The notes under the pieces were generated by a model. The model searched no databases. It was not told the DNA's origin and saw only the letters and a list, made by a program, of their open reading frames with translations. This document shows, piece by piece, positions 1 through 64,000 of a DNA stretch of 64,000 nucleotides. Position numbers and translations under genes: made by a program. Every line of letters begins with the position of its first letter. Within the stretch, counting starts at the first letter, position 1. The DNA lies in NCBI GenBank assembly GCA_022843805.1, contig JALHMY010000042.1, positions 1 through 64,000 of the forward strand, written 5' to 3'. Source of the stretch: Fuerstiella sp. (lineage in GTDB: Bacteria; Planctomycetota; Planctomycetia; Planctomycetales; Planctomycetaceae).

Positions 1-680
1 TTACACACGCAACCCGCGGTTCACCAGCCCCCTCCCGATCTCGCTGCCGCTCGCTCGACCTCCCCCAGCTTTGCTGGGGGAGGAGGTTTTGATAACCTCC
101 CCTCCCGCGCAGCGAAGCGGAGTGGGAGGGGTCGGCCGAAGGCCTGGGGAGGGCTCGCCGCGGGTGGCACTCAACGCCGTCCCAGTTACACTCGCAACCC
201 GCGGTTCACCAGCCCCCTCCCGATCTCGCTTCGCTCGCTCGACCTCCCCCAGCTTTGCTGGGGGAGGAGGTTTTGATAACCTCCCCTCCCGCGCAGCGAA
301 GCGAAGTGGGAGGGGTCGGCCGTCAGGCCGGGGGAGGGCCCGCCGCGAGTTGCACTCAACGCCGTCCCAGTTACACACGCAACCCGCGGTTCACCAGCCC
401 CCTCCCGATCTCGCTGCCGCTCGCTCGACCTCCCCCAGCTTTGCTGGGGGAGGAGGTTTTGATAACCTCCCCTCCCGCGCAGCGAAGCGAAGTGGGAGGG
501 GTCGGCCGAAGGCCTGGGGAGGGCTCGCCGCGAGTTGCACTCAACGCCGTCCCAATAACACCCTCAATCCGCCGTTCACCGGCCCCCTCCCGATCTTGCT
601 TCGCTCGCTCGACCTCCCCCAGCTTCGCTGGGGGAGGAGGTTTTAATAACCTCCCCGCCCGCGCAGCGGGAGTGGAGGTT
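1..680. repeat. 185-bp GC-rich tandem repeat, about 3.7 copies
   Basis: Units begin at 1, 186, 371 and 556, giving a period of 185 bp. The fourth copy diverges near 680, and the array may continue left of the window. Every unit carries a strong palindrome with an 11-bp stem and a TTT or TTC loop (59-83 in the first unit), followed by a second GC-rich stretch. The units differ by scattered substitutions and single-base indels. The long open frames across the array on both strands follow from its GC content and periodicity, so I do not call them genes. The array ends about 25 bp from the stop codon of the next gene. Confidence 0.95.
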
Positions 681-704
681 TCTGCAGACGCCCCAGAAGG
701 CACT

Positions 705-1091
705 TCACTGCATCAGGGTCGGGAACTTTGAGCTGAACGCTCCGCGGCTCATCACCTGTCCGAAGCCAAGCTCGCGAGCTGCCTGCAGCCGTGACTCATG
801 GACATGAGGGCCGTAGGCCACTGCTTCCCGTAAAACGTCGGGCGGGAGACAATTCGCCAGTTCCTGCAGATCCAGCCCTGATGAAGAGAGATCAAGACAG
901 ACCAGCACTCGACAACCTCGAGAGATGCCATCTGAAACCGCAGTTGTCAGTTCGGCAGAAGTTGTGACACGCAGGAATTCGTGCCCCAGGGATTTAGCAG
1001 CTCCGCCGACGGAACTGTTTAACATCAGATCATTGCAGTGTAGCACGACCAGCAGTCCAGGCCGCCTGTCAGCACTCGGCGAAACGCTCAT
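705..1091 (-). CDS. Small receiver-like hypothetical protein (128 aa)
   Basis: This is a short soluble protein whose ATG overlaps the stop of the upstream ExbD-like gene by four bases (ATGA), so the two are probably translationally coupled. It opens with a beta-strand-like stretch (LLVVLHCNDLML, about 12-23). It also has a strand ending VLVCLDLSSSG (about 61-71), where the Asp sits roughly where a response-regulator receiver has its phospho-acceptor. The alternating strands and helices fit a degenerate receiver or flavodoxin-like fold. I see no output domain and no complete acidic triad. Being last in the ExbB/ExbD cluster, it may have an accessory role there, but that is inference. It could equally be an unrelated Rossmann-like protein. 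Confidence 0.7.
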   Translation of the reverse strand: MSVSPSADRRPGLLVVLHCNDLMLNSSVGGAAKSLGHEFLRVTTSAELTTAVSDGISRGCRVLVCLDLSSSGLDLQELANCLPPDVLREAVAYGPHVHESRLQAARELGFGQVMSRGAFSSKFPTLMQ

Positions 1092-1594
1092 TCCTGTTTG
1101 TCCCGTATGGGTGCAAACTTGATGCGACTGATGTAGCGAACCATTTTTCCGTCAACCATTTTGCCCGAACAGGCACTGATGGCGCTAATAATAAATTCGT
1201 AGTTCAGACCGTAATCCGGGTCGATTTCGACTTCCTGCTTATCAAGATTTCCGGGGCCTGTCGCTTTCAGTGCATTGACGCCTTTCAGCACTTCTGAATT
1301 CAGCAGCTGAAAGGCACCTTCCCCTGTGCCAAGAGGATTGCCATTAAAGTACAGCTGACGCAGCTGTCCGGAGCCAGGTTCAGCTTCCATCCGTACTTTA
1401 AACGGCGGAAGGTCGGCGTCCGTAACAGCTGACTGAGCAGGAGCACCGATCGGCATATTGATATCGAAGTCACCTTCCGGCTCCACGATCTTCAGAGTCA
1501 GCATGAAAAAGATGAGCAGCTGAAAAACGACGTCAATCATCGGCGCCATCGGAATCTCAATCTTTGAAGCGGCAGATTGATTGCGAATCTTCAT
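1088..1594 (-). CDS. ExbD/TolR-family biopolymer transport protein (168 aa)
   Basis: ExbD/TolR proteins have one transmembrane helix. They pair with ExbB/TolQ proton channels to couple the proton motive force to work at the outer membrane or in the periplasm. The N-terminus has the family signature: a short basic cytoplasmic stretch, then IPMAPMIDVVFQLLIFFMLT (about 14-33), which includes the conserved membrane Asp that carries protons. The rest is periplasmic. It is the second of two ExbD paralogues downstream of a TolQ/ExbB gene, which suggests a heteromeric complex. It overlaps the next gene by 4 bp. Family assignment is firm, but the cargo or partner is unknown. Confidence 0.9.
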   Translation of the reverse strand: MKIRNQSAASKIEIPMAPMIDVVFQLLIFFMLTLKIVEPEGDFDINMPIGAPAQSAVTDADLPPFKVRMEAEPGSGQLRQLYFNGNPLGTGEGAFQLLNSEVLKGVNALKATGPGNLDKQEVEIDPDYGLNYEFIISAISACSGKMVDGKMVRYISRIKFAPIRDKQE

Positions 1595-1737
1595 GACAAA
1601 CGGTCCGCTTGAAAGTGAGTTTGTACGCCTGCAGAGCGTGGTTCCGGCGTTAACCCCGCAACGAGAACCTGTTTATAAGACCAGTCGGATCTGGTAGTCA
1701 AAGTGATAAACCCCCGCCCGCAACTGACCTGGCGCGT

Positions 1738-2217
1738 CTAAAATTCGGACTTCTGAGTTGCTTTCAGTGCAAAACGCTGAAACGCGATATCATTTTCCTG
1801 GCACATTTGGATCAGGTCCTGGACCTGCCCGGATTTCACTGCTGCATCAGCACGAATTTCGACCGTTACATCGGCAATATCCTTCCCCAGTGCTCGATAG
1901 AAGGCTGCTTCCTGCCTCAAACGGCCACGCACAGATTCGATTGTAAATTTCTGATCACCGTCAAAGACGTATGCCGTTGTATCCACAATCCGTCCATCTT
2001 TGTCACGGTCGAAGCCAAAATTCAATGTAAAAGAGCTCTCACGTTTCACAACCGGCGGTCTGGCCAGCTTGTCCTTTGGTAGTGTGACGCGTTCATCCGC
2101 CTTATCCTGTTCAAAATTGCTGATCATCATGAAGAATGACAACAACTGAAAAACAACGTCAATCATAGGAGTCATGTCGACCTCTGGAACAGTCGAAGGA
2201 TTTCCCTTAATTTTCAA
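1738..2217 (-). CDS. ExbD/TolR-family biopolymer transport protein (159 aa)
   Basis: This is the first of two ExbD/TolR paralogues in the cluster. The N-terminus carries VDMTPMIDVVFQLLSFFMMI (about 14-33), the typical single membrane helix with the proton-carrying Asp in TPMIDVVFQLL. A periplasmic domain of about 125 residues follows. It includes ADVTVEIRADAAVKSGQVQD (about 114-133), the strand and helix usual in the TolR/ExbD periplasmic fold. It lies 93 bp downstream of the ExbB/TolQ gene on the same strand. The two paralogues differ clearly outside the membrane helix, so they are probably not interchangeable. Confidence 0.9.
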   Translation of the reverse strand: MKIKGNPSTVPEVDMTPMIDVVFQLLSFFMMISNFEQDKADERVTLPKDKLARPPVVKRESSFTLNFGFDRDKDGRIVDTTAYVFDGDQKFTIESVRGRLRQEAAFYRALGKDIADVTVEIRADAAVKSGQVQDLIQMCQENDIAFQRFALKATQKSEF

Positions 2218-2310
2218 GGCAATGATCCTCTCAAATCAGCATCCCTGGAAGACGGGATGGCATATCCACCTAGCGCGAGAACCATACGAATCAAAGAAGG
2301 CATCTTAAGG

Positions 2311-3171
2311 TCAGGTGCTCGGTCCAGTCGATTTCGGTTTGCCTGCCGCTGCAAATCGACTCATTAGTCCTTCACTGACCATGCCAATTTCCAGCACCAG
2401 TCGCTGGATTCGGTTTTTGAACATGCCGTAGAAAATCATTGCTGGAATTGCAATTCCCAACCCAAGAAGTGTCGTGAACAAAGCGGTTGAAATCCCTCCT
2501 GCCAATTCGGACGGTTTGGGTGAGACGGACGACTGAGCAATCTTATTGAAACTGTCGATCATCCCCTGAACCGTTCCCATCAGTCCAAGCATGGGAGCAA
2601 TCGTACCAATCATTGCCAGATAACTGAGACGATGTTCCAGAACCATGTTTTCATCTTCGCCCGCTTCCTGCATTCCCTCCATCGCTTCCGCGTATCCGCG
2701 ACTTAAACGACTCATACCAGCCGCAAGCACGCGGGCTACGAAGGAATCATCACTACGTGCCATCTCATATGCGTTTTGAAAATCTTTGGCATTCAGCTTC
2801 TGTTCAAATTCCTCGACGAACTCCGCTGGTAACAATACATCCCGCCGAACCTGTAACAGGTTCATCATAATCAGCGCCACCATAATGAACGACAACATCG
2901 CAAACACCAGAGACCAAAACCATCCACACGCCCTGATCATCGAAGTGAGAAAGCTCTCACTCACTGGAGCCGGGGCAGCCGGTGTTTCGCCAGCGGGCGC
3001 CGGGGTCGCCACCGGGGCAGCATCTGTTTTCGGAACAGCTTCATCAAAGGCCTGCGCCGCGGAACCCGCACCAAACGGAAACACAACGGCCGAAACGGTC
3101 AACATCAGCAACAAAGCCGCCCACGACCGAAGGGAACGTGGCTGTGTTGCAGGTCTGGTCATAGTCGGCAT
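2311..3171 (-). CDS. MotA/TolQ/ExbB-family proton channel protein (286 aa)
   Basis: This is the multi-helix channel subunit that works with ExbD/TolR to convert the proton gradient into mechanical force. The N-terminus is a cleavable-looking signal or first membrane segment (LLLMLTVSAVVFPFGAGS), then an Ala/Pro-rich linker, a membrane helix (SLVFAMLSFIMVALIMMNLL), a cytoplasmic helical region, and the two C-terminal helices. The conserved stretch IGTIAPMLGLMGTVQGMIDS is a clear TolQ/ExbB signature, followed by GGISTALFTTLLGLGIAIPA. A TTG at 3225 could extend the protein by 18 residues. I chose the ATG at 3171 because a GGAG lies upstream and a normal signal sequence follows. The two ExbD genes follow directly. 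Confidence 0.9.
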   Translation of the reverse strand: MPTMTRPATQPRSLRSWAALLLMLTVSAVVFPFGAGSAAQAFDEAVPKTDAAPVATPAPAGETPAAPAPVSESFLTSMIRACGWFWSLVFAMLSFIMVALIMMNLLQVRRDVLLPAEFVEEFEQKLNAKDFQNAYEMARSDDSFVARVLAAGMSRLSRGYAEAMEGMQEAGEDENMVLEHRLSYLAMIGTIAPMLGLMGTVQGMIDSFNKIAQSSVSPKPSELAGGISTALFTTLLGLGIAIPAMIFYGMFKNRIQRLVLEIGMVSEGLMSRFAAAGKPKSTGPST

Positions 3172-3394
3172 GGTCAAGAAATCTCCAGATGGAAAACTGC
3201 CCATCAGCCACAAGTAAAGTTTCAATCAGTCAATTCAGACAATAACGAAATGTACAGCGTAACCCTGCTTTCGTCACCTCTCCCGGCCTGCCAGGATCAC
3301 CACTCCGGGAAAACATAACCCATACGCCGCCAAACGCGCAAACATCCAGAAATTCAGGAACGTCCAAAATTCATCCGCATTTTACCCAAATTCA

Positions 3395-4483
3395 TCAGTC
3401 GGCCTTAAGCTGGGAAACCCAGGTGCTGTTTGGGTATTTTTCACGCAGCCGGTCTGCTGCATCCTGTCCCCGGTCCTGATGACCTGCCCCGCCCCACAGC
3501 TGTGAAAGTCGGAAAAGCGCCTGAGCATGCTCAGCTGGCTCGGACGAATACAACACGTCAACATGAAGGTAGGCCATCAATGCGGCTTTCGGCTCATTCC
3601 GCTGTTTCAGACAATCACCTTTTTGAATCCATGCTTCGGCAAGCACCCGTGTATCCGCTTCGGACGCTTTGCTGATCACTTCATCCAGCGCCAAAATCGC
3701 TTCATTCACCTGGCCCAGTTGCTGCTGACACATCGCTTTTCCCAGCATCCCGTCAAAATGAGCACCTTCCGATCCTGGATCACCCGCACTTTGCTGCACG
3801 ACCTGCTCAAACGCCTGCATGGCGCCAGGACCATCGCCGGTCTGCAACAGCAGTCGTCCCAGCTGAACCCCAGCCTGCAACTGAAATCCTTTCACACTCG
3901 AAGCCTTGACTTCCTGCAAAAGCGCCTGTGATGCGGCTGCGTCAGAATCGGCAATCAGGAACGCTTCGAGGAGTGTCGCCTCGAGGTACCTGAAATTGGT
4001 CTTCGACGCCGTCCGAAACTCCTGAATGGCTTTAAGAGCATCTTCTCGCTTCGATGGATCAGCCTGCGCCTGTTTCACCTGAGTTCGGGCAATCAGAAAC
4101 TGCAATTCGGTTCCGACTCGCTTGTCTGCGCCGGACCCATCAGACTGGATTTGCCGATATTTCTCCAGAGCGGAATCGAGCGCACCGGATCGCTCATTGC
4201 TTTGTGCCTGAGCGAAAAGCGCGGGCTCCTGATCAAATCGCAGGTTTTTTATGTCTGCAACCGAGACGACTTCCTCTTTGCCATTGCTCAATTTGATCGT
4301 AATGGCTTCTGGAGTCATCGCGGAAAATTCTCCGCGCAGAGTGACATTGTCGCTCTTTCGTATCACCTGATCAACGGCCAGACACTGGATGTTTGCTGAC
4401 CACATTATGGCGGCGACGACAATTGCCGAAATTCGTGAAACCCTGTCTGCGTCAATAACGTTCATCATTCCGCTCCATTTCAC
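3395..4483 (-). CDS. Secreted tetratricopeptide-repeat protein (362 aa)
   Basis: The N-terminus has a hydrophobic segment (ISAIVVAAIMWSANIQCLA, about 18-36) that should act as a signal peptide. Next comes a small strand-rich region (VTLRGEFSAMTPEAITIKLS) resembling a short SH3-like or SPOR-like module, and then helical TPR-like repeats to the end. The last repeats are the clearest (for example AEAWIQKGDCLKQRNEPKAA, then ALFRLSQLWGGAGHQDRGQD). This resembles the periplasmic YbgF/CpoB-like TPR partners of Tol systems, and it sits directly upstream of the TolQ/ExbB and ExbD genes. A scaffold or adaptor role in that complex is inferred from position. No catalytic motif is visible. Confidence 0.85.
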   Translation of the reverse strand: MKWSGMMNVIDADRVSRISAIVVAAIMWSANIQCLAVDQVIRKSDNVTLRGEFSAMTPEAITIKLSNGKEEVVSVADIKNLRFDQEPALFAQAQSNERSGALDSALEKYRQIQSDGSGADKRVGTELQFLIARTQVKQAQADPSKREDALKAIQEFRTASKTNFRYLEATLLEAFLIADSDAAASQALLQEVKASSVKGFQLQAGVQLGRLLLQTGDGPGAMQAFEQVVQQSAGDPGSEGAHFDGMLGKAMCQQQLGQVNEAILALDEVISKASEADTRVLAEAWIQKGDCLKQRNEPKAALMAYLHVDVLYSSEPAEHAQALFRLSQLWGGAGHQDRGQDAADRLREKYPNSTWVSQLKAD

Positions 4484-4527
4484 ACGATGGTTTGGTGATC
4501 ACATGGATTCATGGATCACCAGTTGTT

Positions 4528-7500
4528 TTAACCAGCACCGCCCTGGTCTGTTTCGCGAGGTGGTGATTTCTGAGGCCTATCCGCAGGGGATTGATTTTTG
4601 TCGCCCTGGGCTGGTGGTAAACCTTTCACACTTTTGCCTCCAGAATCAGCTTCAGCACTGCCCGCCGGGCGTTGCGGCGATACAGGTTTTGCGGATGTGG
4701 GCCTGGCCGCTGGCTTCGGGGCAGTATCCGACGGACCCGATCCCGACTCCGGTTTTGCCGCACCCCTTGAACGCGCTGTCTCCGTTCCGGATGTATCCGT
4801 CTGCGGAGGGGATGTCTTTGGTGCAGCTGGCCGCCTGACCGGTGGAGCAGGATTCACATTCGACGAAGAAGTCGAAGGCGAAGGCGAGGAGACAGGAGAT
4901 TTCGTTCCCTCAGCCGGCTTTGGACGCGGTTTCGGAGCAAGGTCTGCATTTCCTGACTCCGCTTTTGGTGGCGTGGCCCCGACTGGCTTTCTGGATGCCA
5001 TGCCTGAAGCACTCTCTGCCGTACCTTCCACGGGTGGGCGTCGCACTGGTTTGGCAGCGGTCCCCTGAATGGTCGGCGGTGCGACTTTTCTGCCTGGTGA
5101 GGCCACTCTGGCCGATGCCGCTTCGGATGAAGCACTCCTGCCAGTTTCCTTTTGCGAAAATGCCAATGACCCGGGAGGTAACTCGGCAACCTGTCCAAAC
5201 ACTGAAAAATCGGGGACGCCAGCGCCGAGCGTTCCGGATCCTGGACTCGGAGCAAAATTGACTTTTCTTCGAGTTCTCGGTCGACTGAGCAGGAAGTAGA
5301 ACCCCACAGCAGCCCCGGCCGCAACGCCGATAATCAATGTCGTGACCAGCCACCCCGGACCAGAAGGAGCAGCCGGCGTGACGTTCGTCGGTGGCACACC
5401 ACCTGCCGCCGTTGCCGCAGCCGCCGAATCCGCCGACTTACCAGACTCGTTCTGTCCGGGTACTGCCGCTACCTTTGCAGGTGTTTCGACAGCAGCCACC
5501 ATCACTGGCCGTTCCAGTGGTTTGGGAGTCTGCTTCAAATCCGTTTGAATATCCTGAAACAACCTGTCAAATCGAGACCACCAGACTGCATCAATATCTC
5601 GATAGATCTGTGTAAAGATTGTGATCTCAGCCAGGGCAGATCGCAGCTGAACGGCTCCATCCTGCGCGCCGGTGGCGGCATATCGCCGACGAGCGGATGA
5701 CAACTGCAGCCGTGAATCCAGGAAACGCTCCTTCATTTCCGCTGAAGTGTCTTTCCGGACCGCCTGCTGCAGCCTTCTGGCAATATTGGCCCAGCCCCAG
5801 ATGACCTGATCGCCTTTTTCGTCTTTTACACCCTGAATGGAATCCAGCAGCCGCTGCGGTTGTCCTTCCGCACCCCAGTCGCCCAGAATCAGGGCAGCTT
5901 CGAACTGCGCATCGAGGGCCAGCGGATTCTTTTTCAGAATGTCCGTACAGATCTGATAGGCTGGCTCAAACATCTTTTGCTGGCGACGACATCGGGCCAG
6001 ACGCAGGCGAATGGCCGTTGCCGCAGGTTCCGTTGCCAGATTATTCTGGATCACCGTGTTGTAAGTTTCGGCTGCCTTTTCGAAGTAAGACGCTGCGGCA
6101 GCTGTATCGTCCGAGACGCCTTTGCCAAGCCCGAAATATGTTTCGCCAATCCACAACAGACTGTTGTAATCACTCGGATCACGTTTTTCGAAAACCCGCC
6201 CAAGAAACTTTTCGAAGGAATTCCGTACTTCCGCGAGACGCTGAGTATCACCCGCCTGTTTTAGTCGCTTCAGCTCCTCCTGAAGTTCCATCCCCAGCTG
6301 CGTATAGACGGCCGTAACATCCTGTCCTCCGACCTTCTCAAGTTGTCCCATCGTCTGCAGAGCTTCATCAATCTGCTGTGTGCCCACATAGGCTCGCAGC
6401 AGCAGTCGCATAGTCAGGCCAGCAAACGACTGACTCATGATCCCGGATTCCGGACGACTTTCGGCCTCCGGAACCTGGATTGCATTCACGACAGAATTCT
6501 CGCCACCTGAAGTCAGCCGCTGAATGGACTGAGCAAAGTCACCTTCCATATTCAGAATACTGGCGAGTGAAACTTCGGCGGCGATCACTTCATCCGGCTG
6601 AGCAGCGTCAGGGCCCAGCCGATCCCGAAACAGTTGAATCCCCTGTGTCAGCAGATTCTTTGCTTCGTTTCTCGCTTTCAGCAGATCTTCGGGACTGCGT
6701 CGGTTCTGCGGATCTGCCGTCTCATCCTCAGCCGACTGCATCGACCATGCTGCCCAAAAGGCCTGGCCAGCACTAATACGAGCGGTGGCAAACTGTGGGT
6801 CAGATTCCGGTACCTGCAGAAACCAGGTGGCAGCTTCGAGTGGTTCCTGAAGCTGCTGATAAACGCGTCCCAGGCGGATCCTTGCCTCATTTCCCCTTGC
6901 CGACTGAGGATAGAGTTCCAGGACTTTCACGCAAACATCGCGAAGCAACTGGGTCTCAAAGTCACGATCTCCCCTGGCCGCATCATTCCATGCCTGAACG
7001 GCGGCAGTGATTGCGATATCGGTCGCATTCAGAGCAGTATCCGGGTCCGCCACACGGTCCTTAACCATACAGTAAGAGGACAGAATGACAGCATCAAAAT
7101 TCTTTCGCTGACGATAGTAGATGAAGCTCAGAAGATAGCGAGCCTGTGCGACAGCCTTTGGCTCTGTATCGCTGTTTCGCAGATCGAGCGCCAGTTGCAG
7201 CAGACGTCCCACTTCATTCAGATGCAGATCCAGGGCAGTGGCTTTTTGCTGCCGATCGGTCTCCGTAGCGGCCGCCTCCGCTTCGTCTTTCAGCTTTTGA
7301 ATCTGATCAATCATTCCGCGAGCCCGCTCAAAGGCGGTCTCAAAATCCCGAGGTTCCTTATCCTTTTCACCAAGGGCAGCCTTTAGCCGACGAGACATTG
7401 CGCTGGCTGGCTCCCGGTAAGCACCAGGAAAACGGGCGACCTGCTGAGCATCGGCCATGGCCTGCCGAAGCAGGACCTCTTTTGACTGTGCATCAGCATT

Positions 7501-8667
7501 GCGATCCTCCGACAGCTTTTCTTCCGCAATCGCCTTCTCCCAGAGAATTCCGAGACCGGTGGATGTTGACATCAGCGAGCGGTTCGCAGCAATCCATTCC
7601 GTCGCCTCCTGCAGCACGAGCGGATGGTCGTTCTTCTTTGGATCGTTCAGACAAATCAGTCGATAATGCTTTGCAATATTCTTTACTGTCTGAACATTGG
7701 GATGATCAGACTTGTGTGACAACACTTCCTGATAAAATCCCAGAGCTCTTCCGAGATCATCCTGCTCCTGAAAACACTTACCCATCATCAGTCGCGCGTG
7801 CAGCCCTATCGGATTCGTTCGCCGACTCGTATGAATCGCTTCAAACAGCGAAGATGCTTTAATCAGCGTTTCGTTTCGTTCAGCCGAGCCTTTTTCGAAA
7901 GTCTGACCGCGTTCATACATGCATCTGGCAAGATTGAACCATGCTCCCAGAAATTTTGCGTCGTTATCTTCGCGTTTCTGAAACTGCTCCGGGTCTTTAT
8001 CCTTGTCAATGAATCCCGGAAAAGCCTTTTCCTGAGCCAGATAGAGGTCATGAGCTTTTCGGTAAATGGCTTCGGCGTCATCAATCAGCTGACGGGCCTG
8101 ACTCTGCATCTCCGCTCGCTTCGGTTCATTTGATGGCGACTCGGACTGCCAGATCAGAGTCCTTGCCCGCGCAAACAGAAGTTCCCCCAGACTCGAATTT
8201 GCAAAAGCAGCCTGCGCATGCTGCGGATGCTGACTGATAAACCGCCTCAGAGCTTCCTCTGACTGTCCCAGTATCTGTTCCCGGTCCTGCGGCAGACGTG
8301 TGGCACTGCCCATTTGCTGCAAAGTCAGGCCGCGTTCAAGATCCAGCACGTCGCGTAATTCGGCCGACAGATCCGATTTCCTGCCAAGCTCATCAAGATG
8401 CTCAAGTGCTGTGTCGTAATACCCGCGGGAACGAAGGCCATCAACAAACTCCAGCTCAGTCGTACGACCTTCGGATGACGTCTGACCGTATAGTGGGGAT
8501 GCAGCCAGACCTGCTATGGTTAAACAGATGCAGGTCAGACAAATTAAAGGCAGTGTTCCGACGGCCATTCGAATGAATCGTCTGGCGGAAAAATCACCAT
8601 CGCAGAGAATCCCCGTTTGGCGCAGGGGGTCAGGGGTCTGGCTACCAGCGAGTTTAAATCGCGGCAT
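4528..8667 (-). CDS. Very large TPR protein with a membrane anchor and a Pro/Ala-rich tail (1379 aa)
   Basis: The protein starts with a signal-like segment (LPLICLTCICLTIAGLAASP) and continues for roughly 1000 residues as helical tetratricopeptide-type repeats (examples: LLFARARTLIWQSESPSNEP, ARLMMGKCFQEQDDLGRALG, LRLARCRRQQKMFEPAYQIC). A single membrane helix follows (LVTTLIIGVAAGAAVGFYFL), then an Arg-rich stop-transfer stretch and about 250 residues of low-complexity Pro/Ala/Ser/Lys. The repeats should therefore lie outside and the tail in the cytoplasm. The frame is open to 8901, but the stretch above 8667 does not look like protein, so I took the ATG at 8667; 8568 is also possible. It is 44 bp from the next TPR gene and probably belongs to the same ExbB/ExbD operon. 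Confidence 0.85.
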   Translation of the reverse strand: MPRFKLAGSQTPDPLRQTGILCDGDFSARRFIRMAVGTLPLICLTCICLTIAGLAASPLYGQTSSEGRTTELEFVDGLRSRGYYDTALEHLDELGRKSDLSAELRDVLDLERGLTLQQMGSATRLPQDREQILGQSEEALRRFISQHPQHAQAAFANSSLGELLFARARTLIWQSESPSNEPKRAEMQSQARQLIDDAEAIYRKAHDLYLAQEKAFPGFIDKDKDPEQFQKREDNDAKFLGAWFNLARCMYERGQTFEKGSAERNETLIKASSLFEAIHTSRRTNPIGLHARLMMGKCFQEQDDLGRALGFYQEVLSHKSDHPNVQTVKNIAKHYRLICLNDPKKNDHPLVLQEATEWIAANRSLMSTSTGLGILWEKAIAEEKLSEDRNADAQSKEVLLRQAMADAQQVARFPGAYREPASAMSRRLKAALGEKDKEPRDFETAFERARGMIDQIQKLKDEAEAAATETDRQQKATALDLHLNEVGRLLQLALDLRNSDTEPKAVAQARYLLSFIYYRQRKNFDAVILSSYCMVKDRVADPDTALNATDIAITAAVQAWNDAARGDRDFETQLLRDVCVKVLELYPQSARGNEARIRLGRVYQQLQEPLEAATWFLQVPESDPQFATARISAGQAFWAAWSMQSAEDETADPQNRRSPEDLLKARNEAKNLLTQGIQLFRDRLGPDAAQPDEVIAAEVSLASILNMEGDFAQSIQRLTSGGENSVVNAIQVPEAESRPESGIMSQSFAGLTMRLLLRAYVGTQQIDEALQTMGQLEKVGGQDVTAVYTQLGMELQEELKRLKQAGDTQRLAEVRNSFEKFLGRVFEKRDPSDYNSLLWIGETYFGLGKGVSDDTAAAASYFEKAAETYNTVIQNNLATEPAATAIRLRLARCRRQQKMFEPAYQICTDILKKNPLALDAQFEAALILGDWGAEGQPQRLLDSIQGVKDEKGDQVIWGWANIARRLQQAVRKDTSAEMKERFLDSRLQLSSARRRYAATGAQDGAVQLRSALAEITIFTQIYRDIDAVWWSRFDRLFQDIQTDLKQTPKPLERPVMVAAVETPAKVAAVPGQNESGKSADSAAAATAAGGVPPTNVTPAAPSGPGWLVTTLIIGVAAGAAVGFYFLLSRPRTRRKVNFAPSPGSGTLGAGVPDFSVFGQVAELPPGSLAFSQKETGRSASSEAASARVASPGRKVAPPTIQGTAAKPVRRPPVEGTAESASGMASRKPVGATPPKAESGNADLAPKPRPKPAEGTKSPVSSPSPSTSSSNVNPAPPVRRPAAPKTSPPQTDTSGTETARSRGAAKPESGSGPSDTAPKPAARPTSAKPVSPQRPAGSAEADSGGKSVKGLPPAQGDKNQSPADRPQKSPPRETDQGGAG

Positions 8668-8901
8668 CAACCGGTCCCCACGTTTCACAGGATTCGTGAG
8701 AAGTCTGCGAAGATTCACCGGAAGTCTGTAAAGATTCACCTGTAATTCCTTACGACGCAGCATCGGATACTCCGGACTTGTCACCTGGAAGGAAACGCAA
8801 ATCCATGTCGATATTCCAGAGACTATGTCCAGCATATGCCCTGACAGGGAAACTGACAACGGTCGTATGGAGGAATTGCCTGACGGACAAATGACTTGCA
8901 A

Positions 8902-9504
8902 TCATCTAAATCGACTGCGAAACCGTGGCAAAAACTTCCCTGTACGCTGCCTGTACTGCCTATACGGTTCACCAAATCTCTCCAGCAGTCGCTGCTCTTC
9001 ACGCGGTGTCCTCAGAGCCAGTAACGCCAGAACCATGACGCTGCAAACACCAATCACCAGGTTTGACGTCAGAAGGGTGGCGGATGCCATGAGCAGCGCG
9101 GCCGTGACGTAATAGGGATGGCGAACCCAGCGATACGGACCGATCGTCACCAGTTCCGCTGATTTCCGGACAATCACTGTATCTGTCAGATTTCTCCCCA
9201 GACTACTCAAAGTCCAGTACATCAGAACCGGAGAAAAAATGCCCAAAACTACTCCCGTAAAACGCCCCCAGACGGGAATTCCAATCGCAGCCCAGTCGAC
9301 GAAAGATGGCTTCGTTAGCCACAAAACTGCAGAAATCCACAGTCCAAATCCTGCCAGTCTCAGCAAAATGGCTACCCACAGGCCCTCGTCCCGTCGCGAG
9401 ATTCGCTCGCCGGAAGCAGCCGCCAGTCGTCGATGCCAAAGGACAACGGACATCGTGGCGACTATAATCAGCAGAAATGCGATCCGATAATGTGCTTCTG
9501 TCAT
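8902..9504 (-). CDS. Isoprenylcysteine carboxyl methyltransferase-like membrane protein (200 aa)
   Basis: This is a small integral membrane methyltransferase of the ICMT/PEMT/NnrU-like group. Several membrane helices occupy the first 125 residues. They are followed by the family signature VTIGPYRWVRHPYYVTAALL (about 125-144), in which the RHPxY motif contributes to the SAM-binding pocket, and by the C-terminal EEQRLLERFGEPYRQYRQRT, the usual ending of this family. In bacteria these enzymes have uncertain substrates, possibly lipids or small hydrophobic acceptors. The gene ends about 235 bp before the chosen start of the large TPR gene. Co-transcription is possible but not shown. Family is sure; substrate is unknown. 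Confidence 0.88.
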   Translation of the reverse strand: MTEAHYRIAFLLIIVATMSVVLWHRRLAAASGERISRRDEGLWVAILLRLAGFGLWISAVLWLTKPSFVDWAAIGIPVWGRFTGVVLGIFSPVLMYWTLSSLGRNLTDTVIVRKSAELVTIGPYRWVRHPYYVTAALLMASATLLTSNLVIGVCSVMVLALLALRTPREEQRLLERFGEPYRQYRQRTGKFLPRFRSRFR

Positions 9505-9706
9505 AACGCCTTTTCACTTTTCAGTGGATAAAGAAAGGTCCGAAAAGTCGTCGCACTGTTCTGTTGGATTCTAACAAAATTCAGGGGTTTAGGGCAGTTC
9601 CGGTGAATTTCTGCTGGCTTCTCTGTGTGTAAACGCAAGAGTTCGCTAAAGTTGAGTCGGGCGGCCACCGGCCAGTTTTACCTCTGCCAAGATTGGGAGC
9701 TCAGCT

Positions 9707-10819
9707 GTGAGTGAAAATATCACGCTGACTGAAACTGACAAAGATTTACCGAAACATGTCAAAAACGGCTTCATGCGTTATCGGGACTTCAAACCGCTGA
9801 CACAGGGAGGCGAGGCAATCCTGCGCACCTGCCTGGATGAAAATCTTGGGCGTACCGTGGTCATGAAGACCCTGCAACCCCAGTTTCAAAACCTTGATAC
9901 GTACCAGAAGCGATTTCTTCGGGAAGCCAGAGTTACCGCTCAGATCCCCCATCCGGCTACGATTCCGGTGTATGAACTCAGCCGGGATGCGGATGGAAAC
10001 CCGTACTTCACGATGAAGAAACTGGGCGGCCGCGATCTTTGCGACATCCTGGATCAGATTTCCGCCGGCCATGCACCCACAATCGAGCAGTTCGGACTGG
10101 ATTCGCTGATCAACGTTCTGATCCACGTCGGCCAGTGTCTCGCTTTTTCTCATGCTAAGGGCGTTGTTCACCGTGATATGAAGCCCGCCAATATTATGAT
10201 CGGTGACTACGGCGAAGTCATGGTTCTGGATTGGGGGCTTGCCAAAGTCTGGGACATGGCTGACGACGATGACGTTGATCGACTGATTCGAAGCGGCCAG
10301 CAGCGCATCGCCGGACGACTGACAGGAAAAGGAGATGTTCAGGGAACTCCATATTATATGTCTCCCGAGCAGTCCACCGAAACCGGAGATGTGGATGAGC
10401 GGACTGATATCTACAATATGGGCATCATTCTGTTCGAGATCCTGACTGGCGAAAGCTACATGTCAGGTCGCAACTTCAAGGAAATTCAGCGGAAAATCCT
10501 CGAAGATCCCGTCCGTGAACCTCGAAAAGTCTGTCCGAAAAAGAACATTCCCCGCGAACTGAATGCGATCTGCGTTAAGGCTTTGCAGAAAGAACCAAAG
10601 GATCGGTATCCCCTGATGTCAGCCATGGTGGACGACCTTCGAGCATTTCTGCTCAATAATGAGGTGTCCGTTTACAGTGAACCGAAGTGGATGCGCGTTC
10701 TGAAGTTTCGTGATAAAAAAGTGTTTAGCGCCACATCGCTGCTTTGGCTGACACTCGGTATTCTTCTGAGCATCTTTTTTCAGCTGGGCTGGTTTCTGAT
10801 CCGCCTGAGCATGTCATGA
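9707..10819 (+). CDS. Membrane-anchored serine/threonine protein kinase (370 aa)
   Basis: This is a Hanks-type kinase. It has a glycine-poor nucleotide loop (LTQGGEAILR), the ATP-binding Lys at about 54 (VVMKTL), the catalytic loop VVHRDMKPANIM with Asp 157, and the metal-binding motif written DWGLAK (Asp 175) rather than DFG, as is common in planctomycete kinases. The activation segment ends in GTPYYMSPEQ and the APE-like and lower-lobe motifs follow. One membrane helix near the C-terminus (SLLWLTLGILLSIFFQLGWF) leaves only a few residues outside, so there is no sensor domain. Start is GTG at 9707, preceded by GGGAGC. The target is unknown. Confidence 0.93.
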   Translation: MSENITLTETDKDLPKHVKNGFMRYRDFKPLTQGGEAILRTCLDENLGRTVVMKTLQPQFQNLDTYQKRFLREARVTAQIPHPATIPVYELSRDADGNPYFTMKKLGGRDLCDILDQISAGHAPTIEQFGLDSLINVLIHVGQCLAFSHAKGVVHRDMKPANIMIGDYGEVMVLDWGLAKVWDMADDDDVDRLIRSGQQRIAGRLTGKGDVQGTPYYMSPEQSTETGDVDERTDIYNMGIILFEILTGESYMSGRNFKEIQRKILEDPVREPRKVCPKKNIPRELNAICVKALQKEPKDRYPLMSAMVDDLRAFLLNNEVSVYSEPKWMRVLKFRDKKVFSATSLLWLTLGILLSIFFQLGWFLIRLSMS

Positions 10820-10931
10820 TTTCCTGCATTTCGGTTAATCGGCCTGCGTGGCTGCGGTTAGAGGCACATCGTTAGATAATGCTGTCTATCGAATTCAGCA
10901 TGTTCGTCGCCGATTTTTGGCATGTCCGCAT

Positions 10932-11489
10932 ATGAGTGTCACCCACGTACTTGTTGGCCGGCCGTCGCAGGGAAAACGCAAAGTGGCAGTCACGTTTCTG
11001 ATCGTCTTTCTGGTCGTTGCGGTCGCTGCGGCTGGAATGGCTGCCCTCAGCTGGATGGCACCCAGACCTGGTTTCCTGGGAGTACATGACGGAAGACTGG
11101 CCGACTGCCCCGATTCTCCCAACTGCGTCTGTACTCAGGCGGACGATACGGAACACTGGATCGAACCATTGATCGTTCAGGCTGATCCGGAAGTGGCGAT
11201 GGACCAGATAAAGCAAGTGGTCATGTCGACCTCCGGCAGCCGTATTATTGAACAGTCGGCGGTTTACCTGTATGCGGAGTTTCGCACTCCGATCTTCAGG
11301 TTTGTGGACGATGTCGAATTTCTGCTCGATGCAGAGTCCGGCCGCATTCACTTTCGATCGGCGTCACGCGTCGGCTATTCTGATATGGGTGTCAACCGGG
11401 CTCGGATGGAAACAATTCGACGACGCTTTTCGGAGCTGCAGACATCCTCGCGAGCAACACCTCGCGATGCTCTTTTGAAATCGAGATGA
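10932..11489 (+). CDS. DUF1499-family membrane-anchored protein (185 aa)
   Basis: After an N-terminal membrane helix (VTFLIVFLVVAVAAAGMAAL) comes the DUF1499 domain with its characteristic opening, LADCPDSPNCVCTQADD, containing the two conserved Cys. It continues with VYLYAEFRTPIFRFVDDVEF and IHFRSASRVGYSDMGVNRAR, the most conserved part of the family. Function is not established; members are often envelope proteins. The reading frame is open from 10848, but the ATG at 10932 places the helix sensibly at the N-terminus. Downstream lies a decayed glycosyltransferase. Confidence 0.85.
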   Translation: MSVTHVLVGRPSQGKRKVAVTFLIVFLVVAVAAAGMAALSWMAPRPGFLGVHDGRLADCPDSPNCVCTQADDTEHWIEPLIVQADPEVAMDQIKQVVMSTSGSRIIEQSAVYLYAEFRTPIFRFVDDVEFLLDAESGRIHFRSASRVGYSDMGVNRARMETIRRRFSELQTSSRATPRDALLKSR

Positions 11490-11631
11490 TTTGTCCTCTC
11501 AAGGCTTAAAGCCTGGTGGTGAGTCAGATCCTGAAATGTCGAGCCTTTCTCTGTTGACAAATCTCCTCCCAATACGCCAGAATAAACTACTATGGATGTA
11601 GTAGAATGAGGATTTCCGAAGCGGATGCCAC

Positions 11632-12108
11632 GGAGTGTCCATGGTCAATGGTGTCCGCCGGCAGTGATGCGATTCATGGTGGAGGATTTTTTCATCGGGA
11701 ATCGCAAACTCGATCCGAAGTCGGATACTGAAGGATGCAACCTCGGACAGTGGCTGCGGGATCAGGGTTTTCTATCGAAATGCATTTTTGATCCTGCCCC
11801 GTTTTAATCACATGCATCGCTTTCTGGGAGCCTTGATGAAAGGTGCCGGAAGAAACGTGATTTCAGTGCCCGTCCATCACAGGCATCGACTTCACGGGCA
11901 GTCGCACTACGACACTCTGCTGCGACTCTTCGCCGGAATCATCGATATGGGCGGAGTGAAATGGCTGAACTATCGAACTTCTTCCCCTGAAATTGAGCGA
12001 ATGGATCACGCCTGTGACAAGCGAGCAGATATGGATTGCCTTCGGTCTGACCGGCCAGCTGCTGTTTTCCGGTCGCTTCGTAATTCAGTTACTCAGCAGC
12101 GAAATTAA
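11632..12108 (+). pseudogene. Remnant of a GT2 (dolichol-phosphate sugar transferase-like) glycosyltransferase
   Basis: Only the C-terminal half of a GT2 enzyme can be read in this frame. It begins GVSMVNGVRRQ, hits an in-frame TGA at 11665-11667, and resumes as CDSWWRIFSSGIANSIRSRI and DSGCGIRVFYRNAFLILPRF. It ends with the family's conserved FNHMHRFLGALMKGAG and PVHHRHRLHGQSHYDTLLRL. The N-terminal nucleotide-sugar-binding half with the DxD motif is absent, and the upstream space is taken by the DUF1499 gene. A TAG at 11602 also closes the frame on the left. Intact relatives often sit before a lipid-A-N-domain gene and an ArnT-like gene, exactly as here, so this looks like loss of the first gene of that operon. 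Confidence 0.85.
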
Positions 12109-12358
12109 GAAGAAGAGCGTGATTCCAGAGGCTTTCTGGTACTGCAGCATCGGTGGCGGGTTAATCCTGCTGACGTATGCAATCCACCTGAGGGACATAG
12201 TTTTTGTGCTGGGTCAATCTTCAGGGCTTCTGATATATATTCGCAACCTGCAGCTGATCCGCATCGAAAAACACAATGCGATACCTCCTTTGGTCTCTGA
12301 TTCCTGCCATTTTGCTGACGCTGACCGCACTGGTCAGTCGCCCATTACTGCCCGTTGA
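11993..12358 (+). CDS. Lipid A biosynthesis N-terminal domain (LABN) membrane protein (121 aa)
   Basis: This is a short membrane protein related to the N-terminal domain found on some lipid-A-disaccharide synthases and as a free-standing protein next to GT2 and GT39 genes. Recognisable segments are IWIAFGLTGQLLFSGRFVIQ, then SVIPEAFWYCSIGGGLILLT and VFVLGQSSGLLIYIRNLQLI, each a likely membrane helix. The start is probably TTG at 11993, inside the end of the GT2 remnant; a GTG at 12014 is the alternative. Its 3' end overlaps the ArnT-like gene by 83 bp. The domain is thought to help handle polyprenyl-linked sugars; this is inferred from neighbours. Confidence 0.8.
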   Translation: MSEWITPVTSEQIWIAFGLTGQLLFSGRFVIQLLSSEIKKKSVIPEAFWYCSIGGGLILLTYAIHLRDIVFVLGQSSGLLIYIRNLQLIRIEKHNAIPPLVSDSCHFADADRTGQSPITAR

Positions 12359-14021
12359 CGAAACCCGATATCTTGCTGTTGCATGGGAAATGCACCAGAG
12401 CGGGGATTACCTGGTTTCACATCTGAATACTCAGCCTTACAGTCACAAACCTCCCGTGCTGTTCTGGCTGATCAATGCAGTCTGGTCAGTGACCGGAGTC
12501 AGTCTCTTCGCCGCCCGATGTGTTGCTCCGATCGTCGGCATCATTTGCCTTCCTCTGATCCGAATGATGGCTCGCCGATTGTGGCCTGAATGCCAGGCCA
12601 CCGCAAACTGCGCTCCACTCATCCAGATATCGTCGATGATTTGGATGGTTTTTTGCCCATTGACGATGTTTGACACGATACTCACGTGCTGCACTTTGGT
12701 CGCATTGCATGGTGTGCAGCTCGCGTCTAACCATGGTCTCTTCAGCACATCGCAAACAACCGCAGTTCGGGGAAAAACATTTAAGAATAGTGGATTTGTT
12801 GTGGCGGGCGTGGCTACGGGAATTGGCATCCTGACCAAGGGGCCTGTGATCCTGATTCATCTGCTTCCCACTATGCTTCTTGCTCCATGGTGGTCTTCCC
12901 ATGTGCGGACACATCCCGGAAAATGGTATGCAGGAATTGCCGTGTCGATAGTGATTGCCGCGGTGATCGGCCTTTCATGGGCAATTCCATCTGCAATTTC
13001 CGGAGGTGAAGCTTATGCAGACGACCTGTTGTTTGGACAAACGACCGGACGGATCGTCAGTTCATTTGCCCACCGTCAACCCTTCTGGTGGTATCTTCCC
13101 TGGCTTCCGCTTTGTCTTTTGCCATGGCTATCTGCAGGAGTTGTTTTGAAGGGATTCGGAAGGCTGCATTCGGACTCCGGCCTGAGGTTTTTGATTTGCT
13201 GGGCTCTGGGAAGCCTGTTGCTGCTCAGCATCGTCAGTGGCAAACAGATTTATTATTTGCTGCCAATGACGCCCGCCTGTTCACTGATCATGGCCCGGGC
13301 GATCGTCAGCGCCGGGGAGTCCTTCAGTCGGCGATCGCTGGCGTTCATTGCTTCCGGGACGATCGGAATGGGCCTCCTGCCGATCGTTTTCAATCATTTT
13401 CCCGGACTATCAGACTCGTCTGTCTCGGGCCTGGTACCGGATCTGTATTCGATTCCGCTTTCTGCATGCGGTGCAGTGCTGCTGATGGGGCGTTATTCGT
13501 CATCCGAATTTTTCGTCGGGTGGATTTCAACCATGGCAGTTTTGTTTGTATGCGTGCTGATGTGGTCGCTTGGTCCAAACGTATGGAACGGATTCGATCA
13601 GCGTCCTCTGGCCCGGTTTGCGGGTTCCTGCAATCGTCCTCTTGCATGGTACGGGGTTTATCATGGTCAGCTGACCTTTGCCGGCCGAATAAACTACGTG
13701 CACGAAACTCCCACTGAACAGTCGCTGGAACTGTGGCTGAAAGAGAATCCGGACGGAGCCGTCATTTACCGGATCCCGTCAGCCGTCCAGGATTTTAGTC
13801 CGATCATCAAATATCTGCGTACCGTGGATGGGCCCGTCTCCGGTCCGAAACAGCGAAGCGAACTTGCTGACCTGCTCGGGCATCATCATCGAGTGCCCCT
13901 TTCGAATCAGGAGCCCGAAGCGATTGCTGTATACTGGATCCGACGAGGTCTAATTGTCGATCCGGTCCTTGTTTTGACTTACCCTCGTCGAGAGAATCGA
14001 CTGCAAGCCTGCCTGTTCTGA
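12276..14021 (+). CDS. ArnT-like GT39 glycosyltransferase (581 aa)
   Basis: This is a polytopic transferase of the ArnT/PMT superfamily, which moves a sugar from a polyprenyl-phosphate carrier to lipid A or another acceptor on the periplasmic face. The first loop carries the acidic pair in PLLPVDETRYLAVAWEM, needed for catalysis in this family. The SHKPPVLFWLINAVW motif follows, and then at least ten hydrophobic helices. The last 120 residues form a soluble periplasmic domain. With the LABN protein and the former GT2, it would have made a three-part system that charges a lipid carrier and delivers the sugar. Because the charging GT2 is broken, its donor must now come from elsewhere or the pathway is dying. 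Confidence 0.85.
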   Translation: MRYLLWSLIPAILLTLTALVSRPLLPVDETRYLAVAWEMHQSGDYLVSHLNTQPYSHKPPVLFWLINAVWSVTGVSLFAARCVAPIVGIICLPLIRMMARRLWPECQATANCAPLIQISSMIWMVFCPLTMFDTILTCCTLVALHGVQLASNHGLFSTSQTTAVRGKTFKNSGFVVAGVATGIGILTKGPVILIHLLPTMLLAPWWSSHVRTHPGKWYAGIAVSIVIAAVIGLSWAIPSAISGGEAYADDLLFGQTTGRIVSSFAHRQPFWWYLPWLPLCLLPWLSAGVVLKGFGRLHSDSGLRFLICWALGSLLLLSIVSGKQIYYLLPMTPACSLIMARAIVSAGESFSRRSLAFIASGTIGMGLLPIVFNHFPGLSDSSVSGLVPDLYSIPLSACGAVLLMGRYSSSEFFVGWISTMAVLFVCVLMWSLGPNVWNGFDQRPLARFAGSCNRPLAWYGVYHGQLTFAGRINYVHETPTEQSLELWLKENPDGAVIYRIPSAVQDFSPIIKYLRTVDGPVSGPKQRSELADLLGHHHRVPLSNQEPEAIAVYWIRRGLIVDPVLVLTYPRRENRLQACLF

Positions 14022-14047
14022 CGACCATTCCGGGCGTAAACAGCCAC

Positions 14048-15808
14048 TTAGTTTCTGACAAGTGCGGTTCCATCAATCGAAGAACCGAGAGTTTTTTTTT
14101 CGCCATCAATCTCGAAGTTCTCTTCAGTCTTCAGGGCGGCGAGCAATTCGGAAAAATCGGCGGCTCGCTGTACTTTTTCCAGTACACCAGGACTTCGAAA
14201 CAAGCCCGCCAGATCCGCCAGAATTTCGAGCTGCACGGCAGAATCCCTGTGCGGTGTCAGGATCATAATCACGACGTGCACCGGCACTCCGTCCGGGGAA
14301 TTGAAGTCCACACCGGCTTCTGACAAGCCAATTGCAGCGATCGGGAACGTCAGACCGTCCAGATGGCTGTGTGGAAGTGCTGCCGCATTTCCAATCGCAG
14401 TGGGCATCGTTTCTTCACGCTGCAACACAGCCCGTTCAACATCATTTACATTCAGCGATGTGCCGCTGCAGGCCACCGCAGCCAGTTCCCGAATCACTTC
14501 ATTCCTCGTCCTTCCTCGCAACGAACGAATGAATCTTTCACTGTTCAGCAAACCTGCAACGTTCTTCAGTCGGCGACGCGCCAAAACGCGCTGCATCAAT
14601 GGTCCGCTCAGCATGGAAGTTACAATGGCCATCACCACCAGAGCCACAAACAGGCGCATTCGAATCACGCCTGCCTGCAGAGCCAGCAAGCCAAGGATAA
14701 TCTCCATTGCTCCCCGGGCGTTCATCCCGAATCCAACGGCCCAGCGGTGTCGTCGGGACATTCCCGCCCACCACGCGCCTGCCCAGCATCCGGCCAGCTT
14801 GGTCGTACAGGCAATCGCCAGTACCGTGGCGACCAGAGCGACGTCAAAATGCGCCGTAAAGTCAATATGCAGACCGATACTTCCAAAAAACAGCGGGGCG
14901 AAAATAAAGGAAACGAAATGGTCAATCGTTGAGCGTGTCTGTTCTCTCAGATGTGAAGAATCGCCAATGGCAACTCCGACAAGAAACGCCCCGAAAATTG
15001 CATGCACCCCGATCCATTCTGTGAGTGCCGCCCCCAGCAATGTGATGCAGAAGGCGAAGCTCAATACGCCTCCCGGCCAGTGAGTATGCGTCTGTATATA
15101 GGGCAGAATGCGGTGAATCAGCGACCTGCCAACAGTCAGCATTCCAAACGAAAATGCCAGAGTAAGAATGATCGTCAGCCAGATCGTACCGCCGGAATTG
15201 CCGTCCGATCCCATAAGCCCAAGAATCAGTGCGAACACGATCCAGCCAACCAGATCGTTAAATACGGCGGCACTGACGATCACCATTCCGAGATCACTTC
15301 GGTACAGGTTCAGATCCATCAGAGTTCGGGCAATCACCGGAAGAGCTGAAATTGACAGTGCCGTTGCAAAGAACAGTGCAAAGATCAGGTGATCAGCATC
15401 TGCATGAGCTCCCATAAGCCGCGGGGTAAACCAGGCACCGGCAAAACCGACAATGAATGGAACGAGCATGCCGAGCAGCCCGACTTTGAATGCCACTGCC
15501 CCCTGGCGCCACGCAGATGAAAGGTCAACTTCCATCCCGGCGACCAGCAGGAACAGGGTGATTGCCAGCGTTGTCATCCCACTGAAGACGACAGCGACGT
15601 GTCCCTGAGCTGGAAACAGCGCAGCATGCCACTCGGGCGCAAACCTGCCCAGCAGCGTTGGCCCCAGCAACACTCCGGCCAGCAGTTCGCCCACAACGGA
15701 AGGTTGCTGCAGTTTCCGTGCAAATTCACCAAGCAGTCGCGAGAATCCCAGAAGGACTGCCAGCGAGAGCATCAGTTGCGAAATTTCGTGATGGTTCAGA
15801 GATTCCAT
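14048..15808 (-). CDS. CPA2-type cation:proton antiporter with C-terminal PTS EIIA-like domain (586 aa)
   Basis: Residues about 1-400 form a Kef/NapA-like antiporter of 12 or so helices. Typical segments are PSVVGELLAGVLLGPTLLGR, the paired-helix stretch AVFNDLVGWIVFALILGLMG with the transport Asp, and HAIFGAFLVGVAIG. The C-terminal 150 residues match a fructose/mannitol-type EIIA domain. They include AAALPHSHLDGLTFPIAAIG, whose His lies where the phosphorylated His sits, and a long VVIMILTP strand. Such fusions suggest that ion transport is tuned by phosphorylation or ligand binding, but no PTS genes are in view. The ATG at 15808 was chosen over an upstream TTG at 15829. It is convergent with the ArnT-like gene, with a gap of 26 bp. 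Confidence 0.88.
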   Translation of the reverse strand: MESLNHHEISQLMLSLAVLLGFSRLLGEFARKLQQPSVVGELLAGVLLGPTLLGRFAPEWHAALFPAQGHVAVVFSGMTTLAITLFLLVAGMEVDLSSAWRQGAVAFKVGLLGMLVPFIVGFAGAWFTPRLMGAHADADHLIFALFFATALSISALPVIARTLMDLNLYRSDLGMVIVSAAVFNDLVGWIVFALILGLMGSDGNSGGTIWLTIILTLAFSFGMLTVGRSLIHRILPYIQTHTHWPGGVLSFAFCITLLGAALTEWIGVHAIFGAFLVGVAIGDSSHLREQTRSTIDHFVSFIFAPLFFGSIGLHIDFTAHFDVALVATVLAIACTTKLAGCWAGAWWAGMSRRHRWAVGFGMNARGAMEIILGLLALQAGVIRMRLFVALVVMAIVTSMLSGPLMQRVLARRRLKNVAGLLNSERFIRSLRGRTRNEVIRELAAVACSGTSLNVNDVERAVLQREETMPTAIGNAAALPHSHLDGLTFPIAAIGLSEAGVDFNSPDGVPVHVVIMILTPHRDSAVQLEILADLAGLFRSPGVLEKVQRAADFSELLAALKTEENFEIDGEKKTLGSSIDGTALVRN

Positions 15809-15844
15809 ATCGCAGTGACTTCTATTCAATAATCAACAACTGCA

Positions 15845-18800
15845 TCAGGCTGTTTCAAGCAATGGCTGAATTGTCTGCTCCCAGAACTGCTGAAACTCCC
15901 GGTTTGTGATCTGTGCAGACTGCGTAAAGCGAATTCTTACCACAGCTTCACCACCCCGCTTTGGTTTGATCTCCTGCTCTGCCCCAAATCTGGCGATTGA
16001 ACCAATCGTCAGCGAATCGTGAGGACAGAACAACAGCAGATCCAGCCCATCCGATCGTTTCGTATGAACTTCGGCAATGGTTTCCCCATCAGCCCGCCTC
16101 ACAAAACAGACTTTACTTCGGATGCCATAATCGGCATCACAGTGCGTCAGTCTCGTCTCCACAAATGCCAGCAGTTTTTCCGTCGCATCAAAATCCCAGC
16201 TGACGCGACCACTGCCGGGTAGACCTTTTCTCATCACATGCCATTTTCGCCCCAGCTGTTTCCATGGCATCAGATCTTCCGGATTCGCCTGTTCCTTTTG
16301 AGACTGCTGCAAAAATGCATCAACCGCTGCGTCCAGGAATTCCCGAAACTCCGCTGTATCAATCTCCTGCAGGTTCCACACTTTCAGTGTTACTTCCTGC
16401 CATGCGGATTTCAGATTGCGAGCCTTCACGCGAGGTTCACGCCCATAAACAGGAATCTCATTCATCTCATCCAGCGGAACCAGCCTAAGCCGCTGATCAA
16501 GATCCTCGGTTGTGAACGTATTCTTCTTCACGCGGAAACACAAAGTCAGCAGCCAGTCACCGCCCGTTCGAGCATGCAGGAACCAGCCCAGTCCGCCGTT
16601 ACCCCGAATCTCCACGGTACTGCGATGATTCCAGTTCACCGCTGCCAGAGATTTTTTCTTTGCCAGAAAGTCCACAACAAACTGCAGTGCCTTTCCTTCC
16701 CAGCGACAGACTTCGCCATTGTGGGAGATTCGATCAGACGTATGCCACTTCTGACCATTCACTTCCCACGGCAGCTTCGCCGACTTGCCCAGCTCTTCAA
16801 CACTGACGTCGCCAGCCTGCTTCTCCGCCACCATCAGCACATCGAAGGTTTCAATCTGCCCTCGGACCGAACCGGACATCACAGGAGCCAGCAGTTCCCC
16901 GGTCCATGATCGAAGCGTGATTCGCGAGCCCTTCTCAACCAGAGACGCTGGAGCTTTGGAATACTCAACAACGTCTTCCGGCGTTCCCTGCGCCACAATA
17001 CGACCTCCGCCCGCCCCGGCTTCCGGCCCCAGATCAATCACCCAGTCGGCCGTTTTAATGACATCCAGATTGTGCTCAATCACCACCACCGAATTGCCCT
17101 GTTCCACCAGACTGTTCAGGACGGTCAACAGCCTCGCAATATCATCAAAATGCAGGCCCGTGGTTGGCTCGTCGAGCAAATACAGTGTTCGGCCACGATT
17201 CGGCTTCGACAGTTCGGCTGCAAGCTTGATCCTCTGAGCCTCACCGCCGCTCAGTGTTGGTGCCGACTGCCCAAGTGTCAGATAGTCCAGCCCAATCGCT
17301 GACAGTGTTGCCAGAGGAGCCCGGATTTTCGGAACATTCTGAAACACCTCAAGGGCCTTGCTGATGGGCATCTCAAGCACATCGGCAATGCTGCAACCAT
17401 TGAATTTGACTCCCAGAGTCTCAGTATTGAAACGCTTCCCGCGACATGTTGGACATTCGACCCAGACATCCGGAAGAAAATGCATTTCAATCTTCTTCTG
17501 GCCCATTCCCTCGCAGTCTTCGCAGCGGCCGCCCGCCCGGTTAAAACTGAATCTTCCCGGACGATAACCACGAACCTTCGCTTCCGGCATACGGCAAAAC
17601 AGTTCGCGGATTTCGTCGAAGACCCCGGTATATGTCGCCGGATTGGAAGCTGGTGTATTGCCGATCGGATTCTGATCCACAATCACCAGCTTGCTCAAAT
17701 GCTCGATACCCTTCAATTCACTGAATGGACCGGGAGTTTCCGTCGAAAGATTCAGCCTGCGCGCCACTGCTCTGGCCAGAGTATCCATCAGCAGAGAACT
17801 TTTACCAGACCCACTGACTCCGGCGATACACGTCAGTACGCCCAGCGGAATCCTAAGGTCCACGCTGCATAGATTGTTCTGAGATGCTCCGAGTAATTCC
17901 AGCCAGCCACCGGGAGCCTTCGGCAGTTCCGGAGAACCGGATGAGTATTCAATGACTTCAGCCGGAACGGGCACTGGCTTCTTTTTGCCGCGTGAACGTC
18001 CCACATCAGTTGCTGCTTTTCCCAGCATGGCCGTTTCCCGCAGAGACACCATCCTGCGGTTTGTCGGGACAGGAATGCTTTCGGCACCGCTGAGGTAGCT
18101 TCCGGTTCTGGAACCCGAGGACTTCTTTTTCAGTTGTGCTGGAGTCCCCTGAGCGACGACCGTGCCGCCGAGCCGTCCGGCTCCCGGACCGAAGTCATAA
18201 AGTCGATCAGCCGCTTCAAGCACTTCTCTGTCGTGCTCTACCAGCAAAACCGTATTGCCCAGATCCCGAAGTCGCCGAAGTGCGGACAAAAGTCTGCCGT
18301 TGTCGCGCGGATGCAATCCAATGGTCGGTTCATCCAGAACATACAATACCCCGGTCAGCGAACGACCAATTTGTCCGGCGAGTCGAATTCGCTGAGACTC
18401 ACCGCCGGAAAGCGTCGGCATTCCGCGGTTCATTGTCAGATAGTCAAGCCCAACATCCACAAGGAATGACAGCCGATGAGTCGCCTCATTCAGCAGGTCA
18501 CCGGCGATTTTCTTCTCTGCCGCATTCAGTTTGAGACCCCGCAGAAACCGAAGTGCTTCCGCAAGTGGCATACGACAAAGCTGAGGCAGCGTGACCTGAC
18601 GCAGCTGAACAGCAGCTGGTTCGGGCTGCAGCCGAGTTCCATTGCAGAGCGAACAGTCCCGCTCTCCACCCATCTCCATCAGCGATTTGCGATACGAGTA
18701 TGACAAACGTGAGGCCTGCTCAATCGCCGGGTAGAGCCCACGATATTTGAAACGGAACGTCGACAGATTTTCTGCGCCTTCACCGAGGCTCTGTTTTTCC

Positions 18801-21800
18801 AGAGTAACCCATCGTTCGTCATCTCCATACAGCACGAGTCGCTGCTGCGTCGACGACAGCAGATACCATGGCTTTTCAAGCGGCAAATCAAACTCACGTC
18901 CAATGGCTTCCAGCATGCTTTTGAATGCCGGATTCAGTTTTGGATCCGGCCACGCACCGACTGCTCCGTCAAGTAATGACCGCTCCGGACTTGAAATCAA
19001 CAGTGACTGATTCGCACCAAACTCGGTCCCCAGTCCTTCACACGCTGCACACCAGCCCAATGGACTGTTGAACGAGAACTTCTGAGGAGCCAGCGGCTCA
19101 AAAGATCGGTGACAAACTCCGCAGGATAAATGCAGACTGAATCGATGAACGGGCCAGTCACGTTCGTCTGTCCCGTCCTCGGCTGTGACGGTCTGCAAAA
19201 TTCCCTTCCCAAGATCCAGAGCTGCCTCAACAGAGTCAGTAATGCGCCCTCGTGATTTCGGATCAATTGTTATCCGGTCCACAACGATGGTCACATCATG
19301 TTTTCGACGATGGTCCATTTCAGGCACAGCATCCAGCTGATACGTGATGCCGTCGACGCGGATGCGAGCAAAACCGCTGCCGCTCAGCTTCTCCCAGAGC
19401 CGACTGTAAGGAACAGTCCGGTCAATCTCCAGCGGCGCCAGCAGCAGCAGCCTGGACCCCTTCTCCCCGCGCAGAATCGCGTCAACAATCTCATCGGTCG
19501 TCTGCTTTTTGGCAGGCACCTGGCATTCCGGACAATGGATCTGCCCAAGTCTTGCGTAAAGCACCCGAAGATAATCGTAAACTTCCGTGACAGTGCCCAC
19601 TGTGGAACGCGGAGTTGCCCCGACTGTCTTCTGCTCGATCGCGATGGCCGGACTCAGCCCCTGAATACTTTCAACTCGGGGTTTTGGCATCTGGCCCAAA
19701 AACTGTCGGGCATACGCCGAGAGACTTTCCACATAACGGCGCTGACCTTCGGCGTATAATGTGTCCATGGCCAGAGATGTCTTGCCACTTCCGCTCGGGC
19801 CACAAAATACACTCATTTCTCCTCTGGGAACTTCCAGACTGACATTCTGAAGGTTGTGCTGAGAAGCCCCGGTGATGCGAATCCGCTCTGACATCACAAA
19901 CGGGTCGGCCGACTTCGATCGAGTTCGTCCGCTGCTGACCGACCGTTTGCGTTTCACGCCTGGCAAAAGAGGACGCAGGGCCACGCCCGTATGAGAAGCA
20001 TCGCAGTTTGCAACTTCTTCCGGAGTTCCCTCGCAAACAATTCTTCCTCCCCCGGCTCCACCTTCCGGTCCAATATCAATCACCCAGTCGGCTGTCTTAA
20101 TCACATCAAGATTGTGCTCAACGACGATCACGGTATTGCCGTCCGTCACAAAATTCTGCAACACTTCAAGCAACTTGTGCACGTCAGCGAAGTGCAGCCC
20201 TGTGGTCGGTTCGTCAAGCAGATAGAGAGTTTTCCCGGTCGAACGCTTTCCAAGTTCACGGGCCAGCTTGACTCGCTGAGCTTCTCCGCCGGAAAGCGTG
20301 GGAGATGCCTGTCCAAGCTGCATGTAATCCAGACCCACATCACACAGGGTCTGCAGCAGCTGAGTGATCTTTGGAAAACTTTCGAACAGCAGAAGGGCAT
20401 CACGTATCTCCAGATTCAGCACGTCCGCGATACTGTGATCACGATACCGAACTTCCAGAGTCTCATGGCTGAATCGGCGACCTTCGCAAACATTGCATGG
20501 CACCCAAATATCGGCCAGAAAGTCCATTTCCAGTTTTGTCGCACCATGCCCCTCACACGCTTCGCACCGCCCGCCCTCGACGTTAAAACTGAATCGTCCG
20601 GCTTTGTATCCGCGAATTTTGGACTGTGGCAGCTGAGTAAACAGTGAACGAATTTCATCAAAGACTTTAACATACGTCGCCGGATTGGATCGCGGTGTCC
20701 GCCCAATCGGTGACTGATCGATATCGATCGCCTTGTCAAGCAGTTCAAGCCCTTCAACGCTTTCATGTCGCCCCGGCTCGCCTTTTCCGCGATTCAGGTC
20801 TCGATTCAGGACCTGCCACAGAATGTCACTTGTCAGAGAGCTCTTGCCGGATCCACTCACGCCGGTCACGCAAATCAATCGACCCAGCGGAAAACTTACG
20901 GTGATTCCCTTCAAATTATTGTGCGACGCATTCCGCACGACCAGACAGCCGCGATCGGGATTTCGTCGCTGTGTCGGCACCGGAATCTGAACTCTTCCCG
21001 AAAGGTACTGTCCGGTCACACTGCGTTCGGATTTCAGGACATCGTCCACATTTCCTTCAGCCACAATTTCGCCGCCGCGAATTCCAGGTCCCGGTCCGAA
21101 ATCCACGACATAATCGGCTGCCCGCATCGTCTCTTCATCATGTTCGACAACGATTACTGTGTTGCCCTGATCGCGAAGCCGCTGCAGACTCTCCAGCAGC
21201 ATTGTGTTGTCTCGGGGATGCAGGCCGATTGACGGTTCATCCAGAATGTAGACCACACCCACCAGACCGCAGCCGATCTGTCCGGCCAGCCGAATTCTCT
21301 GAGATTCACCGCCGCTCAGCGTTGGGGCCGAACGTTCAAGCGTCAGATAATGCAGCCCGCACTGCAGCAGGAACCCCAGCCTCCCGCGGATCTCCTTCAA
21401 TGCTTCTGCAGCGATAAACTGAGAAACATCGTCGAGCTTTAGTTCTTCAAAGAACTCCAGTGCTTCCTCGATACTGAGTGCACAGACCTGAGGAAGACTC
21501 ATTTCCATCGGCAGCCCGCGTTTGCGAAACGTTCGACTGGCACTCGTCAGCCGGACACTTCGAGCCTGTCGATTCAGTCGTTCACCGTCACACGCCGAAC
21601 ATGTGACGACTTCCATGTATTTTTCGAGCTGCCGCCGACGCATTGGATTCTTCGCCGTACGGTAGCTTTCCAGCAGTCTGTTGACCCAGCCTTCCCAGGT
21701 GCCACCATGCTTCCATGCCCCGCCTCGCGTTTTCCAGGTAAACGTGACGTGACGGTCTCCGGTTCCGTAAAGCCACAGATGGCGAGCCTTTTCCGGAATG

Positions 21801-22972
21801 TCCTTCCATTTGGTTTTCAGCAGGCTCCCGGCACTCATACCGGTGTCCTCTTCAATCGCCTCTGCGGCACCCGTCAGCAAATGCCGGGGCCAGCGTCCCA
21901 GCTTACTGAGCGACGGAAGAAGCAGTATCGCCCCTTTCTGAATGCTCTTTTCCTCATCCACAATCAGCTGATGCAGCGGAAAACCGTGCCGCATCCCCAG
22001 CCCATTGCACTCGGGACACATTCCCAGCGGACTGTTAAAACTGAACAACTGAGGTGTCGGCGGCTCGTAACTCATGCCACTTTCCGGGCAGGAATAGTCC
22101 GCGCTGTAAAGCCGATCCTGAAACTGTCGCACCGAAGCGACCTGCTCTGCACCGTCCTCGCTTTCCAGATGTGATTCAGCCTCACCTGAATCAGGCGCGG
22201 TGGGTGCCCGCCGCGACGATGCGGGAACGGACTTCCCCGATTGCGACTCTGAGTTTTCCACACTGCAGATCAGCCGTCCATCTGCAAGCTTCAGGGCCTG
22301 TTCCACGGCTTCAGCAACGCGGGATCGCATCCCTGTCCCCGCCACAAACCGATCGATCACCACTTCGATATTGTGCTTGTGGTGCTTTCGCAGATTGAGC
22401 TCTTCCGTCAGCGAAACGATCTGACCGTCAACGCGCGCCCTTAAATATCCGCGCTTCAGCAGGTCAGCAAAAAGATCTCGAAATTCGCCCTTCTGGTTCT
22501 GCACAATGGGAGCCAGAATCTGAAATCGAACTCCCGAATGCTGAGTCAGAATACTCTCGGTAATCTGGTCAGAAGACTGCGCTCGAATGGGCTTGCCCGA
22601 GACATAACAGTATCCCTGACCCACTCGCGCGAACAGCACTCGAAGATAGTCAAAGATCTCTGTAATTGTCCCGACGGTGCTGCGGGGATTTCTGCTGGTC
22701 GATTTTTGCTGAATTGAAATCGACGGCGAAAGACCAGAAATTGAATCCACATCCGGCTTTGGCATCTGACCCAGAAACTGGCGAGCATATGTGGACAGAG
22801 ATTCCACATATCGACGCTGTCCCTCCGCATAAAGCGTATCAAACGCCAGTGAACTCTTTCCCGAGCCGCTGACGCCTGTCATTACGATTAGCTTGTTTCT
22901 GGGCAGTGTGAGGCTGACGTTTCGCAGGTTGTGCTCTCGAGCACCCCGAATCACTATATCCGTGCTGGCCAT
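15845..22972 (-). CDS. uvrA: Double-length UvrA: two complete excinuclease A copies plus an extra C-terminal region (2375 aa)
   Basis: UvrA recognises bulky DNA lesions with UvrB in nucleotide excision repair and normally works as a dimer of about 940-residue chains. Here two full copies are joined. Copy 1 spans about 1-975. Copy 2 begins at about 1027 ([20 protein letters not shown]) and ends near 2010. All four ATPase sites look intact: Walker [28 protein letters not shown] and GVSGSGKSS, four LSGGE signatures, and four LDEP Walker B motifs. The DNA-binding zinc modules ([18 protein letters not shown]) are complete in both copies. The first zinc knuckle is CGVC/CAAC in copy 2 but only CPES/CPEC in copy 1. 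A tail of about 365 residues with no UvrA counterpart follows. The fusion would make an intramolecular dimer. Confidence 0.95.
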
Positions 22973-23120
22973 GTATTTGCAGATGCCCGTCTGTGGATTC
23001 TCAGGCTCACGAACGTCCGTCCACCACCCCGTTAACGGCCTGATTCAGTTCAAAAAGTATCGTTCGCGTCGCATTATAGACTCAGCACTGAAGATTTTTA
23101 GGTTCAGCGGCAAATTTGGA

Positions 23121-23197
23121 GGTAGTGGATCCTGCTAAAGATCCCCTGGCTGCAGGACCTTTAGCAAGGTCCACTCCCGGAAATTCAAAGCTTGACA
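23121..23197. repeat. Dispersed palindromic repeat, family A, copy 1
   Basis: This 77-bp element matches the reverse complement of 52883-52959 at 72 of 77 positions. Its core is an inverted repeat: GTAGTGGATCCTGCTAAAGA on the left pairs, with few mismatches, with CTTTAGCAAGGTCCACT on the right around a loop of about 10 nt. It sits in the 309-bp gap between the divergently transcribed uvrA and DUF1080 genes, about 85 bp before the DUF1080 start. No transposase is nearby. It looks like a REP- or MITE-type intergenic element. Confidence 0.9.
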
Positions 23198-23281
23198 CGG
23201 CATCGGTTTCGCCGCCTTTGAGTTCAGAGTAAGATCGGTGTTCAGTAAGCTGATACTCGACCACCCTGCAGGAGCAAAAAC

Positions 23282-24838
23282 GTGTCTCTGAGCTGTCAAA
23301 TGTTGTTGCGTCACCTGTTCCTGGTGATTGCTGTTGTTGCGATGAATTCCTCAGTCAGCAGTGCTGACAACCCGGTACCGCCGCAGGGATTTCGCGCCAT
23401 TTTTAATGGCAAAGACCTGAATGGCTGGTATGGGCTCAATCCTCACAATGGAAATAATCTGACAGGCGACAGGAAAGACGAGAATCTCAAAGCACAGCGA
23501 GCAGAATTTCCGAAGAACTGGACGGTCGAAAATGGCGAACTCGTGAACGATGGCCATGGACCATACGCAACAACCGATGAGGAATTTGGAGATATCGAAT
23601 TTCTGATCGAATACAGGACCGTCGCAGGTGCCGACAGCGGAATTTATCTGCGAGGAACTCCCCAGGTGCAGATCTGGGACTGGAATCAGCCGTTCGACCC
23701 AAAGAATCCGACTCGGAAACCACATCTTGGTTCAGGTGGCCTGTTCAATAATACTCCTGGCTCTGCAGGCCGCGATCCCATGGCATTTGCCGATAAGCCG
23801 TTTGGCGAATGGAATCAGTTTCGCATCCGCCAGATTGGTGCACGAACCTGGGTCTGGCTGAACGATGTGCTGGTCGCTGACGGTGCGGTAATGGAGAACT
23901 TCTGGGATCGTAAACAGCCGCTGCCAGCCAAAGGTCCCATCATGCTGCAGACTCATGGCGGAGAAATCCGATGGCGGAATATTTTTGTGCGGGAAATCGG
24001 ACCTGATGAGGCAAATGCGTTTCTGCAGGCGGAAGACGGGAAAACGTCGGACCTCGCGGATGCTCTCACACTCCATGCGTCTTTCGACAGGGGGCTGGAT
24101 GCCGATTTCTCAAGCGGTGATAGAACCTGTTACGTCCAGCAGGGTGACGAACTGCACCGTGCTCAGCTCCGCGACGCCGTTCTCGTCCCTGACGCCGGTC
24201 GATTTGGAGGGTCACTTCACTTTACAAAGAAGAGCGACTTCCGGCCGGCATTCCGTGATTCCGGTGTGCTCGGCTACAACCCTGATAACTGGAATACTAC
24301 CGTCTCGGTTTGGCTGCGTCTGAATCCTGACAGGGATCTTGAACCGGGATATTGCGACCCGGTACAAATCGTCGGCGACGACGGTAAGAAGGGATTTATC
24401 TTTCTTGAATTCTCAAAGGATGAAACACCCCGATACTTTCGTTACGCCATTCGTCCACTATTCCATATCTGGAATCCGACGAACGTTTCCTGGGGCGATA
24501 TCCCGTTCGACAAACGCCCTATGGTTCAGGTGGAACGACCTCCATTTTCAGCCGATTCATGGACGCACGTCGTCTTTACCGTTGAGAACCTTAACAACAA
24601 AAGTACGCCTCCGGCCGGCCGAATGTATATGAATGGAAAGCTGAAGGGCACAATTGAAGGGTGGGACCTGACATTCGGCTGGGACCCGTCAAAGGTCCTT
24701 CTGGTTCTTGGTGCAGCTTACGTTGGTCATATGGATGATTTCGCCGTCTTTAATCGGGTGCTGAACCCCGACGAAGTAGAGAAGCTTTACTTGCTGAAGA
24801 ACGGCGTTCGCGATCTTCATTCATCAAAATCGGAATAA
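23282..24838 (+). CDS. Secreted DUF1080 (3-keto-disaccharide hydrolase) plus LamG-like protein (518 aa)
   Basis: The signal peptide (LFLVIAVVAMNSSVSSA) is followed by a DUF1080 domain at about 35-235, recognisable from FRAIFNGKDLNGWYGLNPHN, then the beta-sandwich segments YRTVAGADSGIYLRGTPQVQ and GPIMLQTHGGEIRWRNIFVR. Members of this family hydrolyse 3-keto-glycosides or bind glycans. A second lectin-like (LamG/concanavalin A-type) domain covers about 260-510, with WTHVVFTVENLNN and the closing YVGHMDDFAVFNRVLNPDEV typical of that fold. The start is GTG at 23282, with AGGAG seven bases upstream. The protein is probably periplasmic or surface-exposed and acts on polysaccharide. The kinase gene follows after 14 bp. 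Confidence 0.9.
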   Translation: MSLSCQMLLRHLFLVIAVVAMNSSVSSADNPVPPQGFRAIFNGKDLNGWYGLNPHNGNNLTGDRKDENLKAQRAEFPKNWTVENGELVNDGHGPYATTDEEFGDIEFLIEYRTVAGADSGIYLRGTPQVQIWDWNQPFDPKNPTRKPHLGSGGLFNNTPGSAGRDPMAFADKPFGEWNQFRIRQIGARTWVWLNDVLVADGAVMENFWDRKQPLPAKGPIMLQTHGGEIRWRNIFVREIGPDEANAFLQAEDGKTSDLADALTLHASFDRGLDADFSSGDRTCYVQQGDELHRAQLRDAVLVPDAGRFGGSLHFTKKSDFRPAFRDSGVLGYNPDNWNTTVSVWLRLNPDRDLEPGYCDPVQIVGDDGKKGFIFLEFSKDETPRYFRYAIRPLFHIWNPTNVSWGDIPFDKRPMVQVERPPFSADSWTHVVFTVENLNNKSTPPAGRMYMNGKLKGTIEGWDLTFGWDPSKVLLVLGAAYVGHMDDFAVFNRVLNPDEVEKLYLLKNGVRDLHSSKSE

Positions 24839-24852
24839 GCCAGGGTTGCTTA

Positions 24853-27800
24853 ATGCCAACAGAAGAAAGTTGTCGCTCTGAACACTCGCAGGACCCGGCG
24901 ACGGATATGCGAGTCCACAAAACGTCTTCCTGGTTCGATCTATTTGATCAGGCCCCTGTTGGGTATTGCACGATCTCCGGTGGTGGAATTATTCAGGAAG
25001 CCAACCTGACCGCCAGTCGTCTGCTTGAAGTTGACCGCGATGAACTCGTTCTCCAGCCAGTCTCACAGTTCGTCGTTCCGGAACATCATAGTCTGTTTTC
25101 AGAACATATCTCTGAACTGAACCGTATGCGTCAGCCATTGTGCTGCGAGCTGCGGATGCGCAAAGGCAGTGGAGAAACATTCTGGGCATCAGTCACCGGA
25201 ACCAGGCCAGACAGCAGTGCTGGTGAAGATGTCATCCTGATCGTGCTCAGCGATGTCACTCATCGAAAGAATCAGGAAGCCGCTCTCTTTGAAAGTAACG
25301 AACGATACCGCCATGCGATTGACGCAACTCGTGAGGGTATCTGGGACTGGAATATCGCATCGGGGCACGTCTACTTTAGCCCTCAATGGGCACGTTTGCT
25401 CGGATACGAACCCGATGAAGTTCCGCAGAGAGTTGAATTTTTCTTTACGGTACTTCACCCCGATGACACACCGCGAGTCACTAAGGTCCTGAACGATCAT
25501 CTGAACGGCCTGACTCCCGTTAAACAGGATGAAGTGCGGCTGCGTATCAGGTCGGGCGAATATCGATGGTTCTTTGACCGTGGGCAGGTTGTTAGCAGGG
25601 ATGCTTCGGGAACTCCGCTGCGCATGGTGGGCACGATTTCCGACATTACCGAACGCAAAAGAGCCGAAGCCGCACTAAAGGAAAGTCAGGCTCGCACAAG
25701 ACTTCTGATCAAGGCAGCAAGCCTTGGGCTCTGGGACTGGGATCTCATCTCCAACGATGTTTACTTTTCTCCGGAATGGAAGCAGCAGCTTGGTTATTCA
25801 GACGAAGAACTTCCCAGCCGATTTTCAGAATGGGCGAATCGTCTTCACCCCGATGATCTGAACTCCACGCTTGCGGCAGTTCGTGATTTTCGCGAAGGTC
25901 GACGACCAGCATACGATGTTGAATTTCGCATGCGTCATCGCGATGGCTCATGGCGATGGATCTTTGCACGTGCCGATGTTCTGCGTGATGGACAGGGACT
26001 TCCGGTTCGTATGATGGGATGTCATTTCGATATCACTGATCGAAAAGAAGCTGAACAGACCAGCAATCGATGGCTGTCCCTGATGCGGGCAACACTCGAA
26101 TCAACAGCAGATGGAATTCTCGTCGTCAACGCAGACGGAAAGTTTGAGATATTCAATCGAGTCTTCCAGGAAATGTGGCGTATTCCCGATGAACTGCTGG
26201 TCGCCGGAATTGATTCGGCTGTTCTCAGCTATGTCTGCACTCAGTTTCGTAATCCGGAACAGTTCCTTGGAAAGGTACAATTCCTTTATACACATCCGAC
26301 TGTGGAGAGTTTTGACACACTGGAACTGAATGACGGCCGAGTGATTGAGCGTTATTCCCGACCGCAGCTGATCGATGGCAGAGTTGTGGGACGAGTCTGG
26401 AGCTTTCGTGATGTGACCGAACGCAAACAGGCGGAGGCCGCTCAGGCTGAAGCTCTTGGCCGCCTCCAAAAGATTGCCAGCCGAATTCCCGGCATGGTCT
26501 ACCAGTTTCGACTGAGAACTGACGGTACCGCCTGCATACCGTACGCCAGCGATGGGATGCGAGAAATTCTTCGAATTAACCCTGAAGCGGTTCGGGAGAA
26601 TCTCACCCTGTCACCCGATATCATTGATCGGGGGTCATTCATCGCATCCATTTTGAAGTCGGCTCACGAACAAACTCCATGGGTACATGAATTTCAAATC
26701 CGCCACAGTGACGGTTCCGTACGCTGGCTTGCCGGAAATTCTCTCCCGGAAAAGGAAGCGGATGGATCCACACTCTGGCACGGTGTAGTCACAGATATCA
26801 CCGCACGAAGGCAGGCCGAGTCGAAACTGAGGGACAGTGAACGCCGGCTGCGAGAAGCCCAGGCCATCTCGCAGATTGGAAATTTTCACTGGGATGCTCA
26901 TAACAATCAGCTGGTGTGGTCCGATGAACTGTTTCGAATTTATGGCCAGGAACCTGCCAGCTTCGAACCCACCTTCGAATGGTATATTTCCGCTGCCCAC
27001 CCCGAGGATCGTTCCGGCCTGTTGAATTCTCTGCAGATGTCAATGACGGAGCTGTCAAGGTTTGATCTCAGGTACCGAATCCTGCTTCAGGATGGCAGCC
27101 AGCGATGGATCCATGCTCGCGGTATCGCTACAGTCGCCCGTGATGGTTGTCTGTCAGGCCTTGAAGTCACGTGTCAGGACATTACCGAACAAAAACGAGC
27201 CGAAGCAACTCGCGCTTCGCTCGAAGCTCAGTTACGCGAGTCGCAGAAAATGGAAGCCATCGGGACGCTTGCCGGTGGTATTGCACATGATTTTAACAAC
27301 ATCCTCGCCACGATTCTGAGCAACGTTGAGAATGCACTACATGAGGAAATCCCAAACCAGGTCGTCCGCAACTGCCTGGTCGATATTTCAACAGCCGGTA
27401 CAAGAGCGAAAAATCTCGTCCAGCAAATTCTGTCATTTAGCCGAAAACAGCCGACGGATCGAAAACAGATACGGCTGCATACCGTCGTTGAAGAATCTGC
27501 TCGCCTGCTCAAAGCCACGCTGCCCTCCAGCCTCGAACTTCAGGTGCACTGCGACCCCTGTGTCCCCGCGGTGATGGCCGATGCAACGCAGATTGAACAG
27601 GTGCTGCTGAACCTCGCCTCAAATTCAATGCAGGCAATGCGAGGTCGTCGCGGTACAATTGGCCTGCATCTCAGCACCATTCTGCTTGATTCCCGCATTA
27701 CGAGCTCGCATAAGTCACTCAGAGCGATTTATCAGCAGAATTCAGGGACGGTCGTGCGATTGTCCGTTAAGGATGACGGTCCCGGGATGGACGCGACAAC

Positions 27801-28422
27801 CATCCAGCGAGTCTTTGAACCCTTCTTCACAACCAAGCCTGTCGGTGAAGGAACAGGTCTGGGCCTCGCTGTCGTTCATGGAATTGTTCAGAGACACGGC
27901 GGAGTGATTACCGTCGAAAGTAAACCGGGAAATGGAGCGGAGTTTGCCGTTTATCTGCCGGTTTCAGAACCGTCCGAACAGATCACCGAAATACAACCAT
28001 CGCAATCTGCAGCACTGGAAGCTGCATCAGCATCTGACACCCCGCATATTCTTTATCTGGATGATGATAAATCCGTACTGCTGCCGGTCAAACATCTTCT
28101 GGAACGTCAGGGATATCGCGTCACCTGCTTCGTCAGCCAGCAGGAAGCCATCGAAGCACTCAGCGCCAATCCGGCGTCCTTTGACGTCTTTGTCACGGAT
28201 TACAATATGCCGGGAATGCACGGCATTGAAGTTGCCCGGGCCGTTCGATCGATTCGCCCCGATCTGCCAGTTGCCATCACGTCGGGATATATTGACGAAG
28301 AACTTCAACAGGGGGCCGAACGGTTCGGAGTCCGCCAGCTGATCGCCAAACCATTCGCTCTAAACGAACTTTATGCCGCCATTCATTCACTGACCGGACA
28401 GGCACAAATCCGGCCTGAATAA
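24853..28422 (+). CDS. Multi-PAS hybrid sensor histidine kinase (1189 aa)
   Basis: No membrane segment is visible, so this is a cytoplasmic sensor. About six PAS domains are stacked: roughly 24-140, 143-275, 275-400, 405-530, 535-660 and 665-790. Several have the PAS-fold phrase LHPDD or HPED and end in DITERK or DITDRK. The kinase core has the phosphorylated His at about 812 in GGIAHDFNNILATILS, then the N box (LNLASNSMQAM) and the G boxes DDGPGMD and GEGTGLGLAVVHG. The C-terminus is a receiver (HILYLDDDKSV, acceptor Asp about 1116 in VTDYNMPGMHG). It lies 14 bp after the DUF1080 gene, but no partner regulator is adjacent. The stop codon falls in the first unit of a 15-bp repeat. Confidence 0.93.
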   Translation: MPTEESCRSEHSQDPATDMRVHKTSSWFDLFDQAPVGYCTISGGGIIQEANLTASRLLEVDRDELVLQPVSQFVVPEHHSLFSEHISELNRMRQPLCCELRMRKGSGETFWASVTGTRPDSSAGEDVILIVLSDVTHRKNQEAALFESNERYRHAIDATREGIWDWNIASGHVYFSPQWARLLGYEPDEVPQRVEFFFTVLHPDDTPRVTKVLNDHLNGLTPVKQDEVRLRIRSGEYRWFFDRGQVVSRDASGTPLRMVGTISDITERKRAEAALKESQARTRLLIKAASLGLWDWDLISNDVYFSPEWKQQLGYSDEELPSRFSEWANRLHPDDLNSTLAAVRDFREGRRPAYDVEFRMRHRDGSWRWIFARADVLRDGQGLPVRMMGCHFDITDRKEAEQTSNRWLSLMRATLESTADGILVVNADGKFEIFNRVFQEMWRIPDELLVAGIDSAVLSYVCTQFRNPEQFLGKVQFLYTHPTVESFDTLELNDGRVIERYSRPQLIDGRVVGRVWSFRDVTERKQAEAAQAEALGRLQKIASRIPGMVYQFRLRTDGTACIPYASDGMREILRINPEAVRENLTLSPDIIDRGSFIASILKSAHEQTPWVHEFQIRHSDGSVRWLAGNSLPEKEADGSTLWHGVVTDITARRQAESKLRDSERRLREAQAISQIGNFHWDAHNNQLVWSDELFRIYGQEPASFEPTFEWYISAAHPEDRSGLLNSLQMSMTELSRFDLRYRILLQDGSQRWIHARGIATVARDGCLSGLEVTCQDITEQKRAEATRASLEAQLRESQKMEAIGTLAGGIAHDFNNILATILSNVENALHEEIPNQVVRNCLVDISTAGTRAKNLVQQILSFSRKQPTDRKQIRLHTVVEESARLLKATLPSSLELQVHCDPCVPAVMADATQIEQVLLNLASNSMQAMRGRRGTIGLHLSTILLDSRITSSHKSLRAIYQQNSGTVVRLSVKDDGPGMDATTIQRVFEPFFTTKPVGEGTGLGLAVVHGIVQRHGGVITVESKPGNGAEFAVYLPVSEPSEQITEIQPSQSAALEAASASDTPHILYLDDDKSVLLPVKHLLERQGYRVTCFVSQQEAIEALSANPASFDVFVTDYNMPGMHGIEVARAVRSIRPDLPVAITSGYIDEELQQGAERFGVRQLIAKPFALNELYAAIHSLTGQAQIRPE

Positions 28423-28454
28423 AACCTGGCCGAATAAATCCGGGCCGAATAAAA
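28410..28454. repeat. 15-bp tandem repeat, three units, across the kinase stop codon
   Basis: The units at 28410-28424, 28425-28439 and 28440-28454 follow the pattern CCGGCCTGAATAAAA with two or three changes each. The TAA stop of the hybrid kinase is inside the first unit. The repeat therefore makes the last codons of the gene, and its expansion could be tolerated because it lies after the stop. Confidence 0.85.
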
Positions 28455-28476
28455 CCGGCCTGGTGATTCAGGCAAC

Positions 28477-28558
28477 GGACCTGGAAAACAATAAGTGACC
28501 GACATAGTCGCCTTTCGATCCGCGAAAGAGCATCCTTTTGCGGAGCAAAAGGCGACAC
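28477..28558. repeat. Dispersed palindromic repeat, family B, copy 1
   Basis: This 82-bp element equals the reverse complement of 58853-58934 at 77 of 82 positions. Its right part is an inverted repeat, GTCGCCTTTCGATCCGCGAA against TTTTGCGGAGCAAAAGGCGA, around a short AGAGCATCC centre. Immediately after it, 28559-28640 contains two copies of GCGAAGCTCCCGCTGAGCCG (near 28571 and 28611). The whole 267-bp gap between the convergent kinase and methyltransferase genes is thus repeat-derived. Confidence 0.9.
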
Positions 28559-28689
28559 TCCACCGGGAGGGCGAAGCTCCCGCTGAGCCGAGACAAGCAG
28601 AAGGCCCGGCGAAGCTCCCGCTGAGCCGAGAATAGCCCTTCCGGTAAAAACGATTTTGCCGCTCGCCCTGATCAATCGAGATCCAGGGG

Positions 28690-29619
28690 TCAGGCCGCGT
28701 CTCGCAGAGGATAATTCGACGTCAGCGGCAACGAGTGCGAACAGATCTCCGCCTGGACAGACTCATGAAGTGCTTCAATGGAACAACCCGATGTATAGGC
28801 GAACTCCAGCATAACCGTGTCCCCGACAATCACGTCCATCGGACGAGGAAGCGGTAAAATCAGCTGATTCATCAGCCACTGCACGGCCCTGCGTTCGCTC
28901 AAAACAAACGCCAGAAAGTTGTTCGTCAGAAAACTCACGGCGTTCAGGTGGCCACTCCTGCGAATGGTCAGGCTGGCCTTTGCCAGGAACTCAAGCGGAA
29001 TTTCACGACTATAGTCGATCGTGCTGTACGTGTGCGGATCAGCAAGCCAGCAGTCCTGCATATGGGGACCCGGCGGATCAAAAACAGGCACCTCTGCCGT
29101 GTAACCGCCAAAACAGAAATCCTGATGAATTAGTTGTACGGCCAGTGTGGAAGTGTCGGGAATAAACTGAGGCAGTCGTGGACCAAATCGGTCCTGATAA
29201 CGCCGACAGAAGCTGCGCAGAACTTCGAGCTGCTTTTCCCGGACCATCCCGACATGCAGCATCTCGCAGATGACAACATCCACGGGTTCCGGCGGCAGAT
29301 ACGTCATGGCATCGGCCTGCACAATCGTCACGCGATCACCACCAGGATTTTTTGAAAGAAACGAACGAGCGGCTCGAACCAGAGCCGGATTTCTTTCCAC
29401 ACACCAGACCTGCCGAGCTTTCCGGGCAGCGAACCAGGACAGCACACCGGTCCCGCCTCCAAGTTCCAGCACCTTTCCGTCTTCCGGAACGGACAGCTCA
29501 ATCGCCTCCCGAAAAGGCAGCATTCGCGACTGATCCCGCAGCATGTTGAAGTGATAATGGATCGGGATGTACTGCCCGAGCAACATTTCTTCGGGTACAT
29601 CGGTGAAATGATTTGTCAC
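28690..29619 (-). CDS. PRMT-like SAM-dependent methyltransferase (309 aa)
   Basis: The Rossmann methyltransferase core is clear: motif I GKVLELGGGTGVLSWFAARK (about 49-68), the acidic end of strand 2 in WCVERNPALV, motif II/III VTIVQADAMTYLPPEPVDVV, then VICEMLHVGMVREKQLEVLR. The last resembles the double-E loop of protein arginine methyltransferases, with one of the two Glu. The C-terminal half is a beta-barrel-like region, as in PRMTs (VPVFDPPGPHMQDCWLADPH). Bacterial PRMT-like enzymes have unknown substrates. The gene stands alone between two repeat-rich or empty gaps. Confidence is high for the fold and low for substrate. Confidence 0.82.
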   Translation of the reverse strand: MTNHFTDVPEEMLLGQYIPIHYHFNMLRDQSRMLPFREAIELSVPEDGKVLELGGGTGVLSWFAARKARQVWCVERNPALVRAARSFLSKNPGGDRVTIVQADAMTYLPPEPVDVVICEMLHVGMVREKQLEVLRSFCRRYQDRFGPRLPQFIPDTSTLAVQLIHQDFCFGGYTAEVPVFDPPGPHMQDCWLADPHTYSTIDYSREIPLEFLAKASLTIRRSGHLNAVSFLTNNFLAFVLSERRAVQWLMNQLILPLPRPMDVIVGDTVMLEFAYTSGCSIEALHESVQAEICSHSLPLTSNYPLRDAA

Positions 29620-29894
29620 ATGTTGCTCGCAAAACGAAATTCAGTCGCCCCGCCATCAGGCCAGTCAATCGCGGCGGAATGCTAAGGAAAGCACTGCAAC
29701 ACAACAAGACCATTTCCCCCCCTCCCGCCCTGGCATCCTGGCACTTCGAAGGCCGGACAGAATATCGTGGCAAAAGGCTCGCTGAAACCGGCACTGCAAC
29801 TCAATCATCATGGTGAATCACGCAGAAGGCTCGAAAACGGACCACCGGCCGGGACTGCCGTCGAACTCCATGCGATTTCTGAGACGACTGGAAA

Positions 29895-29923
29895 TGAGCC
29901 CGTCTGATTTTCAGACGGGCTCA
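29895..29923. terminator. Perfect 13-bp hairpin, likely terminator
   Basis: TGAGCCCGTCTGA and its exact complement flank a TTT loop. It lies 63 bp downstream of the minus-strand Tyr/Gly-rich protein gene, and the minus-strand copy is followed by a short TTTCC rather than a long U-run. The rest of 29620-29985 holds no gene that I can support. Confidence 0.7.
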
Positions 29924-29985
29924 TAGATTGCGGTCGTTGTCGAGCGGCAAACCTGGCAAGTCATGCGTTGACTGCACTGATTCAA

Positions 29986-30369
29986 TCAGAACCCGAAATA
30001 CACGCGTGAACTGCCGCCCCCGATTGAGAAACCTGGTCGAGAATAGTATCGGTTGGTGTAGCCGCGGTATGGAGACGACCTGTACTGATTTCTATAGTCC
30101 CGAACGCGACCATAATTCCCACCATAGTAGTCGTGATTGCGATAACCGTACTGTTCGGAGTTTCGATACTGCCGGTTCCTGTTGTACCCGTAGTTGTTTT
30201 GGTAACGATTGAGTCGACGCCCATAAGCATCTGACCCATAGCCGCTGAACTGACCACCATTGCCAATCGCCAGACCCTGCGATCCCACCTGAATTTGCAG
30301 GTCCTGAGCCGCCACGATGGATGACGAAGCCAGTCCGCATAGTAACGCTGTCGTAAGCAGATATTTCAT
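29986..30369 (-). CDS. Secreted Tyr/Gly/Asn/Arg-rich protein (127 aa)
   Basis: A clean signal peptide (MKYLLTTALLCGLASSSIVA, cleavage after AQ at about 22) precedes a low-complexity, basic, aromatic mature chain. It is dominated by Tyr, Arg, Asn and Gly, in repeats such as RYQNNYGYNRNRQYRN and YRNHDYYGGNYGRVRDYRNQ. No known domain or cysteine is present. Such chains occur as envelope-associated or matrix proteins in planctomycetes, but no role is established. It lies 29 bp downstream of the next secreted protein on the same strand and is probably co-transcribed with it. Confidence 0.8.
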   Translation of the reverse strand: MKYLLTTALLCGLASSSIVAAQDLQIQVGSQGLAIGNGGQFSGYGSDAYGRRLNRYQNNYGYNRNRQYRNSEQYGYRNHDYYGGNYGRVRDYRNQYRSSPYRGYTNRYYSRPGFSIGGGSSRVYFGF

Positions 30370-30398
30370 ATTGAACTTTCTCTCGGTAGACCATCCCG

Positions 30399-31367
30399 TT
30401 ACCGACGTGAATCGTCGTTCGGGTTGCTTGAAGTGTTTGCAGCGTGACTTTGCGCAGCATCGAGCTTTTGAAGTTGAGCTTCCGTCAGCTGAGCTTCCAC
30501 CTTTACGATCGTGTCGGCTTCAAGCTCAACTAATTCCTCATGACCTTCGTGGATCTCTTTCCAGACCTGTGTGAGCTGTTTTGCATGAGTGCTGAACATT
30601 GGATTGGTGTCAGCTTCTTCATGCGAATTCGGCTGGGTCAGCAAATACTCACGTACACGGCCATCGGGCTGCGCGATTCCCACACGAATCGCGACGATAT
30701 TCAGATCTCCGTCAAGCCCCGACCATGCGGCCTTCTCATGATTATCCGAACGTTTTGAATCCTCCGCCGATCGTTTCTCGCGGCGGTTCGCTTTCCTGAC
30801 ATTGACCGTCTTGTCATCCGTGTCTTTGGCAGCTCTGTGCTTCTCAGCATTTTCCTTCGTGCCAAGGGCTACAGGTTTCTTCCCTTCTGAGTCATCAGCA
30901 CCAGTTTTAGCCTCCGGACTCTTTCCTGTTTCTGCCGGATTTGTCTGGTGATCCGGTACCGTGTTGGCTGGCTGACCCGCCTGGGGCTCATGAGCACCGT
31001 GGTTATGAGCTTCCAGCCGAGCGGCGGCGATGGCGCACGCCTCCATGCTGATGGCCTGACGGTGGAGACCCTGCACACGGTCCCAAACTTCCTGCGACTT
31101 CTGATCGCTGTCGCGATAGACTGCCAGTAGTTGCTGCTTCTGCTCTTCGTTCAGTTCAAGCTGACTGAACAACTCGGGCAATTCAGTTCGCTGATTCTGT
31201 TCTGAGGTCGACTCACCATTCTCGGGCTTGTCAGCCTGCGAACCGAGCTTGTTTGCGCGTTCTGTCTGGTCAGGTTGCTGCGAGTCCTTCTGCTGGGTCT
31301 TCTGCTGTGCGGTGGCCGCAACGAGCAGAGATGCGGACACAATTCCTGTCATCACTAGTCGGATCAT
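30399..31367 (-). CDS. Secreted charged helical protein, Spy/LTXXQ-like N-half (322 aa)
   Basis: After a signal peptide (VMTGIVSASLLVAATA) comes a Gln/Lys/Glu-rich region. Next is a helical stretch, LPELFSQLELNEEQKQQLLA, that resembles the LTxxQ repeat of Spy/CpxP-type periplasmic chaperones, with a further helix after it (VWDRVQGLHRQAIS). The middle is a disordered, charged linker. The C-terminal 90 residues are again helical and end with LTEAQLQKLDAAQSHAANTS, a second LTEAQ motif. The RBS GGAGA lies upstream of the ATG. A binding or envelope-stress role is a guess from the motif only. Confidence 0.75.
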   Translation of the reverse strand: MIRLVMTGIVSASLLVAATAQQKTQQKDSQQPDQTERANKLGSQADKPENGESTSEQNQRTELPELFSQLELNEEQKQQLLAVYRDSDQKSQEVWDRVQGLHRQAISMEACAIAAARLEAHNHGAHEPQAGQPANTVPDHQTNPAETGKSPEAKTGADDSEGKKPVALGTKENAEKHRAAKDTDDKTVNVRKANRREKRSAEDSKRSDNHEKAAWSGLDGDLNIVAIRVGIAQPDGRVREYLLTQPNSHEEADTNPMFSTHAKQLTQVWKEIHEGHEELVELEADTIVKVEAQLTEAQLQKLDAAQSHAANTSSNPNDDSRR

Positions 31368-32067
31368 TCTGAATTCTCCTGTTCACTTCACCACATGGAA
31401 CGCATGGAAACTGCCAACCGTGGCAATTGGTCGAAAGGCGCGATCCCATGAACTGCTTAGAGACAGGGAATGCAAGTGCCATACCGCCAATGGACTATCG
31501 TCGACCCTGTCTGCATATTCGGCCCCTGGTGTCGCACGAGGTAGTGAGGAATACTCAGCCGTTGAATCACCGCGACGCGAAGAACCCCTATTTATCGGAC
31601 GAAAATTGCTGAAATCGTGTGAAGCACGTTTTTCTGCTTAATTTTCAGGGAGTCGATTTTGCACTGCGGGTTGAGCATCCAGCGACGGTTGATTGGTCGT
31701 ATGAGGATTGAAGACAGGTCGGTCAACGGTCACTCTGAGCGGCCAGCTGGCACATCGCCATAAGCCGCTCAAAAGACTGGTGACGCCGTTAAGAACGCAG
31801 GGCAGAAAATCAAAGACGCCGGCAAGTAAGCGATGTCACACGGATAACGAACGTCGTTGTGCCCTGAACCATTGCTGTTCATAAGCCGACTGCTGCCATG
31901 GCAGGCAAAGCAAAGCCCCGAATGCGTCGCGATCAGACAGATCAGACAGATCAGACAGATCGGGCAGATCTGTCTGATCTGTCTGATCATAACCCTTGAC
32001 CGCTGCCACGACATGGGGCACAATCCCAAATGCCTTAATTGACCTTCGCATTTCCACCGGAGGCACC
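31368..32067. other. Intergenic region of 700 bp with no supported gene
   Basis: Small open frames are present on both strands, but none has a credible start, RBS and composition. The only structure is the 58-bp repeat described at 31931-31988. The promoter of the following four-helix-bundle gene must lie in the last stretch, but I cannot mark it. Confidence 0.6.
31931..31988. repeat. 9-bp direct repeat folded into a large inverted repeat
   Basis: GATCAGACA occurs three times in tandem (31931-31957), followed by GATC. After GGG and CA comes the reverse complement, GATCTGTCTGATCTGTCTGA plus TC (31967-31988). The arms pair perfectly over 22 bp, so the site could form a long hairpin or cruciform. 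It lies 80 bp before the four-helix-bundle gene. Confidence 0.92.
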
Positions 32068-32832
32068 ATGACTAAACTTCGAAAAAGCGGTGGGTATCGG
32101 CAGCTGGCATCTTTCCAGACGGCGACGCTGATTTATGACGCAACGTACTGGTTCTGCGAAAAGTTCCTGGACCCGCGATCCCGAACAGTGGACCAGATGA
32201 TTCAGGCTGCTCGATCAGGCCGACAGAACATAGCCGAAGGCAGCCGGGCCGCAGCGACGTCATCGCAGACGGAATTGCGACTGGTCAACGTGGCACGCTC
32301 CAGCCAGGAAGAACTGCTGCTGGATTACGAAGATTACCTGCGTCACCGCCGATTGCCGCTCTGGGAACCGGATTCGCCTGAAGCCTCTGCCGTGCGCAGC
32401 GTCCCTCGGCGATTCAGGCAGGATTCCCCCGATCCGTCTGATTCGACGAATATGACTGATTTGACCGACCGGCAGCGCTGGGAGCTGTATTCGCGCTGGC
32501 TGGACAGCGACAACGCTGCGATCCGGGCAAACGCAGTCATATGCCTGATTCATCAGGCCAACTTTCTTCTGGATCAGCAGATTGCCGCGCTGGAACAACA
32601 GTTCATCAAAGAAGGCGGCTACAGTGAACAACTGGCAACTGCCCGTCTGGCAAAGAGAAGGGAAGATCGGTCAGTTCAGCCTGATCGGACGAGTCAGTCT
32701 GATGTAGTTCCAAACTGCTCCAGGTGCGGCAAACTAATGGCCTTGCGCACGGCCAAACAGGGAAAAAACGCAGGCCAGAGTTTCTGGGGGTGCACGGGAT
32801 ACCCGGATTGCAAAGAAACCGCCGGGGTGTAA
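32068..32832 (+). CDS. Four-helix-bundle (23S-IVP-like) protein with a topoisomerase-type zinc finger (254 aa)
   Basis: The N-terminal 110 residues match the four-helix-bundle family related to proteins encoded in 23S rRNA intervening sequences: FQTATLIYDATYWFCEKFLD and QMIQAARSGRQNIAEGSRAA, then TELRLVNVARSSQEELLLDY. The second half continues helical (ANAVICLIHQANFLLDQQIA). It ends in a C4 zinc ribbon, CSRCGKLMALRTAKQ, then FWGCTGYPDCKET, as in the C-terminal fingers of topoisomerase I, so it may bind nucleic acid. Start is ATG at 32068 with CGGAGG six bases upstream. Two linkers (DSPDPSDSTNMTDLTD; DRTSQSDV) derive from DNA resembling the repeat just upstream. Function is unknown. Confidence 0.85.
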   Translation: MTKLRKSGGYRQLASFQTATLIYDATYWFCEKFLDPRSRTVDQMIQAARSGRQNIAEGSRAAATSSQTELRLVNVARSSQEELLLDYEDYLRHRRLPLWEPDSPEASAVRSVPRRFRQDSPDPSDSTNMTDLTDRQRWELYSRWLDSDNAAIRANAVICLIHQANFLLDQQIAALEQQFIKEGGYSEQLATARLAKRREDRSVQPDRTSQSDVVPNCSRCGKLMALRTAKQGKNAGQSFWGCTGYPDCKETAGV

Positions 32833-33009
32833 GGATCGGCTCACAAATCTATGTCGTGGTTCGCCGTCCGCACTTGCGATGATGCCTCGAAATAATTTAA
32901 CAGCACTTCCTCCAGGATGACGCGATTTTCCGGAACCGATTCGCCATTCAGTCGGCCCCTCGAATCGCGATGACCCATTCCGTCCCGGCCACAGTACGCT
33001 CAACACTGA

Positions 33010-33094
33010 GTCACGCGGATCGGTTTGTCACGCGGATCGGTTTGTCACGCGAATCGGTTTGTCACGCGAATCGGTTTGTCACGCGAATCGGTTC
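33010..33094. repeat. 17-bp tandem repeat, five units
   Basis: Five head-to-tail units of GTCACGCGGATCGGTTT (variants with GAATCGG) occupy 33010-33026, 33027-33043, 33044-33060, 33061-33077 and 33078-33094. There are no spacers, so this is not a CRISPR. The last two bases overlap the stop codon of the minus-strand DUF1501-LRR gene. Its position just after that gene could make it part of the 3' untranslated region. Confidence 0.95.
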
Positions 33095-35504
33095 ACACGG
33101 GCGTAAAATCGGAGACCGTGAGTTGAGGCAGATGGCCTTTCAGAGCTTCCACGGCTGCAGAATTCAGTTTCAGGTCAGTGATCAGCAGAGTGCGCAGCTC
33201 GCGAAGTTCCGCGAGGCACTCCAGCCCGGCGCTTGTGATGCTCGTGCCGACGAGATTGATCGCCCGGAGACGTGGGTATCGCGCGAGCGACTTCAAGCCT
33301 GCGTCGGTGATAGAACATTTCGCAAGGAACAGATGTTCAAGATTCTCCAGCGTTCCCATCGCGGCGAGACCCTGATCAGTCACTCGGGTTGCCGCCAGGT
33401 GCAGTTCCCGAAGACTCTGTACGGTCCCAAGGTGCCTTAATTCGTCGTCGCCAAACGATGTTCCGGCAACGTCCACGACAACAGCCTGCTGCTGGTCGTC
33501 GAAACGAACAAGATCGAGTGCCGCCAGCGCGTCGATCAATGTCCGCTGTTGATGCTGGACGAACAGACGGACGACCCCCGCCAGCGAAACGTCGGTTCCA
33601 TTGATTGCAATTCGTCGCAATTGCCGCAACGATCGCAGCAGGGGCAGGCCAGCGTCGGTCACTCGGGTTCCCGTCAGCCCCAGTTCCTGCAATTCGGTCA
33701 GCCCGGACAGGTGAGCCAGTCCCGCGTCGGTGATCGGCAGACCGTTCAGCAGCAGTCGATGCAGGGAACGACATTCTGCCAGCGCAGCCATCCCCTCGTC
33801 ATCAATGCTCGTTTCGTGCAGCCCGAGCGAGACCCAATGGCTTCGGTCGGCCCGCAGCCGCAAATCGTCTGAGGTGGTATGCGGCGGCATCACGATTGCG
33901 AATGAGTCTTCCTGGGAGTCGATGCCTGAAGTCGGTTTTGATGCAGAGCGAATAACAGTTGCAGGGGCGTGATCCCGATTGTTAACCAGTTCTGCGATCG
34001 GCTGTCCGGCCGGAAGGATCGGAACAGGTCGCCCCGCCTCATCGATAAATGTCTGTGCAAGATTGATACCCAGAGAGTCGTAGATGGTCGCCAGCAAATC
34101 CTGGTAAGTGACGGGACGATCCTGAGGAGACTCCCCCAGCCTGTTCGTCGACCCCACAACCTGGCCCATGTTCAGTCCGCCGCCATAGAGCAGTGCGCAG
34201 CCCGCAGGCCCCCAGTGCTCGCGCCCGGGGCAGCCTTTGTGAACGTGGACTCGTGGTGTCCGCCCGAATTCACCGACAACAACGAGGAGAACTTCGTCGC
34301 GCAGACCTCGCTGTTCCAGATCCTCGATCAGCGCACTGACCGACTGGTCGAACTGCGGGCCTCGCTGCCGCATGATCGCAAAAATGTTGCCGTGAACGGC
34401 ATGGTCGTCCCAGCCGATCATCGTGCGGTCATAGTCGCCTCGGCCGTCGGGCGAAAAACGCGTGGCCACCACGCTGACCCCCGCTTCAACCAGGCGTCGC
34501 GCCAGCAGGCATTGCTGGCCGGCCAGATGCAGCCCGTATCGCTGGCGCACTTCGATGGGCTCGCGTGAGAGGTCGAAGGCGCGGGCCGCTGCTCCGCCAG
34601 TCACAAGTTCGAAGGCCTGTCTGCGAAATGAGTCAATCGCGCGAAATGAATCATCGGTGGTCGGAAGTGAACTGCCTGAGCTGCCCGGTCGATCCAGTGC
34701 CGCAAGGATCTCGCCCCGGGCTGTCAGCCGATCAGTGCTGAGCGAGGATTCAAGATTCTGGATCGTAAAGCCCGGTTTCGCGGGATCGCCAGCCACCCGG
34801 AACGGCCCGTCCACAGGCCCGAAGAACGCCGGTCCGCCGCGATGGAGCCCGAGGCCAATGTCAATGTACCGAGGCAAATCGGCCGATCGATCGGCAGAGA
34901 ACCTGCTGGTCGAGTTCCCTCGCATTCCCCGCGCCAGTCGCGGGTCGGTCGAAGCACCAATCGCGATTCCTGAGCCCTCAGCTCCGCTGCGCATGTGACT
35001 GATGACGCTCGCGAGATCGGGATAGCGCGACCGCCCCCCGCCTGACTGATCGTACCATCCCGTCAGAACATTATGCGAACCGACAACGTGATCAGACGAC
35101 GGCTGATGAAGAGAGCGAACGACCACCGTTCGATCTGAAAGTGCAGCGAGACGTGGCAGAACTTCACAGTAGGCCACGCCAGGCAGCGATGTCTGAATCG
35201 CACTCAGTTCGCCGCGATACTCCCTCGGAGCTTCCGGTTTGGGGTCAAACGTTTCGATATGGCTCGGACCGCCATCCTGCCACAGCAGGATCAGCGACCG
35301 CTTCCTGCGGGAAGCAGTCAAACTGCGGGAAGTAGTCGAAGCCGCCAGAGCCTGAAGATCCAGGACCAGCGGCAGGCTGAGCAAGCCGGCGCCCTGCCAC
35401 CCCCAGCGCAGCAGGTCACGTCGAGTGAGGTCGCTTTCCCGCATGTCTTCCCGTCGAACGCATGATTGATTCAGTTCGCCGGGCCTGCGTGGCATCGTTC
35501 TCAT
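33093..35504 (-). CDS. DUF1501 protein fused to leucine-rich repeats (803 aa)
   Basis: A twin-arginine signal (TRRDLLRWGWQGAGLLSLPL) starts the DUF1501 domain, a sulfatase/alkaline-phosphatase-like fold. Typical phrases are LILLWQDGGPSHIETFDPKP near the start, GDYDRTMIGWDDHAVHGNIF in the middle and LLVVVGEFGRTPRVHVHKGC, then REHWGPAGCALLYGGGLNMG. From about 565 to the end there are leucine-rich repeats with the ITDAGL pattern (LPITDAGLAHLSGLTELQEL, SITDAGLKSLARYPRLRAIN). DUF1501 genes usually lie beside a DUF1549/DUF1553 cytochrome gene, but none is here. I kept the ATG at 35504 (AAGGG upstream); 35444 is possible. Confidence 0.9.
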   Translation of the reverse strand: MRTMPRRPGELNQSCVRREDMRESDLTRRDLLRWGWQGAGLLSLPLVLDLQALAASTTSRSLTASRRKRSLILLWQDGGPSHIETFDPKPEAPREYRGELSAIQTSLPGVAYCEVLPRLAALSDRTVVVRSLHQPSSDHVVGSHNVLTGWYDQSGGGRSRYPDLASVISHMRSGAEGSGIAIGASTDPRLARGMRGNSTSRFSADRSADLPRYIDIGLGLHRGGPAFFGPVDGPFRVAGDPAKPGFTIQNLESSLSTDRLTARGEILAALDRPGSSGSSLPTTDDSFRAIDSFRRQAFELVTGGAAARAFDLSREPIEVRQRYGLHLAGQQCLLARRLVEAGVSVVATRFSPDGRGDYDRTMIGWDDHAVHGNIFAIMRQRGPQFDQSVSALIEDLEQRGLRDEVLLVVVGEFGRTPRVHVHKGCPGREHWGPAGCALLYGGGLNMGQVVGSTNRLGESPQDRPVTYQDLLATIYDSLGINLAQTFIDEAGRPVPILPAGQPIAELVNNRDHAPATVIRSASKPTSGIDSQEDSFAIVMPPHTTSDDLRLRADRSHWVSLGLHETSIDDEGMAALAECRSLHRLLLNGLPITDAGLAHLSGLTELQELGLTGTRVTDAGLPLLRSLRQLRRIAINGTDVSLAGVVRLFVQHQQRTLIDALAALDLVRFDDQQQAVVVDVAGTSFGDDELRHLGTVQSLRELHLAATRVTDQGLAAMGTLENLEHLFLAKCSITDAGLKSLARYPRLRAINLVGTSITSAGLECLAELRELRTLLITDLKLNSAAVEALKGHLPQLTVSDFTPV

Positions 35505-36009
35505 GGATGATCCCTTCAGGTCATTTCCCGCATCGGCTCAATGTCCATCTCCGAAGTCATGGGCCTGTTCTGACCTCATAGCAGACTGTAGAGAGAATAG
35601 CGAGTGAATTCGTTGACCGCGACAGATATGTTGCGCCACGCTTCGAAAACAAGATTGAAACAGCATTGATTCGCATGGAGGCTCGCTGAAAAAAACAGGC
35701 ACGCGATCCGATGAAAGTTCAGTGTGAGAGCGGAAGAATGCTCGGCAGGAATTCCCTCGCCGCACACTGTTCAATATGCTCGCCGCAAACAGTTCAATAT
35801 GAAGGTCACAAAGAAACATAAGAATACAGATCGCATCGAATGGTCGAAAGTCGAATCGACCCGCAGGAACTCCCACGGCGGCCCAAAGGTTCGTTTAAAT
35901 CAATGGTTTGCTTATTAACTTTGAATTTGCCGATTTCCGAAGAAGTGATAGCATCTCGCATGCGAGTTTCGCAGACCGCAAATCAGGCGAATAAGAGAAA
36001 GGTTCAGTA
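35505..36009. other. Intergenic region of about 500 bp, no supported gene
   Basis: The DUF1501 gene reads leftwards and the hibernation factor rightwards, so both promoters should be here. Local composition is more AT-rich than around it (especially 35895-36005). I see no convincing ORF or repeat. The only near-repeat is TTCAATATG at 35771 and 35803. Confidence 0.6.
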
Positions 36010-36342
36010 ATGGAAGTTCATACTCTGGATCGGAACGTTGGGATCACTCCGGATCAGAAGGAGAATATCGAGCGACGTCTGCAGTTTGCGTTCGATCGCT
36101 TTTCTTCGCACATTCGGACCGTCGACGTGTCGTTGAGCGACGTGAATGGGCCAAAGGGTGGCGACGATCTTCAGTGTCGCATGAAGATCGTGCTTCACGG
36201 AAAAGGAGACATCATCGTGGAGGGCAAGGGTGTTTCGGTGGAAGCAATTATTTCCGAGACAGCAGATCGAGCCGCTCTGGCCGTATCAAGGCGCGTGGAT
36301 CGGCTCCGCGATGCGCAAGGGACTTCGATGTCTGGCCAATAG
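36010..36342 (+). CDS. hpf: Ribosome hibernation promoting factor, short form (110 aa)
   Basis: This small protein of the HPF/RaiA (sigma-54 modulation) family binds the decoding centre of idle 30S subunits and prevents translation in starvation. It shows the family pattern of strand, helix, three strands, helix: ITPDQKENIERRLQFAFDRF for helix 1, IRTVDVSLSDVNGPKGGDDL for the hairpin, CRMKIVLHGKGDIIVEGKG, and AIISETADRAALAVSRRVDR for helix 2. At 110 residues it is the short type with no C-terminal dimerisation domain. GAGAAAGG lies just upstream. The Gfo/Idh gene follows after 39 bp. Confidence 0.88.
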   Translation: MEVHTLDRNVGITPDQKENIERRLQFAFDRFSSHIRTVDVSLSDVNGPKGGDDLQCRMKIVLHGKGDIIVEGKGVSVEAIISETADRAALAVSRRVDRLRDAQGTSMSGQ

Positions 36343-36381
36343 GTTGCGGATATCAGCTTCGAGCAAATTGAGATTCTGGTT

Positions 36382-37536
36382 ATGAGCGGAAAAAAAATTG
36401 GTGTGCTGGGCTGCGGCATGATTGCAGAGCTTGGTCATCTGCCGGCACTGAAGCATGTCGCCGGGATCTCATTGCATGCCGTATACGACGTGAACTGGAA
36501 CAGGGCTTTGGAAATGCAGAGCCGGTTCCGGATTCCGCATGCTTTTCCGACCGAGAAGGCATTCTGGGAATCGGACATTGATGCGGTTGTCATCTGCACG
36601 CCGGCACCATTTCATCTCGCCAACGTCCTGCAGGCAGCTCAATACGGGAAGCATGTGCTGTGTGAGAAGCCTCTTGCCATGAACGAGGCAGATATCCTGC
36701 GAATGATGAAGGTCATGGAAGACGCCGGTCTGATGCTGTTGACCGGTTTCACGTACCGATTCAGCGGTTCCGCAAGAGCGATTCATCGACTGGTTCGAAG
36801 CGGCGCCATCGGAGAAGTTCGCGGACTGAGGCTCAACTATCTCTGGAACCTGCATGGAAAATGGAGCTGGAATGAAAACGGCGAACGCATCGCCAGTCCG
36901 CTGCGAGTCGGTCGCATGCTGGAAGGCGGGCCGATGGTGGACTGCGGGGTTCATCAGATTGATCTGGCTCGCTGGTGGCTGGGCTCCGAAGTGGAATGGC
37001 AGCGCGGCATCGGTGTCTGGGTCGAAGACTATCAGGCACCCGATCATCTTTATCTGCACATGGGCCATTCCTGCGGGGCACACACCATGGTGGAGATCAG
37101 TTTTTCGTACAACGCCACTTCTCGCGAACCGCGTACACACTTCCAGTATGAATTGATCGGGTCGGATGGTGTCATTCGCTACAATCGCGAAGAGCATTCG
37201 TTTGAGCTGAGAAATTCTCATGGAACTCAATGGCTGGCGTGGCATCCGGAAAAGAACTTCGCCGGCATGCACGGGGAATTCGTCCACGCACTCTCGACCG
37301 GCGATCTGCGCGACATGCCGACAGCGAAGGATGGGTTACTGGCCACTCGTATAGCCCGCCTGGCAACAGAAGAAGCGATCCGCGATCGGGAAAGAACCAG
37401 CCAGGATCATCCCTCCACGATGGCCCGAGCTGCGAACACCGTCACGTCAGAGGTCACAAGTCCGCTTGACCTCGAAGAACCGGCCGACCTTCCGCCGTCC
37501 ATGCTCTCAGCTCTTTTCGAACGAACTAAGCAATGA
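36382..37536 (+). CDS. Gfo/Idh/MocA-family NAD(P)-dependent oxidoreductase (384 aa)
   Basis: The N-terminal Rossmann domain has the dinucleotide loop IGVLGCGMIAELGHLPALKH (about 5-24). It continues with VVICTPAPFHLANVLQAAQ and the hallmark HVLCEKPLAMNEADI, in which EKP marks the catalytic Lys region. The C-terminal domain is a beta-sheet substrate-binding region with MVDCGVHQIDLARWWLGSE, the usual place for the catalytic His. Substrates in this family are sugars, inositols or related polyols; none can be assigned here. The last four bases overlap the start of the terC gene, so the two are probably co-transcribed although they have no obvious common role. Confidence 0.9.
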   Translation: MSGKKIGVLGCGMIAELGHLPALKHVAGISLHAVYDVNWNRALEMQSRFRIPHAFPTEKAFWESDIDAVVICTPAPFHLANVLQAAQYGKHVLCEKPLAMNEADILRMMKVMEDAGLMLLTGFTYRFSGSARAIHRLVRSGAIGEVRGLRLNYLWNLHGKWSWNENGERIASPLRVGRMLEGGPMVDCGVHQIDLARWWLGSEVEWQRGIGVWVEDYQAPDHLYLHMGHSCGAHTMVEISFSYNATSREPRTHFQYELIGSDGVIRYNREEHSFELRNSHGTQWLAWHPEKNFAGMHGEFVHALSTGDLRDMPTAKDGLLATRIARLATEEAIRDRERTSQDHPSTMARAANTVTSEVTSPLDLEEPADLPPSMLSALFERTKQ

Positions 37537-38185
37537 TGGATTTCTTTTCGACGGAAGCGATCGTCGCCTTATTCACGCTGACTTCTCTGGAGGTTGTACT
37601 TGGGATCGATAACGTCATCTTCATTGCGATTCTGGCCGGAAAGCTCCCTGAGTCTCAGCGCGACGATGCGAGAAAAATGGGGCTGACTCTCGCAGTTGTC
37701 TCCCGAGCAATTCTTGTGCTGGCGATCGGTCTCGTGATGCAGTTGAATCAGCCGCTGTTTTCAGCATTCGGGACCGGATTTTCAGGCAAGGACATCATCC
37801 TGGTTCTGGGGGGCCTCTTCCTGCTGGGTAAAGCCACTTATGAGATTCATCGCAGAATCGAACATGTCAGCGATCCCGAATCGGCAGCGCTGGGCGTTAC
37901 TACCCTGAAGGCCGTGCTAACTCAGGTACTCATCGTTGACGTGGTCTTTTCGCTGGATTCTGTGATCACGGCCGTTGGCATGACGGAGGGGCTGAAACAC
38001 CCGATTCCTGTTATGATTGCGGCAATTGTCATTTCTGTGGTGGTGATGCTGGTGTTCTCGAAGGCTTTCATCAGAAGATTCCCAAAGGCTATGTGTACTT
38101 CGCGATGGCATTCTGTCTGGGCGTTGAAATGCTGCAGATGAAGGCCGGGAAGCGAGTTGCACGTGAAGTGATGAAGGCGTCGTGA
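37533..38185 (+). pseudogene. terC-like membrane protein gene with an internal deletion and frameshift
   Basis: TerC proteins are multi-helix membrane proteins linked to metal ion export. The first 175 codons look intact: ATG at 37533, LTSLEVVLGIDNVIFIAILA with the conserved Asp-Asn, and [20 protein letters not shown] with the second Asp. After VVVMLVFSK the frame turns into unrelated sequence and stops at 38141. In another frame the true C-terminus can be read: [20 protein letters not shown], then [20 protein letters not shown], stopping at 38185. About 25 residues, roughly one helix, are missing at the junction near 38055-38065, and the frame is lost. A truncated 202-residue product could still be made. 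Confidence 0.85.
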
Positions 38186-38208
38186 CCCCGGGGCCGAGCT
38201 GAAAAAAT

Positions 38209-38261
38209 TCCCGTCGGCGGAGCGACGGGCCAACAGCAAACCCATCGCTCCGCCGACGGGA
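38209..38261. terminator. Hairpin with a 17-bp perfect stem
   Basis: TCCCGTCGGCGGAGCGA at 38209-38225 pairs exactly with 38245-38261 around a 19-nt loop. It lies between the terC end and the next plus-strand gene, with AAAAAA just before the left arm and TTT after the right. It could terminate terC transcription. It may also be another copy-type intergenic palindrome. Confidence 0.7.
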
Positions 38262-38316
38262 TTTCCGGTACGATAGTTCACGAAGTCGATTCCGGCCTCA
38301 TGCAAAGAGATTCACT

Positions 38317-39453
38317 ATGGTCATTCTGATGTTGGTCCTGGGACTTGTTGTTTTGACAGCAGGAGCCGAGTCACTGGTGCGAGGTTCATCGCGACTTGCG
38401 ATGGCGATGGGTGTTTCTCCGCTGGTTGTGGGCCTGACGGTCGTGGCTTATGGCACGAGTGCGCCGGAATTGGTCGTCAGCGTTCAGTCGTCCCTCGGCG
38501 GGCAGCCCGACGTTGCGCTCGGCAATGTGGTGGGCAGTAATATTTTCAATGTGCTGTTCATTCTTGGTCTATCGGCCATGATCGTCCCGTTACGAGTCTC
38601 ACAGCAGTTGATTCGCATTGACGTCCCGCTGATGATCGCCGTTTCAATCCTGGTCCTCGTAATGGCCCTGGATGGAGGCATAGGACGGTTGGACGGGCTG
38701 TTGCTCGTCGGAGGTCTGATTGCATACACGGTGCTGGCGATTGTGACGAGCCGCAAAGAACATGCCGGGATTCAGGCGGAGTACGAAGCTGAGTTTGGAA
38801 TCGGAAAAAAGGTTCAAAGCCGCGGAGAACTGGTGCTGAATCTGCTGCTGGTCGTCGCAGGACTCGGACTGCTTGTTCTGGGATCTCACTGGTTTATTGA
38901 GTCGGCGATTGTGATTGCCAGACAATTGGGTGTGTCGGAGCTGGTGATCGGACTGACGATCGTCGCTGCGGGAACCTCAATGCCCGAGCTTGCGACCTCG
39001 ATCATGGCCGCCATTCGCGGAGAACGCGACATCGCCGTGGGGAACGTTGTGGGGAGCAACATTTTCAATATTTTGGGTGTTCTGGGAATTTCCAGCGTTG
39101 TCTCTGCCGACGGAGTGAGAGTCTCTGAGGCTGCCTTTCAGCTGGATATTCCCGTGATGATTTCGGTCGCGGTTGCCTGCCTTCCTGTCTTTTTCGTGGG
39201 ACATATCATCTCACGCTGGAACGGAGTTCTGTTCTTTAGCTACTACTTCGCCTACACGGCGTCGTTTGTGATCGCGGAAACGGCACCCCGTTTCCATCGC
39301 ACATTTGCTTTCGTGATGTTTGGGGCTGTTGTTCCACTGACGGTCGTTATGATGATGATCGGTGTCGTTCGCTCGATTCGGCGGGGAAATTCCCCGGCAC
39401 TTCTCCGCAACGAGTCCGTCTCGCAGGAACGCCTTACCCAGGACGAGCATTAG
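38317..39453 (+). CDS. Calcium/sodium antiporter, CaCA family, YrbG-like (378 aa)
   Basis: This integral membrane exchanger is built of two inverted repeats. Each repeat contains the alpha signature: VAYGTSAPELVVSVQSSLGG followed by ALGNVVGSNIFNVLFILGLS in the first, and VAAGTSMPELATSIMAAIRG followed by AVGNVVGSNIFNILGVLGIS in the second. The conserved Glu of GTSxPEL and the Asn of GSNIFN coordinate the ion in this family. About ten helices are seen. The length is slightly above the usual 320-360 because of a short tail after the last helix. It should exchange Ca2+ for Na+ or H+ across the inner membrane. Confidence 0.92.
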   Translation: MVILMLVLGLVVLTAGAESLVRGSSRLAMAMGVSPLVVGLTVVAYGTSAPELVVSVQSSLGGQPDVALGNVVGSNIFNVLFILGLSAMIVPLRVSQQLIRIDVPLMIAVSILVLVMALDGGIGRLDGLLLVGGLIAYTVLAIVTSRKEHAGIQAEYEAEFGIGKKVQSRGELVLNLLLVVAGLGLLVLGSHWFIESAIVIARQLGVSELVIGLTIVAAGTSMPELATSIMAAIRGERDIAVGNVVGSNIFNILGVLGISSVVSADGVRVSEAAFQLDIPVMISVAVACLPVFFVGHIISRWNGVLFFSYYFAYTASFVIAETAPRFHRTFAFVMFGAVVPLTVVMMMIGVVRSIRRGNSPALLRNESVSQERLTQDEH

Positions 39454-39594
39454 GCGGTTGCGAGTATTTCACGATCACCGATGCAGAGAGTAAAGGTGTT
39501 CGGCAGCGCCGGGTTGGCGAAATCCAGGGAGGCAACAATTACGCCATCTAAATCATGTTGATCCGGGATCTGCTGCGTTTCCTTCACATCGGCA

Positions 39595-39844
39595 GCATTC
39601 AGCCTCATATTGTCGGCAGGTTTCATCCTGAATCGCCAGACCGCCGGGGAAGAGTCCCTCGCCTGTTTGTCCAAATGCCTTCAACAACGCCGACCACAAA
39701 TCGCACCGGCTTGCCTGACGGATGCCCTCTGAGTGTATCGACCATCTCGCGTCCAGGCGAAAAAATCTCGTCCGCTCGCAAAATTGTGCCTTCGCGTGCG
39801 ACCGTCCGGAAATACAGGAGATGATGATAGTTGAGCCGGTCCAT
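39595..39844 (-). pseudogene. Shrunken LysR/NhaR-type regulator remnant
   Basis: Three pieces of one NhaR-like LysR regulator can be read in order on the minus strand. The first is the N-terminus MDRLNYHHLLYFRTVAREGT. The second, with most of the helix-turn-helix missing, is ADEIFSPGREMVDTLRG and PVRFVVGVV. The third, in another frame, is ALLKAFGQTGEGLFPGG and CRQYEAE from the C-terminal domain. About 45 and then about 170 residues have been deleted. It cannot make a functional regulator. A further minus-strand stretch down to 39450 may belong to a neighbouring lost gene; I do not recognise it. Confidence 0.8.
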
Positions 39845-39864
39845 GCGATGAAAAATACTTGCAT

Positions 39865-40450
39865 TTAATCAATGGTTCAAGATGGAACTTTGAATTAGCC
39901 AATTCTCGTGAAGGCCGTAGAATTTCGTCGATAGAGTTCAGGCGTTCCTGCACTGTCGCAGGCATTCCAAAGGAGCATGAACCATCATGAGGTCTCAAAA
40001 TAACGACGAGCAGAATATGGATCTTCTGCCTGATTCCAGCGCAATTGACTCAAATCGCAGAGCAGTCGCGGGTGCAGGGACGCCAAAACTTCAATGGCTG
40101 CGGGCTGCGGGGGATGATTCGGCGCGTCAGCGAAACTCAGGTCAGCGCCGCCGTCTGCGGAAACAGTCCGATGCGTCAGAAGTCATCAGTTATGCCCCTG
40201 TGTCTGCCTTGTGTGGATTCTCGGGTGGCACGGAGCTTGACTGGGACTGGGATTAGTGTCCTGCTAGGTCAAATGATCGCAAGGTGCGAGCATCCTGTAA
40301 AAAGCGAACAACGTGAGCGAGTTTTGACAACGAGCCGGCAGTGTTTGTTGCCCGTTGTCCGTGTTCTCATGCGAGTTGTATCAGCTGAATTCCGACCTGT
40401 GTGGCTCGCTGGATGAAGCGGGCTGCCCGATCGCGGCGGACGTCCTCAAA
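39865..40450. other. Decayed intergenic DNA, no supported gene
   Basis: Overlapping frames at 39987-40256 and 40045-40416 are open, but their translations change register and match no family I know. The stretch sits between two clear gene remnants, so it is probably degraded coding DNA. Confidence 0.5.
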
Positions 40451-40848
40451 CGTCTGCGGTTCGAGACGTTGTTGAGTGAGGTGTCATCCGCGTTTGTGAA
40501 CGTTTCCGCACTCGAGGTTGATTCACAAATTGAGCGGAGCCTGAGGCGAATTGTCGAGTTTCCGGGGCTCGATCGCTGCGGGCTGGGCGAGGTATCCCGC
40601 AGTCGGAACGAGATTCTGGTGACACATTCGTACCAATTGCCGGGGATACCACGGTCCGCAGACACTATACTCGATTCAAAATTCCCGAGTTACGCGAAAA
40701 TGGTGCACCCGGGCCTGGTCATCCGTTTGCCGGATCATCTGCCGGCGGATGCAGTTCGCGAGCGGGAATACATTGCCCTGACGGGTTTGAGGTCGAACCT
40801 GACCATCCCCCTTCTCCATATGGGTGCGGTCATCGGTGGCTTTGCAGG
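40451..40848 (+). pseudogene. GAF-domain fragment of a sensor kinase or regulator
   Basis: The translation matches the GAF-type sensory module found at the start of many planctomycete PAS/GAF histidine kinases: RLRFETLLSEVSSAFVNVSA, then IERSLRRIVEFPGLDRCGLG, VTHSYQLPGIPR, and the end of the domain GLRSNLTIPLLHMGAVIGGF. Upstream sequence is unrelated, and downstream the frame runs into nonsense at about 40850. Neither a start nor an output domain survives. I read this as a two-sided truncation. Confidence 0.75.
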
Positions 40849-41084
40849 CCTGAAAAGAAGGCAAGCTGAAGTACTGATACGATGTTGCCGGGGTAAACAC
40901 CTGCAGCCACCTGCTTCCGAATGCCCAGTCAGAAGCCGTTTCAAAGGTCGATGATTTCCTCTGCCGGTTCGCCCCGGCTTCGCCATCCAAAAGCAACTGA
41001 AAAAAGCTGGTGAGTACATTTACTGAGTACATTTACCGAAAGTCTGCAGACCAAAATCCAGGTAAACTCTTGCAGGCAAAGGAA

Positions 41085-41158
41085 TGTCCCGGGCGGGGGT
41101 CGAACCCACAACCTTCGGCTTCGGAGGCCGACGCTCTATCCAATTGAGCTACCGAGAC
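41085..41158 (-). tRNA. tRNA-Arg (anticodon CCG)
   Basis: Read on the minus strand, all four arms fold. The acceptor stem GTCTCGG pairs with CCGGGAC (one G-U pair). The D arm is GCTC with GAGC. The anticodon stem TCGGC/GCCGA closes the loop CTCCGAA, giving anticodon CCG for the CGG codon. The T arm is GTGGG, TTCGACC, CCCGC. The discriminator is A, and no CCA is encoded. Flanking DNA to the left is the remnant region. Confidence 0.95.
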
Positions 41159-41353
41159 TTTTATCAACCGCCCTTTGAATGCCCCGTCTTTCAGTTGACC
41201 TGTCTTTGGGCACCCTCGGCGATGGATGTTGAGCATGTGCTGATCGCTTGTCAGCAGACACTCAGTTGCGAAGTATCTCAGCCCTGCTGGAGAATTTCAA
41301 GTGGGTGGGGTTCTCACGCGACCGCAGTAAATAATGCACCATGCGTGCTTGGC

Positions 41354-42538
41354 TCACATCGACTGAATGTGCTGCTCATCCAATACAGCCTGTCCTGATT
41401 CAACGATGAAGTCGCGGGGTAATCGCATCGTGAAGCTGGTTCCCTCTTCGACAGTAGACGTGACATTGAGGCTGCCGCCATGAGATTCGGCGATTGCACG
41501 AGCGATGTACAAGCCCAGTCCGATGCTTCCCGGACGATTTGTCTTAGGGTATTCTGCACTGGAACCGCGGACCAGCGGATCAAAGATCTTCGCCAGTTCA
41601 CCAGGCGGAATTGGCGGCCCGCCGTTGCTGACTGTGACAATAGCGTCCGACATCTTGCCGAATACCTTTAATTCAACCAGAGCGTCCTCGGGGCTATGCT
41701 GGATTGCATTCCCCAGGAGGTTCGAGATTGCCTGCCGCAGACGATCCTTGTCCCAGTTGCCACGAACTCCATTTTCCGCCGAAAAACGAATCTGTCGACT
41801 CGGGTGAGCTGTCTCGAATTCGCTGAACAACTCGCGACCGAGCATGCTCAGGTCCGTCAGGGTCGGTGAAACAGGCATCCCGGCACCCAACCGCGTGCGG
41901 GTGTAGTCGAGAAGATCGCTGATCATCCTGGCCATCACCCCCGCATTTGTCGAGATCTGTGACGCAACATCTATGGCTTTGTTGGTGGGCGGAACGAGGT
42001 GTGGGAGCAGCATCGCCGACATGGCAATGGAATTCAGCGGATTCCGAAGATCATGGCTGAGTATCGCCAGAAACAGATCCCGAGACTGATCGACACGCTT
42101 CGTATAACTTGCGACCGCTTTCGCGAGAGACTGGTCGATTGATTCGTTGAACCGAGTCACGTCGTCAACATCACTGTCGTTCGGACGAGGACCGCTGGCA
42201 TGCCACAGCCGAAGTACGCTTGCTCGCAACGCCCGGTATTCCGAAACCAGCTCCAGCAGGTCAAAGCCTGAACCCAGTCGACCGATGGCATGCTGTTCAG
42301 ATGCACCATTCAGCGGTGTCGTGTCTGATTCACCAAGATGTCCTCGCGATCTGGCACTGCGCTCGTCTGAGCTTTGCGACAGTCGCATATCAGCAACAGT
42401 CGCGAGCAGGATTTCGTCAGCGTGGTCCCGCAGCGCGAGCGAGTCCATCTTTCCGGCCGAGTTTATCCCGCGGGCGAATGCTTCCCATTCCTGAAGGATT
42501 GGTTCCAGATTCGCAGAGATAAAGTCAGCCAGACGCAT
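41354..42538 (-). CDS. Sensor histidine kinase with RsbRD-like N-terminus (394 aa)
   Basis: The N-terminal 150 residues are helical and soluble (MRLADFISANLEPILQEWEA) and resemble the RsbRD_N/four-helix sensory domain seen on some kinases. The catalytic part has the His box FLAILSHDLRNPLNSIAMSA (His about 166), then the N box DRLRQAISNLLGNAIQHSPE, and the G boxes VSNGGPPIP and GSIGLGLYIARAIAESHGGS. No membrane helix or receiver is present, so it should pass phosphate to a separate regulator, none of which is adjacent. The ATG at 42538 is preceded by GGGGAATCT. Confidence 0.92.
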   Translation of the reverse strand: MRLADFISANLEPILQEWEAFARGINSAGKMDSLALRDHADEILLATVADMRLSQSSDERSARSRGHLGESDTTPLNGASEQHAIGRLGSGFDLLELVSEYRALRASVLRLWHASGPRPNDSDVDDVTRFNESIDQSLAKAVASYTKRVDQSRDLFLAILSHDLRNPLNSIAMSAMLLPHLVPPTNKAIDVASQISTNAGVMARMISDLLDYTRTRLGAGMPVSPTLTDLSMLGRELFSEFETAHPSRQIRFSAENGVRGNWDKDRLRQAISNLLGNAIQHSPEDALVELKVFGKMSDAIVTVSNGGPPIPPGELAKIFDPLVRGSSAEYPKTNRPGSIGLGLYIARAIAESHGGSLNVTSTVEEGTSFTMRLPRDFIVESGQAVLDEQHIQSM

Positions 42539-42679
42539 AGATTCCCCAATTTAAGTTGCTGGGTGAGCATCATGGTCGCTTTGCACCCCTAAGCAAATAC
42601 CACGTGCATTATACCGTGTTCGCGTCCTCGACTCTACCAACTCAGGACGATCAGGTATAAGCCAGTCGTGTCGTTCCGC

Positions 42680-43003
42680 TCAACCAGAGATTCGCATTAA
42701 AAGCCATCGCGTGATTACTACGTATCCAATGACGGTTGGGATCCCGGACAGGCAAATCGCCATGCTCAGGAAGACGCCATTTAGCCATCGGCCGCTGCCT
42801 TCCGGTAACGGTACACAGGATCGCCTGATTGTCACGAATCGGACGTCGTTCTTTTGGATTGCCTCAGTGATGGCACCGCAAACGGAAGGTTCCTCGCCGA
42901 GAAAATTACAGAGTCGGACGAACGACGATTCGTCACAGTTCAGTGTCAGTCCGTTGTATTTCCGTTCGAAAACAATGTCGCTCGTCGTACCCTTTGCAGC
43001 CAT
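42680..43003 (-). CDS. Small membrane protein of unknown function (107 aa)
   Basis: About 70 soluble residues (SDIVFERKYNGLTLNCDESS) are followed by one C-terminal hydrophobic segment (LNGVFLSMAICLSGIPTVIG) and a short basic tail. No domain is recognised. A good Shine-Dalgarno-like AAGGATC lies about 8 bases before the ATG, and codon use looks normal, so I accept it as a gene. It is 141 bp upstream of the histidine kinase on the same strand and may be transcribed with it. Confidence 0.65.
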   Translation of the reverse strand: MAAKGTTSDIVFERKYNGLTLNCDESSFVRLCNFLGEEPSVCGAITEAIQKNDVRFVTIRRSCVPLPEGSGRWLNGVFLSMAICLSGIPTVIGYVVITRWLLMRISG

Positions 43004-43440
43004 TGATCAGATCCTTCTTTACTGATTACCGGGCGAGTTCATTCGGCGAGACTCGAGAACGCCCACATGCAGGACACGGAGCATCGCCGTTTGGTATGGA
43101 AGGTTCGACGCGAGCCATCGCTCTGCAAATCGGACAATACTGATCACGACCTTCAGGTGTCCGGCTGGAGACTGTCATTGCGAATTCGCCCCCTTTCAAA
43201 CTTCAATCGACAGGAAGGCGGTCCCTCACCCACTCATGGTACTAAGCTTGGCCGAATCCACAATTGCATTATCGAAGACTGCAGTTTTTTCGGATCGCTC
43301 GTGGCTCTTTTTACTTCTGTACCTGGGATCACAAGACAGAGCCCAAAAGGTTCGCTAAGCTGGAAGTTCGGACACGCTGACGTGTCGGAATGACGGGAAA
43401 TTGATCCGCTGGCAATGGTCAGTCATTGGAGGGGTTGCAG
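43004..43440. other. Intergenic region of about 440 bp, no supported gene
   Basis: It separates the minus-strand membrane protein from the plus-strand PQQ-propeller gene and should hold both promoters. An open frame at 43067-43393 has no RBS and no protein-like composition. I see no repeat. Confidence 0.55.
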
Positions 43441-44769
43441 GTGAGCCTTCGAATCCGCACGCTTTTGTTCGTCTTATCAGCCGCAGTCGCCACCACTACA
43501 GGCTCTTCAATGGCGGTCGGCAGCGATCGGCTCAACTGGCCCTGCCGGACCGGACCGGCGCTCAACAGTGTCGTTGCCCCGGAAGATGCTGAAGGACTGC
43601 CAGTCTCATGGGATGAAGCCTCCGGCAGGAATATTCGCTGGAAACTGCCTCTTGAAGGGCTGGGGCATTCCATCCCGGTCATTGGCTATAACACGGTCTG
43701 GCTGACGGCGGCGACTCGCGATGGTAAGCAGCAGTTCGTTTATGCGATTGATCAGCATTCAGGAAAAATCAAACATCACCGGCTGTTGGTTGAGAACGCC
43801 GAACCGGAACCTCTGATGAATGAGGTCAACACGTATGCATCGCCTTCGTGTGCTCTGGATGATGAAGCCGTGTATGTCCATTTTGGCACATACGGAACAG
43901 CTCGACTGGATCGGCACACTGCGGAAGTTCAGTGGATACGGAAGGATATCAAAGTCAGCCATTTTCGGGGGCCTGGCTCTTCGCCCATCGTGTTTGACAA
44001 TTTGCTGATCCTGACGTTTGATGGAATCGACACACAGTTCCTGATGGCGCTGGACAAGCGGACGGGCGAAACCGTCTGGAAGACGGACAGAACGACCGAC
44101 TACGGCGATCTGGACGCAGAGGGGAATCCGAAACAAAAAGGCGACCTGCGAAAGGCTTATAGTACTCCAGGGCTGATCGAAGCTGGCGGACGGACTCACC
44201 TGGTTTCTGTCGGTTCGCGAGCGGCTTTTGGTTATGATGTTCGAACGGGCGAAGAGCTGTGGACGATTCGTCATGACGACTTCAATGCCTCATCACCGCC
44301 ATCGTTTTTTGGCAACATGGCCATTCTGAACACAGGCACGCGATCGTCCAATCTGCTGGCGGTGCGGCTGGACGAGACGACTCGGGGTGATGTCAGCAAG
44401 TCCCATGTGGTTTGGGACCGCACAAAAGGCAACTCCGATCTCAGTGCTCAGGTGCTGGTTGGCGAACGAATCTACCTGGTTGCCAATAACGGAGTCAGTG
44501 TTTGCATTAATGTTCATAATGGGGAAGAGGTGTGGAAACATCGGCTCGAAGGGACCTTCACGGCGTCCGCGATTGCTGCCAATAACCTGATTTATTTTTG
44601 CAACGAAGAAGGCGCCACAACCGTCATGCGTGCCGCCGATACACCGGAAGTTCTGGCCACCAATGTCCTGGCGGAGGGAATGCGGTCATCGCCCAGCGCG
44701 GCCGACGGAATGCTGTTCCTGAGAACGTTCGGACATTTGTATGCCATTGGCGGAACGAGTGGAGAATAG
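43441..44769 (+). CDS. Secreted PQQ-type beta-propeller protein (442 aa)
   Basis: A signal peptide (LLFVLSAAVATTTGSSMAVG) leads into WD-like PQQ repeats. Each blade carries a Trp-ending pattern such as LDRHTAEVQWIRKDIKVSHF, ALDKRTGETVWKTD, YDVRTGEELWTIRHDDFNAS and NVHNGEEVWKHRLEGTFTAS. These repeats occur in quinoprotein dehydrogenases and in BamB-like assembly proteins. No dehydrogenase catalytic residues can be seen, so I call it a non-enzymatic propeller of unknown role. Start is GTG at 43441 with GGAGGGG seven bases upstream; a TTG at 43426 opens the frame but lacks an RBS. A DUF1080 gene follows after 72 bp. Confidence 0.9.
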   Translation: MSLRIRTLLFVLSAAVATTTGSSMAVGSDRLNWPCRTGPALNSVVAPEDAEGLPVSWDEASGRNIRWKLPLEGLGHSIPVIGYNTVWLTAATRDGKQQFVYAIDQHSGKIKHHRLLVENAEPEPLMNEVNTYASPSCALDDEAVYVHFGTYGTARLDRHTAEVQWIRKDIKVSHFRGPGSSPIVFDNLLILTFDGIDTQFLMALDKRTGETVWKTDRTTDYGDLDAEGNPKQKGDLRKAYSTPGLIEAGGRTHLVSVGSRAAFGYDVRTGEELWTIRHDDFNASSPPSFFGNMAILNTGTRSSNLLAVRLDETTRGDVSKSHVVWDRTKGNSDLSAQVLVGERIYLVANNGVSVCINVHNGEEVWKHRLEGTFTASAIAANNLIYFCNEEGATTVMRAADTPEVLATNVLAEGMRSSPSAADGMLFLRTFGHLYAIGGTSGE

Positions 44770-44841
44770 AGTGCACCATCATTTTTCCGGAAAGCAGATT
44801 CCGGTCACTATAGGACATTATTTCAGGAAGAGAGTCGACAG

Positions 44842-45696
44842 ATGAGCGAACCAATGAGACTGAAGCGGATGATCAGCGGCACTATCACGGCGATGATTTT
44901 GATTCTGTCCGGGATATCGGTCGGTGAGTCAGTGGTTAATGCGGATGGTGCGAAAACATCGTCGAGTGAGTACCCCAAAGGCCAGTGGGTATCGATTTTC
45001 AACGGAAAAGATCTCGCGGGCTGGACGCCGAAGATTCGTTACAGTCCATTGGGGGAAAATTACGGAAATACATTTCGCGTTGAAGAGGGTCTGCTGAAAG
45101 TTCGTTATGACGGCGGCGGGTATGACAAGTACGGTGAGAAGTTCGGGCATCTGTTTTTTAAGGATTCCTTTGCTCACTATCGTTTTCGGGTTGAGTATCG
45201 TTTTGTTGGAGATCAGTGTCCCGGAGGTCCGGGGTGGGCGACTCGCAACAGCGGCGTGATGGTTCATGGACAGGATCCCAAAACGATGTCGGAAGACCAG
45301 GACTTTCCAGTATCGATTGAGGTGCAGCTGCTTGGAGGAAACGGTCGGGACAATCGAACAACGTCCAATTTGTGTACTCCCGGAACGAACGTGGTCATCG
45401 ACGGAAAGATGGAGCTCAAACACTGCATCAGTTCCACCTCAAAAACCTATCATGGCGATCAGTGGGTCACTGCGGAAATTGAAGTGCGGGGAAATCGCGT
45501 GATCCGTCATTTGCTCGAAGGACAAGTTGTGCTGGAATACAGTGAGCCTCAGCTGGATCGTCGCGACGAGAATGCTCGCAGGCTGATCCGGGACGACAAT
45601 CTGATGCTTCACGGCGGGACGATATCACTTCAGTCAGAAAGTCATCCTATCGACTTCCGCAAAGTGGAGATCATGGTGCTCGGCGAAAACGATTAA
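44842..45696 (+). CDS. Secreted DUF1080 (3-keto-disaccharide hydrolase) protein (284 aa)
   Basis: The signal peptide (MILILSGISVGESVVNA) is followed by one complete DUF1080 beta-sandwich domain. It shows WVSIFNGKDLAGWTPKIRYS near the start, then FAHYRFRVEYRFVGDQCPGG and NSGVMVHGQDPKTMSEDQDF in the middle, and GGTISLQSESHPIDFRKVEI at the end. The family hydrolyses or binds keto-sugar glycans. It differs from the DUF1080 protein at 23282 in having no LamG domain and in sequence. An ATG at 44854 is an alternative start. The gene lies between the propeller and a SecD-P1-head protein on the same strand, a possible surface-polysaccharide operon. Confidence 0.9.
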   Translation: MSEPMRLKRMISGTITAMILILSGISVGESVVNADGAKTSSSEYPKGQWVSIFNGKDLAGWTPKIRYSPLGENYGNTFRVEEGLLKVRYDGGGYDKYGEKFGHLFFKDSFAHYRFRVEYRFVGDQCPGGPGWATRNSGVMVHGQDPKTMSEDQDFPVSIEVQLLGGNGRDNRTTSNLCTPGTNVVIDGKMELKHCISSTSKTYHGDQWVTAEIEVRGNRVIRHLLEGQVVLEYSEPQLDRRDENARRLIRDDNLMLHGGTISLQSESHPIDFRKVEIMVLGEND

Positions 45697-45738
45697 TGGT
45701 CTTTGCAAATGCCGTTTGCAGGGACAGGAGGCTGACGC

Positions 45739-46317
45739 ATGTCGAACGACAGACGGGATCCCGCTGAACAACGTGATCCTGCTGAACAAGGGGAGGATCC
45801 GGCGCCTTACGGTTTCTCCAGCGGGAATCCTGATACTTCAGGTCGACTTTGGACGATTGTCGCCGGGCTCGCAGTGTTTGCTGCGATTCTGGCAGCCGTG
45901 TGGTCTTATCTTCTGCCCCGTCTTTCGGCCGAGCCTGTTACTCCGAATGCACCGATTGAGATTCGTGCGGCAAGTATCGTGATGGTTGATGGCTGGGAGC
46001 GGATGAAGTCACTGGACGGGGCCACCATTTTTATCTCGCCGGAAGTGATATTGTACGCTCGCGACCTCGTATCGTTTCGGGGCGAATATGACTCGAACAA
46101 TATCCCCGTTCTGACGCTCAATCTGTCGGAGGAGGGTGCCCGGCTGTTTAAAGACTACACGGCACGAAATATTGGTGGGAAGGTGGCGGTCATTATCAAC
46201 AAAAAGGTGTATGCCATACCATTGATCGCTGCGCCTGTTGTCGAATCCATCCGGCTGGAGCTGGGAGAGGTTCCGCGTGAAGACGCCGAGGAGGCGTTTG
46301 CGCGGCTCACGCAATAG
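45739..46317 (+). CDS. Membrane-anchored orphan SecD P1-head-like protein (192 aa)
   Basis: A charged, partly repetitive N-terminus (RRDPAEQRDPAEQGEDP) precedes one membrane helix (LWTIVAGLAVFAAILAAVWS). The periplasmic part resembles the P1 head subdomain of SecD: VLTLNLSEEGARLFKDYTAR, then NIGGKVAVIINKKVYAIPLI, where SecD has a similar LT.EGA..F.. pattern. The rest of SecD, including its six helices, is absent. It therefore cannot be a Sec subunit by itself. AGGAGG at 45726 fixes the start. It may help fold or move a secreted partner, which is speculative. Confidence 0.75.
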   Translation: MSNDRRDPAEQRDPAEQGEDPAPYGFSSGNPDTSGRLWTIVAGLAVFAAILAAVWSYLLPRLSAEPVTPNAPIEIRAASIVMVDGWERMKSLDGATIFISPEVILYARDLVSFRGEYDSNNIPVLTLNLSEEGARLFKDYTARNIGGKVAVIINKKVYAIPLIAAPVVESIRLELGEVPREDAEEAFARLTQ

Positions 46318-46659
46318 CCTGTTGAGTCGATGTTAAAAAATAAAGAAGGCCGATCGTGGTAATGGCACGGCGGATGCATTATAGGAGAGTTGCTGTCCAA
46401 AAGGTTCGAATTTGGGGAGCATCTGCTTATGGAGCGGGCAGATCTGCTTGTTTTGCAGGCAACTCAGCAGTCACGGCGGTTGAGCAGGTCTGCGACGGCA
46501 TAATCGGGCGAGAAAGAACATGAAGGTGTCGATGTCAGGCACCCCCCGGAGATTCCGTGCATGGAGGACGCTTTTGTCGCGGGAAGCAGAGCAGAGCGAG
46601 TGGTGACTCGCTGAAGAGCCGCGATCACATTAGTTTTTCCGGGAGGAGAAAGCAGAGTA
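46318..46659. other. Intergenic region of about 340 bp upstream of glutamine synthetase
   Basis: No gene is supported. The glutamine synthetase promoter should be here. GGGAGGAGAAAG just before 46660 is a strong ribosome binding site. I see no NtrC-like palindrome or riboswitch that I can defend. Confidence 0.5.
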
Positions 46660-47667
46660 ATGTCGAAGAGCAAGTTGGAGTATATCTGGCTGGACGGTAC
46701 CAAGCCGACCCAGGGTCTGCGATCAAAAACAAAGATCGTGAGGGACTTTGGTGGTACTCTGGAAGAGTGTCCGATCTGGTGTTTTGACGGAAGTTCAACG
46801 GAGCAGGCGCCTGGCGGTTCATCAGACTGTTTGCTGAAGCCGGTTGCGATTTTCCCTGATCCGGCTCGTTCCAGTGCATATCTGGTTATGAGTGAAGTTC
46901 TGAATCCGGATGGGTCGGTGCATGAGTCGAACGGACGTGCAACGATTGAGGACGACGACGACGATTTCTGGTTTGGTTTCGAGCAGGAATATTTCCTGTG
47001 GGACAGCGAAACGAATCGTCCTCTGGGGTTCCCGCCAGGCGGTTACCCTGCTCCTCAGGGCCCATACTACTGTTCAGTCGGCGCTAACCGGGCTTTTGGT
47101 CGTGAGCTGGTTGAAGAGCATCTGGACCTGTGCCTGGAAGCCGGGTTGAACGTTGAAGGTATCAATGCGGAAGTTGCCACGGGACAGTGGGAGTTCCAGG
47201 TGTTCGCGAAAGGTGCCAAGCGCGCCGGCGACGAAACCTGGGTTGCTCGCTATCTGCTGGAGCGTACGGCAGAAAAGTACAACCTGTGGATCAACTGGCA
47301 CTGCAAGCCTCTGGGCGATACCGACTGGAATGGGTCAGGTATGCACGCCAACTTCTCCAACAATGTGCTGCGAACATGTGGGAGCAAGGATACCTACGAA
47401 AAGATCTGTGGTGCGTTCAAGCCTCGTATTAAGGAGCACATTGCTGTCTATGGAGCAGACAACCATATGCGTCTGACGGGCAAGCACGAAACACAGTCAA
47501 TCGACAAGTTCAGCTTTGGTGTTTCTGACCGTGGTGCGTCTATCCGAATTCCAGTGGCAACCGTTCAGAATGGCTGGAAGGGCTGGCTGGAAGACCGACG
47601 CCCTGCTTCGAATGCTGACCCCTACAAGGTGGCCGCTGAGATTATCAGAACTGTGAAGAGCGTCTAG
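46660..47667 (+). CDS. glnII: Type II (eukaryotic-like) glutamine synthetase (335 aa)
   Basis: This enzyme makes glutamine from glutamate, ammonia and ATP. The sequence is of the GSII type rather than the 470-residue bacterial GSI. It begins LEYIWLDGTKPTQGLRSKTK, with the beta-grasp ending WCFDGSSTEQAPGGSSDCLL. The catalytic region follows, with FGFEQEYFLWDSETNRPLGF, GINAEVATGQWEFQVFAKGA and CKPLGDTDWNGSGMHANFSN. The C-terminal active-site loop is DNHMRLTGKHETQSIDKFSF, then RGASIRIPVATVQNGWKGWL. GSI-type adenylylation control would not apply. Length is typical (330-370). A strong RBS precedes the ATG, and a terminator lies at 47874-47908. Confidence 0.95.
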   Translation: MSKSKLEYIWLDGTKPTQGLRSKTKIVRDFGGTLEECPIWCFDGSSTEQAPGGSSDCLLKPVAIFPDPARSSAYLVMSEVLNPDGSVHESNGRATIEDDDDDFWFGFEQEYFLWDSETNRPLGFPPGGYPAPQGPYYCSVGANRAFGRELVEEHLDLCLEAGLNVEGINAEVATGQWEFQVFAKGAKRAGDETWVARYLLERTAEKYNLWINWHCKPLGDTDWNGSGMHANFSNNVLRTCGSKDTYEKICGAFKPRIKEHIAVYGADNHMRLTGKHETQSIDKFSFGVSDRGASIRIPVATVQNGWKGWLEDRRPASNADPYKVAAEIIRTVKSV

Positions 47668-48114
47668 ATCTGACAGTCATCAATCTGACAGTCATCAAGC
47701 ATGTTAGTGTGGTTAACGTCTGACTAAAGCTCTTGCAGGGCTTTAGAAAGACTTTTTAAATCGCTGGAATCAGCCGTTTTTTGTTTTCGGCAGTTCAACT
47801 GTTGAGAGTGACAGCGGCTGGCAATTGGGAGTCACTGCTGGTCGTCAAAGCAATTTGACGGCCAATCCTCCCGGGCCGTTCGAAACTTGTTTCGAACGGC
47901 CTTTTTTGTTTCCATGACAAATGAAATGTGAGTGACGGCCACTGTCATGAGCCGATGATTGCGAACCTGAAGAGCAGCCCCGATATTCGTTGCCTGTCTG
48001 TGGCCGTCTATGTCAAAAAACTGGGTTGACTTAACTGCAGTGAGCACATTCCGGGAAATGCATTCACTTCCCGTCGGGTTAAGAAATTCACCATTGCTTT
48101 GGCAGGCAAACGGC
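47668..48114. other. Intergenic region of 447 bp between two convergent genes
   Basis: It holds the terminator described at 47874-47908 and a direct repeat, TCTGACAGTCATCAA, near 47669 and 47685. No gene is supported. Confidence 0.6.
47874..47908 (+). terminator. Rho-independent terminator after glutamine synthetase
   Basis: GGCCGTTCGAAAC, a short loop TTG, TTTCGAACGGCC and then TTTTTTG form a classic stem followed by a U-run on the plus strand. It lies 207 bp after the stop of glnII and could also act for the convergent gene. Confidence 0.92.
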
Positions 48115-49716
48115 TTATTGCCGGGCAGCCGATGGCTGACCATCGGTTGCTCGGACCTCGTCCGCCATTTCCCACAGCTGTTTCAGCAGGATGTCGGAGG
48201 CATCTGGTTCCATTCGATTGGTGCCAAGCCATGTTTCGTATCCACCGAGCACGTGCTGTTCTGGCGTTGGCAGGTAACCGAAATAGCCGTGAGCGAGTGA
48301 AACCATGAAAGCGGGTTTTTGAGGGCTGTTTTCTCGAAACTCAAGACCAATTTCACAGAACACTTCGCAGGGCAGTGTTCCGATGCAGACATCGCCGACT
48401 CGAAGGACCTGAATGGGGACGGGAGCTCTTTCGGGCTGGGTCGCCAACCCGAGTGTTCGTTCAGCGTAGATGCGAGGCAGATCGGCGCGTCCATTTGAAG
48501 CGGGGGGCGTCTGAAGTTTCGCGTTTGCCCAGGCAAGCTGTTGTTCTGTGGGCCGACGCCAGCCAATCTCTGCATCACGGAATGTGGCTGCCAGACTCAG
48601 ATCGGAACGCCATTTAACGTCCGCGAGGGCTTTATGCACTCGATCGGCGACATCGTGAGCCACGATGCGAATTTGTTCATAAGGTTTTTTTCCGGGACGC
48701 GGACTACGAAAGTTGATGTTATTGATATCACCGCTAGTGCCATTGGCCAGCATGGGGACGTAAGGAGGATCCTGATCACGAACATCCTGAAGCCGCACCA
48801 GCTGACGGCAGAATTCTCCAAAGTAGTCCGCCGAAATATGACCGTCTCCCACACCCCCAACATAGTGCAGGGAATAAGCAGCGAACAAGCTGATGGGAGG
48901 CCCCTGAGGCTCACGCACGGCCAGGAAGTAGATCGTCGGATCAGTCGGCCCGGCCGGATTTTTCAGATCCGGACTTCCGGCAGGAGGATTCATTTTGACT
49001 TTATCAAACTGTCCGAATGGGTTTTCAGGTACGGTGCCATCCGCCATGAACCAGCGCCGATTGAAGACATGTTCCGGTGCATCAGCGGTGCCAAATGCCA
49101 GTTCCGCGGGGCGCAGCAGCTGAGTTGCTCGCTGAACCCCATCAGCGATTCTTTGTGCAACGAACTTCTGATACTCATCAAGTTCGATTTCAAATTTATA
49201 GCGACTTGAGCCGAGTGCACTGCAGGCCGAATGAGTATGGGTCGTCGAGATCATAATATTGGAACGCGGGATCTGCAGACGTTCCTCGATCAGCCGCCGT
49301 GCCTCGTCACCGACAGCGCGGTGCATTCCGAGCAGATCGCAAACGACGAAGGCAAGTTTTGTCTGGCCATCATCCAGTACCAGGCACTTTGCAAACAGAT
49401 CATCATGCACATGAGTGGACGGAATGGGAACGAATCCGCCGACGATTCCGCCCCCGAGCGGAGGAGTAATATTGCTGGCGGCGGCTCCGGCCCTAAGCTG
49501 CCTCGGAACCTGGCCGTGATTATCAGCGCGACAGCAACTGGCGAATCCGGACTCGGCAAGCAACAGACAAACAGCACACAGTCCGGTCATAGCCCAGAAT
49601 CGAATCAGTGAGCGGATGTGCGATGAAATCATCGTGCTGGCACTATTGCCAGGCAATCCGGAATCTGAGGTAAAGCCATTCAAAGATCGACCATGATTCC
49701 GTGAGCACTTAGACAT
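48115..49716 (-). CDS. Neutral/alkaline ceramidase-like secreted protein (533 aa)
   Basis: The mature part matches the N-terminal region of the neutral ceramidase-type family: LRAGAAASNITPPLGGGIVG at the start, KLAFVVCDLLGMHRAVGDEA, and IMISTTHTHSACSALGSS, whose His-x-His is the zinc-binding motif. Further on come AAYSLHYVGGVGDGHISADY and FMVSLAHGYFGYLPTPEQHV. The C-terminal immunoglobulin-like domain of true ceramidases is missing, as in many planctomycete relatives, so the substrate is uncertain. The ATG at 49716 has GGAGG nine bases upstream and adds a 28-residue leader before the signal helix (FWAMTGLCAVCLLLAESGFA). An ATG at 49632 is the alternative. Confidence 0.85.
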   Translation of the reverse strand: MSKCSRNHGRSLNGFTSDSGLPGNSASTMISSHIRSLIRFWAMTGLCAVCLLLAESGFASCCRADNHGQVPRQLRAGAAASNITPPLGGGIVGGFVPIPSTHVHDDLFAKCLVLDDGQTKLAFVVCDLLGMHRAVGDEARRLIEERLQIPRSNIMISTTHTHSACSALGSSRYKFEIELDEYQKFVAQRIADGVQRATQLLRPAELAFGTADAPEHVFNRRWFMADGTVPENPFGQFDKVKMNPPAGSPDLKNPAGPTDPTIYFLAVREPQGPPISLFAAYSLHYVGGVGDGHISADYFGEFCRQLVRLQDVRDQDPPYVPMLANGTSGDINNINFRSPRPGKKPYEQIRIVAHDVADRVHKALADVKWRSDLSLAATFRDAEIGWRRPTEQQLAWANAKLQTPPASNGRADLPRIYAERTLGLATQPERAPVPIQVLRVGDVCIGTLPCEVFCEIGLEFRENSPQKPAFMVSLAHGYFGYLPTPEQHVLGGYETWLGTNRMEPDASDILLKQLWEMADEVRATDGQPSAARQ

Positions 49717-50037
49717 ATCAGTAAACCTCCGGCTGACACAGGGAATTACCGAGGCAAACGGCGAATGACACGAATTCAGCAGAATATTCTTCAGGAATAC
49801 CTGTATCGTCTGACAGCTCAGACTGTCCCAAATCTGTCACTCACTTTTTCCTGGTGCAACAAATGCCAGTCGTGATATACCATACCGTGACTGGACCGGC
49901 GAGTGGCAGTCGGACGAAGTCCGTGCTGACGCCTCTCCGAAACTATTTTCAGAAACCTCCCCTTTGATTTTCTCCGCGCGTCTGTTCTGGCAGCGGAGAA
50001 TTCTTTTCCGGCAGTATTCCTGATTTTGTGCAGACCT
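49717..50037. other. Intergenic region of about 320 bp between divergent genes
   Basis: The ceramidase-like gene and apgM diverge here, so both promoters should lie in it. I see no ORF, hairpin or repeat worth marking. Confidence 0.55.
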
Positions 50038-51249
50038 ATGAAATTTGTACTTGTTATCCCCGATGGCGTTGCTGATGAAGCTCAACCTGCACTTCAGGGG
50101 AGAACTCCTCTGCAGGCGGCTCGTATTCCTCATATGGATGCAGTGGCAGCAAAGGGGATTGTTGGCAGAACTGACAACGTTCCTGCCAGCATGCCCTCCG
50201 GAAGTGATGTGGGGACGATGAGTCTGTTTGGCTACAACCCGCTGGAATCGCATACCGGCCGGGCACCATTGGAGGCCGCAGCTCAGGGTATCGAGCTTCA
50301 TTCGGGAGACTGGGCAATTCGCTGCAATCTGGTCACCGTCATTGACGGCATTATGAAGAGCTTTACTGCCGAGCAGATTTCGAATGATGCGGCGAAGGAG
50401 CTGGTGACACTTCTGCAGAAGGACCAGTGTGGCGACAGTCACTGGAAATTCCACACGGGAGTCAGTTACCGCAATCTGCTGTTGTATCGAGCTCGGGGAG
50501 CTGAGGCTCCGTTTACTCGCGAGACGCTCAGTACACCGCCTCATGACATTACAGACCAGCCGGTTGCCGGATACCTGCCATCTGGTCCCGGTTCGGAACA
50601 GTTGCTGGAGCTGATGGATCGAAGCAAAGAGCTGTTTGCCACTGCAGCGCCGAATCTCAGGCGAATCGAATCAGGAGAACTGCCGGCAACGCAGATCTGG
50701 TTATGGGGGTACGGGCAGCGACCGGCATTACAGCCGTTTCATAAACAGTTTGGAATTCGGGGAGCAGTGATCACGGCCGTCGACTTGTTGCGGGGAATTG
50801 GGCGACTCATCGGGTGGCAGGTGATTGAAGTACCCGGAGCGACGGGTTACCTCGACACTGATTACGCCGCCAAAGGCCGAGCGGCCATTGCTACTCTTTC
50901 AAGGCCTGACGTGGATTTTGTCGTTGTGCATGTGGAAGCGACTGACGAAGCATCGCATGAAGGAAACGTGGATGCAAAAGTTCGGGCGGTTGAGCAGATC
51001 GACGAACACATTGTGGGACCAGTGCATCAATGCCTTCAGCAACAGGGCGAGTATCGAATACTCGTCTGTCCGGACCATCCCACGTTTCTGCGAACTCGAA
51101 CGCACAGCCATGGGTATTGCCCATTCGCGATGTGTGGTACAGATATCACTCCGGATAATTCCAGCGAATACAGTGAAGTGACTGCCGCTCGTTCTTCAAT
51201 GATCTTTAATGCCGGATTCGAGCTGATGCCACGGTTCCTTAAGGGCTGA
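50038..51249 (+). CDS. apgM: Archaeal-type cofactor-independent phosphoglycerate mutase (403 aa)
   Basis: This enzyme interconverts 3- and 2-phosphoglycerate with two metal ions in glycolysis or gluconeogenesis. The ApgM signatures are present: MKFVLVIPDGVADEAQPALQ at the N-terminus with the first metal Asp, then VPASMPSGSDVGTMSLFGYN with the catalytic Ser, and EATDEASHEGNVDAKVRAVE. The C-terminus holds LVCPDHPTFLRTRTHSHGYC with the metal ligands Asp and His, and CPFAMCGTDI. It belongs to the alkaline-phosphatase superfamily and is shorter than bacterial GpmI (about 510). The GTG at 50026 would add four residues; the ATG at 50038 suits the family. Confidence 0.93.
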   Translation: MKFVLVIPDGVADEAQPALQGRTPLQAARIPHMDAVAAKGIVGRTDNVPASMPSGSDVGTMSLFGYNPLESHTGRAPLEAAAQGIELHSGDWAIRCNLVTVIDGIMKSFTAEQISNDAAKELVTLLQKDQCGDSHWKFHTGVSYRNLLLYRARGAEAPFTRETLSTPPHDITDQPVAGYLPSGPGSEQLLELMDRSKELFATAAPNLRRIESGELPATQIWLWGYGQRPALQPFHKQFGIRGAVITAVDLLRGIGRLIGWQVIEVPGATGYLDTDYAAKGRAAIATLSRPDVDFVVVHVEATDEASHEGNVDAKVRAVEQIDEHIVGPVHQCLQQQGEYRILVCPDHPTFLRTRTHSHGYCPFAMCGTDITPDNSSEYSEVTAARSSMIFNAGFELMPRFLKG

Positions 51250-51605
51250 TTCACCGATTCCCGTATTGACGACCATGGGGAAGCGTGACCCGCAGACGCG
51301 CCCACTCAGGGTTCTCGAAAATGGAAATCCTGCCCGAGGAGCGGTGAGCAAAAGGAACTTCTTGACTCATATTTCCTGTTCCTCTACCGTCCGACGCCCC
51401 CTCCAACAGTATTCGCAGGGAGGTATTCGGCAAAAAAGCCGAATGTTTTCGGGCAGAATGGCGGTGGCAGAGTTCGACATCGCTGGGTGTCTGTCAGCGA
51501 TCAGACAGAAGCGAGAAATACTGGTCTCGATTTGTTTGAGGATTTACCGTTAAAAGACGTTATTGCCGTTCAGTTTTAGTGTTTTCGTAAGGAAAGTTCC
51601 CAGGA
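51250..51605. other. Intergenic region of about 355 bp, no supported gene
   Basis: It lies between apgM and sat on the same strand. An open frame at 51266-51553 has no RBS and does not look like protein. No repeat or clear hairpin is visible. Confidence 0.55.
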
Positions 51606-52868
51606 ATGTCTGACCTGATCGTCCCTCATGGTGGTTTATCTGAACCTGTTTGTTGCACTGTCGGCCAGTCCGAGCGAGATGCGTTCCTTGCAGAAGCCGC
51701 AACCCTGACCAAAGTACCCGTCTCCCTTGCGGACTTGTCGTCGGTTTACCGGTTTGGAGATGGCACACTGAGTCCGTTGACAGGACCGATGAATTCCAGT
51801 GAATGGAATCAGGTGCTGAGCGAGTCGACCGTGGTGTCTCAGGGTAAGAAGTATGCATGGACGATCCCCATTGCATTTCCTGTGGACAGTGCCACAGCGA
51901 AGACGATCAAAGCCGGACAGAAGGTCGCACTGACGAATCCTGCCGGAGAGATCGTAGCGACAGTTGATTTGAATGACGTCTATGTTTGGGACAAGTGCAG
52001 CTATCTGAAGAGTGTTTACGGGACCGGACGTCTTGATCATCCGGGCGCGGATATGGTGCTGAAAAACGATGAAAAGATGACGCACCTGATTGGTGGAAAG
52101 ATTCGCGCATTGCCGCAGCCGAAGAATGCTGATTTCGGCAAATACGTATTAACACCGCGAGAGGTTCGGAAGCGACTGGCGGAAACCGGGTGGAACGCAG
52201 TTGTTGCGTTTCAGACTCGAAACCCGCTGCATCGTGCGCACGAGTATGCTCTGGTGTATGCACTCGAGGAACTGATTCGAGCCGGGAAAAACGCCGGAGC
52301 GGTTCTGAATCCTCTGATCGGGGAAACCAAGGGCGACGACGTGAACGCTGCGGTTCGCATGAAGACTTATGAAGCCCTGATTGATGGACGGGGTCTGGGT
52401 GAAGGAGACAGCGACGGGGCGCTGTGGAGCCCGCGTGGAGAAACGGTTCCCGATCGCGTCTTGTTGCTGGGTCTGGATATTAAAATGTTTTATGGTGGCC
52501 CAAAGGAAGCCATCATGCACGGCATTTACCGACAGAACATGGGTTACACTCACATTGTCATCGGACGCAAGCATGCCGACGCGCCTTATCATGATGGCAG
52601 TGCAATCTGGGGTGACTTTGATGCTCAGGAGATCTTCCACAAGCTCAATGGTGACCTGCAGATCAAACCGATCAATGTTGGGTTTGCTGCTTACTATGAT
52701 TCGGTTGGGCGAGTGGATCTGATGGAAAAGCATCCAAAGGAAGAGAAGCCCGTATTTATTTCCGGGAAGGACGTGCGGACTACTTTGCAGCGAGGCGAGC
52801 TGGTTGATCCTCGAATTATGCGTGAAAGCACTTCATCCATCCTGGCCGCTGCCATGAAAGTTGGCTGA
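51606..52868 (+). CDS. sat: Sulfate adenylyltransferase, ATP sulfurylase (420 aa)
   Basis: This enzyme makes adenosine 5'-phosphosulfate from ATP and sulfate, the first step of sulfate assimilation. The single-chain Sat type is seen. The PUA-like N-terminal domain runs to about 170. The catalytic domain carries [20 protein letters not shown], with the HxxH-type (HRAH) ATP motif, then [20 protein letters not shown], and [20 protein letters not shown]. No APS-kinase domain is fused. AAGGAAAG lies about 15 bases before the ATG, so the RBS is not ideally placed. No cysN/cysD or APS reductase is nearby, so the pathway is completed elsewhere. Confidence 0.93.
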
Positions 52869-52882
52869 GGAAACTACTGCTC

Positions 52883-52986
52883 TGTCAAGCTTTGTATTTC
52901 GGGTAGTGGACCTTGCTAAAGGTCCTGTAGCCAGGGGATCTTTAGCAAGATCCACTACCGCCAACCCGAAATCTTTGTCTTGACGG
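52883..52986. repeat. Dispersed palindromic repeat, family A, copy 2
   Basis: The 77 bp at 52883-52959 match the reverse complement of 23121-23197 with five differences. In this copy the inverted repeat is longer: the outer arms CTGTCAAG and CTTGACGG (to 52986) also pair, and the inner arms are GGGTAGTGGACCTTGCTAAA and the matching GATCTTTAGCAAGATCCACT. The whole unit is about 105 bp. It begins 14 bp after the stop of sat. Confidence 0.9.
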
Positions 52987-53138
52987 AGTACCAATTCTGC
53001 TCTGTTGCACAGACAACAGGGTGAATCAGGAGCAGACATGTTCGGCAATTGAGCGAAGAAAGACCCGCATCTTCACCGAATGCGGACATTTGATCAGTGT
53101 TTTACGGTGGGAGCTTTAGGCGAGTTCCGCATTTTGGG

Positions 53139-53180
53139 AAGCCCGGTTGTCCTTCAGAGGATGGCTGGGCTTCTTTTCGT
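53139..53180 (+). terminator. Likely rho-independent terminator downstream of sat
   Basis: AAGCCCGGTTGTCCT, loop TCAG, AGGATGGCTGGGCTT form a 15-bp stem with several G-U pairs, followed by CTTTTCG. It lies about 270 bp after sat, beyond the repeat. Confidence 0.6.
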
Positions 53181-53824
53181 TCCGGGACAATTGCCGCCGG
53201 GCTCAGGGAAGAGTGGATTGCTTTGAAAGTACTGTGTTGAAAGTGCCAGGGTGAAAGTGCCCGCGGAATTTCGGACAGCAAACGGGAAAACTGCGAGGGC
53301 GGGGCAGGGAGGTTCGGTTCGGCGATTTCCACGAAAATCAGCTGGCTCTTCGGGAGGCGGGAGAAAGGATTCCTGGAATTCGCCTAAAACGAGCCTGCGG
53401 CAAGTTGACGATGGCATGATGAAAAGCGAATAATCGTAGTATCGGACACGACTTACGGCGATGCCCCAGACGCTGCAAACGCGAACATACTCGCGCCTTT
53501 GATGACGGCGACTTAACAACGTTGTCCGAACCGTTTTTTTTGCTGGCTCTGTTGATTGATTTTTCTGATTCAAGGGTATGCTGGGGCGGAGAAACCGCCT
53601 TTGGTTTTTTCCGGAGTCAGAAATGGCTAAGCATTGGCTGTTGCTGCGATCGGACGGAGGCGGAAAAAGGAAACGGCCGAACTGGATTAGTTCGGACATT
53701 GCGTGTGTCTCACCACGGAGGCACGGACACTCGTTATATTTCAGGAGCTGTGCTCCGCCCCGATTCAGTCAATACGGAATGAACCGATTGGCCAGCTGGG
53801 GACTACTTGAAGAAGGGGAATCGC

Positions 53825-55567
53825 GTGTATCGTCTGGATGCCGGATTGAAGGCGATCATCGAAAAAGCGAAGGAACGTAGCTTTGTAACGATCCAGCAGG
53901 CACATGAGTGGCTGCCGGATGAAGGTGGCGACCCACAAATGGTCGACAACCTGATCATGGCGATCGATGAATTTGGGCTGGATTTTATTGAAGATCCAGA
54001 CATCCCTTTGGAACCAGAGCCAGTAGAAGAAGAAGTTCGTCAGGAGCAGGCAGAACGAGCTGCTCGAGCTTTACTTGGTTCAGAGACGTCGGCACTGTCA
54101 TCACGTGACCCGATTAGAATGTATCTGAGTCAGATGGGCAACATCCCACTTCTGACACGTGACCGCGAGATCTTTCTTGCCAAGCAGATTGAGATCACTC
54201 GCAAACGCATGCGACGAATGGTGCTGGAATCAGATTTCGCGCTGGGAATCGCTGTCGAAACCATTGAAAAAGTACGGCGGGGAGAACTGCCCTTCGAAAG
54301 AACTTTGCGCACATCAGAAACAGAAAATGTGCGGAAGGAACAGATCGAAGGTCGAATGGAGCTGAACCTGCGGACCCTGCGACATCTGATGGAAGTCAAT
54401 CGGACGGAGTTTCAGGAGTGGCGAGCAGCCACAGAAGGCACGCCGGAAAAGGCTCAGCTTGCGGAACAGATTCGTGTACGGCGTCGCAAGATGTGCACGC
54501 TCTGCGAAGAACTGAGCGTGCGGACTCATCGGATGCAGCCCGTCATGAAGCGTATGCTTCAGATCGGAGAACGCATCGAACAGCTGCAGGATGAGATCAC
54601 CTGTCTGAAAGGAATGCGAACAGCCGATTCAGAACGTATGTCACTGGAGCGGGAACTGGAAGAATATGTGCAGATGCTGATGGAAACACCACAGCAGTAT
54701 CTGCGTCGATGTCGCGAGATTCGCAAGCGAATGGATGGATGGACAGACGCCAAACAAAAGCTGTCTGGCGGGAATCTTCGACTGGTCGTTTCGATTGCAA
54801 AGAAGTATCGCAACCGGGGGCTGAGTTTTCTGGACCTGATCCAGGAAGGCAATGCCGGTCTGATGCGAGGGGTTGAAAAGTATGAATACCGCCGTGGTTA
54901 TAAGTTCTCAACTTATGCCACATGGTGGATTCGTCAGGCAATTACCCGAGCGGTTGCTGACCATGCACGGACCATTCGAATTCCCGTGCACATGTTCCAG
55001 AGTATTTCGATGCTGAAGGCCAAAGCTGAAGAAATTCGGCAGGCAACTGGCCGCGAACCCAGCAATGAAGAGCTGGCAGAAGCGGTGGGTATGAGCATCG
55101 AAGAGACTGAACGGATCATGAAGACATGGAAGCATCCGATCAGTCTGGATACTCCAGTTGGAGAAAGTGAAGACAGCAGCTTCGGCGAATTCCTTGAGGA
55201 TTCGCATGAAAGCAGCCCGGCTGAATCCGCTGCCAAGCAGATGCTGCGGGATAAGATTGATCATGTACTGAAAAGTCTGACCTATCGCGAACGTGAAATC
55301 ATTAAGCTGCGATATGGTTTGGGCGATGGTTACAGCTATACGCTTGAAGAAACGGGCCGTATCTTTAAGGTAACTCGCGAACGTATTCGGCAGATCGAAA
55401 GCAAGGCTCTGAAGAAACTTCAGCACCACACCCGAGCGATTCATCTGAAGGGTTTTGTGGATATTGCAGAAGATGCGTTACCAATTCATGATGAAGTGAA
55501 TCCCGATGTGGAAGCGGAAGTCGAAATTGAAGTGGATATCGACGTGGAGAATCTCGGCGTTGCGTAA
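53825..55567 (+). CDS. rpoD: Primary RNA polymerase sigma factor, sigma-70 (580 aa)
   Basis: This is the housekeeping sigma factor that directs RNA polymerase to promoters. Region 1.2 is [21 protein letters not shown] non-conserved helical region follows up to about 310. Then come regions 2.1-2.4, [20 protein letters not shown] and [20 protein letters not shown], the typical RpoD reading of the -10 element. Region 3 is [20 protein letters not shown]. Region 4, with [20 protein letters not shown], binds the -35 element. The acidic tail ([19 protein letters not shown]) is unusual. Start is GTG at 53825 with AAGGGG six bases upstream; the TTG at 53807 would place the RBS inside the coding region. 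A terminator follows at 55606. Confidence 0.95.
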
Positions 55568-55605
55568 GCTCCGCGAATGAATTCGTTACATCGTGATTTG
55601 TCAAC

Positions 55606-55640
55606 ATACCCTGAGGTTTCCGGACCTCAGGGTATTTTTT
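55606..55640 (+). terminator. Rho-independent terminator after rpoD
   Basis: ATACCCTGAGGT, loop TTCCGG, ACCTCAGGGTAT, then TTTTTT. A 12-bp perfect stem with a U-run, 38 bp after the rpoD stop. Confidence 0.95.
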
Positions 55641-55734
55641 GTTCTTTTGTTCGATTCTCCGCCGGTGTCATACAATTCCCGACCAGTAGTGTTCGATTCC
55701 CGATTTCCTGAGTTCGGATCGCAACGTGTGCCTT

Positions 55735-56937
55735 ATGAAGCACATTCAAAACAATCCGAGACTAACGGTACCGGAAATTGAGATCCTGCAGACAGTCGCG
55801 TCCCGCTATGATATTGCGCTGGCGACTGCCGATCGCTGCTATGGTGGTTTCAGCGGCAGTCATGTGTACCATGTCACCACACTCGACGGTCATGAACTGG
55901 CATTGCGATGTATGCCAGAGGATCCGACATTCCCTGTTCAGCGTCTGCGCTTGCTGCATCAGTTGCTCCGACACGTGGTCGTGCGGCATGGCTTATCGGA
56001 AATCCCGCTGCCTCTTCCGCTTTCACGTTTCATCTGCGACCGGAAGAATAGTGATTACCTGAGTTCCGGCGAGCTGCTGACTGGCAACCAGACGAAATCG
56101 TCAGAATTTACCGAAACGTTACTGCAGGTCGGCTCTGTCTGCTGGCATGTTGAACCGTGGAAGGCAGGAACCTCGAAATCCGGATCGTGTCTGACCAGAG
56201 CCTGTCTGATCAGCGCTGCAGAAACGCTGCAGAAATTTTATCTGGCAGCCATCGAATTCGCTGCGATGGTCCCCAATAATCCATGGTTTCATTGCAGTGA
56301 AGGCCCGTCACCTGCTGTTGCAAGACGCCTGGAAATAGTCAGGGGTCTGATGGGGGGGCAGCTGCAGGAGATCGAGGCTCTGAGCTCTGCGGAACGACAG
56401 CCTGAATTTCGGGACCTGTGGCGGCGCCTGCACCGAGTTCTGATCCTTCGGCTTCCAGTTCTGTTCCCGCTGCTTCAGAATGCTGCGAGGCTGAAACTGC
56501 CTCTGCATCCTGTCATCCGTGATCTCTGGTGTCCGCATGTCCTGTTTCTGAACGAGACTGTTTCAGGGCTGATTGACCTGACGGCTTGCGCTACAGACCA
56601 CATCAGTTGCGACCTTGCGAGACTTCAGCGCAGTTGGTTCAACAGTGATCAGCAGGCAATCTGTTCGTGGCTGGAAGTTTTTGAACGGGTTCAGGCTCGG
56701 AAACTTAATACGGCGGAGTTGCAGGTGCTCGATGTGCTGGATGAGAGCGCAGTTTTGCTGAGTCCACTCCGCTGGATAAGACAAAGGCAGAGCAGCATCA
56801 GCGAACCTGTCGATGCCGCTGTGATGTCACGACTGCGTGAGCTGGTCGATGTTGCCGAAAACTATCAGCCACTCAGGTCAATGTGGATTGGTTCCAGAAT
56901 TCCAGCAATTTTGCCGCATCGTGATCCCCGGCGGTGA
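55735..56937 (+). CDS. APH/homoserine-kinase-like phosphotransferase (400 aa)
   Basis: The fold of aminoglycoside phosphotransferases is suggested by the pattern of motifs: an N-lobe with YGGFSGSHVYHVTTLDGHEL and the ATP-binding strand ELALRCMP. The catalytic loop is HPVIRDLWCPHVLFLNETV, in which Asp is where the catalytic base sits and His replaces the usual Asn. Then comes SGLIDLTACATDHISCDLAR, which corresponds to the metal-binding IDxxxA segment. Many planctomycetes have similar genes with no known substrate. The ATG at 55735 is preferred to the GTG at 55726. Its last 65 bp overlap the convergent bioB gene. Confidence 0.75.
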   Translation: MKHIQNNPRLTVPEIEILQTVASRYDIALATADRCYGGFSGSHVYHVTTLDGHELALRCMPEDPTFPVQRLRLLHQLLRHVVVRHGLSEIPLPLPLSRFICDRKNSDYLSSGELLTGNQTKSSEFTETLLQVGSVCWHVEPWKAGTSKSGSCLTRACLISAAETLQKFYLAAIEFAAMVPNNPWFHCSEGPSPAVARRLEIVRGLMGGQLQEIEALSSAERQPEFRDLWRRLHRVLILRLPVLFPLLQNAARLKLPLHPVIRDLWCPHVLFLNETVSGLIDLTACATDHISCDLARLQRSWFNSDQQAICSWLEVFERVQARKLNTAELQVLDVLDESAVLLSPLRWIRQRQSSISEPVDAAVMSRLRELVDVAENYQPLRSMWIGSRIPAILPHRDPRR

Positions 56938-57976
56938 CTTCAAATCCCAGATCACGAATCATCCGGAAATCTTCTTCTGCTTTCTGCCCGGGAGTTGTCA
57001 GGTAGTCGCTGACAAACATCGAATTCGCCGGATACAGACCCATGCTTTGCATGGAACGCAAATTGACTTCGCGACCACCAGCGATTCTCAGCTCCGTTGA
57101 GGGGTTTGTCAGCCGAAACATTGACAGCACTTTCAGGCAGTAGCGAGGATCGAGGTGATCCAGAGTCTGCATGGGAGTACCGTCGATTGAGTTCAGAAAA
57201 TTAATCGGAATGGACTCCACTTTCAGCTCGGCCAGCTTAAGAGCCACATCGACGATGTCGTCGTTCGATTCGCCCATTCCCACGATCATGCCTGCGCAGA
57301 GTTCAAGGCCGGCATCCCGACAGATATCGAGAGTTGCGAGCCGATCCCTGAACGTGTGAGTTGAACAGACTTCGGAATGAAATCTTTCGCTCGTATTCAG
57401 GTTATGGTTCACTCGATCGACACCCGCGGCCTTCAGACGCATCGCCTGATCCGGCTCCAGCAGCCCCAGACAGCAGCAGATATGCAGTCCAAACTGATCC
57501 TTGATTTGTCGGACAACATTTGCGACATGATCCACTTCACGGTCAGTTGGCCCGCGTCCGCTGGCAACAATACAATAGGTTCTTGCCTTACTTTCCGCCG
57601 CCTTCCTGGCGCCATCAAGCAGGCGTTCAGCATTCAGCATCGCGTATTTTTCGACGGGTGCATCGGAGATTTTTGACTGCGAACAATAATTGCAGTCTTC
57701 GGGACAAAGCCCGCTCTTGGCGTTTTTCAGGTAGTACAGCTGGACTGAGTTACCGAAGTACCTTTGGCGAACTCGCCAGGCAGCATCGAGGATGCTCAAC
57801 ACCTGATTGTCGTCTGCCTCCAGTATGCGAATCGCATCACCTCGCGAAAGAACTTCCCCGCCCAGTACAGCATCTGCCATTTCCGACCATGACTTCGACG
57901 ATGACAGCATCGAAGCGCATGAACTTTTCGAAACCGGGGCGTCGGTCGTCAGAAATGCAGATTCCGGCGACATCAT
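56873..57976 (-). CDS. bioB: Biotin synthase (367 aa)
   Basis: This radical-SAM enzyme inserts sulfur into dethiobiotin to make biotin. The iron-sulfur motif is CPEDCNYCSQ, preceded by VQLYYLKNAKSGL. Further landmarks are TYCIVASGRGPTDREVDHVA, GVDRVNHNLNTSERFHSEVC, GLELCAGMIVGMGESNDDIV, ESIPINFLNSIDGTP and RIAGGREVNLRSMQSMGLYP; the last holds the Arg that coordinates the [2Fe-2S] cluster. I start at the ATG at 57976 with GGAGAG seven bases upstream; the frame is open to 58048. No other biotin gene is in the window. The 3' end overlaps the phosphotransferase gene on the opposite strand. Confidence 0.95.
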   Translation of the reverse strand: MMSPESAFLTTDAPVSKSSCASMLSSSKSWSEMADAVLGGEVLSRGDAIRILEADDNQVLSILDAAWRVRQRYFGNSVQLYYLKNAKSGLCPEDCNYCSQSKISDAPVEKYAMLNAERLLDGARKAAESKARTYCIVASGRGPTDREVDHVANVVRQIKDQFGLHICCCLGLLEPDQAMRLKAAGVDRVNHNLNTSERFHSEVCSTHTFRDRLATLDICRDAGLELCAGMIVGMGESNDDIVDVALKLAELKVESIPINFLNSIDGTPMQTLDHLDPRYCLKVLSMFRLTNPSTELRIAGGREVNLRSMQSMGLYPANSMFVSDYLTTPGQKAEEDFRMIRDLGFEVTAGDHDAAKLLEFWNQSTLT

Positions 57977-58184
57977 GATTCTCTCCAGGGCAGACAGGCT
58001 GCGAAAAACGGCCACATAACCAACTCGGAACACGACATGGAAAACCATACGTCGCGGAACGCAACATCCTTCCGCGATTCCATGCTGAAACGCGGCAGAA
58101 GTTTATCGACTGTCTGCTTCAGAACACAACTGCCTCATGATTTTTCCACTCTGAAGCCAAACAGAAAAGGGTCCGAATGCAAAC

Positions 58185-58208
58185 GAGGGTGCCTTAGAAG
58201 GCACCCTC
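58185..58208 (-). terminator. Hairpin terminator after the c-type cytochrome gene
   Basis: GAGGGTGCCTT, loop AG, AAGGCACCCTC forms an 11-bp perfect stem. It lies 32 bp downstream of the cytochrome stop on the minus strand, followed there by GTTTGC, so the U-run is weak. Confidence 0.7.
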
Positions 58209-58239
58209 TGACATCTGTCTAAGATTTTCCGACAATTTT

Positions 58240-58656
58240 TTACTTCTTGTGTGCCTTGTGACAGGTAGCGCAGGAAGCTGTCACGCCTTTGAACGCTTCC
58301 AGTGCTCCTGCGGCGTCTTTCGCCTCAATTTTCGCCAGGACCGCTGCACTGCCTTCTCGAAGCTGAGTTGAGGCCTTCGCCCATTCCCCGTCAGGACATC
58401 GACCGTCATCCATCAGCGTATAGCTTGATTCGTTCAGCAGAGCGGCTTTTGTGGCCAGTTCTTCCCATCCCTTATCATCGGTCGGAGCCGTTTTCAGAGC
58501 TTCCCCAAGGCTGCCACATTGCGGCTTTACCAGGCCACTCATCAGTTGTTTGGTTGTCAGTACTCGGGTTTTGCCCTTTTTGACCTGTGCAGGTGAACTG
58601 ACGGACAACACCGAAATCAATCCCAGAACCAGGACCATCCCCAACAATTTTCTCAT
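58240..58656 (-). CDS. Secreted monohaem cytochrome c, c'-type (138 aa)
   Basis: The signal peptide is MRKLLGMVLVLGLISVLSVS, with cleavage near SPAQ. The mature chain is mostly helical and carries a single haem-binding motif, CATCH, just before the C-terminus (VTASCATCHKAHKK). This is the arrangement of cytochrome c' and related four-helix-bundle cytochromes. No second CxxCH is present. The start is ATG at 58656, with AGGGAG nine bases upstream; an earlier ATG at 58665 sits directly against that RBS. Its redox partner is unknown. A hairpin lies downstream at 58185. Confidence 0.88.
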   Translation of the reverse strand: MRKLLGMVLVLGLISVLSVSSPAQVKKGKTRVLTTKQLMSGLVKPQCGSLGEALKTAPTDDKGWEELATKAALLNESSYTLMDDGRCPDGEWAKASTQLREGSAAVLAKIEAKDAAGALEAFKGVTASCATCHKAHKK

Positions 58657-58852
58657 GACCAACATCTCCCTGAATCACGATGCGGAATGATATGGCTGAC
58701 GAGGAGTCAGCGGTGACTCCTGAAATCGGCAGCCAGCCCGATGAGACAAAGCAGATATGTGGATACAAAACTCCACATATCTCCAAGATAGAATTTATCG
58801 TCCTGAGTGTGGAAAACAAGTATCGGGGGCGTAAGGCGCAGTCAGACAATCA

Positions 58853-58934
58853 GTGTCGCCTTTTGCTCCGCAAAAGGATGCTCTTTCGCGGAGCGAAAGG
58901 CGACGATGGCGCTAACTTATTGTTTTCCAGGTCC
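58853..58934. repeat. Dispersed palindromic repeat, family B, copy 2
   Basis: This 82-bp element matches the reverse complement of 28477-28558 at 77 of 82 positions. Its left part holds the inverted repeat, GTCGCCTTTTGCTCCGCAAA against TTTCGCGGAGCGAAAGGCGA. It fills part of the gap between the second hybrid kinase and the cytochrome gene, both on the minus strand. Confidence 0.9.
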
Positions 58935-58994
58935 TTACGGCACTGAACGACATTTAGTGTAAGGTTCAGGTATCTGCTATACAAAACCAGAACG

Positions 58995-61900
58995 CTATCG
59001 GATTCCATCGATCACAGCGCGAACTTTTCGGGCCAGAACCTGCGGAGTAAACGGTTTTTGCAGAAAAGCGTCTGTCGTATCAGTCAGACCGTGCAATACA
59101 ACTGCGTCGTCTGTGTGACCACTGATATACAGCACTCTCATGGCGGGATGATGCTGTCGAAGTGTTTCGACAAGCTGACGGCCACCCATTTCGGGCATCA
59201 CAACATCGGTCACCAGCAGGTCGACAGTTTTGGAAAATCTGTTCATCATTTCGATGGCTGCTGATGCGCGATCTGCTTCAACAACTTTGAACCCATGCGC
59301 TTCGAGAGCAATCCTGGCGATTTTTCTTACATTATCTTCATCCTCCACGAGCAGAATGGTTTCAGTCCCATTGCTGCCGACCGGGCGATTTCGATGGTGC
59401 TTCACTTCGGATAATGCTCGAACGGCGGGAAGCATGATACGAAATTCGGTTCCGGATCCCGCTGTGCTTTCGACGTCGATGTACCCGCCGCATTGCTGAA
59501 CGATTCCATGAACAACGGACAGGCCGAGACCAGTGCCTTTTCCAATTCCCTTGGTGGTGAAGAAGGGTTCAAAGATTTTGCTCTTCACTTCTTCGGACAT
59601 TCCATGACCGGTATCTGCCACGATGAGTTGTGCGTAAAGTCCGGACTTTCGGTTGGTGTAGCCGATGCCATCCGCGGTATCCACTCGAAGGCTGTGTGTT
59701 TCGATCGTAAGTCGTCCGCCTACCGGCATCGCGTCGCGCGCATTAACTGCAAGGTTCATGATTACCTGTTCCAGCTGTCCGGGATCAGCCGAAATCTTTT
59801 CAAGGTCGGGATCCTGGTTCACGACAAGAATGATATCTTCGCCGATCAGACGTCGGAGCATGCGGGCTGTCGATTCAACAACGACATTCAGATCCATCGT
59901 GCGAGGTTCGATAATCGCGTTGCGGCTAAACGCCAGGAGTTGTGAAGTCAGACCTGCCGCTCGCTCACCGGCATCCTTAATCGCCAGCAGCTGCTCGCGC
60001 CGAGCATCCATGCCCGTCAGCTGAGTGAGAAGCACTTCCGTATAACCGTTTATCACTGTAAGCAGGTTGTTAAAGTCGTGAGCAACACCGCCTGCGAGTC
60101 TGCCAACTGCTTCCATTTTCTGTGCCTGGCGAAACTGTTCCTCCAGTCGTTTGACTTCTGTGACATCCCTTGTGAAGCAGCGAATACTGAGCAGCTGACC
60201 GGCTTCCCAGCGAACACTGTAGTCGATCAGCACATCACGAACAGAACCATCACGGCAAACCAGCCTGGCGGCGTACGACTCAACAGTCTCTTTCGAGTGC
60301 AGCCTCCGCAAAATATCATCTGCCACAGCTCGACATTCGTAAAATTCGGAGATATTCCGGCCTGTATACTCTTCGCTGTGATAGCCGAGGAGACTCAGTA
60401 CCGCCGGATTCGCGCGCAGGATGGTGCCATCAGCGGCCAGCAAATGAATTCCGACAGTGGCATTCTCAAAAAAGTCAGCAAACTCCTGCTCGCTTGCTCG
60501 TACGGCTTCTTCGGCTCGTTTCCATTCGGTAATTTCGGTCAGGACACCGCATATTGCGTATGGGAGACCATCTGTCGACAACAGCGGAAAGAGAATGGAA
60601 AGAAATATGCATTCCTGTCCACTGAAGAGTTTGATTTTCTCTTCGAGCTGCAACGGTTGCAGCGTCTCAAAGACCAGTCGATCATTAGCCTCGATTCTTT
60701 CGGCTGTCTCGCGGGGAAACACATCGCGAGCCGTCCTGCCATGCCATTCCTGCTGTGGAATCTGCATTCGCAGGGCACCGTGGCGGTTCACGAACAAGTA
60801 GCGGCCGTCGAGGTTTTTCAGAAAGATGATGGAAGGGGAGAAGTCCAGAACATTTCGAAATCGTTCCTCACTTTCTCGAAGCGCCAGTTCAAAGCGTTTG
60901 CGGTCGGTAATATCCTGAGCAATTCCGCAAATGGCATACGGCTGCCCATTCGTTCGGAAGAGCAGAAACTGCACGGTAAGGCAGGTAATTTCCGGACCGT
61001 TATCGAAAGTCGCTGTTTCTTCGACCTGCTGAGGTCCTCCGCCGAGTATCAGTCGGCGGTCGTTTTCACTGAACATCTCCGCGACAGCGGGAGGCAGCAG
61101 TTCGTCTGCCGTTTTTCCGATCCACTCTGACTGAGGAATTCCAAACAGTTCAGCCACACGTCGGTTGACGAAAAGGTAACGTCCTTCAAGGTCCTTCAGG
61201 TAAATAACCGCAGGGGAGAAGTCCAGTACGCTGCGGAATCGCTGCTCACTTTCCTGAAGCGCCTGTTCGGCCTGTTTCCTCGCTGTTATATCGTGGACGG
61301 AACCGACAAGATGAGTACAGCGACCATCATCTGACATGACGGGTGCAATGCAAACGTCTCCAACCACAACTCCGGCCGGATAAATGGCGGTCTCTTCCCA
61401 GCGAACAATCCGATTTTCTGTGATCGCCTGCTGACAATGATTCCGTACCAGTGAAAGTGATGGTTCGGGAATCACATCCTCAATGCGAAGACCAGAGATC
61501 GTTTCGGCTGCAAGGCCAGTCCGGTTAACAAACGCAGGATTGACGGACTGAAACCGAAGTCCGCCATCTGTGTCGAGCTTTATCAGGAACAGAATATCGG
61601 CGGTCGTCTGATAGATCAGTGACAGCTGAAGGTGCGTTTCCCGCAGTCGTTCTTCCGCCTGCCTGCGATCCGTTATATCAAGGCATGTACCCACAAGACG
61701 CACCGGATTTCCGCTGTTGTCGACAATGACTTGTCCCTGACTTTCAAGCACGCGGATCGTTCCATCGCGACGAACGATCCGTTCTTCCATTCTGAAGCCT
61801 GATTTATCCCGGCACGCATCAGCAATCTTAGTCTGAACCCGCTCCTGGTCTTCGGGATGAATATGACTGAGAAAGCCGTCCAGAGTCATTTCCCTTTCCT

Positions 61901-62942
61901 GGGGAGCATAGCCATAGATGCGATACAATTCGTCGGACCATGACAGTCGACCGGTCACCAGACTCAGTTCGAAAGACCCAAGGTGCGCCAGTGTCTGGCC
62001 GCTTTCCAGCAGAATAGTCTGTCGCCGGAGGCTGTCCTGAGCATCCCATCGATCAGAGATATTCAGCACCGTTGCTATTCCGAGTCCCTTCAGTCCGTTA
62101 CCGGCAGGGCGGAGCCGAACTTCGATCGGGTAAGTCGTCCCATCTCTTCTCTGGCGTCCTGATTCGAAGGTCAGCTGTTCTCCGTGCTGCAGACGCATCA
62201 GCACTGATGCCAGGGCTTCTTTACTGATGTCAGGGCATAAATCAGTAAGGCTCCTTCCGATCAATTCTTCCCGCGTATACTCCAGTTGCCGACAAGCCTC
62301 TTCATTAACGTCAGTGATCCTGCCTGTATGATCGTGCAGAAACAATGCGTCGGAAGCCGAGTTGACAAGCTGTCGAAGGCGAGCTTCGTTTTGACGCAGG
62401 CTGCGAAGCAGGATTTCATGTTCGATTACGATGGCTGCCAGATATTCGACGCAGGCCATCTGTGAAGGAAGCGGAGATTCCGACGTCACCGCCTCAGCAG
62501 TGAATACAACCAGACTACCGAGCACAGGTGCATCAACAGTTTTTCGTGAACAGATACTGACTGTCCAGCATTCAGAAAGACCGGCATTCGCAGCGGCGCT
62601 GTTAACGAGCCGCCATTCGGCGGACGAATGCTCTGCAGACCAGAGACCATCAGCAGTAAAGACGGCCAGTGGGCTGCGGATGACCGGAAACGCAGCAGAA
62701 CCAAGAGCGGCAACGGGCCTCAGCAATTCCAAAGAAGTTTGTGGTCCTGCAATGATCAGTGGCTGATCAGAGTTCAGATCATTCACAATACAGATGGCGG
62801 ATCTCTGGCGCTGCGAATCTTTAATTATCGCCATGAGTTCGAAAAGTACGTCACTGGCGGGAGTTTCCCGGGCAATATGCTCAAGAATTCCTGTCAATAC
62901 TTCACTGTTCAGTAAAGTGGCGTCCGGCGAATCGGCTCTCAT
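58995..62942 (-). CDS. Multi-PAS hybrid sensor histidine kinase (1315 aa)
   Basis: The first 190 residues look like a GAF sensory domain (LLNSEVLTGILEHIARETPA). Six PAS domains follow, including NSASDALFLHDHTGRITDVN, then HLGSFELSLVTGRLSWSDEL and YQTTADILFLIKLDTDGGLR, and two near-copies VLDFSPAVIYLKDLEGRYLF and VLDFSPSIIFLKNLDGRYLF. The kinase core has GRLAGGVAHDFNNLLTVING, the N box VIMNLAVNARDAM and G boxes DTGHGMS and GKGTGLGLSVVHG. A receiver ends the protein (ETILLVEDEDNVRKIARIAL; Asp in LLVTDVVMPEMGG). No membrane helix. The frame is open to 63152, but I chose the ATG at 62942 because the preceding stretch overlaps the ATPase gene and reads as non-protein. Confidence 0.9.
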   Translation of the reverse strand: MRADSPDATLLNSEVLTGILEHIARETPASDVLFELMAIIKDSQRQRSAICIVNDLNSDQPLIIAGPQTSLELLRPVAALGSAAFPVIRSPLAVFTADGLWSAEHSSAEWRLVNSAAANAGLSECWTVSICSRKTVDAPVLGSLVVFTAEAVTSESPLPSQMACVEYLAAIVIEHEILLRSLRQNEARLRQLVNSASDALFLHDHTGRITDVNEEACRQLEYTREELIGRSLTDLCPDISKEALASVLMRLQHGEQLTFESGRQRRDGTTYPIEVRLRPAGNGLKGLGIATVLNISDRWDAQDSLRRQTILLESGQTLAHLGSFELSLVTGRLSWSDELYRIYGYAPQEREMTLDGFLSHIHPEDQERVQTKIADACRDKSGFRMEERIVRRDGTIRVLESQGQVIVDNSGNPVRLVGTCLDITDRRQAEERLRETHLQLSLIYQTTADILFLIKLDTDGGLRFQSVNPAFVNRTGLAAETISGLRIEDVIPEPSLSLVRNHCQQAITENRIVRWEETAIYPAGVVVGDVCIAPVMSDDGRCTHLVGSVHDITARKQAEQALQESEQRFRSVLDFSPAVIYLKDLEGRYLFVNRRVAELFGIPQSEWIGKTADELLPPAVAEMFSENDRRLILGGGPQQVEETATFDNGPEITCLTVQFLLFRTNGQPYAICGIAQDITDRKRFELALRESEERFRNVLDFSPSIIFLKNLDGRYLFVNRHGALRMQIPQQEWHGRTARDVFPRETAERIEANDRLVFETLQPLQLEEKIKLFSGQECIFLSILFPLLSTDGLPYAICGVLTEITEWKRAEEAVRASEQEFADFFENATVGIHLLAADGTILRANPAVLSLLGYHSEEYTGRNISEFYECRAVADDILRRLHSKETVESYAARLVCRDGSVRDVLIDYSVRWEAGQLLSIRCFTRDVTEVKRLEEQFRQAQKMEAVGRLAGGVAHDFNNLLTVINGYTEVLLTQLTGMDARREQLLAIKDAGERAAGLTSQLLAFSRNAIIEPRTMDLNVVVESTARMLRRLIGEDIILVVNQDPDLEKISADPGQLEQVIMNLAVNARDAMPVGGRLTIETHSLRVDTADGIGYTNRKSGLYAQLIVADTGHGMSEEVKSKIFEPFFTTKGIGKGTGLGLSVVHGIVQQCGGYIDVESTAGSGTEFRIMLPAVRALSEVKHHRNRPVGSNGTETILLVEDEDNVRKIARIALEAHGFKVVEADRASAAIEMMNRFSKTVDLLVTDVVMPEMGGRQLVETLRQHHPAMRVLYISGHTDDAVVLHGLTDTTDAFLQKPFTPQVLARKVRAVIDGIR

Positions 62943-63111
62943 GACCAGTGTCTGTCTTCTAAGAGGAAGAAAACGCAATTGTCGTGAGAGGGTACCAAAC
63001 GGCAGCAAATCTGTCTTCGGCACTCCGTGCTGTGGCGGGCGCTCGAAAAACAGGCAGATTCCGCGATCTCTGTTGCTGGTGCGTGCACGCCGATATGAAC
63101 GACGTGTATGC

Positions 63112-64000
63112 TCAGGACATGGCAGAGAAGTAATTTTCCACAGCCGCATCAAACGCTGCGTTGCTCAGCTGCAGCGGCTGTGCATGATACTGGCAATAGT
63201 TCTTTACCTGCAACAGCAGGTCGCGCGGCTGACAGAGTCGGAAGGGGCGGACACCTTCATAATGATTTGTTACCAGGTAGTCGATCACATCCGGCATATA
63301 TTCGAATCCCATGACTCCGCACATGATCCTGCAGAGTTCCCGAAATTCTTCTTCCGAAGGATCCGGGACCTCGATCTTATAGGGAATACGGCGAAGAAAC
63401 GCACCGTCCACCAGATCTTTGGGTTCCAGGTTGGTGGAGAATACGATCAGCTGGTCAAAAGGAACCTGTATTTTCTTACCACTGGGCATGTTCAGAAAGT
63501 CATACCGTTTTTCGAGCGGCACGATCCATCGATTCAGCAGCATATCGACCGGCATCTTCTGACGACCAAAGTCGTCGATAACGAGAGTGCCGCAATTGCT
63601 CTTCACCTGCAGCGGAGATTCGCAGATCTTGGACTGAGGATTCTGGCTGACTTCCAGTTCGTCCATAGTGAGTTCACCCCCGGCAATGATCGTCGGGCGT
63701 TTGATCTGAATCCAGCGACGATCAATATCGAGTGAGTCCAGTAGTCCGCTGTTTGTCGACTGATCCTCAACCTCTTCATGAATTCCCGGGTCAAAGATTC
63801 GCATGATTTCACCCTCAATGCAGATTGCCCGAGGGATCCACACGGTTGACCCGAACGCAGCTGTTACTCGTTCAGCGATACTGGTTTTGCCGTTTCCAGG
63901 CTCACCGAAAAGAAACATTCCGCGTCCGGAATTGATGGCAGGGCCCAGCCGATTCATCATCGCCTGATTGATAATCAGCCCTTTAAAGGCTCGTTGAAGG
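63112..64000 (-). CDS. AAA-type ATPase, MoxR/RavA-like (5' end outside the window)
   Basis: The frame is open to the right edge. The visible part begins [20 protein letters not shown]. Walker A is [20 protein letters not shown], the Walker B-like strand is [20 protein letters not shown] and the sensor-1 strand is [20 protein letters not shown], followed by the Arg finger in [10 protein letters not shown]. The C-terminal lid is helical ([20 protein letters not shown]). Walker B here is IDDFGR rather than the usual DE, but this ATPase type is known in planctomycetes. Its partner protein and function are not shown. The internal ATG at 63960 is probably not the true start. Confidence 0.85.

Follow-up and report, generated by a model that had tools for sequence, protein, structure and literature searches.

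Results

Two copies of family B beside kinase genes

The window, meaning the whole 64,000-nucleotide stretch of Fuerstiella sp. DNA analysed here, contains two copies of a palindromic repeat (family B), each close to a gene for a multi-PAS hybrid histidine kinase. The segments 28477-28558 and 58853-58934, paired in an earlier note made from the window alone, agree in inverse orientation at 77 of 82 bases; a repeat search of the window gave an 83-nt inverted pair with 94% complementarity, and the GC-rich inverted repeat centred on AGAGCATCC is present as that note had described. The 82 bp are not the repeat unit, which is 100 bp long (see below). A full-length copy occupies 58835-58934 and is flanked by triplets that disagree (TAA and TTA), and the copy at 28477 ends after 28559, lacks the right terminal inverted repeat (TIR) and is not preceded by TWA on its left. 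Neither copy in the window is bordered by an intact, matching target duplication. The features are as follows.

58835..58934, minus strand: full 100-bp type-1 element; the consensus orientation, with the GGACCTGG end first, lies on the minus strand (genome search and alignment)
58832..58834, no strand: flanking triplet TAA, unlike the TTA opposite; one of the 3 discordant cases among the 47 copies with TWA on both sides
58935..58937, no strand: flanking triplet TTA
58835..58854, plus strand: TIR of the GGCGCTGT type, reading GGCGCAGTCAGACAATCAGT here (from the consensus)
58855..58904, no strand: core (REPIN), an inverted pair of GTCG-tagged TCC-loop hairpins; half-site matches at 58856-58876 (plus) and 58883-58903 (minus)
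58905..58914, no strand: 10-bp spacer of the longer arm
58915..58934, minus strand: TIR, GGACCTGGAAAACAATAAGT (TIR pattern match)
28477..28559, plus strand: second copy, truncated, right TIR missing; left TIR 28477-28496, spacer 28497-28506, core 28507-28556
24853..28422, plus strand: multi-PAS hybrid histidine kinase beside the truncated copy (context, outside the element)
58995..63152, minus strand: multi-PAS hybrid histidine kinase beside the full copy (context, outside the element)

A tRNA was the sole match in the window to Rfam at gathering scores. Adjoining the truncated copy, an exact 24-base duplicate, GGCGAAGCTCCCGCTGAGCCGAGA, is present at 28570 and 28608 (window 28570-28631).

The core is an inverted pair of tagged hairpins

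Each half of the core consists of a GTCG tag, a stem of 7-8 bp and a TCC loop, and the two halves are inverted. Across 71 copies, Watson-Crick pairs filled 98.4% and 97.0% of cells in the two local stems and 88.3% in the long-range pairing, which holds one near-fixed C.A and one near-fixed G.T mismatch. In a DNA energy model, single B copies fold as one long hairpin (z of -4.8 to -7.0). Since single copies fold in this way and the local stems are paired as well, both shapes are possible. RNA folds of one copy were strong on its two strands (z of -4.9 and -5.8). One terminator-like match fell on the core; the 401-bp stretch held 2 such matches, compared with 0.5 in shuffles.

The hairpins are better conserved than the ends, in a sample that is biased towards conserved cores since most loci were obtained via the core or the whole element. 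When places were anchored on the left TIR (76 places, 66 of them full and ungapped), the tagged hairpins showed 98.8% and 97.7% identity to the consensus and the far TIR 92.7%; anchoring on the right TIR (70 places, 60 full) gave 97.9% and 98.9% for the hairpins and 95.3% for the far TIR.

Short tagged hairpins, arranged as inverse pairs and present in many copies, place the core with REPs and REPINs. Its tag is GTCG and not the GTAG (or GT[AG]G) of canonical REPs. Degenerate GTMG tags are allowed in some REP families according to passages of PMC3733652, so the GTCG tag lowers membership in the canonical GTAG group and not in REPs at large. The CGTC REPs have a terminal CGTC, loops of 4-5 and stems of 8-9 bp whose first pairs are A/T; the core differs from them in both tag and loop (GTCG and TCC). 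At one further locus of the genome of origin (L106, about 2867-2966), the REP loop of a type-1 copy is split by another kind of element, which has GGGACGTCG ends.

Type 1 is a 100-bp element with a TWA target duplication

The genome search proposed in the earlier note revealed many copies, and family B is indeed dispersed. In the genome of origin (9.2 Mb in 172 contigs), a query of 126 bp around the site gave at least 42 matches, with E values of 1e-37 or better for 40 of them (of 158 candidates, 40 were scored). A half-core pattern allowing up to 3 mismatches occurred 142 times in forward and 137 times in reverse orientation, and its reversed control twice and not at all; the genome carries about 140 family B cores (279 half-sites). 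The TIR pattern, with up to 1 mismatch, matched at 64 and 67 places on the two strands, and its control at 0 and 0.

The 29 search loci, 74 stretches around further matches listed and the window together yielded 96 distinct type-1 copies, of which 79 retain both ends, each with 7 mismatches at most. Exactly 100 bp was the length of 71 of these 79. The consensus comprises the left TIR GGACCTGGAAAACAATAAGT, the 10-bp spacer, the 50-bp core and the right end ACTTATTGTCTGACAGCGCC, with TIRs of 20 bp. The element is bordered by a 3-bp target duplication that reads TAA or TTA (TWA): among the 79 copies the flanking triplets were TAA/TAA in 26, TTA/TTA in 18 and TAA/TTA in 3, with at least one non-TWA triplet in 32. 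Thus 44 of the 47 copies with TWA on both sides match. Identical triplets flanked 44 of the 79 copies, compared with a mean of 22.4 and a maximum of 39 in shuffles, and among duplication lengths of 2 to 9 checked in these copies, identity was found at no length other than 3.

TIRs, a defined length, a target duplication and the absence of coding sequence make type 1 a MITE; it is non-coding because 100 bp is too short for a transposase. No transposase with type-1 ends was found among 4 PF07592 and 9 PF01609 matches, and a type-1 parent among them was rejected as no locus had matching ends. The ends may belong to an IS5/IS1031-like or other DDE family with 3-bp duplications, as the duplication length would suggest.

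A second family joins the core to IS4-type ends

The same genome holds 25 copies of a type-2 family, 22 of them 116 bp long, in which the same kind of core lies between CCAATGGCGTGGACTTA ends. A 9-bp duplication is identical in 10 of the 25 and has at most one mismatch in 18 of the 25 (shuffle mean 0.9, maximum 6). A 1.6-kb insertion sequence with type-2 ends (L266) encodes a 499-residue IS4-family transposase (NF033592, 170 bits, cut-off 115); no 9-bp duplication was seen by eye in its flanks. One type-2 arm, TTAAGCATCGTGCGGATTTCCATA, resembles an arm of the element of CSSed162cmB_366, and from this likeness we infer that type 2 may have arisen when a CSSed162cmB_366-like element met an IS4 end at its TTAAGC. 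Many type-2 copies, for example those at L057, L059, L068, L081 and L092, seemingly lie inside another GC-rich repeat (CGACCGGC... and similar sequences), which is perhaps a preferred type-2 target.

The core recurs in different shells in other planctomycetes

A scan of genome contigs with the core pattern returned at least 105 stretches from at least 23 assemblies, all planctomycetes by title, and 80 of the stretches were taken as loci. The loci from named genomes contained 82 cores, 80 of them with enough flank. In 30 of 160 arms, TWA lay outside the tag at a distance of exactly 20 bp, compared with a mean of 3.1 arms per position; with R. obstinata and CSSed162cmB_366 left aside, the count was 10 of 118 arms against 2.0. 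A second TWA peak, of 31 arms at distance 2, is a run of conserved bases beside the tag. When distances of 20, 28 and 30 were tested, the triplets on the two sides agreed at 6 of 80 cores, compared with 107 of 5768 mismatched pairs. A copy-by-copy TIR test was weak in the named genomes: 13 of 80 exceeded the 99% control, and REP arrays were among these 13. The analysis therefore turned to recurrence and the fixed distance.

The element ends vary by genome, being GGAACGAGCG in R. obstinata, GCATCGTGCGG in CSSed162cmB_366, GGATCGGCGA in the LacPavin MAG 64_13 and GGACTGG in casp150-mb.69. The 13-base end of R. obstinata occurred at 48 and 44 places in that genome (control 2 and 3); among the matches listed, 15 end pairs face each other within about 105 bp, 14 of them with matching triplets. 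By eye, cores without such ends are found in arms of relatives (L031-L040) and at the RAYT loci described below, and many cores elsewhere lack them too; 19 further core pairs were also recorded.

Other arrangements were also seen around these cores. At nine R. obstinata contig ends (L301-L304, L306 and L308-L311), ends similar to GGGACGTCG follow part of the core, which suggests that the GGGACGTCG-ended element is an insertion sequence targeting this REP. A supposed R. obstinata parent, in which a TIR was followed by part of the core at contig ends, was rejected; by eye it is another element interrupting the REP loop. Single GTCG REPs that form small arrays and have no TIRs lie beside the cores in Ca. 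Laterigemmans baculatus (L176, L191 and L204) and Roseimaritima sediminicola (L168).

In a survey of the class, 30 of 297 genomes (genome of origin included) matched at 1e-6, with at most 3 candidates scored per genome, and these belong to five families. Among relatives, again with the genome of origin included, 7 of 59 matched, and the three belonging to the same genus gave no match.

A RAYT gene lies between cores of this type in two genomes

A profile of the RAYT, the enzyme that accompanies REPs, was built for this work and scanned against 20 regions around cores elsewhere in the class, the 80 named-genome loci and 80 loci of the genome of origin, and gave 7 matches in these 180 loci. At two of the 20 regions, L322 and L327 from two other genomes of the class, the RAYT gene is flanked on either side by REPINs of this type. 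One REPIN is overlapped by the frames when these are read from stop to stop, but the genes themselves are clear of the REPINs if the methionine chosen after it is the start. The L322 and L327 proteins scored 2.8e-13 and 6.5e-12 (50 and 45.6 bits, cut-off 80) with the NCBI model REP_Tyr_transpos, and 25.4 and 17.3 bits (cut-off 23) with Pfam Y1_Tnp; both contain PNHVHLL, which we take to be the HUH motif. A third locus, L334, encodes a RAYT of the same clade whose nearest REP is 5.9 kb away.

The genome of origin looks different. Its four loci with RAYT-profile matches held no such REP within their stretches, and no RAYT of the L322/L327 clade was found there, the closest of the frames fetched being 31% identical over 111 residues. 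A PF01797 search of this genome may miss the clade because L327 scores below the cut-off. Of the loci with RAYT-type genes, the 12 from this genome had no B core nearby, and among the 28 from six relatives a core was seen just at L248 and L252, at a distance; at L248 (relative G035), a GTCG-tagged TCC-loop hairpin pair lies about 0.5 kb from a RAYT gene. The RAYT genes of the genome itself (L045 and L049) and of relatives (L253 and L257) have GTAG-tagged TCC-loop hairpins within about 1 kb. The REP nature of the core is well supported.

Copies gather at gene 3' ends, not at kinase genes

Both window copies adjoin the 3' ends of multi-PAS hybrid kinase genes (PAS, HisKA, HATPase and receiver domains), at distances of 54 and 60 bp, as the earlier note had observed. 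The association that it raised does not extend further: only 2 of the 96 type-1 copies, the window's own, lie within 1.5 kb of such a kinase, and the placement beside two sensor kinase genes looks like chance. A preference for the 3' ends of genes, a question that the note had put, is real. With a simple open-frame caller, 26 of the 96 copies overlap a frame (many of these frames may be spurious) and 70 are intergenic; the latter fell into 29 convergent, 38 tandem and 3 divergent gaps, whereas the numbers for control gaps were 23, 73 and 35. The median distance to the nearest 3' end was 17 bp, and in 56 of 67 cases this end lay within 100 bp. Of 62 testable copies, 11 coincided with the TAA stop of a frame of at least 150 codons, compared with 152 among 4858 TAAs; for frames of at least 100 codons, the figures were 12 of 62 and 311 of 4858. 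The location of the copies is accounted for in part by the TAA target.

Discussion

REPINs and MITEs are treated as separate kinds of small repeat with separate enzymes. Family B resembles both. Inverted, short, tagged and conserved hairpins around a variable middle, many copies and a position near 3' ends are shared with REPINs and REP-RAYT systems as portrayed in parts of PMC2817692, PMC3116915 and PMC8266576, and the core type shares with them the RAYT gene between pairs in two genomes. The tag in those portrayals is GTAG or GTGG, whereas it is GTCG in family B; also unlike REP-RAYT systems, the family B pair lies inside TIRs with a target duplication, and no cognate RAYT was seen in its own genome. 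GTAG REPs are recorded for Planctomycetes including R. baltica, and REPs are said to be mostly downstream of genes, in excerpts of PMC3733652. With bacterial MITEs such as Correia/NEMIS, RUP and Nezha (sections of PMC3733652 and PMC2817692), family B shares a length of about 100 bp, TIRs, a short target duplication and the lack of coding sequence; unlike in those MITEs, TIRs of different families enclose a common REPIN core, which is better conserved than they are. Insertion sequences that target REPs (PMC1525189, in part) are likewise DDE-type mobile DNA meeting REPs, but there the insertion sequence is inside the REP and here the REP pair is inside the TIRs; L106 and the R. obstinata contig ends may be of the former kind too. 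A literature search of limited coverage, which included passages of PMC6006769, found no account of MITEs of TWA or IS4 type that enclose REPINs, and three core strings were absent from published text, a search that a consensus printed only in a figure would escape.

We consider it likely that family B is a non-autonomous DNA transposon (MITE) with a REPIN interior, and the mobile unit is well supported. In another arrangement, ordinary RAYT-moved REPINs would have inserted into longer palindromes that already existed, the TIRs being target and outside the mobile unit. REP dimers enclosed by longer palindromes are described from A. variabilis, H. neapolitanus and T. roseum in portions of PMC3733652; those of the first two occupy the centre of a longer inverted repeat, as in family B. 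The bare core elsewhere fits such a history. That source treats the longer palindrome as the target, and its portions used here report no target duplication, RAYT link or change of shell for such dimers. Palindromes without a REP were not found in A. variabilis or H. neapolitanus in the same portions, nor among the family B loci examined: at 76 left-TIR-anchored places, from fetched loci mostly found via the core, a good far TIR was never combined with a bad core. Two facts speak against insertion into a palindrome: the 100-bp unit is repeated in its entirety, bordered by matching triplets, at sites that are unrelated, and IS200/IS605-type elements lack TIRs and larger target duplications (PMC2817692, in part). 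We regard this arrangement as unlikely. Slightly less likely still is a host regulatory element at gene ends, such as an RNA 3'-end hairpin, a terminator or an mRNA stabiliser, with the palindrome kept by selection on RNA. The 3'-end location, the strong RNA folds of the one copy and the greater conservation of hairpins than ends would fit this. The TIRs and target duplications point instead to a mobile unit, the lack of a match in the three same-genus genomes and the patchy spread in the class argue against a host element, and the TAA target partly explains the location; a host function may have been acquired after insertion.

For the two window copies, it might be supposed that both were carried along when a kinase gene was duplicated. 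Stretches of the kinase DNA are 73% similar, and both copies face their kinase gene with the same end and from about the same distance. Set against this, the elements are 94% alike, while an alignment of the C-terminal parts of the kinases has identical residues at 138 of its 380 positions. The alignment of the spacers that separate each gene from its element was equalled or bettered by 330 of 500 shuffles, and the other 94 of the 96 copies have no such kinase nearby. Joint duplication is hardly credible and was rejected. The neighbours of two copies are poor ground for inferring function.

A MITE with a REPIN interior would have its type-1 ends moved in trans by a DDE-type transposase targeting TWA. 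The core would first have been copied as single-stranded hairpins by a RAYT and now be a passenger. Copies would then collect at gene 3' ends because TWA targets are often TAA stop codons and selection would remove insertions into promoters and genes. Judged from sequence, present mobility of the type-1 element and a host function are candidates only. A further and doubtful reading is that one element serves two transposition systems: a planctomycete REPIN may have repeatedly acquired DDE-type ends at a fixed distance of 20 bp, the near-invariant hairpins being a working part of the transposon while the ends change between species. If so, the hairpins could be, for example, a cruciform hinge joining the ends of the 100-bp element, or an entry site for a RAYT.

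One hairpin pair occurs bare, beside a RAYT gene, within TWA-type shells that vary in their ends, and within a shell of IS4 type. This natural series allows one to ask how miniature transposons form, and it also bears on how REP hairpins are conserved where a cognate RAYT is not seen and on how repeats reach gene 3' ends.

Other repeats in the window

Family B is, as first described, a second palindromic element with no sequence relation to family A, though the two have the same build. The family A copies (window 23116-23210 and 52870-52964) appear by eye to be an inverted pair of tagged hairpins, REPIN-like and with the usual tag; their hairpins read, by eye, as tag GTAG, stem GGATCTT or GGACCTT and loop GCTA. 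Positions 1-668 of the window hold a direct repeat of about 298 nt in three copies with a spacing of 185, which are 62-95% alike.
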